A stretch of DNA of 64,000 bases, taken from assembly GCF_027595985.1 (NCBI RefSeq), contig NC_073307.1:13945432-14009431 (forward strand), given 5' to 3'. The position numbers and the translations under genes were made by a program. Shown here piece by piece: positions 1 to 64,000 of the stretch. Every line of letters starts with the position of its first letter. The stretch's first letter is position 1. The DNA is from Sorex araneus. Its lineage: Eukaryota > Chordata > Mammalia > Eulipotyphla > Soricidae. The notes beneath the pieces were generated by a model, which was not told the DNA's origin, did not search any database, and saw only the letters and a list, made by a program, of their open reading frames with translations.

Positions 1-579
1 ACTGTAGAGAGGAAAGATCGTGCTTGGATCTCAGTGCAGAGTCCTACGTTCATTGTCTACCCTGTCAGAAAAAAATTTCAGGAGGAGATAAATGGTTAGT
101 AGGAAATTTTATTTAGAATTATGAGAACATTGAGAAATGCAATCAAGAGAGAAGAGACTTCTTTAGAGGAGAGAGAACAGAGGATAGGTCTTTTTATGTA
201 TCCCAAGAAGAGTTGACGGTGATCTTCATCGTGCTACTTGCCTTCGCAAAGCTGGGTTTAGAGGTTTTCTCCCCAAATTGCCTCTTGCAGGGGCTTGTCT
301 CAAAAGGAAGAAAAGCTTTCTCTGGGTTGGTGGGTGCGGGTTTCAGAGTCTTATCAGCCACAGTTCTGTGTCCACAAAGTGGATCTGACCTTGATGCTTT
401 TGGGGGTGCTTTGGGGCTAGTGAAAATAAGCTATTTAAATTGCACCTTGGTTTTATTAATTCCAAAGAGCTCACTGCCAGAGGGGCTCCCATCCCATCTG
501 CCTTCCTGTTTTAATAGGACTAAGTTAAAAAAATTGCCAATTACATTGCAATTGCAACATGTTCAGATATATACACACA

Positions 580-775
580 TATTTTTATTTTTGGTGTGTA
601 GGTATTGTGAGAGAGGAGAGTTAGGTCATATCCAGCGGTGTTCAGGAATTACTTCTAGCTCTGTGCTCAGGGATCACGGTGCCTGGGGTTGTATGCAGTG
701 CCATGGATTGTACAAGGGTCAGTCACACGCTGTACAAGCATCTTATCCTCCGAACTGTTTATCTCCAGTCCTTAA
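580..775 (-). mobile_element. SOR-type SINE, old
   Basis: ATATCCAGCGGTGTTCAGGA, TCTAGCTCTGTGCTCAGGGA, GGGTCAGTCACACGCTGTAC and the head end TTATCTCCAGTCC. It lies inside a chance 284-codon ORF. Confidence 0.7.
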
Positions 776-2195
776 ATCTTCAAATATAATCTTACAGTCA
801 TTTCACAGAGGGCTCTGTTCCAATTATGGGCTCAAGGCAGCTGACTGTAGCTATTACTCCCTTGACTTTGCAAAGCTTCAACTTCCATCATCTACCTTCT
901 TTATATGCTTAATAGACAAAGAAGTGTTGTCCCTTTTAAACAGTTTACTATATAAAAGATTGAAGGCTTCGAGAGCCACCAGTTGGTATGAATACCCAGG
1001 GTTCACTCATTTTATCTATAGTGTTCCATTGTGTGATAGATTGCAATTTATGTATCCATTTAGTTGATCGACAAAGAGTTGTTTCCAGTTTTTCACTGGT
1101 TTATTCAATGTTTTTATGTCTCTCATCACATATGCTAAATATATATCTACAAGTTAAATACCTGGGTCACAAAGCTTGTTCTATTCTACTTTATTAGACA
1201 ACACCAAACTTTCCCGAAACACTAGTGAACAAAGCTATGAGTATTTCTCTTCAACAACAGAGGAATTATTAGATGTTTTTTCCAGTTGAGAAGAAATGAC
1301 ATATTGCATCAGTTATTTAGCTTATTTTTTGTTAACAAAGTTAAACACCTTTTCAGGCAATAGTGATGAATTCATATCTTTTTATTAAATGTTTGCATAT
1401 GTTTCTTAAAACTTTGTCAAGCTTCTGAACACCCTTTGAGGGTTTTATATATTGAACACACTGTTTCCCATTGTGTAACCTGTTTACTAAGTTTATGATA
1501 CATTTTTATCAAAATATATTCTTCATTCAAAAATAAATAAAAATACATTCCTCATTCAAAAAAGGGAATGTGTGTATCAAGGATTTTCATTTTACTCTGT
1601 ACTTTTGTATGCTTTGCTAAGAAATTTCTCTTGCCAGAGATACTCTCATCCTTAAAATGATTTTTTTTCTCTTTCACACTTTTTGTCTTTTCATACTTCT
1701 CTACGTGGTTTTTCTCCACTGGAGGTCATTACAATATATTGTGATGTGCAGAATCAAAGTATTCCAGAGAGATTTTACAAAGTCACAGATATTTTTCTCA
1801 GTGGCATGGAAATAGAAAATGTCCAAATGTGCTTCAGAAGCTCTGCTCCCTCTGTCATCTTCCCTTCCCTACATTTCACTGATGCACTCAACTTTCCTTC
1901 TCTGTACAAGACCATCTAAATGACCACACTTTCAGAGGACACGACACACCTGGTGGCAAGTAGCCCCGCCTTAGTCTTTAGGCATGTCCTGCTGTTTCTG
2001 CACTACACCCATTTGGTCAAGAGCCGGATGCAGACACTGGAGAGATTAAAGGGAGAGCCAAGTTTTAGTTCGGCATGTCAGCTTAACCTGGCTCACACAA
2101 AAAACGGGTTGAGCTCTGAACACAGTTTGCACAGAACTTATTCAAGTTAGATACAGGATATACCAATTCTGAGAGCAATTGTCTTATCTAACATA

Positions 2196-2836
2196 CAGAA
2201 TCTCCTGCCCCCAAGCTTGGCTGTCTTGATCGGGGCCCCTCGGAGGGGGGTGAGTTGAGTTTCCCTCCCTGCCCCAAGTGGAATCCCAGTAACCAAAGAC
2301 CTCCTGAACCCAGACACAGCCATGCTCAAGGCCACTTTCCACACGCTCGGACAAGCTTCACACATGAAGGAACTAGCAGAGTAACCCAGGTGTGCGGGAC
2401 CCGGGGCTGAGATCTTCAAGCCTGCTCGGATCAGGACTGGGCATCCTCCACCCAGCTCCCCCATTTTCCAGTAGCTAGGCAGTCACATCCACAAACTGCA
2501 CCTGACACCGTGCAATCCCATCAATGGCCCAGATCCAGAGACTATAAAACAAAGCTCCCGGAAGTGACTTCCTATTGTCTAGTTCTCCCTCTCAGAGAAC
2601 CCAGCAAACTACCAAGAGTATCCTGCCCACAGGGTAGAGCCTGGCAAGCTCCCTGTGGCATATTCGATATGCCAAAAACAGTAACAATGATGGGTCTGAT
2701 TCCCCTGACCCTGAAAGAGCCTCCAAGGACAAGGATGAGTAAAGAGAGGCTGCTAAAATCTCAGGGCTAGGACGAATGGAGACCTTACTGGCACCTGCTA
2801 GAGAAACTCGATGAACAATGGAATGACTAGTGAATA
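2196..2836 (+). mobile_element. Long RTE-tailed non-autonomous element, copy a
   Basis: A complete-looking copy of about 640 bp. The 5' part (CAGAATCTCCTGCCC onward) is a G+C-rich monomer ending with CCAGAGACTATAAAAC, a TATA-like box. It is followed by the shared body (TAGTTCTCCCTCTCAGAGAA, GCATATTCGATATGCCAAAA, CCCTGACCCTGAAAGAGCCT). The last 65 bp resemble the end of the RTE ORF (CGAATGGAGACCTTACTGGC). Three further copies are at 34,812-35,525 (reverse), 37,741-38,436 and 40,681-41,259. It has no ORF of its own. Confidence 0.75.
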
Positions 2837-2904
2837 TACAGAGTGGTTGCTAATATACCCAAGGCTTGGTACAATGAGTGATTCTACATTCTGTATTTTT
2901 AAAA

Positions 2905-3180
2905 ATATTTTAAAATTGAGTCACTGTGAGATAGACCTTTTCGAAGCTGCTCATAATTAGGTTTTTCAGTCATACAGTGTTCCAACACCCTTCGCACAAC
3001 CAGTGTACATGTCCCAGCAGCATCAGTGTCCCCAGGTTCTCTCCCATCACCACCCCCCACCAAGCTGCCTCTGTGGCAGGCATTTTCTTTTTCTCTCTGT
3101 CTCTCTGTCCCTCTCTGTCTTTGTCTCTCTCTCTCCTTTCAGGCATTGTAGCTTTCAGTACACGTACTGAAAGAGTATCT
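2905..3180 (-). mobile_element. L1 3' UTR fragment
   Basis: Reverse orientation: TTGAGTCACTGTGAGATAGA, CAGTCATACAGTGTTCCAAC, CACCACCCCCCACCAAGCTG, GCCTCTGTGGCAGGCATTTT, then a CT-rich stretch. Matches the complement of the other L1 3' ends. Confidence 0.75.
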
Positions 3181-4060
3181 TTTATATCCCCTTACCTGCT
3201 TTTACAGAGAAGGCCAGGATGAGAATTACAGCTGGGCAGGAACTCAATGTGAAAACTACATTCTGTTTGAAACTCTACACAGACATTTACTAATTGTTTC
3301 AGGAGCTAGGCAGTCACTCCATTTCTGCTCAAGCAACCTGATCGGTCTGGCCATCTTGCTCCATTCTGGCCATAACTTTATGATCTATGGCCTCTTTCTT
3401 TGCTCCTCTCCTAGAATGGGCCACTTAGAGGTCCTGTCTCTAGTGTCTGCTCCTAAATTTGGCTGCTCCTAAATTTCCCACTACCTGTTTCTGCTCCTAT
3501 ATTTTCCACTACATTTGGACCTTTGCTGGCCCACAAAAATTTTATTCCCATTGAATTCCTATAATTCCCTTTGGAATTCTAAAGACTTTAAGGTTTAATT
3601 TTAGCCTGACAATACTGTCTATATATCATCATAATGGCATTTACATGTTGTGAAACTGTTTTTATGAGTATTTCCAGTTTCATATTTATTCCCTGTATTT
3701 AAGATACAGCATATTATTTTTTATCACTGTAGAGAATATCTCCAGAAAAACCATAGAATCCAAAATAATTTGTCTGTGTCACTTGGAATAGTGATGGTGC
3801 TCTATTTTTTGTACTATAGTTGAATATTTTAAAGAAAATCCTTGCTATCTTGCCTTTTACAGAATCCTTTAAAAAGATTACTTACAGCCACATCTAATTT
3901 TAAAATTATAAAATATTGAGTCATCTTGACTATAAATGTGTGTGCCTATCTTGGGTTTATCAGGGCATGTTTACAATTTTCTTTATGAAATTCATGCACA
4001 TTTTCTACTAGTGAATTCCTAGATATCCTGTATGGTTTGTGCTATTATAAGCGACAGGCT

Positions 4061-4220
4061 GGGGGCCAGAGTGAGAGTACAGTGGATGGGTATTTGCCTC
4101 ACTTGCGGTCAGCTTAATCCCAATTGCAGCATCCCCCCGACCATCCAGAAAGGATCGCTGAGCATCGAACCAGGATTAAGGCCTGAGCACTACTGTGTCC
4201 CCCCCCCAAATAAATAAATG
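4061..4220 (+). mobile_element. SOR-type SINE
   Basis: GGGGGCCAGAGTGAGAGTAC, GTATTTGCCTCACTTGCGGT, GCAGCATCCCCCCGACCATC, GAGCACTACTGTGTCCCCCC and an AAATAAATAAAT tail. Confidence 0.78.
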
Positions 4221-4614
4221 ACAGTTTACTTCCTTTTTGTTCCTAACTGCTTATTGCCTATGTTATACATTTTATTTACAATATCTGGTGTGTTTCCATT
4301 AGAGTTACAACCAACTTACAATAATTAATAATTAACCAACGTTTTATGAGAAAATAGAATCTGAAAGAAAAAGAACATGATAATTATTGCATCTAATATA
4401 TTCTAGGCATTGAGTTATCACCCCTATATATATGCAAAGACATTATAACTATAAACTGTCCTTAAACCATGAAGATGCCACTTTTATACACTTCTAATAG
4501 TGTGAGAAATAAGATCAAATGGGTAATTTAATTTTCACTAGAATCTTAAAATGAAAGGGAAGCCTAAGGAAAATCAAGGGAGTAGGCCAAGGTAGGAGAA
4601 AATGTATCACTTCA

Positions 4615-5141
4615 CTTGTCATCACTTGTCATCCCGTTGATCTTTGATTTGCTTGAGCGGGCGCCTGTAATGTCTCCATTTGTCCCTGTCACGTGCTAGT
4701 GTAGCCCAGTGATATCTGCTCAGTCCAGGACCACGAGGAGCCTCAAACCGTTCATTCAGGGTTTTGACGAAGAAGTCGAACCATCTCGTAGATGGGCGAC
4801 CACGTGGTCTTTTGATGTCCCATGGAATCCAGTCAGTAACAGCTTTAGTCCAGCAGTCGTCTCTGAATCTCATTACGTGTCCAGCCCACCTGATTTTTGA
4901 CATCTTGGCAAATGAGACAGCGTCCCTGATTCTTGACCGTCGACAGAGGTTGGAACTCCGGATTCCTTCTCTCACTTGAGTGAAAGGTGATACTCCAAGC
5001 ATAGCTCTTTTGATTCCTCTTTGGGATACCCGAATAGCGTTCTCATCCTGTTTTCATAGAGCCCAGGTCTCTGAGGCATATGTTAGTGCAGGAAGAACAG
5101 TGGAGTATCTAACAATGGTATCTGCTCGCTCCGGATAAAAA
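4615..5141 (-). mobile_element. RTE-clade LINE fragment, ORF C-terminus and 3' end (copy 1)
   Basis: A 5'-truncated RTE-type non-LTR retrotransposon. The reverse strand encodes the end of the endonuclease/reverse-transcriptase polyprotein. The upstream part reads TYASETWAL, a stop, then KQDENAIRVSQRG. The rest is a 126-codon open stretch (4,622-5,002) containing RIRDAVSFAKMSKIRWAGHV, DIKRPRGRPSTRWFDFFVKT and HWATLARDRDKWR, ending QRDDK. These motifs (IRWAGHVMR, GRPxTRWxDFF, HWATLARDRDxW) are typical of RTE elements of strongylid nematodes, and of RTE1_Sar, reported as horizontally transferred between nematodes and the common shrew. The in-frame TGA at 5,054-5,056 and the missing 5' part make it inactive. 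The element ends in GATGACAAGTGATGACAAGT. Confidence 0.88.
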
Positions 5142-5590
5142 TGTAGGAGAAACTGAAACGGGTAGTTTCCCCAGAGCTTGTGTGTGGGCTCAGCCCCACC
5201 CACCCACAGCCTAAGACAGGAATTCATCCTAGTGTCTTCATGACCTCATATTCCCTAAGGACAGCTCTCACTTTACCAAGATACATGCTCTCTAAAAGTA
5301 TGATTAATGTGTAAGCTTTTCATAATTATGATAATTGTATAATAGTCTCATTACAATCATAATTACATAGTTCTTTCCAAATAGAAAGTTAAACATAAAA
5401 GACAAATTGAACAAAGAAGAATACTGTTGGCAAGGAATTTGCCAGCCCTAGAACCTTCTGTTTCTCTCAATGTGAGTCAGGTCAACCTTCCTTGCCTTCT
5501 GTCTCTGCATTTTCCTAGTTGCCTCAGAACCTACAGGGTCATCCCACCTCGATATCACTATCCTGGGCACTGCTCTAGGGGCTCTTGATA

Positions 5591-6110
5591 ATCTCTATAG
5601 TCTCACTCATCTAGGCGACACCCTTCTGCCTCAGCTCAGCGATATTCCTTCTCTCGGTGTTATTAATTCTGTAGCTCGGTACATGAAAGCATGAATCCAG
5701 AACTCCATGAAAGCATTCAGGGGTCAGAGAGATAATACAAGAAACGCTGGGTCCTGCATCTGAAAACTCCAGGGCGCCCTCCAAAGGTGTGCGGACCAAA
5801 CACCCGCCCAGGCAAAGCTCTGGCAGCCACACCCAGACCTACCACTGCAGCCAGGCCAAGGGCTCGACTCCACCACTTCACAAATATTCTTTTCAGAGCC
5901 GCCAATCTGTGAATGATTTCAGATACCCGGTTCCCAGGCTGAGAACTCTGGTGTTTTTCAGAGTAGGGGTGTAGGAGTGGGAAGCCTCCCTCAACTCCCC
6001 GTACTCCCAGTAACCGTAGCAGTCACACCCACCTCCCATAGCCACCACGTTAACTCCTTGACCCAGACCATAGATCCTGAAGTCTCTGTATTGCACGTCC
6101 CTTCAGGTTG
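5591..6110 (+). other. Unclassified G+C-richer, possibly retroelement-derived stretch
   Basis: More GC-rich than its surroundings. CCCAGTAACCGTAGCAGTCA and CAGACCATAGATCCTGAAGT align loosely with the monomer of the long RTE-tailed elements (CCAGTAGCTAGGCAGTCACA ... ATCCAGAGACTATAAA), so it may be a diverged relative. No coding potential is convincing. Confidence 0.3.
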
Positions 6111-6339
6111 CTCCTAAAGAAACCACTGGCTTAATAAATTAGACAAGGACTCAGCAATCCTACGATCAAATAATTTTCACGTAAAGTTATTTTTATGCTG
6201 ATTGATTTAAATATTGGCATTTTGATACATAATCAAATCCTAGAATGGGATCAACATTTGTAGATTTCTTCTACAGTAAAATAAACTAAAAAGTTTGAAA
6301 ATACATAAATAGACTCTTTTTAACAAGCAGATAAAAAGA

Positions 6340-6475
6340 AATAAGGAGCTTGTCTTGCATGCAGCAGACTTCGGTTTGCTACCTGGCACCATATTGTCCT
6401 CTGAGCATGGCCAGGAGTAGCCCCCACCTACTTCCCAAACACCACAAGGTGTGGGCTCAACGTGCCACAAAGACA
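6340..6475 (+). mobile_element. SOR-type SINE, old
   Basis: GGAGCTTGTCTTGCATGCAG, CTGGCACCATATTGTCCTCT, GAGCATGGCCAGGAGTAGCC and GGTGTGGGCTCAACGTG. The following 6,480-6,760 contains further weak SINE-like words but no clear element. Confidence 0.65.
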
Positions 6476-7602
6476 GAATTCAGAGAATGAGACAGTATGG
6501 GGTTTACGGCGAATGCCTTGCATGCAGTCAGTACTAGTTTGTACCCTAAATGGGCCTCTAAACACTGTTCTGGAGTCCTATGAATGTCACCTAGTGTTGT
6601 CCTGGAGACACTTGATCCCTGCTTGGGTGGTTCAGATAATCCCCAGCCCTGAGCAGCACTGTATCCTTGAAGCGACTGGCCAAGAATCTTCAGGAAGGAC
6701 CCCCACACTCCCTAAGCACTGCTTGGAAGGCTGCCTCCAAAAACAATGTTCAAGGTAAAGAGCAAAGGCAACAAGAAACAGAACAAACTGATCTTATTCT
6801 GTATTCCAAATCATATGATACCTATGGTCACCTCTCTGCTACAAAAATCCTGTAAGCAGAGGTAAAGCAGAGGAAATGAATATTGGACAATGGACATTCT
6901 TTATAGCATAACATCTCAAGAACGTTACGCTGACAGCAGGATGATAATAAAGACAATGCACTAAATTAAAAATAGAGCCACCACAGCAAACCTTGGCAAA
7001 TTAAACGAGACAAAGACTTAACAGAAGGCACTGACTTTGAGCTCTCAGGGGACAGTTTGAGCAAAGGAACTGCTATTTGAAAGGGAGGCCAGTGTCTCTT
7101 TGTGTTCCCCTTCAACCTACTACTACTAAAATGCCCTCATCCAAAGTGCTTGGGGACAGGGCCATAAATCACCATGAACTCAACCACCCATCCAAGTCCA
7201 ACTCCTGAACATCCAAAGAAGCAAATTGCGTGTGTACTGCAGGGGCAGGGACAACATGATGGATGAACACCAGGATGGTGCTGCAGGCAGGGAAGAGAAG
7301 CACTTCCATTTGGGGTGCGGGGTGGCGGTGTTGGGCATGACTGGGCAGCGCTAGAAAAACAACAAACTCTTGCACCACACTCTTAGTTTGTCAGGCATAA
7401 GCCCGATTATTTAGGAGGGAGATTTTTCAATCATGGACTGGATTTGGGGTTGTTGTTTTGTTTTCCCTTTGAAACATGAAAGGCATATCTAAGGGGTTAC
7501 ATTAATCAACACTTTCTTTGTAATGATCTAAGCAGGTCCTTGTGGTCTTATGGTGCTTCAAAAGGGAGAGGTCTCGTCTTACTGCTTTGTCTTTTGTGAT
7601 AT

Positions 7603-8010
7603 TACTGTATCATTGTCATCATCCCGTTGTTCATCAATTTACTCGAGCGGGCACCAGTAACGTCTCTATTACACTCAGCCCTGAGATTTTATCAGCCTCT
7701 GCTTACTCGTCTTTCCCAACGATTGGAGGCTCTTTCAGGGTCGGAGAATGAGACCTATCGTTACTGTTTTTGGCATATCAAATACGCCACGGTAGCTTGC
7801 CAGGCTCTGCCGTGTGGGTGGGATACTCTCAGTAGCATGCTGGGCCCACCAAGAGGTATGTACATATATGTTACTGTACTGGGGATATAAATGCACCATA
7901 GGGAACTTGCCAGGATCTCCTAACCAGGCAATAGACTCTCGGTGGTTTGTCAGGTACTCCAAGAGGGAGAACTAGGCTATTAGATGTCATGCAGCCGCAT
8001 TGAGTCTTTT
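7603..8010 (-). mobile_element. RTE-tailed element, 3' body only
   Basis: A reverse-strand 3' portion of the long element. It shows CATCATCCCGTTGTTCATCA, CGAGCGGGCACCAGTAACGT, CTTTCAGGGTCGGAGAATGA and TTTTTGGCATATCAAATACG, and ends near GAACTAGGCTATTAGATGTC. The 5' monomer is absent. The segment GCAATAGACTCTCGGTGGTT and the following GTCAGGTACTCC repeat the body motif a second time, so part of the body seems duplicated inside this copy. Confidence 0.7.
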
Positions 8011-8539
8011 ATGATAGAAAGTTGGAAATCATTTTCTACTTTTTCCCCCTGGGTGAGATTTTTCTACCAATTTTGAGATCGATGAAAAGGGAATGGAGAT
8101 GGCTCTGAAGTTTATAGGAGGTGGTATCTCAGAAATGACCTCTTCCTAATAAGAGGGATCTTTACCTTGATGCCTACTCATTAGATTCAAGTTTGTTCAT
8201 TCAATCGTTCAATTGACCATAACTGAGCATTTGCTGTGTGGTAAGCTCTGCACTGGGACAAGTCTTAAATTGATTTCTTGAAAGCTTAGAAAAGTAACAT
8301 AGCCTGATATTAAAATGAACTTTAAGAAAAAAAGTCAAAGCTTAGTTTTGCCTGCTAGTATGGCTTCTCTGAAGAAACATTCTGGTGACCTAAATAAGAT
8401 AGTGTTTATCCTATTTTCCTCTTTTCCCATTCCAAGTTAACTATTTTTTATTCCTTTCCCCCTATTTTTTTAATAAAGCATATAATAAGACTATTTTTTT
8501 AAAGAAACCAATCCTATAAGTATTTATTCCCCTATACTT

Positions 8540-8745
8540 TTCAGTTTTGCTTTTTGGCTATACTCCACATCCAGAGATATTCTGGAGTTGCTCCCAGCTT
8601 GGCATTGCGGGGTGGTGGGGGGCTGCTCCCCACAGTACTCGGGGAACAATGTACGAATCTCACCCTGGTTTTCTTCTGCATATGAAACATGAGCTCCAGT
8701 CTTTTAATCCCTCTCTTCAGCCACTGCAGCTCTTTCTTATATCAC
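8540..8745 (-). mobile_element. SOR-type SINE, diverged
   Basis: TTGCTTTTTGGCTATACTCC, GGAGTTGCTCCCAGCTTGGC, CAGTACTCGGGGAACAATGT, GAGCTCCAGTCTTTTAATCC. Head region poorly preserved. Confidence 0.62.
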
Positions 8746-8844
8746 ATATAAATAAAAAGCTATTTTGCCAAGACATTTTATTCTAGAGATCTTTATATAG
8801 TCATATAAAATGAGATTATCTGAGGGCTTCTTACCTAATTCGTG

Positions 8845-8885
8845 AAGTCTCTCTCTCTTCTTCTCTCTCTCTTTCTCTTCTTAGT
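8845..8885 (+). repeat. CT-rich low-complexity tract
   Basis: CTCTCTCTTCTTCTCTCTCT and similar. Other low-complexity tracts are the purine run at 10,545-10,615 and the pyrimidine run at 43,178-43,256. Confidence 0.9.
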
Positions 8886-9334
8886 AATAACAGTAGAAGT
8901 CTCATTTTGAATTCTGAATTCACTATAATATTAAACAATATTAAATAGCTATCTCCGAAAACAAGGAAGAAGCTTATTTCAAGATAACTACATAGAACTC
9001 CCCGGACACAGAAAATACTTTGTCTGCATTGAGGAATGAGTGAATTTGTGATAACAATGTGTATATATTCGTAGAAGTGAGGCAGACATTTTTTAAAGGT
9101 GTCCAAAATATAGAAATGTGGAAACTACTGAAAGTTACAGTCACAAGAAATAAATGGCAGCCTCCTACAAGGATGAATAAACTCCAGCTCTCCTTGGACC
9201 TTCTTTTTAGTCTGCTTACAACTAACTCATGTTGGGGGCCAGGAGTGTGTCTGGCAGGTAGGTGCAATCTCTCCAGCTGAGGACATGAGTAACATTTAAC
9301 AGTTGATTCCAACAGAGCAGAGGCAGTATATTGT

Positions 9335-9650
9335 TAGTTCCCTGAGGCTGCTGCAATAAATCATCACAAAACTGGTGACATTGAACAACATAATTTATTC
9401 TTTCATAGTTCTGTAGGCCAGAAGTCCAGCATCAGTCTCACTGAGCTGCAATTGGGAGTAGCCAAGCTCTTTCGGAAGACCCTTGCTTCTCCTGTGTTTG
9501 GGAATGGTCAGATTTATTGGTTTGAAATCACAGTCCTCCAATATCTGCTTCAATGGTCAAACAAACTGCTCTTCTCTGGTCCAATCTTCCTCTTATAAAG
9601 ATTGAAGATAATTGACATGCTCAAGATTCATAACTTTCTCCTGTCCTGTA
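9335..9650 (+). mobile_element. MLT1-like LTR (MaLR family)
   Basis: The segment TGAGGCTGCTGCAATAAATC, ACATTGAACAACATAATTTA and CATAGTTCTGTAGGCCAGAA resembles the start of MLT1-type mammalian apparent LTR retrotransposons. ATCTTCCTCTTATAAAGATT falls where those LTRs have their TATA region. The match is from memory and the copy is old, so the subfamily is not given. Confidence 0.5.
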
Positions 9651-9664
9651 CCGTTTAACATCAT

Positions 9665-9830
9665 CTTGGGACTACAGAGATAGGTACTAGGTTCAAGCTG
9701 TTTACCTTACATGTAGACAGCCCTGGTTTGATTCCTGGCATGACCTGTGTTCCCTGAGCATTTCCAGGACTGATCCAGCAAGTAGCACAGAGCCAGGAGG
9801 AGCCCCAAGACAAACAAAAAAGACAAAATT
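9665..9830 (+). mobile_element. SOR-type SINE, diverged
   Basis: GGGACTACAGAGATAGGTAC, TACCTTACATGTAGACAGCC, GGTTTGATTCCTGGCATGAC, CACAGAGCCAGGAGGAGCCC, CAAACAAAAAAGACAAAA tail. Confidence 0.75.
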
Positions 9831-10924
9831 TTCAGAATTAAGGAAGAGGACTAGGGGTGTTTCTTGGAGGTATGTTTTCCCCTACCAGAGGTCTGAAAGA
9901 GCCTGGGTACTGGCATCAAAACAACAGAATGACCAAAATTTACTAACAACCAAGATGTCCTTTGGTAAGTAACTAGGTAGAGTGTGCACATCCTTATAAT
10001 GAAGTATTACTTCGCATAAAAACAAATGAGCCAGCAAGCCACAAAAATGTGTAGAAAATTTGTATAAAATGAAAGAAGTCATTCTGATTCTAACCACATG
10101 ACACTCTAAAGAAAAAAAGGCAAAATGATAGACAGTAGAAAGGTCCGTGGTTGCCAAAAGTTCAGCAGGAGGTTGAATGTTAGAGAGGAAATTATGCAGA
10201 GCACAGAAGAGTTTTAGAGAAAACTATCCTCTCTGAGAGAGAATTGAGGGATACTTGATACAGTGCATTAATCAAAACTCATTAACTCCTTAACACAAAG
10301 AGTGACCCCTGATATGAACTCTGAACCCAAGAAAATAATTATGTATTAATATTGGTTTATCAATTGTAACATATGCACTATACCAATGCAGGATATTAAT
10401 AATAGAGGAGACAGAAGTAGAGAGGAAAGTAGAGGGGACTCCATACTTCCAATTCTAATTTTCTATCAGCTTAATACTGCTTTAGAAAATAAAGACTAAA
10501 TAAGAAAAATAATATATGCTGAGATAAGGAAAGTAGAAGATGCTGGGAGGGAGGTAGAAGATAGATGGTAGGGGGAGGAAAAAAAAGAAAGAAAGAGGGA
10601 GGAAGAAGGGAGGCCGAGTAGTAACAGTCTCAAGCCAAACCATTACAAGGACTCATCTAAGCCTTTTTCTCAATCTGATGTGACACTAAACCATAACTTT
10701 CTTGTGCAATATCACGGAAACCAAAATATTATTCGCCACAAGCTATAGATAATTAAAATAAATAATCATCTATAAAACACAAAATTAGAATAGCAAAATA
10801 GTAAATAAACCAGGACCAATGCAAATTTTACATCTGTTCTCTCCAAGCCTGGCATTCTTGAGAAGGGTTAAAAGAGAAAGGGCCACAATGGAGACAAAAG
10901 CAGATGGGGGAAAAGTGGGCTTAA

Positions 10925-11427
10925 AAAATAGTGTTCACATAGAATGACTGCAATGATTTGTGGAACATAAAGTTGCATAATCGGAGACTAACACCTAAGG
11001 ACAGGAGAGATAAGGGCCAGGAGGATTGCTCCACGGCTTGGAGGCTGACCTCACGTGCTGGGGGAAAAGGCAGTTGGGATAGGGAAGGGGCCACTAAGTA
11101 AATGAGGGTTGGAGGGACGCTCAGGACGGGAGATGTGTGCTGAAAGTAGATAAAGGACCCAACTTGATGGCTTCTCAGTCTCTGTATTGCAAATCATAAC
11201 GTTCAAAATTAGAGAGAAAGAGCATGAAGAAATGTACCTGCCACAGAGGCAGGAGGTGGGATGGGGTGGGGGTGGCGGGAGGGACACTGGGGACAATGGT
11301 TGTGGAAAATGTACACTGGTGGAGGGATGGGTGCTCCATCATTGTATGACTGAAACATAATCATGAAAGTTTGTAACTGTATTTCATAGCGATCCAATAA
11401 AAAATGTGAAAAAAATAAAAACTACAC
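10925..11427 (+). mobile_element. L1 3' UTR fragment
   Basis: It parallels the 3' UTR of the L1 at 24,535: GGAGACTAACACCTAAGGAC, CTCCACGGCTTGGAGGCTGA, a G-rich run (GGGATGGGGTGGGGGTGGCG), GTACACTGGTGGAGGGATGG, and an end at TCCAATAAAAAATG. ORF2 sequence is barely present. Confidence 0.82.
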
Positions 11428-12450
11428 CCTTAGTCTCAAAATAAACCCACCTGATCCCACTCTAGACATGCTATCAGAGGACTCTCACCCTCTCGCTTTC
11501 TCAGGAGTGCATGTGGCACCGTAGGTTGGCATCCACATGCTCCACAGTCAGCCTCTGTGCCTGCGTCTCCTGAGACATCAAAGAAACTGAGGAACAAAAG
11601 AGTGACAGAAGAGTACCAGAAAATAGAGGTTTCTGAACTCAGATGGGTTTTAGGCAGTGAAAGGCAACTGTGTGAATCATTTCTAATGATCAATTTGTCC
11701 CGACACATGGGCCCTACTGAAATTTCAGGCTCCAACTAATCACTTGTAAAATGAAATGACAGTCCTGCATACATCAGATGACTGTTAGGTCCCATTATAA
11801 CTGTGGCCTCTGAATTACATTCCGCCAATCAGAAAACAGCACTTACCATTCTGTAGTATCTGGGTCTTCCAAAACTCATCCCACAGGAAACATTTTTTCT
11901 CAACCTCCCTCTACATAAACTGTTTTCCATGCAAGTGAGATGTGCCATGTTTTCTACACAAACCAGGCCAACGTTTTTTGAATCAGCTCGATTATATTCT
12001 GCCATCTCATGAAAATCCTGACAATTCCACTGAGGTAGCACTTTCTTCAAAGAAGAAAAGCAAGCACAGGGTTCTTCTTCTTGCAGATTATTCTGTCATT
12101 TGACCTCCAACACCTGCTGTGGCTCTAAGCAGTGTCTTTGCAATCACATACCAATAAACACAGCTTCAGTGCCTTCTGCTAAATATCTGGACGGGAAGCT
12201 TAACTCCCTCAACCTTTTAAGCGCTTGGACAGACATAAGAACCAGAGGTCCCCTAATTCTATCCATTGTCCCAGTCCCATAAAATGCCCTCCCAATAAAC
12301 TCCTCAATCTTTTAGTTCCTTTTCATGCTGTGCCAATTTGCACCAGATGCTTTCCCTCCACCACTTAGCACTCACCCATCCAGAAGTATTTATATTTGAC
12401 TACTATGAGTCAGTCATCCCGACTGTCCCCTACTACTGATTCCCATTGCC

Positions 12451-12638
12451 TGGTTTTTTTTTTTTTTTTTTTTTGCTTTTGGATTATACCCAGCGATGCA
12501 CAGGGTTTACTCCTGGCTCTGCATTCAGGAATTACTCCTGGTGGGGCTCGGGGGACCATATGGAATGCTGGGAATCGAATCTGGGTTGGCTGTGTGCAAG
12601 GCAAACGCCCTACCCGCTGTGCTATGGATCCAGCCCTC
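12451..12638 (-). mobile_element. SOR-type SINE with long poly-T (poly-A on minus)
   Basis: A reverse-strand full copy beginning with an uninterrupted run of more than 20 T and ending GTGCTATGGATCCAGCC. TCCCATTGC at 12,441-12,449 and 12,639-12,647 is a target-site duplication. Confidence 0.9.
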
Positions 12639-13049
12639 TCCCATTGCTTATTTCATAACAACGATGCTATTCAAGAACTAAACTCATTGGGAAAAAAGAA
12701 ATACCTAATGCAAGCCAAAAGAAATTTGGTCAATTATTTGTTTTTGAAAACATATTAAGCAAATCTGCCAAGCCATGTCTGTAGTTTACAGACTTTCTGC
12801 AATGTTTTCCAATAAAATTTGTCATTTTTTTACTTCACTTATTAGTCTCCGCACCATTCTGAGGTCCATCTTTACATCGGGTATCAAGTATTGCACTCCT
12901 TAAAACTGACCAGTTTCCCTACATATAAAATGAGTTTGTCCTCTCCCTATTTATTTGTGGGACCGTGTTTTAAATGTGCTTACTTCACAAGTTTTTGTGT
13001 TAAGAAAATCTTTTCTGATTATGGTCAGCTGCTGAACTAATACTTGTTT

Positions 13050-13222
13050 TGTTGCTTTTGTTGGAGGGACTGTACCCAGCAGTGCTCAGGGCTTATTGCT
13101 GGCTCTGTGCTCTAGGATTACTCCTGTTGGTGACTTGAGGAAATTATATGTGGTGCCAGGGATTGAATCATGGTCGACAGCATGCAAGTGCCTAAACCCC
13201 TGCAATATCTCTCCAACCTTTC
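13050..13222 (-). mobile_element. SOR-type SINE, diverged
   Basis: A reverse-strand copy: GGACTGTACCCAGCAGTGCT, GGGATTGAATCATGGTCGAC, AGCATGCAAGTGCCTAAACC, ending TATCTCTCCAACC. Confidence 0.78.
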
Positions 13223-13260
13223 ATCATTACATTTTTTTTTTACTAGAAGTCATTTGGGGT

Positions 13261-13456
13261 TGACAGAGTATCGGGAATATTCTCTGCCATAGAGGCAAGG
13301 GGAGGGTGGGAAAGGGGGTGTATACCCGGGATATTGGTGGTGGGGAATGTGCAGTGGTGGAGGGATTGGTGTTTGATCATTGTGAGATTGTAACCCAAAC
13401 ATGAAAGCTTGTAACTATCTCACGGTGATTCAATAAATTTTTTTAAATTAAAAAAA
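13261..13456 (+). mobile_element. L1 3'-end insertion of 196 bp with perfect duplication
   Basis: Only the last part of the L1 3' UTR is present: GGGGAGGGTGGGAAAGGGGG, GGTGGAGGGATTGGTGTTTG, TCACGGTGATTCAATAAA. It is flanked by AGAAGTCATTTGGGGT at 13,245-13,260 and 13,457-13,472, a 16-bp target-site duplication. Confidence 0.88.
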
Positions 13457-13954
13457 AGAAGTCATTTGGGGTCATAGTTAGGGGGCCATTAGACCACTAA
13501 CAGTGATTGGTGGTTGGGTGGGTATTAAATTCAAAGCCTCACATATACCATACTTGTACTCTTAAAATGTGAGCTATTGCCCTAACCCATGGATTGTCTT
13601 TTACAAATTATAATTTAAGTACTTAATACATTCTAAATCTATATTTTCTGGTAATATAACAAAAATGATTTCTACCACTCCAAAAATATTTTAAATACTT
13701 TTAAGAGAAATATTTACAGAAGTTTTACTTTAAAAAATTATAATTTACCAGATTTTCTTCTACTGATGATGCTTTTACAAGAAATCTAAAAATTCTTTGC
13801 TAAAAACTCTTAGGTATTGAGAACCACCTTCCCAATCACTCTGCTTCTTGAAATTTTATACCTTACATTTTAATTCATGATTCATTTTAGAGATTATTGT
13901 TTTTGTAAAGTATAAAGATTTTTAATTTAAAATTTTTATTATAGTGTAGGTAAT

Positions 13955-14205
13955 GGGGCTGGAGCAACAGCATAGCAGTAAGGCGTTTGCCTTGCATGCG
14001 GCTGACCCGAGTTCAATTCCTCTGACCCTCTCGGAGAGCCCGGCAAGCTACCAAGAGTATCTCGACCGCGTGACAGAGCCTGACAAGCTACCCGTGGCAT
14101 ATTCGGTATGCCAAAAACAGTAACAACAAGTTTCAGAATGGAGACGTTACTGGTGCCCACTCAAGCAAATCAATGAGCAAGGGGATGACAGTGACAGTGA
14201 CAGTA
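13955..14205 (+). mobile_element. RTE-tailed SINE (tRNA head + RTE tail)
   Basis: The head GGGGCTGGAGCAACAGCATA carries A-box and B-box (AGTTCAATTCC) promoter elements. It is followed by CTCTCGGAGAGCCCGGCAAG, GGTATGCCAAAAACAGTAAC and the tail CAAGGGGATGACAGTGACAG. The flanks TAGGTAATG at 13,947-13,955 and 14,206-14,214 form a target-site duplication. There is no poly-A tail. Confidence 0.88.
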
Positions 14206-14666
14206 TAGGTAATGATAACAATAGTGTTAAAGTTTTATTACAAAGTTATTTTTGAGGGGTATTTGCCAATAGATATTGAAATCTATTAAATTGATCTTAT
14301 ATTTGGCAAATTCACTAAACTTTGGTGAATTTGAGTTGCTGTGATGCTTTTACGTAACAGTCTAAAATAAATTTTATGTCTTCAATGACATAACATGTTT
14401 CTCCCTTAAGGTGTAGCCAGACCTTTCACTCTATATTAAAATATTAAAACAAGGACAGCTTTATCTTATCCATAATCCTAATGAAAGAGCATCTAAGCTT
14501 CTCTATGAAGTATATTTGACATGAGGTGTCGATAATGTTCACCAAACCAGCGGTGGGGCTCAGGGGCATAGAATATGCCTTGCATGCATTAAACTCCAGT
14601 TCAGTCTTTGGCACTGCCAAGTGCTAATACAATGTTGCATACACCAAATTTAGAAAGTTCCGTTTT

Positions 14667-14850
14667 TGCACTGGAGTGATTGGACAGTGAGTAGGGCATT
14701 TGCCTTACATGCAGCCAAACGGGGTTTGATCCCCAGCATTTCATATGGTTTCCCAAGCACCACCAGCAGTAATTCTTGAGTGCAGAGCCAGTAATAACCC
14801 CTGTGCATCGCCAGGTGTGACCCAAAAAGCCAAAAAAGAAAATAATAATA
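14667..14850 (+). mobile_element. SOR-type SINE
   Basis: A + strand copy: TGCACTGGAGTGATTGGACA, B box GGTTTGATCCC, GCATTTCATATGGTTTCCCA, tail GTGACCCAAAAAGCC and A-rich end. A second, partial SINE head lies just upstream (about 14,553-14,640). Confidence 0.82.
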
Positions 14851-15117
14851 AGTTTCCTTTTTTCTAAGTTACCTTAATTTTTATTTTTAGTGATTGTTGT
14901 TCCTTATCATATGAATTTCGGTGAAGTTGAGATCATTATTTTTCTCCACTGTTTTTAATATGATTAAATATACTCATATACAGAGATAATTTTACATCAG
15001 AAAACCTATCTAAATTATAGACTACTTGATAGAGTTTTTTAATTAACACAATTGGCTACCATTTATTACTTTTTACTTCTCTGGCTATATGTGAAACATC
15101 TATAATTTTCTTGTATT

Positions 15118-15191
15118 ACTGTTGAGAGACGTTACTGGTGCCCACTCAAACAAATCGATGAGCAACGGGGTGACAGTGACAGTGACTGTTG
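15118..15191 (+). mobile_element. Solo RTE-derived tail with short target duplication
   Basis: Only the last 60 bp or so of the RTE-tailed family is present (GAGACGTTACTGGTGCCCAC through GATGAGCAACGGGGTGACAG). It is flanked by ACTGTTG at 15,118-15,124 and 15,185-15,191, a possible 7-bp target-site duplication. This looks like an extreme 5' truncation during target-primed reverse transcription. Confidence 0.6.
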
Positions 15192-16079
15192 CCTTATTTT
15201 TGAATCATGGTTTCATTGGCCTCATATAATAAGGTGACACCTTAGTTCTTTCATTACATCCCCAGTAACTCAGTAGAACTCATCTGTACACAATTGAATC
15301 TAAACTATTTTTATTATAATTTCAATTTATTTCAAGCTTAGTGGTCATGTCATTTTGTTGTTGTTTTTTTGCCAATTCTGACTTCCTGCAAGAAGCGTCA
15401 TTGCATCCAGTATGTTATTCAACACGATGGGACACTAAGAAAGTCAATCCTTCTAGGTCTCTATTGTTATAGAAAAAATAAGAAAACCTGAAAAACAACC
15501 TTGGTAAATTTTTGCTTTAATCCATATTAAAGTCAAAACAAAGTTAAAATTTTAAGCAAAGCAAAACAAAATAGACAAACAATAATGCTAGATGTTTTAA
15601 AACATCTTATAACAAAATCATTCTGGCAGGTTTACTTAGTACTCTGACCAAAACAGATAGTAAGGGAAGAACTTCTTGATATCAATTCAATATATTAAAC
15701 ATCCAATAAAACCAAAGGCACATAAGCATATGAAAAATCAAACCAAGTCCTTTCTCACAAATAAAATGCAAAAACAAAAAAAAAATCAGCTAACTCAAGA
15801 AACAAAGGAGTCTGTACAATGAGCTCAAAGAAATAATTGAGAAATTCACAAGTTAATAAAAATTCAATAGTCCAGGATAGAAGGCAGATAAAATGAAATC
15901 CTACCAAAATAGTCTTTTTAGCCATTTAATAAAGAGTGTTTACTCAAGATACACAAATAAAAAAGAAAGTCATGAAATGAAATTGTTATTATGACCATGG
16001 CTATCAGAATATAAAACACATGGAATTATACTTGTCCAGAACAAGTACGTTTCTAATTAGAATTTACTTGAGAATTGTG

Positions 16080-16217
16080 TTGTGGGGAGCTAGACCGTGT
16101 TTAGGGGTCACTCCTCATCTCACATTAGAGACCATATGCTACTGAGGATTGAATCTCCAAATGTTACTTGCAAAGCATGCACTCCAGCCCTTTGAGCCAT
16201 CTCTCCAGCCTCTCAGA
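16080..16217 (-). mobile_element. SOR-type SINE, diverged
   Basis: GGGGAGCTAGACCGTGTTTA, AGAGACCATATGCTACTGAG, GATTGAATCTCCAAATGTTA, ending GAGCCATCTCTCCAGCC. Confidence 0.7.
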
Positions 16218-16872
16218 TCTTAATTGAGTCAATTAATTTAGCTAAATAGGCAGGGTGAACTAGACAGAGTTGTGAAGAATGGAAGTAGGAAACAAGTTAT
16301 GTTTAACCAATATTTGGACTTCTATCAAACTTGAAAAGAAAAAAATAAACCTGCTTTCAGATGCAACCTACTGATCCACCCAGAGAATAGAAGATTGATT
16401 CCGGAGTGATTGAAAGGTAAAAAAAACAATTGAGTTGTCTGCTTATTTCAACTGGTGAAAGGAAGAAACACATTGATTTAAGGGCAATCTGTGCACCATG
16501 AATTGTAGTACAAAATGTAAAAATTGATTTATAAAAGAGACAATTTGATAAGAATGGAGAAGGGAAGTAATGTTTTTGCAATATAGCAGCTAGAGCTGAA
16601 TCCAAACACCCATGGGTTTTGGGATGACATTATTCTCTGTCTAAGAGATATGAAAAAGACAGCTAATTGCTTACACAACATTCACTCTCTCTTTCTAAAA
16701 ACAAAGCCACTAAGTTGTTGGGGTGGTGTAGCTAAAAGCAAACTATACTCATAATTTTAACTATATTGTTTGAAACTAAAATGGTCAAGAGAGAAGACTT
16801 TCTTTGCTTAGAGAATTCCAGAAAATTGTTGAATACCTATCTTCTCAATCTGGGAAATACAAATTCTGTATT

Positions 16873-16917
16873 GTACATTGTTGGGAGCACAGTGTTGGTA
16901 CATTGTTGGGAGCACAG
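16873..16917 (+). repeat. 25-bp period partial tandem repeat
   Basis: GTACATTGTTGGGAGCACAG occurs at 16,873-16,892 and again at 16,898-16,917, giving a 25-bp period over 1.8 copies. Confidence 0.9.
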
Positions 16918-17699
16918 ATTTTGTACCAAGCACCAGAATGTGTTCACAATAACAAAAATGAATTCAACTAGGAATTGATTACTGCCTGGCATCTCAGCCT
17001 CTCATGGGTCAGCCTATCAGTGATCTCTGCAGAAGTCACAGCAAGGTGATTTGTTGGTGAAACTGAGCATACACTGAGTGGATGGGGCTGAAAACTGAAA
17101 AGAAAACCAACAGAAGTGATTAGATAGGGTTGCTGGGCTAGTTCTTTCCACAAAGAGGGTGAACTCATCTGGAAGGCATATCACTTCCCAATCCCCCTTG
17201 GCGTCCTGCTAGTATGTATGCAGATGCGGTAGCTAACGTCCTTTTGTCATCGTGGAGTGATTTTGAAGGTGAGCCCGCAGTTAATGATGGAGAAACAGAG
17301 AGGTAGGAGTCTGGGCTGCAGATGATAACTACGAAATTATCCAGCTCAAGGCTGACAAATTTCAGCCTCATGCCAAGTGTGAGGCAAACATGCTATCTTA
17401 TTTCAAGCTACTATTTTTTTATAAATTACTTTACTAGCGACTATTTACAGTTGCAGTTGACTGACAGGGCTGGTGGGGACAATGGAAGGTAGCTTATTGT
17501 TAGGTTCTCCAAAGACTCATGTATGAAATTATGACAGGCAGAATAACAAATACTCTTTACACTGAGAAGGGCGTTGAAAGAAGCTACATGAAGATGTGGT
17601 GGTTTCCCTCTTCATTATTCAAGTTAATTATGTCAAAACTTGCCCCAATTTTTCCATCAAAGACAAGGCTATATTTTCAAATAATGCTCTACACTTGAT

Positions 17700-17806
17700 G
17701 GGATTTTAGTGATGATCTGAATTTTAAAATTAGACAACTTACCTTCCAAACCTGGTTCTAGATGCAAAAAGAAAAACTGGATAAATTGGACTTTATCAAA
17801 ATTATA
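17700..17806 (+). mobile_element. Old L1 ORF2 fragment
   Basis: AAAACTGGATAAATTGGACT followed by TTATCAAAATT corresponds to a conserved L1 ORF2 segment (KxDKLDFIKI). It is interrupted on the right by a SINE piece (about 17,807-17,896) and the RTE fragment. Confidence 0.55.
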
Positions 17807-17896
17807 GGGCTGGGAAGTGAGCACCTGCCTTGCATTTGAGGGTTCCTGGGTTAGATCCTTGATATGGTTGGAAAATGACAAAAAAGGGAGAAAAAA
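17807..17896 (+). mobile_element. SOR-type SINE, partial
   Basis: GGGCTGGGAAGTGAGCACCT, TGCCTTGCATTTGAGGGTTC and GGTTAGATCC are a SINE head; the body is shortened and ends in an A-rich tail that touches the RTE fragment. Confidence 0.6.
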
Positions 17897-18366
17897 GAGC
17901 AGGTGCCAGAAACGTCTCCATTCGTCTGTGTCACGTGCTAGTGTAGCCCAATGATATCTGCTTGCTCCAGGAACATGAAGAGCCTCAAACGATTCATTCA
18001 GGGTTTTGACGAAGAAGTCTGACCTTCTCGTAGGTGGATGGCCACACGGTCTTTTGATGTCCACTGAAATCCAGTCGGTAACAGCTCTAGTTCATTGTTC
18101 GTCTCTAAATCACATTACGTGTCCAGCCCATCTGATTTTTGATGCCTTGGCAAACGAGACAGCGTCCCCGATTCTTGATCGTCGAGGAAGGTCGGAACTC
18201 CAGATTCCTTCTCTCACTTGAGTGAAACGTGATACTCCAAGCATAGCTCTTTCAATCCCTCTTTGGGATACCCAAATAGTGTTCTCATCCTGTTTTCATA
18301 GGGCCCAGGTCTCTGAGGCGTATGTTAGTGCAGGAAGAACGGTCAAGTATCTAACAGTATCTAACC
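17897..18366 (-). mobile_element. RTE-clade LINE fragment (copy 2)
   Basis: A second reverse-strand copy of the RTE C-terminal region, aligning with copy 1 almost throughout. It carries SRIGDAVSFAKASKIRWAGH-like coding, DIKRPCGHPPTRRSDFFVKT and RYHWATLARDTDEWRR. It is 5'-truncated within about 50 bp of the same point as copy 1. It also lacks the final 40 bp, being cut off after the segment matching GGCACCTGCTC and abutting the A-rich tail of a SINE. It shares with copy 1 the in-frame TGA in the ETWAL*KQDEN segment (18,296-18,298). It lies inside an old L1 remnant. Confidence 0.87.
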
Positions 18367-19076
18367 TAAAAACAGAATCCTTAGACATCAACAAAAACAA
18401 CCAAGACAAAAGCATGTGAGAGATTTAAATAACATTTCTCAAAAAATATATATAAATATAAGCACATGGAAAAACATTCAACATCAAAAAATCTTTAGGC
18501 AATGGAAATGAAAATCTCAACCCACAGCTAATATTTACATAATAATGAAAAATAGAAGGTACAAGACAGGTATATTCACTTTAACTGCTCTTATTCAGCA
18601 CAGCATTACAAATCTCACAAATAAGGCAAGAAATAAATAAATCCAAATTGGAAAAGAAATCAAATTCTTTGTAGGTGTTACAATATTATACATATAAAAC
18701 TCCAAAGGCTTCTCAAACACAGAAAGTAGTATAGTACTGTGGTAGGCCACAAAATTAATGTACAAGATTCTTTCACATATCTATCCACAAACAACAAATC
18801 AGGAGGGAAAAAATCGGAAAACAGCACATTTATAATACATCAAAAAGAATGCCTGGGAATAAACATGAGAGCAAAAGGACTATACTATAAAAATTCTAAG
18901 ATTGCTCAAAGATCCTCTTACCGACAGCTTTATACAAATTCGGGACAGCTCTTATAAAAATTCCAATGGTATTTTTATAAAACAAATGCCACTAAAATTT
19001 GTATGGAATTATCGAAGACCCAAAATAGTTGGAGCTATATCCTGAGATGAAAAAATAGAGATATTCTTTTACTACA
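18367..19076 (+). mobile_element. Old L1 ORF2 remnant, part 1
   Basis: Strongly decayed L1 coding sequence. ACATTTCTCAAAAAATATAT and CACATGGAAAAACATTCAAC match the ORF2 3' region. From about 18,560, CAAGAAATAAATAAATCCAA, GTACAAGATTCTTTCACATA and TTTGTATGGAATTATCGAAG match the RT and downstream region. The order suggests two separate L1 insertions. Numerous stops and gaps are present. Confidence 0.65.
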
Positions 19077-19248
19077 GGGGCTGGGGAGATATTAAGGGAG
19101 GTAAGACACCTGCCTTACACATGGCAGACCTGAGTTCCATCCCCAGCGCTACATACAGAACCTTAAGCATCAGCAGAAGTGACCACCAGGCAGAACAGAA
19201 GGAAGCCCTTAGTGTGTATTACTGGGTGGCACTCAAAAAGAAAACAGG
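19077..19248 (+). mobile_element. SOR-type SINE inside old L1
   Basis: GGGGCTGGGGAGATATTAAG, TGCCTTACACATGGCAGACC, GAGTTCCATCCCCAGCGC and a body ending in GGTGGCACTCAAAAAG. It splits the L1 remnant. Confidence 0.75.
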
Positions 19249-19817
19249 CAAGAAATTTCTCTGCAAAAGTAGTAGCAATCAAAACAATACGATGCTGGAA
19301 TACGCAGAGGCACAATGGAACATTTCTGAGATACCAGAATTTAACATTTCTATATAGGAAGAGTAAATTTACTACAAAGGAATAAAAGCATATAATGAAC
19401 AAAGTAAAGACTTGTCAACAAGTAGTGTTGAGAATACTGCATAGTATTGTGCTGGAAAATGAATGAAGACGAAGTACAGAGACTCAAATGTATTAAAGAC
19501 TTAAATACAAGACCTGAAATGCACCATAACCTCCCCTAAACAAAATAACAATGGTGATTCATTCAATGAAACTGACTTTATAGACAAGTCTTTGGCAAAG
19601 GCAATAAGCAAATGGCAAAGAAAACAAGTAAAAATATGCAAATAGGACATCAAATTAAAAGGCTTCCACATAGAGCCATTATTTTTTTAAAAGAAGACAT
19701 CCTGCTGAATAGCATATTCAATATTTGAATATAAATGTATTTGACAAGAAGTTAACATCCAAGATATATAAAGAATTCATGCGACTCAACAACAACAAAA
19801 TATTCCAATAAAAATAA
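19249..19817 (+). mobile_element. Old L1 ORF2 remnant, part 2
   Basis: GCAATCAAAACAATACGATG, GACTTAAATACAAGACCTGA, CCAAGATATATAAAGAATTC and AAAATAAATGGCTGAG follow the ORF2 order after the RT domain. Full of stops. Confidence 0.65.
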
Positions 19818-19965
19818 ATGGCTGAGGCCGTCCTGGGGTGCTCAATCCCTGGCATCCCATATGGTCAACTGAGCCTGCCAAGAGTAATTGTTGAGTACAG
19901 AGCCAGGAGTAACCTCTGAGCACCACTGAGTGTGGCCCAAAAACAACACAAAACAAAAATGGCAG
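19818..19965 (+). mobile_element. SOR-type SINE, head missing
   Basis: Only the body is clear: GCTCAATCCCTGGCATCCCA, TATGGTCAACTGAGCCTGCC, GAGTACAGAGCCAGGAGTAA, and GTGTGGCCCAAAAAC with a CAAAA-rich tail. Confidence 0.72.
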
Positions 19966-20330
19966 GAGAATTTAGTAGATACCTCTTCAAAGAAGCATAC
20001 AGCTAGCCAGGAGTCAAATGGGAAAATAATCATTATCACTTGCTAGGAAATATAAAGCAAAATCACACCATGACATGACCTTTTCCAAGTGTTTTTGACA
20101 GAGGCCATCTCAGAAACTGTGTGAGGGTTGGGGTGAAAAGGACTCCCGGTACTGTTGCTAGAGAGGTGAATTGCTACAATTTTTGTGTAGAACATGGAGG
20201 CTTCTCAAAATAATAAACAGATCTACCATATGGTACAGAAATTCTACTTCTATGTACCTACCCGACGAAATAAATATACGCACTGATCTAAGCACTTACT
20301 GTTTTTTCCTTCAGATCTTTTGTTCTAACG
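19966..20330 (+). mobile_element. Old L1 ORF2 remnant, part 3
   Basis: GATACCTCTTCAAAGAAGCA, CAAAATCACACCATGACATG and TCTACCATATGGTACAGAAA resemble the last third of L1 ORF2. Decayed; the right boundary is uncertain. Confidence 0.5.
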
Positions 20331-20799
20331 ATGTTGATCAAAATGAAGCAAAAGCACGAAGATGTATTTGCTCAACAAGCAAATACTTGTTCTTGAGTCT
20401 TAAGCCTTAAGTCATAACAAGTCGTAAGCCTTATCAGAAGCAATATTTGTGCTGTTCGATTCTGATTTTTGTAAAAAAAATTAAAAAGGAACATCAGAAC
20501 AAAGTTTAGCAGTACAACAGGTGAGCATGTTTCTTGCTTGATCCAAGCCAGCATATCACCATCTCCAATTCAATTCATTTTGAATAGTTTCATTTGGAAA
20601 CTGAAAGGATGGGCAGAAAAGCCTCAGACTAACTATCAATTAAAATTCTCTTTTGCTAGGAAAACCTGGGAGATAATGAATAGCACTGTCTCCAAGGGGA
20701 TAACAATGGCAAGATACATACACAGAGCATTTTGAAAAATTGTTTATGAGTAATATGAATTCACAAGGCTGTGTCAGTTAAGGTTTCTGGATTATTTTT

Positions 20800-20998
20800 G
20801 GTTCTGTTTTTTGTTTTTTGGGTGGGAGCACACTGGCTGTGCTCAGAGCTAACTTCTGGCTCTGTGCTCATATATCACCCTTGGCAGTACATGGAAGATT
20901 GTAAGTGGTGCCATGAGTAAAACCATGGTTTGCTCTTAATATTAAGAAGATTAGAGCAAAGCACATATTTTAAACCCTGTACCACCTCTCTGCCCCAG
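20800..20998 (-). mobile_element. SOR-type SINE, diverged
   Basis: GGTTCTGTTTTTTGTTTTTT, GGCTGTGCTCAGAGCTAACT, TCTGGCTCTGTGCTCATATA, ending CCTGTACCACCTCTCTGCCCC, with extra AT-rich bases in the head region. Confidence 0.7.
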
Positions 20999-21770
20999 TT
21001 TAAAACACATTTAACTGAAATATTAAAATTCAGAAAAGCAGAACAATAGGATGTCTTGAAACTACAGGACTCAGCCACTTTCTTTGGGATCAGGGAGACA
21101 AAGTAAAATGTGGGAAATACTGAAATTAAAATTTTGAGTTGAGTGCACCACAAAGACCTTAGCAAATAGACTATTCCTTCACTGGAGCAGGAATCTGACT
21201 TTGGAGAGGAAATCTCATGGTACAGGGATTCATCCTTAAAGATGCCCAATCCGGATGTTATTGTTCCTAAAGGTCATGATGAGACCTCAATCTCCAAAGA
21301 CTGAAGAATTTTCAAACTGAATTCAATTACTTCTATCAATAAATAAAGTTCCAGGGTCCTATTGAAGAAATGAGACTGTTATGATACAGACAAAACCCCC
21401 AACTGATGTAAGAAGGACCTCCAGCTTTGCAATGCTTTCTAGTGCCAGCTCAGTCTTGCAAGGCGAGAGTTAATATTACAAAGTGGAACCTGGAGGGGGG
21501 GATATGAACTTGAAACACAATAGCTGAATGAATAACTGGTGCAATTTACCACTCAATATCTCTTCACACTTTTTCTACCTATACTCAAACTTTTATTCAG
21601 TAACAAAAATAACTCCTAATTTGTACCTAATGTGATGAAGCAATTCTTTAGGAAAATAAAGGCATGCTTTTCTTCTCCCCAAAATATGGAGCTGCAACAT
21701 CAAAAGATTCTTTAGTGATCTCCAGCAAAATTTGTTTAAGATTAGAACAAAAAGGAAAATAATGGAAAGT

Positions 21771-21805
<35 letters not shown>
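21771..21805 (+). repeat. AC dinucleotide microsatellite
   Basis: An uninterrupted run of CA repeats over about 33 bp in otherwise AT-rich unique DNA. Confidence 0.95.
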
Positions 21806-21809
<4 letters not shown>

Positions 21810-21871
21810 AGACAGAAGCTCTATATAGCTACCATTGCCTTCTGTATAGTTACTGTAGCCTTCATTTTCTA

Positions 21872-22062
21872 ATGATCATATCATCATCACCATCATCATC
21901 CCGTTGATCGTCAAATTTCTCTAGCGGTCTCAGTAACGCCTCCATTCATTGCCCTAGCCCTGAGATTTTAGTAGCCTCTCTCAACTTGTCCTTCCCAACG
22001 ATGCTGCATTGGAGGCTCTTTCAAGGTCAGGGGAATGAGACACAGCTTGTTACTGGTCATGA
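21872..22062 (-). mobile_element. RTE-tailed element, 3' 190 bp
   Basis: A reverse-strand truncated copy. It has a CAT-rich tail, CCCGTTGATCGTCAAATTTC, GCCCTGAGATTTTAGTAGCC, GGAGGCTCTTTCAAGGTCAG and AATGAGACACAGCTTGTTAC. It corresponds to the last part of the long element and stops at the GTTACTG motif. Confidence 0.7.
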
Positions 22063-24534
22063 TTAACATTTTTACTACTATATTATAGATCTCATATTTA
22101 ATGTCCTCAGTCAGAGCATCAAACAGTCAAGATTCTCTACCACAGATGAACTAAATTTTCCATTCCAAAATATTCTAAATATCTGATTATCTTTCCAGGT
22201 TAAATTAAAGTTTTTCTTTTAATAGGAAATACCAAGAAAACTCCAAATAAATTCCTGGGTTCTATACATACTCTTCTGATATAGTATAGGTACATATACC
22301 TGAGTATGAGGGTCATTTTAAAATAAAACTTTTTATGATGCACTATTAGCAATTGTTTTATTTATATGCCCATTTTATCTACCTATATACATAGGGCTGG
22401 ATAAGCATTTATTGGGTGGAAGGGATTGTGAGTTTACAAAGATTTACAAGCCTTGGTTCAAATGTCTCATCTACCAAGGTGATAGTATTAAAAGGTAAGG
22501 CCTTTGAGAGGTAATGAGAACACAGTATGGAATCCTCACAAACAAAAATCATAGCATCATTGTTGTGTTCCCCTGGGGAACTAACCATTTACTATAAACC
22601 AGACTCAGATTTATTTTTTCTCAGCCATGAGTTCCTAAGAAATTCTTCATGAATCCATAGGCATGAAATGACACAGAATGACACTATACAATAGTAAGTA
22701 GCATTGAAGGAATCTGTTGTATGTGCTCATGTAACTTTTGGGGGCCTTTTGAACTAGCTACTTTTCACTTACATCTGATAACTAACCACTATTTCATGTT
22801 AAAATGGAAAGCTTGGTGGTTCAGATAACACTAGTTTTTGATGGAAATCTGAGAACAGCTGATATCTGACGTCCAATGTCTAGATCTTCAGCATCTACTA
22901 GAAAACTTGGAAATATTTCCTAAGAGAATGAGTATCTGCAAAACAGAGCAGAGATTTATGAAACCTCTAGAAATCTGCCCTTTCGGTGTCTTTATAGTAT
23001 TTGCCAAAGTCTCATAGTGTATCACTTTATTCTAGTGGTTTTTCAAGCATCCTCAGAACCGCTCCTTCATAAAACTGAAGTGGTTGCAACTCAAATAAAC
23101 CTTCTCTTGGTCCCCATTTAAAACTGACAATCTACAGTTTACTCAGTAAATATCATTTAGTGAGACATATCATTCTCACTCAAATATGATGTCTTTTTAT
23201 TGGCTGGTGGCTCAAGGTCCTGCAACTTGACCTGAATCCCTAAAGTGGTCATTCAAATGACTGAGCTCCTGGATCTCTGAATACTCAAGGATTCCATAAC
23301 CTGTTCTTTATCTCTCATCTACCTTACTAAGGTTCTGCTCATCAGAGACAATAAAAATAATACTAGCATTGTCAGCATGTGTAATACTGTAGAGAATGTC
23401 AGGATAATCTCCGTGGAAGACATGATTAAATCAGGAAATATAATAGAGCCTTGAAGTAAGGCTGTGAAAGCAAATTATTTATTGACCATGCCCAGGCAAA
23501 CAACATTTGTGATCCCTGCATATTGATATGGAAGATATCATGGAAGATATGATCTGGGTCAATAGCTGCACATTTGGCGCCAAGATTAATGTTGATTTTT
23601 CTTTAGCAGAAGTACCACACCTTGAGCAGCAGCTAAAATGGAAGCCACCACTGATTAAATATGATACACTGTGGTCATTCTCCAAGGCCCATGTAAACAA
23701 GCAACCAAGCAAAACAAATACAGATGTGTTTGCGTCTTATGTATCTTGGGTATTGGCAGTAATCTCCAAAAATCATTCAGAAATGCTGTACTGCTTCAAA
23801 TTCCACCCCCCCCCCCACCAGGGAGAGAAATAACAAGGTCTTCTACTTGGTCCTTCCTAGTGCATATCTTTACTTCATGAGTCAGAGAGCTGAAATAATC
23901 GATTTTCTAGTCTGCAAGTATGTCAACTCAAAGACATATTTAGTAACTTAGTAAATACACACTGCAGTCAGGGGACCTACTGAGTCAGGGTGCTTAAATT
24001 TAGGTCAAAAACAGCGCATGGGACGGCCCTAAGTTCTACTTTTACAACCACCAAGTTTTCCTTCACTGCTGTTCACGAGCCGATCAATCAAAAAACAATG
24101 ATGGGTTCAGAAAGCATTTATCAGAAACAAGCCAGCAGGTTGGAAGAGGAGAAGCTCCTGTCTTCAAAGGAACTTTCATGTCTGAATCATCACCCAAAGT
24201 AGTTATTGTATAGAAATAACAAGGAAGTAAATTTTTTAGAAAAGGCGGGTTGCAAACCAGCTGCCACGAGGATGATCAATAAAATTTCTGCAGAGCTGGT
24301 CACTTGAGGCACACTCCAACTTACCTGTAAACCTAAACAAAGGTTTCAGAGGGTAGTTAACCTGTCCTTCTTGTAGGTTTTGGAGAAGACAACTTAAGAA
24401 CAGTCAAAGGGTTTTAGTTTTATCTCTTTCACTCTTAGTAAAATACCTCCTAAGTTCCCTTAGTAAAAAAACCTGCCAGAACAGGTCTGAACATTTTTCA
24501 GACATCAATTCAGAGCTCAAAAATGGGCTGTTTT

Positions 24535-25592
24535 AAACTTTACCAAGGAAGAAATACGAATGGCCAAAAGGCACATGAAAAAGTGCTCTGCATCACTAAT
24601 CATCAGAGAGATGCAGATCAAAACAACCATGAGATACCACCTCACACCACAGAGACTAGCACACATCCAAAAGAACAAAAGCAACCGCTGTTGGAGAGGA
24701 TGTGGGGAGAAAGGGACCCTTCTTCACTGCTGGTGGGAATGCCGACTGGTTCAGCCCTTCTGGAAAACAATTTGGACGACTCTCAAAAAATTAGATATTG
24801 AATTCCCATTTGACCCAGCAATACCACTGCTGGGAATATATCCCAGAGAGGCAAAAAAGTACAATCGAAACAACATCTGCACATGTATGTTCATCGCAGC
24901 ACTGTTTACAATAGCCAGAATCTGGAAAAAACCCGAATGCCCCAGAACGGATGACTGGTTGAGGAAACTTTGGTACATCTATACAATGGAATACTATGCA
25001 GCTGTTAGAAAAAAGGAGGTCAAGAATTTTGTAGTTAAGTGGATGGGCATGAAAAGTTTCATGCTGAGTGAAATGAGTCAGAAAGAGAGAGACAGACATA
25101 GAAAGATTGCACTCATCTATGGTATATAGAATAACAGAGTGGGAGACTAACACCCAAGAACTGTAGAAATAAGTACCAGGAGGTTGACTCCATGGCTTCG
25201 AGGCTGGCCTCACGTTCCGGGGAAAGGTCAACTCAGAGAAGCGATCACCAACTACATTGTAGTCGAAGGCCATGTGGGGGAAGGGAGTTGCGGGCTGAAT
25301 GAGGGCTAGAGACTGAGCACAGCGGCCACTCAACACCTTTATTGCAAACCACAACAGCTAATTAGAGAGAGAGAACAGAAGGGAATGCCTTGCCACAGTG
25401 GCAGGGTGGGGTGGGGGGGAGATGGGATTGGGGAGGGTGGGAGGGGCGCTGGGTTTACGGGTGGTGGAGAATGGGCACTGGTGAAGGGATGGGTTCCCGA
25501 ACTTTGTATGAGGGAAGTATAAGCACAAAAGTGTATAAATCGGTAACTGTACCCTTACGGTGATTCTCTAATTAAAAATAAATAAATTTAAA
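24535..25592 (+). mobile_element. Young 5'-truncated L1 with open ORF2 C-terminus
   Basis: The last 190 codons of L1 ORF2 are open (24,560-25,129). They include [20 protein letters not shown], the cysteine motif [44 protein letters not shown] and [13 protein letters not shown], all typical of the ORF2p C-terminal domain. The stop is followed by a 3' UTR with a G-rich polypurine stretch (about 25,402-25,455) and an A-rich tail. A 16-bp target-site duplication (AAAAATGGGCTGTTTT) flanks it at 24,519-24,534 and 25,593-25,608. The endonuclease, the RT and the start of ORF2 are absent, so it cannot move. Confidence 0.92.
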
Positions 25593-26209
25593 AAAAATGG
25601 GCTGTTTTTTTTTTTTGGAAAAGCATTCACAAAATGTTGGTGAAATATTTCTCTTCAAAAACTGCTGAGCAGTTTTGTGTGTCCTACACTTTTTTAAAGC
25701 TCACAAGTAAAAGGAAGTATACTTCAGTGATCGAACATTTTCATAAGTAGAAAAGAAAATATTTTATATAATTTCAGGTTCTAATAAATTGAGCCAAAGG
25801 AATAAAAGTCATCTGGCAGAGGTATAACAGGACAGTCGAGGGCAGAAGGCGGCATGCCAGATAGAACAGTTGCAAAAACAAACCTGAACCTAGGGAACTG
25901 AGGTTAGAACTGAAGACTACAACCAAACCAGTTCTGACAAAATCTGAAATGAGTTTCAGGAAAGGAAGAACAAATCGCAGAAACCCACTGAGGAAAAGTG
26001 TTGGGAGAAGGGCCCGCAGGAGCAAGGGCAGTACCTGGGGGCAAAACACCATGACCCAAAACAATGCAGCCAATGTCTTGCTGGAGAAACCAACCCCCGG
26101 CCAATATGCAGGTTCTGATAAGGAAGGAATTAGTATGGACAGGCCATGAATCATACAAGGCGCAGTTTCTAAAAGTCACTTGGTGATGCATGTATAATAA
26201 CAACCATGG

Positions 26210-26416
26210 TTTTGGTTTTTTTTGTTGTTGTCGTCGTTTTTGGGTTTTTTTTTTTTTTTGGTTTTTTGGTAACCCCGGCGATGCACAGGGGTTACTCCTG
26301 GCTCGTGCACTCAGGAGTTCCTCCTGGCGGTGGACCATATGGGATGCTGGGAATTGAACCCGGGTTGGCTGCGTGCAAAGCAAATGCCCTACCCGCTGTG
26401 CTATCACTCCAGCCCC
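26210..26416 (-). mobile_element. SOR-type SINE
   Basis: A reverse-strand copy with a T-rich tail (GTTTTTTTTGTTGTTGTCG), body CGGCGATGCACAGGGGTTAC and head complement GTGCTATCACTCCAGCCCC. CAACCATGG and CAACCACGG (26,201-26,209 and 26,418-26,426) are a one-mismatch target-site duplication. Confidence 0.9.
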
Positions 26417-28059
26417 GCAACCACGGGGTTTAAGGGAAAAGCAGAGCCAAATGGAAAACACTCCAACATTTTGTAAGCAATGCTTGGGGGAGAAAATTAA
26501 AAGAAAACTAGTTTTAAAACAATCAGTCAGTGGCCGCACCCGTTAGGTGAGTCCGTACTGAAATTATATAATAGCAATGGCCCTTCACCTGAGAAGAAGA
26601 CAGGTAGCTTGTCACAGGACAGGGTGCTGGGGTAGGGGCTGGGGTTGGCGCGCATGTGTTCCTTCAGCCACTGCAGCTCCTGCTCTCAGAACTCTTGCCT
26701 CCATGCGTGAGGCTCTGGGTTCAATCCCGGGAACCATCACCTCGCAACACCATTGATTCCCTATCTTGCCACCCCCCCCTCACTACTGAAATAATAAGTT
26801 AATATGTTAAAAAGAACTTATTAAAATCTAAACAGGCCGGTTTCACAAGTGGTTTCAGAAATTCTCCTTTGTCTTGTGATGTTGCATGGGATTAGCCACT
26901 GGGTATTTTTTGTTTGTTTGTCTGTTTTTTTTTTTTTTAAACACTGGTACCAGCACCAGCCAGGTAAACCTCTGTTAGGACCAAAGGCTGACTGCCCATG
27001 ACGTACGTAAGTGGTACATGTTGATGGGGAGACGGCAGTTCAAGGAAGGTGTTTTGCCAGCTTATCCATCCCCCTGAAAAGGAAAATTCTGGTCTGTTTT
27101 CAAGGTTTATTTAGACAGGCAAGTCTTAAAACACTCTTTTTTTTTACTTCAATAAAAAATATGTTACTTCTGTTCTTTTTTCTTTTTAACCCCTCCTCTA
27201 CTTTCCCTTTTCTAGAAATTATACAACTGCACCAAAATGACCAGACAGTTTGAATGCTCTGAGCCCGCAGATACAAAGAATTAAAGTTCCCCTTCTCCCT
27301 TAAAAATCTCTCCATATCAATTTAATTATTTTCCAGCCTACGAGCTGAAGGTAGATGGGGGTTCATTTCTTCCCAGCCCCTCCTGACCACTCCATGTACT
27401 GGCCGAATCTGGTCAGTGTCTAGTTTTCTTCAAGTGGTTGGTTCCTTCTCACCCACCCCACCCCCACCTCATACATCTACTACTGCCCGGTGGTTGTCTC
27501 CCCAACTGATAATAATAAATCTGGGAGCTAGAAATGTGGGGACCCTCACCTAGGTCCCCAGTGAGCTTCTCAGAAACATTTCCCCTTTAAGCCTAAAAGA
27601 GCATCAGTACTGGTCCTTGGGGTTCTTGTGATTGTAAGAAGCCTTTCATAAGCCATCTGCCATCAGGAAACATAGAGAAAATAGAGGCTTGCTCTTAGAA
27701 GAATTGGAAATTACACAAAACATCTGAATCGCAGTGAGGAGTGGACGGGGATCACAAAGCAGAGGACAGAGACAGAGTTCAGAGAGAGGTGCCATGGTCC
27801 TGGAGTTCTGCTTCGACCGGGATTGAGGTGGGGGCCGACGGGTCAAGGCCTCATGTGTTTGGTTCACTTAAACATAGAAGCAGAATTGAAGAGCATGAAG
27901 GGAAAGAAATGAAAACATACACACATACACATGCATACACCCTTGCACGCAGGCCTCAAAGGACTAACTCTTAGCTTAAACTGTGGGCTGTGACCCCACG
28001 TGTGGTTTTGTACTTGAATAGGGGGATTGCAAAAAAAATAAATCATGAAAATCTTTTAT

Positions 28060-28205
28060 GAGGGCCAGGGAGATGGCACAGGGGTTAGAAAAATGTCTTG
28101 CAGGGTGGGATCCAGAGTCAGTCTCCAGCACTCCACAACTCCCTGGGTAGAATAGCCGGGAGTGGCCTTGGTGACTGTTGGCACCAAAAGACCCTGAGCA
28201 GCCTA
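28060..28205 (+). mobile_element. SOR-type SINE, old
   Basis: GAGGGCCAGGGAGATGGCAC, ATGTCTTGCAGGGTGGGATC, GTCAGTCTCCAGCACTCC, CACCAAAAGACCCTGAGCAG. The tRNA head is recognisable, the body is not typical. Confidence 0.6.
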
Positions 28206-28366
28206 ACATTCTCAGACCGCAGCACTCAACCTAGTTGGCCAGAAACTATTGGGAATGGCTCCAGGGCTCCCGGTGTAGAGCTTAGGGGATCTATCCTGCC
28301 ATCCCCCATCCTGCCATCCCCCCAAAAAATTATCTTAATAGCAACATTTTTCTTTATGATTTATTA

Positions 28367-28615
28367 TTGGGCTGGAACAATAGCACAGTGGGCAGGGCAT
28401 TTGCCTTGCAAGCGGCCAACCCAGGTTCAATTCCTCCGCCCCTCTCGGAGAGCCCGGCAAGCTACTGAGAGTATCTCGCCCTGCATGGCAGAGCCTGGCA
28501 AGCTACCCGTGGCATATTCGGTATGCCAAAAACAGTAACAAGTCTCACAATGGAGACATTACTGGTGTTTGCTAGAGCAAATCGATGAGCAAAGGGACAA
28601 CAGTGACAGTGAGTG
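28367..28615 (+). mobile_element. RTE-tailed SINE
   Basis: The tRNA-like head (GGGCTGGAACAATAGCACAG, B box GGTTCAATTCC) is joined to the body CCTCTCGGAGAGCCCGGCAA and a tail ending in ACAGTGACAGTG. The flanking duplication TGATTTATTA is at 28,357-28,366 and 28,616-28,625. Confidence 0.88.
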
Positions 28616-29603
28616 TGATTTATTAGTAGTAAATATTTTATTTGTATACCAATTTAATATACCTCTGTGCCCCTGGATCAGGTGAAAACTTCTCAGGCAA
28701 AGATGAGTTGCCAATGGAAAAAAAATCCCTGATTCAAATCAACTCTGATGTACAGAACAAAGGATTCTGAGTCAAGGTGAGCCACCTGTCTGTTTCCTAG
28801 GCAGAGGTAAGCAATGTGCTCGCTGGTTTACTCCGTTCATTTCTACATGATTTACTCTCTTGACTGGTGAAATGCTAAGATCTGACACTATTTGCTGTTG
28901 CATCTAAATTCTTAACATATTGCCTCAGAAACACAAGGCTCTGTTTTGCTCGAAATATTATCCCTCGCTCTGTCTGTCAGCTTCTCAGCTGGCTGGAGAC
29001 AGACAGCAGACACTTAGTTCTATTCGCTTTTTTGTGTGTTTCCTTTACTTCCCTTCCTACTTGGATCATCTACTGAAATTTGGTAGCTGGTCTAAATATT
29101 GTGCACCCTAAATTCCCTGCAACCAATCAAATGGTGATAGCTAAATAATAATCCAATTCCATCAAATTCAGAGATCCAGCAGACTAATATTGTATAAGGA
29201 CTGATGAACTGTGTGGGAAAAGTACTTCCATCAAGTGTCCCATCCAGCATTTTATGTCTTGGTGCTGTGTACAGGGGATTATTGTCACTTTTTGATTATT
29301 CTACTTGATAGATAGCTTTCATTATTTTATAGTGCGTGATAATGCCTTGATGCATAACCATCAGAGAAGGAGATTCTTCTATTTCCTGACAGGTAGAGTC
29401 CATTCATTTTTGGGGATAAGAATTGTGCGATCAAGAAAATTAGGATGAGTGGCAAATGAAAGTTTATCATTTGTAGCATTCTTAATTTTGATTTTTGGGG
29501 CCATACCAAGTGGAATTCAGGATCAAAAACAGTTTCCAGCTCGCAAAAGATGTGCAACGGCCCTTTAAACACTCTCTGAAGATCCCTTTTCAGCATTCAT
29601 TTT

Positions 29604-29765
29604 TGTAGTTTTTTGGCCCATACTCAGCGCTTTCTCCTGACTGCACTCAAGGATCTCTCCCTTCAGAATTTTGGGGGCCTTCTGGGGTCCCAGGGATCAA
29701 ACCCAAGAGGGCGGAGTGGGGACTACAGGCAAGTTCCTTACCACTATTCTCTCTCTCCCTGACTC
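29604..29765 (-). mobile_element. SOR-type SINE, diverged
   Basis: A reverse-strand copy: TTTTTTGGCCCATACTCAGC, CCAGGGATCAAACCCAAGAG, CAAGTTCCTTACCACTATTC, ending in TCTCTCCCTGACTCC. Confidence 0.72.
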
Positions 29766-30116
29766 CTTTTCAGCATTCTTAACCCATTATTGAGTAAAAA
29801 CTTTTCAACATCCTACACAAATTATGATATAGTCCTGTAATAGAATCCCACACCTTTATTGGAAGGGATATATTCAAACTTTACTTATTAACTGGAAAGT
29901 AGTAGAAAGTGATTGAAAATTCGGTCATAAAGTATTTTGCGAATTATGATTTTCAATTTGGTGAAAAATGTATGTATATTCATATATTAAATTCAAGGAC
30001 ATACTCTTTAGACATGTCACAGGTATATTCATTACAGAGATCACTAATGTTTTCATCTCTTCTGTCATCTCCATTTTTTCTCATTTTTCTACTCTGAACA
30101 GTTATTCATTGTGTAT

Positions 30117-30365
30117 CTGTATCACTGTCACTGTTGTCCCGTTGCTCATCAATTTGCTCGAGCAGGCACCAGTAATGTCTCCATTGTGAGACTTGTTGTT
30201 ACTGTTTTTGGCATATTGAATATGCCCCGGGTATCTTCCAGGCTCTGCCGTGGGGGCGGGATACTCTCAGTAGCTTGCCGGGCTCTCCGAGAGGGAGGGA
30301 GGAATCAAACCTGGTCGGCCATGTGCAAGGCAAACACCCTACCCGCTGTGATATTGCTCCAGCCC
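30117..30365 (-). mobile_element. RTE-tailed SINE
   Basis: A reverse-strand copy. It starts with the complement of the GACAGTGA tail (ATCACTGTCACTGTTGTCCC) and continues through GTTACTGTTTTTGGCATATT to the head complement (TGTGATATTGCTCCAGCCC). It is near full length and well preserved. Confidence 0.87.
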
Positions 30366-30395
30366 ATGTATTTTTTAGCATAATAAAAACTATCA

Positions 30396-30560
30396 TTAGG
30401 GGACAAGGAGGGAGCACAGTTGTTGGAGAGCATGCTTTGCAAATGATAATCATGGGTTCAATCCACAGTCCCCAGAGGACTGCAAAAATTGATGCCCAAG
30501 AACTATGCCAGGATTATCTCTCAACTACTGTGTGGCATGGCCCCAAAATAACAAAAACAT
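30396..30560 (+). mobile_element. SOR-type SINE, old
   Basis: GGGGACAAGGAGGGAGCACA, CATGCTTTGCAAATGATAAT, GGGTTCAATCCACAGTCCCC, GTGTGGCATGGCCCCAAAAT. Confidence 0.65.
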
Positions 30561-30687
30561 TATTGTCTTCATGAACCAGACATAATGTTAATAAAATGCT
30601 GTTTTTAAATAATTGTTAGGTGTGTGAATTTTATAAAATTAATTAACTATATTAATGTGCATTTTTTTAGTTAATTTTTTTCTTTTT

Positions 30688-30812
30688 AAAAACATGACTG
30701 GATTTCAGTCATACAATGTTCCAACACTCATCCCTTCGCCAGTGTACATTTCCCACCCGGGTTTCCCAAGTTTCCCTTTCAACCCACTGTCCCTCTACGG
30801 CAGGCACTGTGT
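30688..30812 (-). mobile_element. L1 3' UTR fragment
   Basis: Reverse orientation: CAGTCATACAATGTTCCAAC, CTTCGCCAGTGTACATTTCC, CCCTCTACGGCAGGCACTG. A SINE body in the same orientation follows at about 30,845-30,925. Confidence 0.75.
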
Positions 30813-31202
30813 AATAATAATTTTTATTTTATTGGGGGAAAATGTTTGGCCACATCCTGCTGTGCTCAAGTCTTACTTCTGGTTCTGTGCTCAGGGGTCA
30901 CTGCTGAGGAGTAGTGCCAGGAATCAATTAATATTTTGAACTATTGGCAAACTATAAAACTGATAGGATTTTCATATCCATTAACAGATATGGATTAAAA
31001 TTTGTAATTTTATTTCTAGATTCACCCTTCACTTAGTTTCATTAGTTTTAATTCAGTTGCATAAAACTAAGGTTTTACATACTTAGGAAAGGAAGAAACA
31101 CTAAATGTATAGTGTATTTTGTAAAAATATTCACATTAAAATTTTGGTACATTCTTATTTCTAAATGAGAGTGTTGTATCCTAAAATTTTAACATTGGTT
31201 AT

Positions 31203-31363
31203 TTTTTTGTAACCACTGGCAATGCTCAGATCTTACTCCTGACTTTGCACTTAGGTATCAGTCCTAGAAGGTTCAGGGGACTAAATGGGGTGCTTGGGAT
31301 CAAACCTGGGTAAGATGCCTGCAAGGCAAGTTCCCTACTTGTTGTAGTATTACTCTGGTCCCA
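31203..31363 (-). mobile_element. SOR-type SINE, diverged
   Basis: A reverse-strand copy: AACCACTGGCAATGCTCAGA, GGGATCAAACCTGGGTAAGA, TGCCTGCAAGGCAAGTTCCC, ending near TTACTCTGGTCCC. Confidence 0.78.
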
Positions 31364-32659
31364 ACACTGGTTAATTTGATTTTTTATTTTAATAATTTTT
31401 ATATTTCATTTATTTCCCTTAATTTTCTTAATTTTCAAACTATGATGCCACTCTTGTGAAGGTTTAGAATGAGATTATAATTTTAATGTGCTCTGTATTA
31501 AATAAAAGAAAGAGCTACAGGTTTTGGATGAAAACCAATTTTATCACCCTCTCTGCTATTTCTCATAGGCAAGACAATAAAATGATAGTCACAGATTTGC
31601 ATGTACTAGAAAAATATTTCACCAACATTCTTGTTTAAAAACTCATTGAATATTTATTGACCAAGAATAAGATAAATCATAATAATAAAAAAAACTCATA
31701 TTAGAATATCATAAAAGAGTCCAAGCTGCAATTAAATTCCAAATTCAGTGCATGGTGTATTACCTGCGCTCTACCCGTGAGGACAATTCTGCCCTCTAGG
31801 GGTACTGCTCGATGCGACTCTCATTTGAATGTTAAATTATTTTTAAGCAAGTCCTTTGTGCTCTTCCTGTTTGGGGACTTTAGGGATATAATAACGTAGC
31901 AGATATTGAAATCACTTCCCTACAAAGTCTACCGTCTCATTCTTATTTTTTTTACTTCTGCTCCTCTCTTAGTAGAAAAGATAACTCTGAGTCACATTCT
32001 TCACCCCATATTTAGGAGGGATGCCTGCTCAAAGAAGGCATCCACTTAAAATCTTAATAGTTCTTATGAAGTTCCAGCCATTTCAAGAGAGTTAAATTTT
32101 CCTATAGTTGGAGCACTGTGCCACAAAGAACTCACACACAAGAGATCTTTTGTTTCCCTTCCACAAAGGCAGAATTGCACAGAGCCATTTTCATTGCTCA
32201 GAAACTCAAATGAGTTTCTTCCTTTTGAAATCCATTTTTGACAAACACAGTTATTCATATCTTTTAATTGGAAAAATGCAGCTATTGTGTGTCGCCAAGT
32301 GCATTTTTATATTACCGCAAACCTCAAACTTGGAGCTGTTTCGCTTTTAACTCTACCTTAAAATTAACTCTTCAAACAAGTAAATATATGAAAACGTTCA
32401 TGGAGTTGACAGAGGATCTTTAATAGAACTTGACTTTGTTGCCTTCTCACTTCATTGTCCTTTCCCTTTTCCAACAAGAACTTGGTTGCAGGGTCCAGAA
32501 TGTTCTAGATCAATTTTCTTTCCCCCTCCCCACCAAGTTTATGCTGTAGGTTGTCCTGATCTAAACATTAGAAGTAGAATTGCTAGAATAGTAAGAATAG
32601 AGTGTTCCAATATTTGCACAAAATTGAGATTGCAAAGAAAAGATAAAGGTAATTATTGT

Positions 32660-32823
32660 TGTTGTTGTTGTTGTTTGGGGGGCCATACCCAGCAGTACTA
32701 GGGCTTACTCCTGGCTCTGCTCTTAGGGATCACTCCTGACAGGGCTTAGGGGACCATATGGGGTACTTAGGATGGAACCGATGTCAGCCTCATGCCCTAC
32801 ACTCTGTATTATCGTCCTGGCCA
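32660..32823 (-). mobile_element. SOR-type SINE
   Basis: A reverse-strand copy with a GTT-rich tail (GTTGTTGTTGTTGTTTGGGG), body ATACCCAGCAGTACTAGGGC and GGGGACCATATGGGGTACTT, and head end TTATCGTCCTGGCCA. Confidence 0.83.
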
Positions 32824-33132
32824 TGGATAAAGATAATATTCAACACTGATTAAAATCCACAAATCTTTCACTTTCCCCTTCCTTCCCCTTGTGGTTGTTA
32901 TTAACATGGGATGCACGTCCTCCATTGTGGTACTTGCTGTGGTCACACTCCTTAGTTGTGGTTCCCTTACACACTTGCTAGAGTGCACAACAGATTGAAC
33001 AATGTTTTGTGATGCTGGTCTTCCCAAAGAGCAGGGTCACACCAAAGACCAATCTCACAGCCTCTCACTCCTCTCACTTGCAAGCCTGAGGGTCGACACT
33101 GAGGTACGCCTGGGATATCCTTTACTTTCGGA

Positions 33133-33299
33133 GAGGGATTGGAGCCACATTCAGTGATGTTCAGTGGTTACTCCTCGTTCTGAACTCAGAAATTACTCCT
33201 GGCAGTGCTCGGGGGACCATATGGGATGATGGTGATAGACCCTGGGTCAGCCGCATGCAAGGCAAAAGCTCTAACCACTGTATATCGCTCCGATCCCCA
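33133..33299 (-). mobile_element. SOR-type SINE
   Basis: A reverse-strand copy: GGAGCCACATTCAGTGATGT, CTCGGGGGACCATATGGGAT, GCCGCATGCAAGGCAAAAGC, ending TATATCGCTCCGATCCCC. Confidence 0.85.
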
Positions 33300-33552
33300 A
33301 TTTTTAAAAATAATTAGATGAGCTGCTCTGCTAGCTTCTGTGCCAAAATTTGGGCCCATACAGTATATCTCATATGGTCTGTGCAAAATGTTCTGCTGCC
33401 AATAAAGGTGATACTACTATATAATCTGCAACAATATGAAACTTCAGAAGACTGAACAACCTCACAGTGAGGAAATCTGTAATAATTAAGGGTTTACGGT
33501 GTCTAAACAAAAATTTTTAAAAATGAGTAGGGTTTCAACAGAGGAGAATATG

Positions 33553-33558
<6 letters not shown>

Positions 33559-33593
<35 letters not shown>
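33559..33593 (+). repeat. AT dinucleotide microsatellite
   Basis: A run of TA repeats with one C interruption near its right end. Confidence 0.93.
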
Positions 33594-34811
33594 TGATGTT
33601 TTATTGGGACAAGTTATTTCTTCACAAGTGTAGGCTCTGGTTTAACAATCTAGATCTGTCTGTTGTTTCTGTCTGATGCCTGAAGTCAGCAGGGCAGCCA
33701 GGAAGCAGGTAAGATGGCACTAAGGGACTACTGGAACACACTAGAACATGCCAGTCATTGTCTAGGGTTTCAACCTACTTAGACCCTAATAAATTAGCCT
33801 TCAACTGTACCATGGATTCTGGAAGATGACACAATACTCGGGTCAGAGACAAAATATTCTATTACATATTGCAAGTAGCATGAATATCATATTTGCCTTT
33901 GTTCCCCTGGGCCCTCCAAACCCAGCGGGAATACACAAAGGGGCTCAAATGGACGATGCACATACAGTATATTTTCATCACAACTAAGAAACTGAGTTTG
34001 CAGAATCCACTAAAGTAAATAAGTGTAGCAGGCAGGAAGCTGCCCTGTTCTTTGTCCCAGAGGGAGATATTATCTCATCTTTCTGGTTGCTAGCTGTAAA
34101 CACAACCCTCAGAAATGCCCAGATTGCAAGCTACTTGTGTTTTTGACATCCCCTGCAAGATTGCCAAGGGACACTGAGAGCCTACAGTGGGTTGTCTGTG
34201 AGACTGAGCTGGGACCCAGATGGATGAACTGGCACCTGCCCCCACATCTCACCGTCTCCAAATCTCCAGTGTGATAATGTGCGGGTTCAGAAGGTGACAC
34301 AGGTGCCCTTCGTCATAAACCAGGACAGCTCTGATACTGTGGGGGATGATGGAGGACAAGTGAGGTAGGAGCTACCGTTGATGTCAGCCTAGCAGTTGCC
34401 AGAGGCCAACCAGACAGAACTATGCGGACATGATGGGTGAGCTATGCAATGGCCTGTCGTGAGACAGCAGAGTGCAAGTATAATGACTGCTGTTCCACAT
34501 CTGTCTTTCAAATGTGACCCAAAAAATATCACTGGTGGTCTGTGCTCACCCAGAGCTGGAGTGCATAAATGAGAAGTCAAGAAAACACAATTTGATCTTT
34601 GCTATCTCAGCTCCAATACAATCATCACAGAGAGTGGACACGTGATCTCCGTGGAACTTTCCTCCCAAGTCCGAAATTGCCCTTTCCATCTTTGAGAACA
34701 ACACCCTAATGCTCACATTTCAAAGAGGAATGATGGAGAACCAAAGCGACAATGTCTCAGGTGTTCCTGCAACCACCCCCAGCTCCAGTGATTCTCTAGA
34801 ACTCACAGACC

Positions 34812-34866
<55 letters not shown>
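34812..34866 (+). repeat. TCA/CAT trinucleotide microsatellite
   Basis: Eighteen perfect TCA triplets forming the expanded 3' tail of the reverse-strand RTE-tailed element copy b. Confidence 0.95.
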
Positions 34867-34868
<2 letters not shown>

Positions 34869-35525
34869 CGTTGATCGTCGAATTTCTCAAGCAGTCTCAG
34901 TAACATCTCCATTCATCCAAACCCTGAGATTTTAGAAGCCTCTCTCCACTCATCCTTCCAATGATGTAGTACTAGAGGCTCTTTCAGGGTCAGAGGAATG
35001 AGACCCAGCTTGTTACTGGTTTTGGCATATTAATACACCAGGGGGACCTTGCCAGGCTCTCCCATTTGGGCAGGAAACTCCCAGTAGTTTGCCAGGTTCT
35101 CCCAGAGGGAGAAGTAGGTTATAAGATATAACCTTATATAACCTTCGGGACCGCACTCTTCTGGGAGCTGGCTTTTAAGTCTCTGGATGCTGGCCGTTGA
35201 CAGGATTACACGACGCCAGGGGCAGTCCCTGGGAATGACTACCTAGCTGCTGGGAGATGGGAAATCTGGGCGGAGGAGGCCCAGTCCCGATCCGAGCAAC
35301 CTTGGAGGTCTCAGCTCCGGGTCCCACACACCTGGGTTCCTCTGCCGGTTCCTGCATGCTCGTCAAACGTGTGGAGAGGGGCCTTGAGCATGGCTGTGGC
35401 TAGGCTCCGGAAGTCTTTGGCCGCCGGGAGCTCTGCTCAGGGTGGGGAGGGAAGCTGGAGCCCATCCCCTCTGAGGAGGCCCTGGGGAAGACAGCCAGGC
35501 GTGTGGGCAAGAGACTCTCTTTTAT
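34812..35525 (-). mobile_element. Long RTE-tailed non-autonomous element, copy b
   Basis: A full reverse-strand copy of about 710 bp. Read on the minus strand it starts GAGTCTCTTGCCCACACGCC and passes through the promoter-like monomer (CTCAAGGCCCCTCTCCACAC). It then reaches the TATAGCCTA-type junction and the shared body, and ends in the RTE tail. The tail has expanded into 18 perfect ATG/CAT triplets (34,812-34,866). It differs from copy a by point changes and small indels only. Confidence 0.75.
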
Positions 35526-37052
35526 GCTCAGTATAGAAACATTATCATCACAAAGTAGAACAATGTACAATCATTCAGGAAAAGGTAATAAAGGGAAAAG
35601 ACAGAAGAAACCAGGCAGAATTTCCAAGAGTCCTCTCCACATGGAGTGCCTTGAGATACATTTTAGTGATCCTAGGAATAAATCAAAACAACATAGGAAA
35701 TGTTGTGTACCAAGAAAGTTCATTCTAGACCCACTGACCCAAGGTTCTTACTGGGATAGAATACAAAATCCTCATTCCATAATCTCACAAGAAAAGCAAA
35801 GATTCTGCATAGGCCATATTCTAGGCATAAGTTAGGCTCAATGACTAGCTCTTATGAGTGAAGGGCCTGATGGGAACCTGCTCAGGACCCAAATTTCTAC
35901 ATGGCCACTTTGCCAGCAAACCTTTAGAAGGATCAGTGTTTCAACAACAGAGCTGTTTTGCCAAAAACTCGGAACATCAATGGCACCTCTGCTAATCTCT
36001 CATATGAGGGATGATATTTAAAAAAAAAAAGGAAAGGGAATGGATCATGGAAAACAAACCCTTAGGCTCTGATAACAGTACTGTTTTGAACTGATTTTAC
36101 CAGAGGGAGGACACTGGGGGGCAAGGAACACAGTGGATGGTGACGGAAGGACAGTGGTGTAGAGTCTGGACCCTTAGAGACAGTTAGGATGCAGTACAAC
36201 ACATCAAATGCATAAACTTTGACACTGTTGTAAACCAAGTTACCTCAGTACCAATACAATCTGTTTTTAGGCATAAAGGAAAATTGAACATCCAATACAA
36301 TGAAAAGTTCACTGCAGATGATTCACCCATTTTTAGCTGTTTGAATATTAACACTGTACTAGATAAATATTTTCTCTGGTGGGGAAAAAAGTGCTCTTGC
36401 ATTGCTCTCTGTATTTGAGTTTGGAAATACCAACCTCTTTTCTTTTTTTGAGTTTTTAATCTTGTAAAAATAAAACACTTTTTCCCATTCCCATTTTTCA
36501 TGAGGAGGCTGTTGAGCTTCCACTTCACCCCCAACTTTTCTCACCACTCAAGCTCGCCTCTCCCAGGGAAGGGCAAGGAATCGAGCTCAGTTTGGGGAAC
36601 ATTCTCGGCACTACCTGGCTTTGTGACTCGATGGTCTTCTGACATGACAGGGACTGCCTCTTTGATGAGGAGACCTCCTCCATCCGGGATTTAAAGCTGG
36701 TTTCTCTGCTGAAGTCTGAGGTTCCCTGAGGTTCCCTGTGACAAACCAATGGCTTTGCAGCTATTTCGCCAACTTTGCTTTGTTTTTCTTGCTCTTAATT
36801 CACTCCATTAACCAAGCAGAGAAAGGGTTTCTATACATTGAGGTTCCCTCTGAAACCAAATGAAGAGAAACAAGGACTATTTCAAAAGTGGGGCACGTTT
36901 GTTATTAGAGTGGTATTTCCCCTCCCTTAATAGACTGAATCTTTTAAAATATGTTCTTACTGTTTTAATCAATATGTAATTGCCATGTTATTATCTTATG
37001 ACCATAAAATAAATATATTTTTCACAAATAAATCAGAGTTGTTTATACTGCA

Positions 37053-37187
37053 AAATACTAGACATCTTTAAAATCACAGAAATACTAGACATCTTTAAAA
37101 TCACAGAAATACTAGACTTCTTTAAAATCACAGAAATACTAGACTTCTTTAAAATCACAGAAATACTAGACTTCTTTAAAATCACAG
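37053..37187 (+). repeat. 27-bp minisatellite, five tandem copies
   Basis: Five head-to-tail units of exactly 27 bp (AAATACTAGACATCTTTAAA plus ATCACAG) start at 37,053, 37,080, 37,107, 37,134 and 37,161. Units 1-2 read GACATC and units 3-5 GACTTC; otherwise the units are identical. The near-perfect identity indicates recent expansion. Confidence 0.97.
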
Positions 37188-37740
37188 TGGCGCTTAGCTA
37201 ATCCTTCCTATAAATAAGGTAAAACTCACAACAATGACCTTGAAACTGCCTTCAACCCTAATCCCATAAAATAATGGGATACACTGGCTCTAGATGGATA
37301 GCTGAATTCTATATGTTCAATGTATTGATGTTGAAGCTGATTTTTAAAATACTTTTCAACCTCCTCAGTTGGCTTTTAATTCCTTCAGCAGGAGGTCTGG
37401 AAACAAAAGCTTTTGTAGAAATGTGTAGTACCCAGAGATTCAGGTCTCTGATTCAATTTTGCAACCAAAATTCCTCAGTAATATATTGTTTATTCAGCTT
37501 AGAATTTACTGACATAGTTGATGTCAAGTCTTCTTAAGGTTCTCTCTTTCAAGGACCTGATTTTTTTCTGAATTGGGGACCAAATGGCTATCTTCTCATG
37601 TGAAACTGCAAGTTATGTAACAGCTGTGTCAGGAAGCATTAAACTCAGTCATCATGTCAGGGACTCAGTTTCTAAGAAGCCTGAAGGAACAGATCTCACT
37701 ATTATCGCTCTTTGAAAGAAGAGAAATATTTTTCTCTCCC

Positions 37741-38436
37741 TGCTACCCACAGAGTCTCTTGCCCCTGCACCTGGCTGTCTTCACCAGGGCCCCCTGGAGC
37801 AGGGCAGGTTGAGTTTCCCTCCCCGCCCTGAGCAGAGCCTTGGCAGCCGAAGACTTCCATAACCCAGCCACAGCCATGCTCAAGGCCCCTCTCCACATGT
37901 TTGGACAAGCCTCATGCATGAAGAAACCGGCAGAGGAACCCAGGTGTGCGGGACCCGGAGCTGAGATCTCCAAACCTGTTCAGATCAGGACTGGGCCTCC
38001 TCCACCCAGATCCCCCATTTTCCAGTAGCTTGGCAGCCACACCCACAAACTGCCCCTGGTGCTGTGTAACCCATCAATGGCCAAGATCCAGAGACTATAA
38101 AACAATACTCCCGGAAGCATGCAGCCACATTCGTGGCCATGTGAACTCTTGTAGCCTAGTTCTCTCTCTCTCTCAGAGAACCTGGCAAGGTACTGAGAGC
38201 ACCCCGCACGCATGGCAGAACCTGGCAAGCTCTCCATGGTGTATTCAATATGTCAAACACAGTAACAATGATGGGTCTTACTTCCCTTACCCTGAAAGAG
38301 TCTCCAATGCATAACCGCTGGAAAGAACGACTAAAGAGAGGCTGCTAAAATCTCAGGGCTAGGATGAATGGAGATGTTACGGCACCTGCTTGAGCAAATC
38401 GATGATCAACGGGATGACAGTGATACAGTGCCCCAC
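37741..38436 (+). mobile_element. Long RTE-tailed non-autonomous element, copy c
   Basis: A near-complete copy starting around AGAGTCTCTTGCCCCTGCAC. The monomer includes GCCACAGCCATGCTCAAGGC and AGATCCCCCATTTTCCAGTA, and ends GAGACTATAAAAC. The body begins GCATGCAGCCACATTCGTGG and TAGCCTAGTTCTC. The 3' end reads CTTGAGCAAATCGATGATCA followed by ACGGGATGACAGTGATACAGTG. The tail can be translated as LLEQIDDQRDDSDT, matching the RTE C-terminus (PLKQIKDQRDDK). Confidence 0.78.
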
Positions 38437-39071
38437 ACAACCACTCTTCTTGAGCAAGGATTGGGGGTTGAGTCACACTGCAGTGCTTTCGAGGATATTC
38501 CTAATTCTGTGCTCAGGAGTGACACCACTTGGGTCAACGGAATGCAAAACCAGTGTCCTACTATCCCTGTTCTACATCTCTAGCTCTAGGAAGAAAAATA
38601 TTAAGTGCAATGTTGTGTAGAGCCCCCGAATACCTTCATTGGTATTTGGTAGCCAATGAGATACCCTCTGCTATTCCCTCAATAAAACTAGAACTCAGAA
38701 TGATAAAGTGGCTTTCTTTTATGCATTGAATCAGCTTGATACCTACTTCAAGCATCCTCCATGTTTATTTGCATTGGGATAGATTGAAAGACAGGAAGTA
38801 CAGTGATAAAATTGACCGTAAAAGATATGAGCTTAAGGAAATGAGGAGAGAATGCAGTATTCAGGGGCCACATGCATTCGTGCACTGAATTCATAGGGAC
38901 CAAGCAGCATGTGACAGAATTACTGTATGTGGTCCTGGTGGCCCGAAGCACCACTGGGCCTGAGCACTTACCCATCAACCTGGGTGACTGATGTCTGCCT
39001 ACATTGGCCCTCTGACCCCCACAAAACTGCAAGGGATGTCTGGGATAAGTGAACATATAAGTAAATAAGTA

Positions 39072-39310
39072 GAACTGTAGCACTGTCATCCCGTTGTTTA
39101 TCAATTTGCTCCAGTAACATCTCCATTGTGAGACTTGTTGTTACTGTTTTTGGCATATCGAATATGCCACAGGTAGCTTGCCAGGCTCTGCTGTGCAGGC
39201 GGGATACTCTCAGTAGCTTGCAGGGCTCTCTGAGAGGGACGAAGGAATTGAATCCGGGTCGGCCGCATGCAAGGCAAACTCCCTACCCGCTGTGCTATTG
39301 CTCCAGTCCA
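39072..39310 (-). mobile_element. RTE-tailed SINE
   Basis: A reverse-strand full-length copy with a 10-bp or so internal gap in the tail (TTGCTCCAGTAACATCTCC lacks the GAGCGGGCAC segment). The flanks TAAATAAGTA at 39,062-39,071 and 39,313-39,322 are a target-site duplication. Confidence 0.87.
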
Positions 39311-40680
39311 ACTAAATAAGTAAGTAAATACATAAGTGGGGGCTGGGCAGAGAAAAAGAAAACTAGCTTAAGTTGGGTTCGTGTTTTTAAGGCAGGGATG
39401 GAGCAAACTGTTCTGAGAACACAATCAGGACTTGGTGTCCTCCCGCTCTGCTTTGCTCCGCTCCTTCTCAGCAGGCTTCCCCCAGGCGATGGTAATGAGA
39501 GCCACTGGCAGATGCAAGTCCTCTCAGCATAGAAATTTGGAGAGAAAGATAATATTTTCCCACAGGTCCAGATAAAACCTAAAAAAGGGTGCTGACTGAC
39601 ACTGCTTATCTATCCCTGAGATAAGCTGTCTGGAAGAAGGGGAAAGTGTGGTCACAAAATATAAAGTTCCTCAGTAACACATCAGAGAAGTTACCAAGAA
39701 GACAAGGGTGAGGGGGTGATTTATTAAAACATGGGATGCATATCCCTTCCTGTCTTTCCATCTTCATGGAATGATAGCTTCCATCTTCATGGGAGATAGC
39801 TCAAAGCACTGTTTACAGACTTTGTATGTGGTAGGCCTGCGTTTGGTCCGTGGGACAGTATAGAACCCAGCACCACAGGAAATGACCTCTAAGCAGTTAG
39901 GACTAACCCCAGAGTTCTGCTAGGTTTGCAAGGTCCCATAAAATAAAAAGTTAATAGACTAGACACATCTTGGTTCTGACTGTTCTCTGGAACTCTGCAG
40001 CATGTTTATGTGTACAGGGATGGTCATTTACTATAGACTGGCCACTCACACTGTTAACTCTCAACCACTGAAAGTTGAAATTGAAATAGCAACAACAGCG
40101 AGTGGTTGGAATGAAAACTCATGGCCACCTGCGGAAGAAGGAAACTCTATGCCTTCCTGCTGCTTAGGTCCCCAGTTCTTCTCTATATAGTTCTTCAGCT
40201 ACTTTATGGTCAGGAAGTAGTTTGTCAGCTATTTTCCCTTCATCCTTAGAGGTAAATTGTTAGTGGGAGTCTATCCAACTGCCACTTCTTGAGAGCAGAA
40301 GCACTAGTTGGTGCCTAAGAGCAACCAGGCCCAGCAACCAACCTCCATCCAAAAAAGTAAATAAATAAATATTAGCATACAAGGTTCAACATGTAACACC
40401 ATGGTAGTAATCTCTTATACAAGGGCTTGATGACTCCAGGCTGAGAGACAAATCTTCACACATCTTCCTCTTAGGAAACTTTCCATCACTTTAAAAAGAT
40501 TATTCATAACAAGCAATTCAGAATAATTTAGGACCTGCTTGGAGGGAAGGCTATGGTGGTGGTGGGAAAATTTGAAATCATGGTGGTGGAAAAGTACAAT
40601 GGTGTTGGGATTGATGTTGGAATATTTAATGTAATATATTATTGTTTATTGCTATTGTTTATCCAAATTATTATTTATCC

Positions 40681-41223
40681 AAGCCTGCTTGGATAGGGAC
40701 TGGGCCTCTTCTGTCCAGATCCCCCATTTTTCAGTAGCTAGGTGGTCACACCCAGAAACTGCCCCTGAAGCTGTGTAATCCCATCAATGGCTAACATCCA
40801 GAGACTATAAAACCAAGCTCCCAGAACAGAGTGACGCAGAATCTCTTGCCCCAGTGCTAGGCTGTCTTCACCGGTGCCCCTCGAAGGGGGTGGGTTGAGT
40901 TTCCCTCCCCACCCCGAGCAGAGCCCCCACAGCCAAAGACCTCTGGAACCCGGCCGCACGACATCTTATAGCCTAGTTCTCCCTCTTGGAGAACCTGGCA
41001 AGCTACCAAGAGTTTTCTGCCCACATGGGAGAGCCTGGCAAACTCCCTGTGGTGTATTCATATGCCCAAAAGAGTAACAATGGTGGGGCTCATTCCCCTG
41101 ACCCTGAACGAGCTTCCAATGTGGCACTGTTGGGATAGAAGAGTAAAGAGAGGCTTCTAAGAACTTGGGGCTAGGACGAATGGAGACGTTACTGAGACTG
41201 CTCAAGAAAATCGACAATCAACG

Positions 41224-41259
<36 letters not shown>
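40681..41259 (+). mobile_element. Long RTE-tailed non-autonomous element, copy d (tandem 5' monomers)
   Basis: The 5' end is rearranged relative to the other copies. The downstream half of one monomer (GATCCCCCATTTTTCAGTAG to CCAGAGACTATAAAACC, ending near 40,833) is followed directly by the beginning of a second monomer (CAGAATCTCTTGCCCCAGTG). That second unit is cut short at AACCCGGCCGCAC and continues into the shared body. This implies a tandem head-to-tail monomer arrangement in the source element. The 3' end is the RTE-like tail ending in about eleven GAT triplets (41,225-41,258). Confidence 0.72.
41225..41258 (+). repeat. GAT trinucleotide microsatellite
   Basis: About eleven GAT triplets that grow directly out of the GGGATGA tail of RTE-tailed element copy d. 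Confidence 0.95.
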
Positions 41260-41260
<1 letters not shown>

Positions 41261-41744
41261 ATTATTGTGAATATCTTTATGAAACAAAAATAAAAATAGG
41301 GGGTGGAAACAGAGCATCCAGGCCCTTGCCCTCATCTACAGCTGCTCAGTTAACTCTCAGTCAGTCCTGGGGGCAAACTGCTCTGGCCAATGTCGGGGGT
41401 GGGGGAAGCATGTCCACGTACCTGTTGTACTTAGGGAATGTTGGAGTATTTCTCTCCTCCTCTCTCTCTTCTCTGGGAGCAAGAAGCATGATGACCTACA
41501 ACTCCTGAACATCAGAGGCCAATTTAAAGCAGGACGAGCAACTCGCAGGAGAGAGTAGTGAGACTGATCTCTTGGTCTCCATCTGGCACTGAATTAGGCA
41601 TCTCTGGAACCTCTGGACTTCTTGATAATTGGGATAATAAATATTCACATCATTCAAGCACAACTGACTTGGTTTTGGATTGGGGATGTTTTTAATTGTT
41701 TTATTATTATTTTTTAAATTAATCTATTTTTTAACCTATCTTTT

Positions 41745-42175
41745 AAAAAAAATATTTATTTTTATTGAATCACCATGAGAAAAGTCACAAAGCTTTCAGG
41801 CTTACATCTCAGTCGTACAATGATCAAGCACCCATCCCTTCACCAGTACATATGTTCCACCACCAAGAACCCCAGTATACCTTCCATCCCACCCCCCTGC
41901 CATGTGTGGCTGATGATTTTCACTTCACTTTCTCTTTACTTTGATTACATTCAATATTTCAACAGAAAACTCACTATTATTATTTGGAATTTTCTCCCAA
42001 CCATCAGACCTGCTGAAAAGGCATCATTTGATAATTTGTTTTCCATTGCTGAGAATGAAGAGCATATGAGGTCTTGAATTTCTGGTATTTTAGTAATGAA
42101 GTCCAGAGAAATTTCTTCCAGAAGTCGCATCACTGCAAGCTCGTACCTCTCTTTAGTGGGCCTTATAAGATGGTG
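41745..42175 (-). mobile_element. L1 3' end and adjoining repeat-like DNA
   Basis: In reverse orientation, the first 160 bp are a clear L1 3' end (TATTGAATCACCATGAGAAA, CAATGATCAAGCACCCATCC, CTTCACCAGTACATATGTTC). The following AACAGAAAACTCACTATT to GATGGTGGCTGCCACGCCGC looks repeat-derived but I cannot place it in a family. Confidence 0.65.
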
Positions 42176-42554
42176 GCTGCCACGCCGCCACTGGGGAAAG
42201 GAAAGGCAAGAGAGAAAAACCTTTCCCTTCCTGGGGCGGCATGAGGCCGTAGCTTAGTTCACAGTCTAGAGGCATTTCTGCAAGAAGTTGCTGGGTGCCA
42301 AAAGTAGTTACTTGGTCTCTGGGATCATGGGAGTTCAGGAACGGAGGAGTCGTTTGTGTGTGGCTGCTCGGGGTCACTTCTGGGTGGCTATTGTTTATTT
42401 TTTGATTTTTTTAAACTTACTTTGGTAGTAAGCTAAGTAAAATGAGCTATCCGACATATTTTCAACAATTTTCACTTTCATCTAATGCCCAATTCTGCTA
42501 TTTTCTATAAAAGAATTTTAAACTAATAGATTGTGGTCTCAAGAATGATAAGTC

Positions 42555-42722
42555 TGGGGCCGGAGCCATAGTACAGCGGGTAGGGAGTTTGTCCTGCACT
42601 CAGCCAGCCTGGGTTCAATCCCCAGCATTTCATATGATCCCCCAAGGATTAATTCCTGAGTGCAGAGCTAGGGGTAACTCCTAAAGCATCTCTGGGTATG
42701 ATCCAAAAAGCAAAAAAAAAGA
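42555..42722 (+). mobile_element. SOR-type SINE
   Basis: A full-length + strand copy: GGGGCCGGAGCCATAGTACA, B box GGTTCAATCCC, body GCATTTCATATGATCCCCCA, tail GATCCAAAAAGC plus A-run. Short GATAAG flanks fit a target duplication. Confidence 0.87.
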
Positions 42723-43944
42723 AAGATAAGGTTACTTTTATATTAATACTCCAAACCTGTGACTCTGCCCCCACACCCACCTGATTTGCAGGAAATCCAT
42801 CTGTTCTTTGTGTGTCTTTCCTTAAACGTTTCTTAAAACCCCATTGGAATTTTTAGATTAGTTCTTAAAACGTGACTAGCTATCTTTTATCTATCATAAG
42901 TATATTCATTCTAAGTAAGCACTATAATTTACTTAAACTTTCCCCTAGAGTTTTCATTTAGATTTCATCCAATTTTTTGTTGCTACAAGGCTCTGATATA
43001 ATGACTATAAAACTGTATTTTCAGAAATTTTCATATGTCATTTTCCCAAAATAGAATCCTATGTTAGCAAATGCAAATATTTAAAAGTCCAGTTTCCTTG
43101 CAGAAGAGTTGTATTAATTTATTCTTTAACGGAGAATGAATGAGAGTACCTGTTTCACCACATTCTTAACAGTGCTAAACATTCTTTCTCTTCTTCTTCC
43201 TTTCTTTCTTTCCTCACCCTCCCTCTCTTCCTCTTTTATTTCCTCCCTCTTTTTCTGGTACCTTTAAATAAGCTTAGTTTTAGTGTGTATAATTCAGCTC
43301 AGCTCTGCCAACCACCAGAGATGTTGCTGGCAGGGTCTTTGGGAAAAACCTATCAGTAGGGCCTCCCCCCATTAAACTGTAAATACTTCATCAACAGAGA
43401 TGACAGCTCTCCACAGAGATAATTCACAGTACCGCCTACAGTCTGAAAGTTCTTGAAGTTCTGTCATCTTTTAAACTGTCTTTAACCAGCATCTCAGTTT
43501 GGAAGATGAAATAATCACATTATTCAAAAAGGATAACATACTTTGGACTATGCTTCCTTCGGGTGTTTTTACTTATACTACCACCATCTATGTTCTACTG
43601 GTGACCTGTCTATCTATCTGTCACCTATCTACTCTTAATTTGAAAGGCAAAGAATTATATTTGAAAATAAGCACATGTATATTCCATCATACCAATATCA
43701 ACTTTGCTCTGATTATATCTTTCTCCAATATAAACACTTGGGATTTCTGTCAATGGAAATTAAAAATAAGAATCAATTACAGAAGTCTCTGTGCTGAGGA
43801 AAAAAGGGATATTCTTAATAGAAAGAAATAAAAATCACAGACAGTCTTATGGAGGACTAAAGTTTTATTGTAGGGAAGGTCTAAATAGGATTATTACAAG
43901 TACAAAGTGAAAATTCCATCTCCTAACGCAATATAGGTAAGATG

Positions 43945-44252
43945 TACCATTGGGAGATGTGTGCTCAATGTAGACAAAGGACCAAACATAATGGCCTCTC
44001 AGTATCTGTATTGCAAACCATAATGCCCAAAAGTAGAGAGAGAGTAAAAAAGAAAGTGCCTGCTCTAAAGGCAGGAAGTTGGGTGGGTGGGGGTGGGGGA
44101 GGGATACTCAGGACTTTGGTGATGGGAAATGTACACTGGTGTAGGGATGGGTGTTCGATCATTGTATGACTGAAACTCAATCATTGAAACTCAAACTCAA
44201 TCACGCTTTGTAAATGTATCTCACAGTGATTCAATGAAAAAAATAACACAAA
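43945..44252 (+). mobile_element. L1 3' UTR fragment
   Basis: ATTGGGAGATGTGTGCTCAA, GCCTGCTCTAAAGGCAGGAA, a G-rich run near 44,085, GTACACTGGTGTAGGGATGG, and TCACAGTGATTCAATGAAAA. A short internal duplication of the GAAACTCAATCA motif lies at about 44,172-44,205. Confidence 0.82.
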
Positions 44253-45733
44253 AGAATGAGAAATACCTTGGATGCTGTGCTCAGGAAAGTTTAAAATACA
44301 GAATTGGGGGTTACTGGGTCTCAAATTCTTCCTAGAGAAGGAAATGTGAGAAAGATATCCAGGAGACAGAGCAGGGAAGAGGCTGCCACTGAAGGCTCTG
44401 GGGGAACTTTTAACTGGAGAGGAAGAATGATGGAGAAAAGGGGGAGTTGGGGCAAAAAGTTGGTTATGAAAAGAATATGAATATGACAAGGAATCTGTAA
44501 TTTGTAGAGTTGACAATGAAAGTAAGTGAAAGCTTTTAGGCAGGTGAAGACAAGAAAACAATCCCTGGAAAGCAATTTGACTATGATAAGAGTCAATGTC
44601 ATTCATTTCTTTAAATACTTCCACTTTTCCACCAAACACACACCCAATCAGCTTTCATAGGCATATGTTCCCTAATTTACAAACCTCAACCACAAGATTG
44701 TACTTTCAAAGATTGGCTGTTTATCTATTCCCACGCTTTAGGTGAGTATCTATACATATCAGTATCACAGTTTCTCAACCGTTTTTAAAAACAACTTTTA
44801 CCTCTTGAAGGTAATAGTACCCAACTTAGAATGTCTCAGTTGGAGGAGGAGTAGAATTGGATAGGGTGACAAAACATGTCTGAAACTTTACAAAAAGATT
44901 GAGTTTCTCATAGCATTCATACAAGCAAGGACAAGAAACTGGGGACTTGGTTGGGGGAAATAAACACATTGAGTTAGAGCTATGGGAATGGAGGAAGAAT
45001 GATTTTAAGCAAGGAGGACAAATTAAAGGGCCAGGAAGAGCCTGGATGTATTCTCTAGGTAGCCACCTCTGCGAGACATGGCAGTGTTTGCACCAAGATT
45101 TTCAGGAGTGAGCGACGTGGGCCCAGCGAGTCAGCAGATAATCAGTCACAGGCATCTGAGATGGCAAATGGGGCCCGTTAGCTCTGATCCTCCCAGACAT
45201 GCTTTGCCCTGTGGCTGACTCTAAGGACAACTGACAGGTCAGAGAAGACATGGAGTCAAGACACAGACGCTGCAAATGAGAAGGGGGAAATGATGTTCTC
45301 AGAATCTAGGGCATAAAGAGGTGAAGTCGTGTAGTGAGGACCAATCTGAGGTGCAGAAATCAGCTCAAACTTCAGCCGTAACCCCAGTTGAGCGAATCAA
45401 CTCTTGACCATCTTCAGTGAGACAAGCATGGAGGAGTTTTGGAAATAAACCCTTACATCAATCAATGAATCAATTCGTCAGTTTTCTTCATATTAACTTG
45501 GTTGTCCTGGATATGGGGATAGAACCCAGCCTTGTAGAAGGGAGTGGAACAGGTCACACAAAGGGCAACAGGGAAGGCAAGTCACAGCAAGTAGGAAGGA
45601 CTAACCAGCAGCAGCAGAAACCACCAACAGCACAGATACTGAAGAAATCACTTCTGTACACCCAGTACAAGTTGGCAGCTATGAACCCTCGGCTCTACTA
45701 ATGTGAGGAACAGGGCATTAAACGTCTCATCAT

Positions 45734-45905
45734 TGTGGGGCCATAGAAGCAGTGGGAGGCTTGGCGTGGGGTCAGGGGGATACTGGGGACATTAGTGGTG
45801 GAAAATGTACACTGGTGGAGGGATGGGTGTTCGCTCATTGTATAACTGAAACTCAAACATGAAAGCTTTGTAACTGTACCTCATAGTGATCCAATTTTTT
45901 AAAAA
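45734..45905 (+). mobile_element. L1 3'-end insertion
   Basis: GGGGATACTGGGGACATTAG, GTACACTGGTGGAGGGATGG, GTACCTCATAGTGATCCAAT and a short A/T tail. TCTCATCAT at 45,725-45,733 and 45,906-45,914 is a target-site duplication. Confidence 0.83.
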
Positions 45906-46039
45906 TCTCATCATACAGAGGATGGTAAGGAAACAAGCAGTGCAAGAGGAGGCATACAGTATGTGGTGTAGATAACATAGCCTCAGGTAAAATACCTCTT
46001 AAGGTGTTTTTCTCCTTTCCTTAGTCCAAACACTCATTA

Positions 46040-46480
46040 ACATCTTAATACTGTTAATTTTGTATGGACATAGTAAAGGCTTGTAAAGCAGCTCTCCTGG
46101 GAACATCTTGCACAGACTCAGACTACAGCGCTCAGGCCAGATTAATCATTCCTAACTCTAGCAGGGTCCGAATCTAGTTATCACTGTTTGGATCATGACA
46201 GCATTTGTCCATGACCAAACTCTTAACTTATAGTTAAGAATTAGGCACTTTGGCCAGGCCCATCTCTATGCCAGGGTAGCACACAACTCACCTCTTGCCC
46301 TGGGTCCGTCTCATTCCTCTTCGGGACCCCGCCTTTGAGGGTGCTAGGAAGTAAGGGAAACTGAGGTTTAGGTCGAGAGAACAAATGCCCAGGAGGAAAA
46401 TATCATGTAGAGTCAAATGACTCCCAGTTTACAAAAGCATAGCATTTGCTACAGTCTTCCTGTACAAAAGTATGTCGCTC
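46040..46480 (+). other. Possible decayed LTR
   Basis: CCGTCTCATTCCTCTTCGGG followed by ACCCCGCCTTTGAGG, with CTGAATAAACTATGC (a polyadenylation-like signal) about 160 bp downstream, is reminiscent of an LTR. I cannot identify ends, a target duplication or a partner LTR. Confidence 0.22.
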
Positions 46481-47756
46481 TGAATAAACTATGCAAAGGA
46501 CTCAAGGAGAAGATAAAAACAATATTTACAAGTCAACAGAACACAAAGAAAGAAGTTACAAATAAACACAGAGGGATGGGAGCACTGTGATGGGAACAAC
46601 CCAATAAACCTAAACTACCTGAGGCTATGTTATCCTACATGGTGGGAACTGGAATAGTGAAGCAGAGGCGTCTGATGAATTTAATGCAAAATTAAGGAGA
46701 TTTTGGTGCTGATGAAGAGTCACCCCAGAGTTGCAGTAACTCATAGATGTATGGATCACATACAAGACCTAAAATGAAGGAATAGGTAATCAGTTCATGA
46801 AAAAGGTAGAAAAACAATACTGTGCCACTCAGAGAATCCCTCTCACCTATTCCTTATCCCCTCTCTTCAATTCCCAATGGGCAACAAAAAATGAAACAGG
46901 AAAGAAAGAAGGGAGGTGAAAAGGCAGAAAGAAGAGAGAGAGAGATAGTCTTTTCAAGTAAAAGTTTAAGTGGTCTGTCTGCAGGGAATGAGGACATTAG
47001 TGTCTGCATGGCCTCTTCAGAACTAAGCCACACACAGGTTAGCATGTAAAAGTCCCCAGAGGGCAACAGAAATGAGAAGTGAGTCCCATCACAGGAGAGA
47101 ATCACTGGAAAAAGAAACCCAAGAGATAAAATTGGGTTGAAGCTGCCATAGACTTCCCACAATGACTTGATACTGCAAACGTGAAGAAGTCAGAAAGACA
47201 GCAACTGGAGAACTAAGAGATTCAAGCTTACAAGCAGGAAGATGAAATCACAGAATATAGCTACATTAGCTATTAGTGAATGGCATAAAGTTTTCTCTGT
47301 ACAAATCCTAAAATCCATCTGCTGACAAAAGACTTACTTGGGAACCACAGAATAGAAGGCAGCTAAAACCCACCCTGACATAATGAAAGCAAAATGACAA
47401 TGGGCAAGAGTTGGAAGATAAAAGGGCGAAGGAGAGAGGAAGGGTTGAAAAGTCTGTTTCGACAGGTGTTGGAGTGAGAAATAAAAGTGCAGATATTGTT
47501 TGAAGTTACACAGATAATCAAGTGAGAAACTGAGAAGATAAACACAAGGGAGCTGAAAGTAGGGAGGAGAGAAGATGAAAGGTGAGTGGGTAAAAAGGAA
47601 CCACTCTGCCATCTGTGGCAGTCAGAATCTAACAGAAAATATATGAAATGAATGAAGGAGGAAATGGCAATTGATGTTCTATTTATCAGAAATATGGAGG
47701 GAACCACAGATAAAATAATGAGTTCCAAAGCTTTTCATGTGTCCCAGAATGGGGGT

Positions 47757-47820
47757 GAAGAGAGAGATAGAGAGAGAAAGAGAGAGAGAGAGACAGAGAG
47801 AGAGAGACAGAGAGAGAGTA
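47757..47820 (+). repeat. GA-rich microsatellite
   Basis: Imperfect GA repeat with CAGA and TAGA interruptions. Similar shorter purine runs occur at about 46,905-46,950 and 49,195-49,245. Confidence 0.93.
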
Positions 47821-49245
47821 GGGACTCTTTTTCTTACGTGTCCATGTTATTTGGCTCTTAATAGCTTGAACAAAAAATTAAGAAAATTTGTTCTTTAACC
47901 AAAAGCCATTTGTATGATTCAAAGAAGGTTCCCAAAATAGGACAGCAGCAAGAATGGAGATGAGGGGGCAGATGTGAGAGACAGAACGGAGGGAGAATTA
48001 TCTGTGCCTCCTATTGAACATAGTTGAAGGACAAAGAAAGGGACTTATGAAAACCTTCCCCAAGTTTTGAGATAGAATACACAGAAGAATTTTAGAGCCT
48101 CTGCTGAAACTATAGAATTAGGGAGAGCAAGCTTGTCTGTGGGAGATGTGATGAGGACACTTCAAGACACGTGTGTAACAAGCAAAAGAAGCCAATGTAG
48201 GTTTTCAAAACATTCCTTCATTTCAAATAACCAAAACCCCAAGAGCCATTGCATAATGCAGAAGGGAAAGAATCTTTTCCTTACTTGCATTTGTGATGCA
48301 AGCCTGTTGTCAGGCTTAAAAAAAAAAGTAGAGTGGTGCTCCTTATTGACAGAACATAGAAGGTTCTATGCCCCATGGAAGGGTTAGGGGCAGGAGGGAG
48401 GTGGAATTAATTATATCCCCGAATACCAAACCTGTCCTTTCTAAAACAAAACAATATCCTACTTCCAAGGTATCCTCAAAGCAGGGTGATTCTAAGCTAC
48501 CAAATAACAGATGATTAACAAAGAAGCAGATTAAAACTCAGATTCGCTTTTTGTCTGAGTGCTGGGATGAGGAATGTTGTGTCAGAATGCCCTGTAATAC
48601 TGGAAAATAAGTAAGTTTGGTGTAAATTGAAGTGCAGTTAGAATGTGATGGAAGTAAATTCATGCCAACAGTACCACCCACTGGGCACAAGCTGGACTGC
48701 CACAGGCTTGAAAGAAGATTCCTGGCATGCCCGCACAATTGCCCCTCCACACCCTCCCACCACCACACACGACACAGAAATGAAAGATTTGACCCAGAGA
48801 CACTTGATGATGGAGAGTAAAAACAAGAACAAAATTAAGTAATGAAATGATTTTCCTAGTTATAGTGACTCAATCAAGGGTATAGTATTTAGAAGTTTTG
48901 TTTATACCAGGATGTGGAGCCTTACTCCTAACAAAGTAGTATTGCCTTCTATATTACAAAGTCACTTTCTTGAAACCATCTGTGATGGGAAGAATTTCAG
49001 CCTGTTCCATCCTCCAAAAACAAAAACTGTCTAGGTCTACATTCCTGGGTCTGTGAAGCTGTGACAGGACAAGAGAGAATTTACAGCAGTGAACTTTATG
49101 TGCTGAAACAGCAGTGGACATTCCAGGCTTACATAGGGCCTTTAAAGGGGGTGAGACAGAGACGTGAGGACAGAAAGCAAAAGCAGGAGTGATGGGGGGG
49201 GCGGAAAGAGGAAGAGAGAGAGAGAAAGAGGGATAGAGCAAGAGA

Positions 49246-49617
49246 TATTAAGTACGCATCTTGTTCAGTCTATAGTCTATTTTTAGCCTGTATCTTCTAT
49301 GCCTAGTGGGCCTGCCTAACACCCTTTGCTTGGTGATCCCTTCTCTATCAGAGCTGCTTCTTCATAACTCTGTAGCAAACCACAACACCCAAAAAGAGAG
49401 TCAGCAAATGGGAATGCCCTGCCACAGAGGTAGGGTGAGGTGAAGGGAACAGGGTGGGGGTGATGGGAGGGATGCTGGGACCATTGGTGGTGGAAAATGG
49501 GAACTGGTGGAGGGATGGGCACTCAATCATTGTATGACTGAAACGTAAGCATGAAAATCTGTAAGTCTGTAACTTTGTCTCACGGTGATTCACTAATAAA
49601 ATAAGAAAAAAAAGGAA
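49246..49617 (+). mobile_element. L1 3'-end insertion
   Basis: GGGAATGCCCTGCCACAGAG, CAGGGTGGGGGTGATGGGAG, GAACTGGTGGAGGGATGGGC, TCACGGTGATTCACTAATAA, A-rich tail. AGAGCAAGAGA at 49,235-49,245 and 49,618-49,628 is a target-site duplication. The first 90 bp are not typical of the other 3' UTR copies. Confidence 0.8.
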
Positions 49618-50745
49618 AGAGCAAGAGAGGTTTGACTATGAAGAAAGAGCCTACAAGCTAAGTTACCTAGCCACCTAGCTCCGCGTTAGGCCAAGAATGA
49701 GAATTTGTTCCCACAACCTAAAAGAAAAAGGGGACACAGACCTATTAACCCCTTAATCCAATGCCAAGATAGTTTGTGATATTTAAGCCACAGTGTTGGT
49801 AACAAACACATATTTCTGTAAAAACACATGCTAGAACTATATAGCAGAAATAGAAATGCTGGAATTATTTGGAATTATTTGCTTTAGTAAGCTGGGCATC
49901 TTTAAGCAGAGCTACCATGAATTAGAAGAGTTAGATGGTAGGTCAGATACTAGGGGAGGAACAATGTAGTATGAGATAATGTCCCTAGAATTTTGATCCA
50001 AAGTCTGGATAGGAAAAGAAACCTGATGTTTATTAGAGCATAGAGCATCAGTTTTGAGCAATGTGCAACAACTTCTCACCCAGAGGCCAGTAGATTGAAC
50101 TTAGAGTGGGTGATTCCTCATGAGTCTTGGTTTATAACCCTTAGCACAAAGTTGAGCTGTTTTAAAGTCACTAACCATGTTGTCTAAATAATGGGAAGCT
50201 GAGGAGTGGAAGATTATAAACCGGCCCTTGTGGGTAAGATTTATTAAGGAAATTGGGTCACCTGTTTTGAAGAGAAAAATATACTCACTTCTGTGTTTTA
50301 GCTCACCAGAAACCTTGTTCAAAGAGAAAGCTGATGTCCTTACTAAGGAATGAGTCCGAGCAGCTGCCCTTAGTAGAGACAGCAGATGCATGCATAGACA
50401 AGAGTGGTCACCTTTGCACTCAGATGGATCCAGTTGGCAAGGTGTTCCAAGGATGTCTGATTGTCCCTGAAACACAGAAACTTCATAAATACAGAAATAG
50501 AATATCCTGTTTCCTGAAAAACACCCATGACAGCTGCCAAAGGAGTGTGGGGTCATACTCTGGCGGTCCCAAAATCAACATCATATTCAATATGGAGGTA
50601 GTTCTCTTACTGTACTGAAGGCATCTGGGCACTTACCATAATTGTCTCAAATGTAAACAGAATAGCAGTTTATGATAACTATCAAACCATGTCCTGGCCA
50701 ATGGATAGCTCTTAAGTTTTAGCTACTAGAAAGAGATTTATATTA

Positions 50746-50922
50746 GGGGCTGGAGCGATAGCACAGCGGGTAGGGCGTTTGCCTTGCACGCAGCCAACCC
50801 GGGTTCGATTCCCAGCATCCCATATGGTCCCCTGAGCACCGCCAGGCGTAATTCCTGAGTGCAGAGCCAGGAGTGACCCCTGTGCATCACCGGGTGTGAC
50901 CCAAAAAGCTAAAAAAAAAAAA
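50746..50922 (+). mobile_element. SOR-type SINE, youngest copy
   Basis: The best-preserved copy of the poly-A SINE. The head GGGGCTGGAGCGATAGCACA has an A box (TAGCACAGCGG, 50,759-50,769) and B box (GGTTCGATTCC, 50,802-50,812). The body is CATCCCATATGGTCCCCTGA to GGGTGTGACCCAAAAAGC, followed by an A-rich tail. A perfect 18-bp target-site duplication (AGAAAGAGATTTATATTA) flanks it at 50,728-50,745 and 50,923-50,940. The head resembles tRNA-Ala(UGC): CCTTGCACGC corresponds to the anticodon arm. Confidence 0.93.
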
Positions 50923-52470
50923 AGAAAGAGATTTATATTAATGTTGGGTACAGAGTAACAGCCTTTGGCCACCCCCTCGCCCCCACTGTAAAATGACTTA
51001 GGGATGGAGTGGAGAAAGCATGCATCCTTCTGGTCAGTTTTAGAGATGGCCCGAGCAAAAGTACCAACTATAACTTTGACTGAAATTATGGCATTGGCAG
51101 ATTCATAAATGGCAATTTGGCACAGGGGTAGCTATCCAGAGGGTAAATAGATGGAAGGCAACGTAAGGAATTAAGTTCCATTATATATGGGGCTGTTTAC
51201 TATGTAACCACAATGTGTGGGGTTGCCATTACCTTACCTACCACTTTCAGCTGATCATGGTGATCAATAACCAGTCTCTGAGAAATGCTCATGTTCTGAG
51301 CATTGCGCTTCGTGCCAGGGTTGCTTCTACTCCAGATGCCCCCGGTGTGCTGGGCCAAACAGCAATTTCAAAGCCAGGCTGCTCCCAGCGGAGTGGCAAG
51401 CTCGCTGGCCGCAGATTCCTTCTCTGGCCTGATTCCTAGTGCAGCCATCTGTACTTGTGTGGTGCTCATGGGTGGAGAGTGTCTAAAACAGTGCTCAAAA
51501 CCGACTGTGTTCTTGCCAGAAAAAAGAACTGAGGCTTTTGAAATAGCTGTTTATCAGTGGATCTCTAACCTGCTCAATACTGGAATGGCTAAAGGAACTT
51601 AAAGATTCATATTGGATGCATTTAGCAGGGAGAGGGAATCCTTGAGAAACCTATTTGTGGAACCAGCTTTGTGTGGATGGACAGAGCCCAGAGTGCATAA
51701 CGTGACTTAGGAAAGGGTGCAGGTTCTTGGACAAGTGATGGGAAGTCTCTCTATACCTAAGTACAGTGTACCTCGTTTTTTATTAGGAATCTTTAACACT
51801 ATTAAGATTTCTTGGTTCAAGCATAGAACAGATGGAGTCCGCCTTCCATGTCCCAGCTTTTGCCGCAGATTTTATGTAACTTTGACAGTTCAGATGGCTC
51901 TTAAATTTCTATTTTGCCTGTAGGACCTCAGCAAATTCTCTGGAATACTGTGGGTGTGTGTGGGAGGCAGGTTCATTTACCTCCTGAGATTCTTTTATCA
52001 CAAACCTTGGGGAATAAAAGGGGATGAAATAGACAAAAATATACAGCTTGAGAGAGATTAAAAAAAGAGTGAGAGACTATAAGGGAAATGAAAAAGACAA
52101 GGTCGGTGAAGGGATGTGGGTCTGATTTGAAGGGAGAGAAGAGTCGGATATTAGGCTTTCTCTCTCCACAGCTGTCACCTCCCGATATCCATTTCTGAGC
52201 AGCACAATAAATCACCCCAAAGAAATATGTGAACCTAAACAGTCACGGTCCAGAGGTTCGAGGAAATGCCTTCATGTGCTAGGGGAAATTTAATAGGAAA
52301 GTTGAGAGTTATACTAGCAAGTGGAAAAGAAAGTCCACATTGAATTATGCTGGTCTTGACCACCTGCGGGGACATTCGCCTATTAATAATTTTTTGGAAA
52401 TCCACAAGTTGAATCCAAGGTGTGACTAAAAGATTAGGGCTAGAGATAAATACAGGCTCCAAATATGGTC

Positions 52471-52620
52471 ATGGGGCTAGTGATATAGCTTAGTGGATTA
52501 GCAAACTTGCTTGCATGCAACTGACCTGGGTTCAATCCCCAGTATCCCAGATGGTCCCCTGAGCTCACCAGGAGTAAGTCTTGAGCACCATCAGGTATGC
52601 CCCAAAACAAACAAACAAAG
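52471..52620 (+). mobile_element. SOR-type SINE
   Basis: A + strand copy: GGGGCTAGTGATATAGCTTA, B box GGTTCAATCCC, GTATCCCAGATGGTCCCCTG, ending in a CAAA-rich tail. Moderately diverged. Confidence 0.85.
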
Positions 52621-53852
52621 ACACGAATAGGATAGGATTTGAAATATATTCTGTAGAGAGTCAATTCATCTACTTGAGGCCATGATGACGGCACAGACTA
52701 AGGGGCAACTGGTAGCCCAGGAAGAAGAGGAGACTTTTCAGAAGGAGTAACGGGAAAATAAATGTGGGAAGTCAAGTAGGATTGGGCCACATAAAATTTA
52801 TGAAATCATTTTAGATATCAGGGGAAATGTTGAAAGCTGCACATCAGGGGGATAACAAGCTTCAGGACGTGAAGAATTAAGGCCCACGATGTCAGAGCTC
52901 CAGAGATGTAATGGCCATGCAAGTTGCACCAACTTTTTTAGGGCTCAGTAGAAATGCTAAGGGTTTGAATTTTAATCCTATAGGAAGGGGCAATAAACCG
53001 AGGCTTTGCTGTAGGGGAGGGTGTGGTCAGATGTGTGACTTAGCAAGTTGTATTGTGGTTGTGAGGATGGATGGCAGAAAGCAGAAAGAAGGTCAGGAAG
53101 AGCACCTGGTGTCAAAGTACAGGTAAGAGGGGACAAGGCACCAGCTCAGGATGTGGATGAAGAAGAGGCAGAAATGAGGGCGTCTTGGGAGGTCAAGAGG
53201 ACACACCTAATGAGAGGGGTGTGATAAGCTGGACTTTCTAAATTAGGAATCTGAGTAGATGATGCTGATTCTGTCCATGACAGAGGAATCAAAGGCAGGG
53301 ATTTTAGTGAGATGATGGATAACCATCTCGAGGGAGTTATCTGGTTTGCAGTTATCCGGTTCTGCTGCTTTTATTCTGAAAATAATTGAGAATTTTTCTG
53401 AGAGCACCAAATAGGTAATGGATGTCCTGGGCCTGGGCACTGGTGTCTGGAGAGTTTTCAACATTCCTTCTGGCTAACCCATCTGATCTTTGGTGGGAGT
53501 GTCCCTTTCAGCAAGTGCAAATGGTGGTTGGTTTGTAGGAATCTCATATATTTACCAAGAATCCCTTGTAGAACTAAGCACAGTTTGAAATTGTCAGGTC
53601 AATAATAGTCCTAGAATTGAGCAGAGGATATTGCTTTGGCCTTTGTGCATCATGCAGAATAACAAGTCAAGAGAGTGTTGGCCCTGGGTTATAGAAACAG
53701 GACTTGACATGTATTTGGGTGTCCTTGGAAGAAGAGCCCTGTAGTGCTGTGAGAAGGTGAGAAAATAAACATAGAGTATTTTTCCAAAAGATCACAAAGA
53801 AACAATAACACTTAACACACGACCTCTCGTCTGCACCTTTCTTAAAACATCA

Positions 53853-54020
53853 TTATTGGCCAGATATAAGGTAGAGGGGTCAAGAGCTTGCCTTGGACAT
53901 GCATAACTCTTGTTTGATCTCCTGAACTTTATATGGTTCACTGACCACTACCAGGAACTGATCCCTGAGTACAGAGTCAAGAGGAAGTACTGAGTACTGC
54001 CAGATCTGGCCCAAACCTGG
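53853..54020 (+). mobile_element. SOR-type SINE, diverged
   Basis: A + strand copy recognisable from GCTTGCCTTGGACATGCATA, TTTATATGGTTCACTGACCA, CCCTGAGTACAGAGTCAAGA and CAGATCTGGCCCAAACC. Confidence 0.7.
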
Positions 54021-56887
54021 ATTCTCAAAAAGTCATTATGATGGCCATTCTATATAGAACAAAACTTCCTCTAATTTTGAGATGTAAAGGATAGCTTGCA
54101 ACTTTTGTAATGACACATGCCTGGAAATTATTATGTGCTCAGTTTGGTATAGAGTTTTTAAACTGAAACTGAAAATAACTAATATTCTATAAGGAAGGCT
54201 GAGGTATAGAAAATCTGCTGGATTTTACTTTTGTTCTGAGTTACTCCATTCTCTTTTCTGTCAGTATAACAGTGTTTTACAGGAAGCTATTTTATTTATG
54301 GGATTCATAATTTTTTTATTTCCTCCTTCTCATCCCATGGGTGCTTTTCTGCTCTTCTTGAATAGCTAGAATGAAGTGTACACTAAAAAAGATTGGCTAT
54401 CAAACTATATAGTTTTTGAGATGAACCACGGTGAGAAGGAGAAATCCAAGGGTTGAAGGTGAACTACTCTTTATACCTGTGCTACAGAACTTTAAAAAAT
54501 GACAAGGACAACGTTTTAAATTCAAGACATTATCTCAAGTTTCCAAGATTATCTTTCACTGAAAGGATTTCATATCTCTTTTAATTTCATAATCAATATA
54601 TTCATGAATCAGGACCAGTCTGCTGAATTAATGTGTAGGTTGAATTCATAATTTATCAGGTTTCCTATATGAACATAAGACATCAATTTCCCTTAGTGGG
54701 AAAAGGCAAGATTCCTTTAATTTGAAGATGGACAGCTTGGAAATTCTAGATAAACCTCAGTGCCCCAAACTCACTACCCCATGAGTCTTTCTGATGCGCA
54801 GAAGCAAACCCCATACTTCCTTCTGCTTAGCTGCTCTATGCCCAGAGGACTCTAAGGATCTCCCCTGGGCTTACTTTTTCACAAATGATGCAGTTTCCCT
54901 TCGTGGACCACCTACACGCTTGTCATTGTAAATTCTCTGGAAGCTGGATTCAAGTGTAACCAGCCTTTGAGAGCAAGTGCAGAATCTACCACATGATAAG
55001 ACGTCTTGGAGTAAAAAAAAAAAAAAAATGGCAGTTCTTTTTTTCTTCTCTCAGCAGGCAGGACTGTGGGGGAAATGTGTGAGGATGTATTCCAAAAGCA
55101 CAGGACTACTCTGGTGAACAGAAGGAAGTGAGAATGACCCATGACTAAGTTATGGCCTCTCAAAGAGTGAGTATCACACCCAGGAGTCCTCAGTAAGGGG
55201 GAGTGAGATTAAAAGGTCCTGTGTTCATAATGTACATTATCACTAGCTTTTTCCCATTCATTGATTGATGACCTTATATTCTGGAAAATGCAAAATAGTT
55301 ATCCCTTCTAGGAGGTTGTTGGCTCCGAGCTGCTGATAATCCTTCAAAAATGGGTGGCTGGATTCCACACATGTAGTAAAGACAGAGTTCCTCCCATTTA
55401 CTTCCTGACCATGGATTAAGGTGATGCTGATGGTGAAAGCCTATGAAACTAGCCTTGCCTGCCAATTTAGTAAAGCAAAATCAATTTTCAGGCCAGAAAA
55501 AGTCAAAGAAATTTAGTGCCACCATTAAAAAAAGATTACAAAGGCAGCTATTCCTACAATGTCTATATTTAGTTTTACGTTATTCCATGTGAAGAATATA
55601 TTTGGATCTTAGAAACCTACAGCCGGTTACGGTAATGCTGAGTAAAGTGCCATCTGCTGTTTTAGTTAAAATCTTACAGAACAAATCAAAATGACTTCAT
55701 ATTTCTAGGGAACTATTAATCTGGCAGAAAAATGTTTTCTTTTTCCTGTATCCCACTTAACAAAAAGCACCAGAAGCATTTTTTTCTTTCCTTTTCTTTT
55801 CATTTTGGGCACTGCCATTATCATACCTTCACAGTTTTCTCAGTGCTAGATCAACTCTGAATTTTTAGTTAGTGTTAAGAGGGCCTTAATCTTAATTTCT
55901 AAAATATCAAAATGCTCATCCATCATATTGGTAAAGTCATGCTGATTGAATTTCGGAGGATAGAAGCAGAAAGTTTCCTTTCTGTACTCCTTAGACATGT
56001 GGCAAAATGGCATGAGGTTCATGAAAATTTAGCAGCCTCCCAATCAAAAAATTTTCTGAGTAGCTCATCATCTGAAACAAGATGTGATATCTCTTCTCAA
56101 ACATGAAAGAAAGACTACATCTGGAGTCCCCTGTCACTAGAACTGGAGTTCAGAGCATCTGGGCTCTGGAAGCTTCCAACCATGCCCTCAATGTTTGAAC
56201 GTGGTACTCAATTAGCTGGGAAGTCACTGCTAAGATTCCCAGGTTTGACTGGCTTCTAGAAGAGAAGTCCTTCAAGTTTTGCAAGATGCTCCGCCACTTG
56301 CTGGTGTAGGCAGGTGTGGGGGGCAAGTCACGATGCTTTCTTGGGTTGGGAATTCCCTTAAGAAAGAATCACAGTGAAAACCTCTAAGGTCTGGGGCAGC
56401 GATATGCCCACTTAGTCAAAGACTAAATTTCTTCCTGAGAAAGAGCTCCTGGTTGTTTACAAAATATCTGCCCAGGGTAATTCTTTTATATGACAGACTT
56501 TGGATTTGGTGTGCTAGCAGCACTTTGTGGATGAATGGAAGTGTCGAGAAGGGATCTTGCTTCATGAGCAGAAATACTTTGGACACCTTTTGTCAAATGC
56601 CTAACATTGTTCCCAATTTTTCACTTGTTCTCCACTAAATAGCAAGGGTGCCCCCTTACAGATGGGAAAAAATTTCAATGAAAGAATTCCAACGGAAAAT
56701 AGGAAATTTTGTATAGCTATTTCTTAAAAGTTATTTTCTTTTTTTAAAGCCCCATTTTCATCTTTAAAAGGAGACAGAGTGCTTCTGTTTATTATTAAAC
56801 ATGAATATATTACATGTAATTACATTAAAAAAATTCCCGAGATTCAGGCTGAGCACTTTATGTACTATCTCAATTTTATGCCTTGAG

Positions 56888-57152
56888 GAGGGCTGGAGCC
56901 ATAGCATAGCGGGTAGGGCATTTGCCTTGTGCGTGGCCAACCCGGGTTCGATTCCTCTGTCCCTCTTGGAGAGCCTGGCAAGCTACCGAGAGTACCCTGT
57001 CTGCACAGCAAAGCCTGGGAAGCTCCCTGTGGCGATATCCCAAAAACTTGATACACCAAAAACAGTAACAACAAGCCTCACAATGGAGACGTTACTGGTG
57101 CCCGCTCGAGCAAATCGATGAGCAACGGGTGACAGTGATACAGTGATACAGT
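56888..57152 (+). mobile_element. RTE-tailed SINE
   Basis: The head GGGCTGGAGCCATAGCATAG has a perfect B box (GGTTCGATTCC). The tail CGATGAGCAACGGGTGACAG is followed by three CAGTGATA-type repeats. A small local duplication in the body adds CGATATCCCAAAAACTTGA. Short flanks TTGAGG on both sides suggest a target-site duplication. Confidence 0.85.
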
Positions 57153-57199
57153 GATGTTTTGAGGTGGGTATTGTTATTATTTCTAATGCGCCGAACTGG

Positions 57200-57310
57200 C
57201 AATAGTAGTCAAAGGCTGGGGCACATGCCTGAGAAGCACCAGGTCCCAGGTTCAGCTTCCAAGTTGCATGGCCTCCGAGCACTGCTGGGTATAGCTCAGC
57301 TGGTCTCCCC
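57200..57310 (+). mobile_element. SINE head fragments near 57-58 kb
   Basis: GGCTGGGGCACATGCCTGAG, GGTCCCAGGTTCAGCTTCC and CCGAGCACTGCTGGGTATAG suggest a decayed SINE. A second scrap (AGCTGGAGATGTGAAGCACT, CTTGCCTTGGTGTGCC) lies at about 58,130-58,200. Confidence 0.5.
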
Positions 57311-57591
57311 CTTCAGTAGGGCGTCCCCCTCTCCGCCACCATCAAAACCAGAATAGTCCAACTGCTTTGGGAGAGAAATTGACTTCTTAACATGTCTATG
57401 TGTGAATTCTCACCGAATAGAAGAGAACAAAAGAATCCTGATGGATAATCTTAGATTTTAATAGGGACAATCTTGGCTATATCATTAATTTACCTGTTGT
57501 TACAGAAACAGGGCACCCTACAGGCAGAACTGAAGCCTGTACATGATGTCAGAGGAACAACTGGCATTCTTGCCTTCGCATTGATCAAGTT

Positions 57592-57724
57592 AGGGTTGCT
57601 CCTGGCTCTGCATTCAGGAATTACTCTTGGTGGTGCTTGGGAGAGGAGGTGGGATTCCAGGGATTGAAGCTGGGTCTGCTGCATGCAAGGCATCACCCTG
57701 CCTGATGTACTATCGCTCTGGCCT
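57592..57724 (-). mobile_element. SOR-type SINE, tail missing
   Basis: A reverse-strand copy lacking the A-rich end: GTTGCTCCTGGCTCTGCATT, GGATTGAAGCTGGGTCTGCT, GCATGCAAGGCATCACCCTG, ending ACTATCGCTCTGGCC. Confidence 0.8.
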
Positions 57725-58420
57725 GCTCATAATTTTTTTTTAAACCAATGTCACTTTTTAAAAAATGGTAAGCTATTCATCTAGCCAAAAATAAAGTAAA
57801 TATTGATGATTGATGGCACACTTAACTCAAATGAAATGATTTATGCCACTTGCAGAGAACCAATGTAACAATCTTAACGGAAAAGTATTAATAGTCTTTA
57901 TTACATATAAATTTGACACTTTCTATGATTTATAATTATGTGCTTCACTTTTAGAAAGCATAGTTTAAAGGTAGCGTTTATTGGTATTTTTAAAGCCCAT
58001 TTTGCTGAGGTAGGAATGACATTTACTAAGCTGCCTTTCAACTATGGTCAACATCTAAGATTTACAACACATAGCTAAGGAGCTAATGTCGTTTTTTAAC
58101 CTTCATAGTAGTAGTTCAGAAAGTAAATTATAAAGCTGGAGATGTGAAGCACTTGCCTTGGTGTGCCTAAGGTTCTGGATTGAATCATTGACCAAAAAAG
58201 TAAATTTAAAAAAATCAACAAGAAAAAAATAAGGCATATACTTATAATTTCACAATTTTTAGTTCAAATGAGTGACTTTAAAAGTATACAATAAATATTA
58301 TGTAAAAAATTTCTATTAAAGCTTCTTGACACCCCCAGAAAGATTGTTGACATTGTATTATTGTTTTAATGTTTTAAGTGACTCAGGTACTCCAACTGAA
58401 TACTTTAAAACTGAATCATT

Positions 58421-58605
58421 TGGGGCTGCAGAGATAGTACAATGGGTAGGGTGCTTGCCTTGCATGAAATCAATCCAGATTTGCCACCCTGCCCCCCCCC
58501 ATATCATACAGTCCTCAAACATTGCCAGGAATAATTCCTGAGTGCAGCTCCAAGGGTAATCCCTGAGCATCAGTAGGTATGACCCAAAAACCAAAACCAA
58601 GACCA
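58421..58605 (+). mobile_element. SOR-type SINE
   Basis: A + strand copy: GGGGCTGCAGAGATAGTACA, a C-run where the B box lies, GAATAATTCCTGAGTGCAGC, and tail GACCCAAAAACCAAAACC. Moderately diverged. Confidence 0.83.
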
Positions 58606-59874
58606 AACAAAAAATAAACAGATCATTTTAAGTTAATGTTGTATATGTATTGCAAGTGATACTATAATAGAATAAGAGTGAAGGTTGACCATTTTCCTTT
58701 TAGCCCAAAGAACACTGCTACTGAGTGCAAAGACTATCAGGCAGAAAAACGTAAATTGGAAACAAAGATTTGTATCAAGATTTTAGAGTGCATAACTAAA
58801 CATTTCAATATTTTTTTATTTCTAGTAGTATTCTTAGAACTTTGAGCTCCTACTTAAAAAAAGACCTTTGATCCAAAATATTTTGGAAATCACACTTGTA
58901 CTTTAGTTTTAATTTAGTTTTAGTTTTACACTCAAGCTGATACCTTATGTTCATGTTTAACCTATGTTCATGTTCCCCGCCTTCTGTAACTGCTCATCTG
59001 AATTTTAACAGGACTATTCACATAGTCCAGTGGAAAACGTCTCTTGTCCATTTATGCGGGCAACCTGGCCTGAGGTGTCCTGATCTGCCTTTACCATGCT
59101 CTGGGGCCCACAAAATTACCCAAGGGCCCTCCTGGCTTCTGTGAGCCTTTGACCAAGCAGTGACTATGCTACCGGGTTGGCCCTCCTGCCAGTGAGCTGG
59201 GGATAGTGAAAGGAATGGGAAACGGTTCTGAGCTGCTGGGCTGTTCACCTTCATACGTGTAGAGGGTTGAGGGAGAAAGAAAGAAACGGAGCACAGAGCC
59301 TCCACTCTCAGACTGCCCTCAGTGGGGGCTGGTCAGCAGCAAACTCCCTCCCAAACCGACTCCATGCTCTCTGCCTCCAGTTTTACTAATCTTATTTATA
59401 ATATTTTAAATTACTTAAAAAAATTGTCTGTATGATGGGGGAGGGACTCCACTGTGGAGGGGGCCCAGGAGCTATCTATCCCCAGTGATTTCCCGCCCCC
59501 AAACACTGGCTGGAAAGTCCAATGCAAGGGCCAGGCCACTGGCAGTTGCTTGGGATGCTGGTAATTGAACCCGGGCCCAGGGAGATTGGGCTGCCAATCT
59601 CCCTGGACTCCCTGGCATGCACCCCATGCACCCCGACCCACGAGCCATCTCAGGGGTGAAGGGCTCCTGGCCCCCTGCTGGGGGTACGATGCCTTCGCCT
59701 TAGATGCCTAAGACACTAATATCAGAATATTGACTGTCAGTTAGGACATGTCAGTGAAAAAGCCCAGTCTCCAACGGCGTCCGATTGTCCAGTGGGTCAG
59801 TTTTGTGTTCTCAACTCTCGAGGTGACATCAGGACGTCTCTGAAACGCTCTCTACACCTAAGGGTCTCTCTCTG

Positions 59875-59875
<1 letters not shown>

Positions 59876-59919
<44 letters not shown>

Positions 59920-59920
59920 C
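59876..59920 (+). repeat. TG dinucleotide microsatellite
   Basis: An uninterrupted run of about 21 TG repeats, followed by CT-rich sequence and the SINE that borders the YTHDC2 CpG island. Confidence 0.95.
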
Positions 59921-59961
59921 TCGCTCTCTCTCTACTCTCTATACCTTAGGGTCTCTGTTCT

Positions 59962-60127
59962 TTTGTTTTGGGGTCACGCCCAGCGCTGCACAGGGGTCAC
60001 TCCTGGCTCATGCACTCAGGAATCACCCCTGGCGGTGCTCAGGGGACCATATGGGATGCTGGGAATCGAACCCGGGTCGGCCACGTGCAAGGCAAACGCC
60101 CTCCCCGCTGTGCTATCGCTCCAGCCC
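59962..60127 (-). mobile_element. SOR-type SINE at the edge of the YTHDC2 CpG island
   Basis: A well-preserved reverse-strand copy (GTCACGCCCAGCGCTGCACA to GTGCTATCGCTCCAGCCCC). The duplication CTCTGTTCT is at 59,953-59,961 and 60,128-60,136. It sits in a TG/CT-rich tract about 580 bp upstream of the YTHDC2 start codon. Confidence 0.9.
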
Positions 60128-60468
60128 CTCTGTTCTCTTTCAATGCTCTCTACAGCTCAGGGTCTCTCTGTTCTCTCTCCCTACCCCCACTTCTCGCTCT
60201 CTGTCGCTCTCTCACACGCGCCCGATCTCCCTTCCAGAACTTTCTGTGGCGCCCCGGCTTCCTCCGCGGGGCCCTTTAGCTCCCCATGCCTGGAAACCTT
60301 GGCTCGGTGCTCGCACCCCCCCCCCTTCTCGCGTTCCCCTGACCCCCGGGCGCCTTCTCCTTCCCTCAGCCTCGCGCCCACCCGGCCACGCGCTCGGACG
60401 CCCCCGCAGAGGCCGCTGCCGGCGCCGGCTGTCGGGGCGCGGCAGCCCGTTCCAAACGCCCGCCGCGC

Positions 60469-60498
60469 TGACGTCGGGGGCGGGGCTCCGTGACGTCA
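60469..60498 (+). promoter_or_regulatory. CRE and GC-box cluster
   Basis: A full palindromic CRE (TGACGTCA, 60,491-60,498) lies 211 bp upstream of the YTHDC2 start codon. A related TGACGTCG is at 60,469-60,476, and a GC box (GGGGGCGGGGC, 60,476-60,486) lies between them. CREs this close to the start of CpG-island genes usually bind CREB/CREM/ATF family factors. Function here is inferred from the motif only. CREM-driven expression would fit the germ-line role of YTHDC2. Confidence 0.6.
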
Positions 60499-60708
60499 TC
60501 ACGCCGGCGCGGCGCGCGTCCGGCTCTTTCCCGGCGCCCGGGCCGGCCGTTGTGTGTCTGTGTGTGTTTGAGTGTGAGTGTGTGTGTGCGCGGGGGCGCT
60601 GCGGGCACTCGGGGCCGCGTCGGGAGCAGCCCCCCGCGTCGGCGCGCACCCCGGAAGCCACAGGCGCGGCCCGCGGGCTGGGCGCGGGGCACGGACGCCC
60701 CCGGGGCC

Positions 60709-60886
60709 ATGTCGCGACCCAGCAACGTCTCCCCGAGGCCGCCCGCGCCCGGCGGTGGCGGCGGCGGCGGCGGCGGCCCGGGGGGCTGCGGCCGGGCCAA
60801 GGGGCTCAAGGACATCCGCATCGACGAGGAGGTGAAGATCGCCGTCAACATCGCCCTGGAGCGCTTCCGCTACGGGGACCAGCGCG
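60709..60886 (+). CDS. YTHDC2: YTHDC2 coding exon 1 (N-terminus, start of R3H domain)
   Basis: First coding exon of the 3'-5' RNA helicase YTHDC2, a cytoplasmic m6A-binding protein needed for meiotic progression together with MEIOC. The exon encodes 59 residues plus one base of codon 60. Visible are MSRPSNVSPR, a nine-glycine run (residues 15-23), then KGLKDIRIDEEVKIAVNIAL, the first helix of the R3H domain. I recognise this segment as near-identical to human YTHDC2. The ATG is the first one downstream of about 60,300 and sits in GGGGCCATGT. The exon ends CGCG followed by the donor GTGAGC at 60,887, splitting a Glu codon (phase 1) that exon 2 completes. Very high GC reflects the CpG island. 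The full protein is about 1,430 residues, so this is a small part of it. Confidence 0.94.
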
Positions 60887-61734
60887 GTGAGCGCGACCCC
60901 CGCCCCCGCGCGGCCCCCGCCCCCCGCGGCCCGAGGGTCGGTTATCCCCGTCTTGTTGGGGGGGGGGGATAGGTTCTTTTTCTTTCAATGGGGGCCTTGG
61001 GAGTGCCGAGTTGGCCCTCCGGGGGGCGCGGGGCGACGTGCGGAGACCCTCCCCCCCGCCCCCGCCGCTGCTGGGCGCGCCCCCCTTTGGAGAGGCCTTC
61101 TCAGGGGGCCAGCCCGGGAGGCTCAGGGACCCACGGGGGGAGCTGGCGGGACTCGGGCCCGGGGGTCCACAGGGCCCACTGGCCCCCAGCCCCCTGCGGG
61201 TCTGGGTCGTGATAACACCCCCCCCACCCACACACCCGGGAGGGATGCGCGGGGTTGATGGGGGACCGCTCTGCGGGGTGGGGCGTTAGGAACGCGGGAG
61301 ATCGGGAGCACAGATACTAACAGCAGAACTGAGCAAACAAAAACACCCCCAAACCACGTTCGTGGGCCCGAGATTCCAGCCCCGGCCAGGTCTGCTCCGT
61401 AAGTGACCTTTGAGCACCTTTGAGCACCTTTGGGTTTCCCTGTTGGGAGGTCACGCCCCTCGGAGCCGCCACGGGGGGTGGGGGGGGATCGGGCTCCCCA
61501 GGCTCGGGATGCCAGAGCAGACTGGGGAAGGAGTGCCTGGGCGTCCCTCGCGCAGAGCATGCACTCAGCGCACGGAGCTTCTCTCCCACCCAGGTTTGTT
61601 TTTTCATTTATTTTTTAAAAAATTTTTTCTTTATTGGAGGGGGCGGAGGTGCACAGCCAGCATTGTTCAGGGCTTACTCCCTGCCCAGTGCTCAAGCCTG
61701 TTGAGCCTAAAACTCTTCAGCCTCCAGGTTTAAT

Positions 61735-61995
61735 TTTTGGTTGTTTGGGGACCACGCCCACCGTTGCGTAGCGTGCACTTTTGGCAGGGCAAGAGTGATG
61801 CAACATAAGGGTGCTTTTAGCAGCGTGCCTAGTTTTTACATTCCGAACCGGGATGCCAGTAACTCTTGCAGTCCTAATTGTGATAGCCCCAAAGCCTCTT
61901 GGCGTTGCCAGAACGTCCTCTGACGTGGCACCGAACCCATGTCATCAGTGTGCAAGGCAAGCACCTTACCCTCTGTGCTGTCTCTCTTGCCCCAG
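61735..61995 (-). mobile_element. SINE pieces flanking a MER5A-like segment
   Basis: Two diverged reverse SINE pieces (GGGGACCACGCCCACCGTTG at about 61,747; GTGTGCAAGGCAAGCACCTT at about 61,950, ending CTCTCTTGCCCCA) bracket about 100 bp (61,825-61,923). That insert resembles the middle of the DNA transposon MER5A (GATGCCAGTAACTCTTGCAG). MER5A is much older than soricid SINEs, so the order is unexpected. Another SINE scrap lies at about 61,640-61,705. Confidence 0.6.
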
Positions 61996-61999
61996 GTTT

Positions 62000-62182
62000 A
62001 GGGTTTTCTTTAGAGGGGTGGGAAAGCAGGCACATCCGGCGATGCTCAGGGGGCTACCCCTACCTTTGCACTCAGTAATCTTTCCTGGTGTGCTCAGGGG
62101 ACCATAGGGGATGCCTGGAATTGACCGCGGGTCAGTCACGTGCAAGCAGGCACCTTATCCTCTGCACTATCCTTCCAGTCCC
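62000..62182 (-). mobile_element. SOR-type SINE in YTHDC2 intron 1
   Basis: A reverse-strand copy: ACATCCGGCGATGCTCAGGG, TGCTCAGGGGACCATAGGGG, GTCACGTGCAAGCAGGCACC, ending TATCCTTCCAGTCCC. Confidence 0.82.
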
Positions 62183-62376
62183 AGGTTTAAGTTTTTTTAA
62201 AGCATAGTAACTTTGGAATGTATTCAATAGTAACTGTTTTTAGATCTGTTTCTCAGTTTCTAGTAAATTTAATTATATGCTTTTTAAGAAGTTTTAGTAT
62301 CTGTAGAAATTGAAGCACTTTGAAAAGAAATTGCCTGGTCTAAATGGTACTTTGTGTTTTTCTTTTTTTCATGTAG

Positions 62377-62467
62377 AAATGGAATTTCCTTCTTCTTTTA
62401 CCAGTACTGAAAGAGCTTTTATTCATCGACTGAGTCAGTCTCTTGGTTTGGTTTCTAAAAGCAAAGG
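62377..62467 (+). CDS. YTHDC2: YTHDC2 coding exon 2 (R3H domain core)
   Basis: This 91-bp exon is preceded by a T-rich tract and the acceptor ATGTAG (AG at 62,375-62,376), and followed by the donor GTAAGA at 62,468. Joined to exon 1 it reads E-MEFPSSFTSTERAFIHRL, then SQSLGLVSKSK and two bases of a Gly codon. It contains the R-x3-H signature of the R3H single-strand nucleic-acid-binding domain (Arg72 to His76, in RAFIH). It matches my recollection of human YTHDC2 except Phe for Leu at residue 67. Phase is 1 on entry and 2 on exit. The next exon, expected to start in the KGANRY region, is not present before base 64,000, so intron 2 runs off the window. Confidence 0.95.
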
Positions 62468-62714
62468 GTAAGATGATAGCTTTTCTTATCTAAAACAAAT
62501 TATTTACCCAAAAGAAATAGAGTTAGGTTTTCTGATGACTGTACGTGGTGATTACTGTATTTTAGATTGACAGCCTTCATTATCGTGTAGGTAAACCGAT
62601 TGTAATCTGTACTAAACCCAGCTCCTTTAATGTTACTGTGCTGTGTCAGGAAGGTGATGAGCCATATTCTAAGAATATGTGTAAATTATTTTCTGTCAGG
62701 TCAAGAATGTGCTC

Positions 62715-62890
62715 ATTGGGCTGGGGAGATAGCCAGGGCTCAGGGGCTCATGCCTTGCTTGCACAAGGAGCCGGAATTGATCCCAGGCTCTGCGTGGCCC
62801 TGGCCCTCTCGTTCCATGACGTACGTTCCCTGGTACGACCCTGGCAGCCCCCACACACCTTGCCCTGAGCAGCACCGCATTGAGACTTGC
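62715..62890 (+). mobile_element. SOR-type SINE, diverged
   Basis: The + strand head GGGCTGGGGAGATAGCCAGG and GAATTGATCCCAGGCTC (B-box region) are followed by a C-rich body and GAGCAGCACCGCATTGAGAC. It has diverged strongly in the middle. Confidence 0.65.
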
Positions 62891-63000
62891 AGTGCATATG
62901 GAGTGAGTCCCCTAAAATAGAACAGGAAGAAATTGTATATATTTTTTGAGGGTCACTCATCCAAAGGGGGGAACAAGTAATTTATTTATTTAAGCCATCC

Positions 63001-63246
63001 GGGCTAGAGCAATAGCAGAGCAGTAGGGCGTTGGCCTTTCACGCGGCCGACCCGTGTTCGATTCCTATGCCCCTCTCGGAGAGCCCGGCAAGCTCCCGAG
63101 AGTATCCCGCCCGCACGGCAGAGCCTGGCAAGCTACCCGTGGCGTATTGGATATGCCAAAAACAGTAACAAATAAGTCTCACGATGAGAGACGTTACTGG
63201 TGCCCGCTCGAACAAATCGATGAGCAGTGGGGTGACAGTGACAGTG
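63001..63246 (+). mobile_element. RTE-tailed SINE in YTHDC2 intron 2
   Basis: A young full-length copy. The head is GGGCTAGAGCAATAGCAGAG, and the body contains GAGAGTATCCCGCCCGCACG. The tail translates as YWCPLEQIDEQWGDSDSD, still resembling the RTE protein C-terminus. The 13-bp duplication ATTTAAGCCATCC is at 62,988-63,000 and 63,247-63,259. Confidence 0.9.
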
Positions 63247-63326
63247 ATTTAAGCCATCCAAATTGAAGATCTCTTAAAAGTAGAAACTTTTATTTTTTAA
63301 ATACTGATATTAGGATTGCTCTGAAG

Positions 63327-63538
63327 CAGAGTTTCTCGGTGTTGGTATTATGAGCTTTTTGGACTGGATAATTCTTCATTATGGTGACTGCTTTGTGCAT
63401 TGTGGGCTATTTAGCAGCATCCCTAACTTTAACATACCTAACCTGGATGCCAGTAACTCTTGCACCCCTAATTGTGATACCAAAATGCCTCTTGGCATTG
63501 CCAGAATATTCTCTGAAGAACTCGATTGAGAACCACAG
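63327..63538 (-). mobile_element. MER5A-type DNA transposon (hAT-Charlie, non-autonomous)
   Basis: From CAGAGTTTCTCGGTGTTGG through GGATAATTCTTCATTATGGT, TGTGCATTGTGGGCTATTTA and GCAGCATCCCTAAC to GATTGAGAACCACAG this follows the mammalian MER5A consensus as I know it, in reverse orientation. The inverted ends (CAG...GAGAACC) are preserved. It lies in YTHDC2 intron 2. Confidence 0.75.
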
Positions 63539-64000
63539 AAAAGAGGCAAAAAAATAATATCCGCCAGTTTTCCCTTTATAAAGGGGCATAACAAGACTTT
63601 ATTACTACATACTAAGTAGTAGGAAAGTTCTAAGATGAAAGTAGCTATTACAGGAAAGCCTTGCTTCTCAGTGCCTACCTGTGATAAACTGACGCCTGGG
63701 ACTGGGGCCTTAGCAGAGGCGAAGGAGCATTTTGAACTAACGTCTCAGGGGATCAGTATGAGTAGTTAGGCTGTCAAGCATTCCCATGTTAGAGTTCTTT
63801 TGTAAAGCTAAAATATTGAACTTTAAAGATTGACAGGCTACACGTGTACCCATTTATCTTTGGAGAGACTGTTCAGATTTTTAGAAGATATAGTTGGGTT
63901 CCGTTATTCAGTGACCCTGGTAAGATACAGGCAACACCTTTAATAATAATGTTTCTGCTGAAAAGTGTGTAAATATTTTCACTATGACAAATTGTTGCCA

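Follow-up and report, generated by a model that had tools for sequence, protein, structure and literature searches.

A SINE of the shrew Sorex araneus whose 3' tail is homologous to the last codons of an RTE-clade LINE

Repeats at the locus

The stretch of the Sorex araneus genome analysed here, 64 kb in length and called the window below, carries a short interspersed element on its forward strand at positions 63001-63246. The element is flanked on both sides by the perfect 13-bp target site duplication (TSD) ATTTAAGCCATCC, at 62988-63000 and 63247-63259; none of 250 random loci score as high. The initial annotation had drawn the element as 63001-63259, a span that does locate it, with the downstream TSD included in its end; the SINE itself stops at 63246. 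This focal copy consists of a tRNA-type head (63001-63066), a body (63071-63181) delimited by blastn, and a 3' tail (63182-63246) homologous to the last codons of an RTE-clade LINE and ending in a GACAGT repeat.

Searches with blastn within the 64-kb window find six near-full copies of this SINE and one tail-only copy. On the forward strand lie the copies at 13956-14200 (13-bp TSD with one mismatch, equalled at 0 of 250 random loci) and 28369-28612 (10-bp TSD, 1 of 250), and on the reverse strand the copy at 39074-39309 (13-bp TSD with one mismatch, 0 of 250). The TSDs are unconvincing at 30121-30365 (reverse strand) and 56890-57147 (forward strand), where 55 and 19 of 250 random loci, respectively, do as well, and at the tail-only copy at 15123-15185 (forward strand, 94% identical to the focal tail; 13 of 250). 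The consensus of the six copies is 246 nt long, starts with GGGCTGGAGCAATAGCACAG, and is laid out as the tRNA-type head, a body of about 110 nt and an RTE-matching 3' segment of about 58 nt.

Two copies of an RTE-clade LINE are found, both on the reverse strand. The one at 4605-5139 is truncated at its 5' side and preserves the C-terminal codons, with the stop codon at 4622-4624 and an in-frame TGA at 5054-5056. Its TSD, CAGTTTCTCCTACATT / CATTTTCTCCTACCTT, agrees in 14 of 16 letters, a result equalled at 1 of 250 random loci, and begins about 17 nt past the stop codon. The second copy, at 17897-18375, shares 84.8% identity with the first across 479 columns; it is broken at both ends, reads DEWRRFWHLL and then breaks off without the last codons, and has an unconvincing TSD (62 of 250 random loci). 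One and the same codon is an in-frame TGA in both copies (WAL*KQ), and several relatives have WALRKQ there; a defective common source that was moved in trans may explain this, or CpG decay that occurred more than once. No RTE 5' end was recognised within the 64-kb window.

With the 143 codons before the RTE stop as a query, 44 proteins were matched among 65 candidates. The best relatives are proteins of strongylid nematodes (Nippostrongylus, 69%; Necator, 66%; also Haemonchus and Heligmosomoides). One gene model from Sorex araneus itself (P0033, F-box only protein 36 isoform X3) is among the relatives and includes a piece of the RTE's C-terminal coding sequence. No Pfam family was assigned to any of the five proteins given, i.e., the RTE C-terminal piece and four relatives. 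Scans for relatives at the DNA level found none in viral contigs (three scans) or in genome contigs (one scan); eight pattern matches were returned in one scan, and none of these was confirmed.

RTE1_Sar, likewise a mammalian RTE with nematode affinity, is reported in the accessible text of PMC6542046 to have been transferred between nematodes and shrews; the direction from nematode to shrew is favoured there, unconfirmed by its authors. The closest relatives of the window RTE are likewise in strongylid nematodes, and by these protein relatives the window RTE resembles RTE1_Sar and is probably the same element.

The SINE tail and the C-terminal codons of the RTE

Local alignment of the SINE consensus with the RTE copy (560 nt given) falls at the RTE 3' end only, with 51 of 59 columns identical, seven mismatches and one gap, for a score of 76. 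The best of 2000 dinucleotide-preserving shuffles scores 31, so that none of the 2000 is as good; after removal of the terminal repeat, the score is 63 compared to 30 for the best of 2000 shuffles. Against the RTE fragment, the last 62 nt of the SINE reach a score of 72; the highest value that they reach with any of 172 repeat-free chunks of the window is 23. The focal copy taken singly is 78% identical to the 4605 RTE copy over 55 columns (blastn). Thus the match of the SINE 3' end to the last RTE codons, proposed in the initial annotation for the last 65 bp, stands with a length of about 58 nt, and the homology is confined to the terminal segment. The terminal repeats that follow resemble each other but differ in sequence, the SINE having GACAGT and the only RTE copy with an end having GACAAG.

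Translated in the RTE frame, the consensus gives the peptide QWRRYWCPLEQIDEQRDDS, which scores 93 (BLOSUM62) against the Nippostrongylus end, while none of the other five frames exceeds 21 with any of the five ends compared. Against the end of the window RTE copy, RHYRRPLKQIKDQRDDK, the same peptide scores 62, below the value for Nippostrongylus. The focal copy reads ...RRYWCPLEQIDEQWGDS in this frame, with a frame break directly before. Hence the earlier claim that the SINE can be read in the RTE frame is borne out by the match of that frame alone, with the correction that the consensus peptide starts with Q and not K. The initial annotation would have been refuted by an RTE whose 3' end lacks the segment; at the protein level, RTE ends in nematodes retain it: RRYWRPLEQIDDQRDDR is the C-terminal end of P0001 and P0014 (Nippostrongylus), and RRCWRPLEQVDDQRDDR is that of P0007 (Heligmosomoides); the ends of the Necator and Haemonchus proteins are more diverged.

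The shared segment is RTE coding sequence, not 3' UTR, because only about 17 nt separate the RTE stop codon from the TSD; the suggestion that the SINE tail came from the coding end of the LINE, not just from a 3' UTR, is therefore supported. The window RTE has essentially no 3' UTR, in line with the RTE elements of Lepidoptera, for which an extremely short 3' UTR is described in the accessible part of PMC2887409. A SINE that carries the 3' end of such an element must carry codons, and a tail taken from the coding end is then to be expected.

A head shared with the A-tailed SINE

The first 66 nt of the SINE consensus are identical at 61 of 66 positions to the consensus head of another SINE of the window, which ends in an A-rich tail and which we take to be Sor. 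We presume, from the familiar box patterns, that the motifs at consensus positions 13 and 56 of the RTE-tailed SINE are A-box-like and B-box-like, respectively, and a head of the RNA polymerase III promoter type is predicted on this basis. ARAGORN calls tRNA-Ala(tgc) in the heads of three A-tailed copies (26339-26411, 50751-50823 and 60051-60123), and the single Rfam match at the gathering threshold is the tRNA model on one of these copies.

Beyond the head, neither body nor tail of the RTE-tailed SINE aligns with the A-tailed SINE. The consensus of the former has no A-tail and no TTTT, and its end, GATGACAGTGACAGTGA, is unlike the A-rich 3' tail of a Sor-type SINE. If the A-tailed SINE is indeed Sor, it is Sor with which the RTE-tailed SINE shares its head and from which it differs in body and tail, as far as the consensuses from the window tell. 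Sor is classed as a T- SINE in the accessible text of PMC8466645.

Longer RTE-tailed elements and the origin of the body

The body, consensus positions 71-181, is common to a set of longer elements, up to about 650 nt, at six loci. These elements have no tRNA head; at their 3' end stands the same RTE tail, which is set off from the body by an additional middle of about 85 nt. The order 5' part, SINE-type body, middle and RTE tail is seen at 2195-2840 and 37749-38430 (forward strand) and at 34850-35518 (reverse strand); positions 63071-63171 of the focal SINE are 86% identical to the first of these (blastn). At 40600-41240 (forward strand), sequence comparison finds the internal blocks in a different order. 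The related element at 7609-8013 (reverse strand; 13-bp TSD with one mismatch, 2 of 250 random loci) contains, upstream of its body, another body-like stretch that has diverged. The locus at 21864-22078 (reverse strand) is the 3' part of such an element, with the end of the body, the middle and the tail, so that the body proper is present at five of the six loci.

Two types of tail occur among these elements: (GAT)n runs at 34850-35518, 40600-41240 and 21864-22078, and ACAGTG-type repeats in others. They may possibly derive from two RTE lineages. The (GAT)n-ended insertions seed microsatellites.

Because the body as well as the tail is common to the longer RTE-tailed elements, an internally deleted RTE, rather than capture of the tail alone, is the probable source of the SINE. 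By analogy, the body would derive from the RTE 5' UTR. The tail of the AviRTE SINE joins pieces of a 5' UTR and a 3' UTR, according to the accessible text of PMC4844689, and Bov-A2, MAR4, RTESINE1 and RTE1-N1_LA are listed with RTE or BovB 5' ends in that of PMC3747384.

The most serious alternative is that the SINE captured the RTE tail only. Its body would then be of some other origin, and the longer elements would owe body and tail to the SINE, or have the body in common with it by coincidence of descent. It can draw on the fact that there is no RTE 5' UTR at hand in which to place the body, and on a protein search with the 5' part of a long element that found nothing, a weak result since the query was hand-edited. 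Yet body, middle and tail are collinear in the 650-nt elements, which also retain slightly more RTE codons than the SINE (DEW compared to W) and show greater mutual divergence than the SINE copies (0.223 for three of the six, under the second of the two CpG rules described below). With RTE-SINEs that contain 5'-end pieces already on record (PMC4844689 and PMC3747384, in the parts accessible), we regard capture of the tail alone as unlikely and favour descent from an internally deleted RTE.

Target sites, divergence and the enzyme of mobilisation

Fourteen elements were examined for TSDs, 12 of them in the test calibrated against 250 random loci. Clear TSDs, each equalled by at most 1 of 250 random loci, are present in four of the six full SINE copies. 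The 34850 and 21864 copies of the long elements, outside the calibrated test, have TSD scores of 4.8 and 3.25, which fall short of the 95% point for random loci. At all four clear SINE sites there is a run of at least three T at positions -15 to -4, compared to 22% of 20000 random positions; the insertion site of the 4605 RTE copy has no T-run. The four clear TSDs start with AGTG, TGAT, TACT and ATTT, and none with AAAA. Both the T-runs and the TSD starts fit the Tn-TA signature reported for insertions of the RTE clade (PMC13295347, accessible part), on a small sample.

Under one CpG rule, the mean pairwise distance at non-CpG sites is 0.127 among the six SINE copies, and the two RTE copies are 0.128 apart; under a second rule, the values are 0.141 and 0.112, and 0.255 for eight of 11 near-full A-tailed SINEs. 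The ages of SINE and RTE, whose overlap the initial annotation had proposed as a check, thus overlap by similar divergences that on the RTE side come from a single pair, since the window has only two RTE copies.

A conserved RNA hairpin in the tail was considered and dropped: RNAalifold predicts no pair on 14 tails, and the folding of five tails against shuffles is mixed. The SINE consensus (z -1.34), one SINE copy (-2.00) and one long element (-0.67) fold somewhat better than shuffles, and the tails of the RTE copy (+1.15) and of another long element (+1.34) fold worse.

The shrew SINE, which ends in copied RTE codons, very probably borrows the RTE enzyme for its copying, as the initial annotation predicted. 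The TSDs in four of six copies, the lack of an A-tail, the upstream T-runs and the similar divergence of SINE and RTE all fit such mobilisation. The element has several features of an RTE-mobilised SINE, namely a predicted polymerase III head, a 3' end homologous to that of an RTE LINE from its own genome, and TSDs of the RTE type, the latter in a small sample and with no T-run where the RTE copy itself inserted.

Mammalian SINEs are usually moved by L1. If it also moved the present one, as it may move the A-tailed SINE with the same type of head, the RTE-derived tail would be a passenger. The RTE-tailed SINE, however, is devoid of an A-rich tail, and none of its clear TSDs has the AAAA start, so that we consider L1 a very improbable driver. 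Least credible, to the point of being negligible, is that the similarity arose by chance or that the RTE acquired its end from the SINE: the shuffles, the window background and the match in a single frame all oppose this, nematode RTE proteins have the same C-terminus, and we found no evidence in its favour.

A model of the SINE and its working

We put a probability of about 0.85 on the following reading: the SINE is made of three parts, i.e., a tRNA-type head shared with a host SINE, the body of the RTE-tailed elements and a tail of the last RTE codons, is mobilised by the RTE, and arose via an internally deleted RTE. The anatomy, homology, reading frame, TSDs and divergence of the SINE are direct observations, and to these we add, by inference, its transcription, its recognition by the enzyme and the RTE origin of its body.

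The tail would represent the last 18 or so codons, with the terminal repeat, of an RTE-clade LINE resembling RTE1_Sar. In the proposed history, an RTE gave rise to an internally deleted RTE of about 650 nt, from which the middle of about 85 nt was lost and to which a tRNA head was added. RNA polymerase III would transcribe the SINE from this head, the RTE protein would recognise the RTE-like 3' end of the SINE RNA, and target-primed reverse transcription would take place at T-rich sites. Since the RTE is almost without a 3' UTR, the template end used by its enzyme would sit inside the end of the RTE's own coding sequence, and the SINE would keep these codons as an RNA signal, or template, and not as protein.

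More tentatively, and with slightly less than even odds in our estimation, an RTE that crossed between parasitic nematodes and shrews has been exploited in the shrew by an undescribed SINE lineage with the head of a host tRNA-SINE. The signal for the reverse transcriptase would be the RTE's own last 18 or so codons; one stretch of RNA would then be under protein and RNA constraint at once.

Relation to known RTE-mobilised SINEs

The AviRTE-mobilised SINEs of birds are similar in several respects: they have a promoter head and a bipartite tail from two RTE ends, and horizontal transfer has placed their RTE in both nematodes and a vertebrate lineage. They differ in that their 3' piece, of about 40 bp, is 3' UTR, whereas that of the shrew SINE is coding sequence, and in that their 5' piece comes from the RTE, while the 5' piece of the shrew SINE is a putative RTE piece (PMC4844689, in its accessible text). 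Bov-tA and Bov-A2 are, respectively, a tRNA-headed and a headless SINE that end in the same 3' end of an RTE-clade LINE, BovB (PMC3747384, likewise). This pair closely parallels the shrew SINE and the 650-nt elements, with another LINE and in another host. The tail of Bov-tA may also overlap the last BovB codons, in which case coding capture in the shrew would not be unique.

The word SINE has no occurrence in the main text of the RTE1_Sar paper (PMC6542046). Shrews are absent from the accessible part of the 2013 review with a table of SINE/LINE pairs (PMC3747384), and the accessible parts of PMC4476161, PMC8384839 and PMC6009670 contain no pair of a shrew SINE and an RTE. Nor was a shrew SINE linked with an RTE described among the listed titles and starts of abstracts. 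The family may already be catalogued in Repbase, Dfam, supplements or subscription journals.

Significance

RTE-mobilised SINEs built on the plan of Bov-tA and the AviRTE SINEs are already known, and the shrew SINE adds a member. Over and above the initial annotation, the analysis shows that the SINE shares its head with another family and is probably bipartite in construction, explains coding capture by the absence of a 3' UTR, and connects the SINE with a LINE for which horizontal transfer has been reported. If our reading is true, a SINE family is tied to a LINE that reportedly passed horizontally between parasites and a mammal, and the delay from the arrival of the LINE to its exploitation by the SINE would therefore be measurable across shrew species. 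It would also be a clean case of a LINE enzyme whose template end overlaps its own coding end, from which synonymous constraint in the last codons is predicted.
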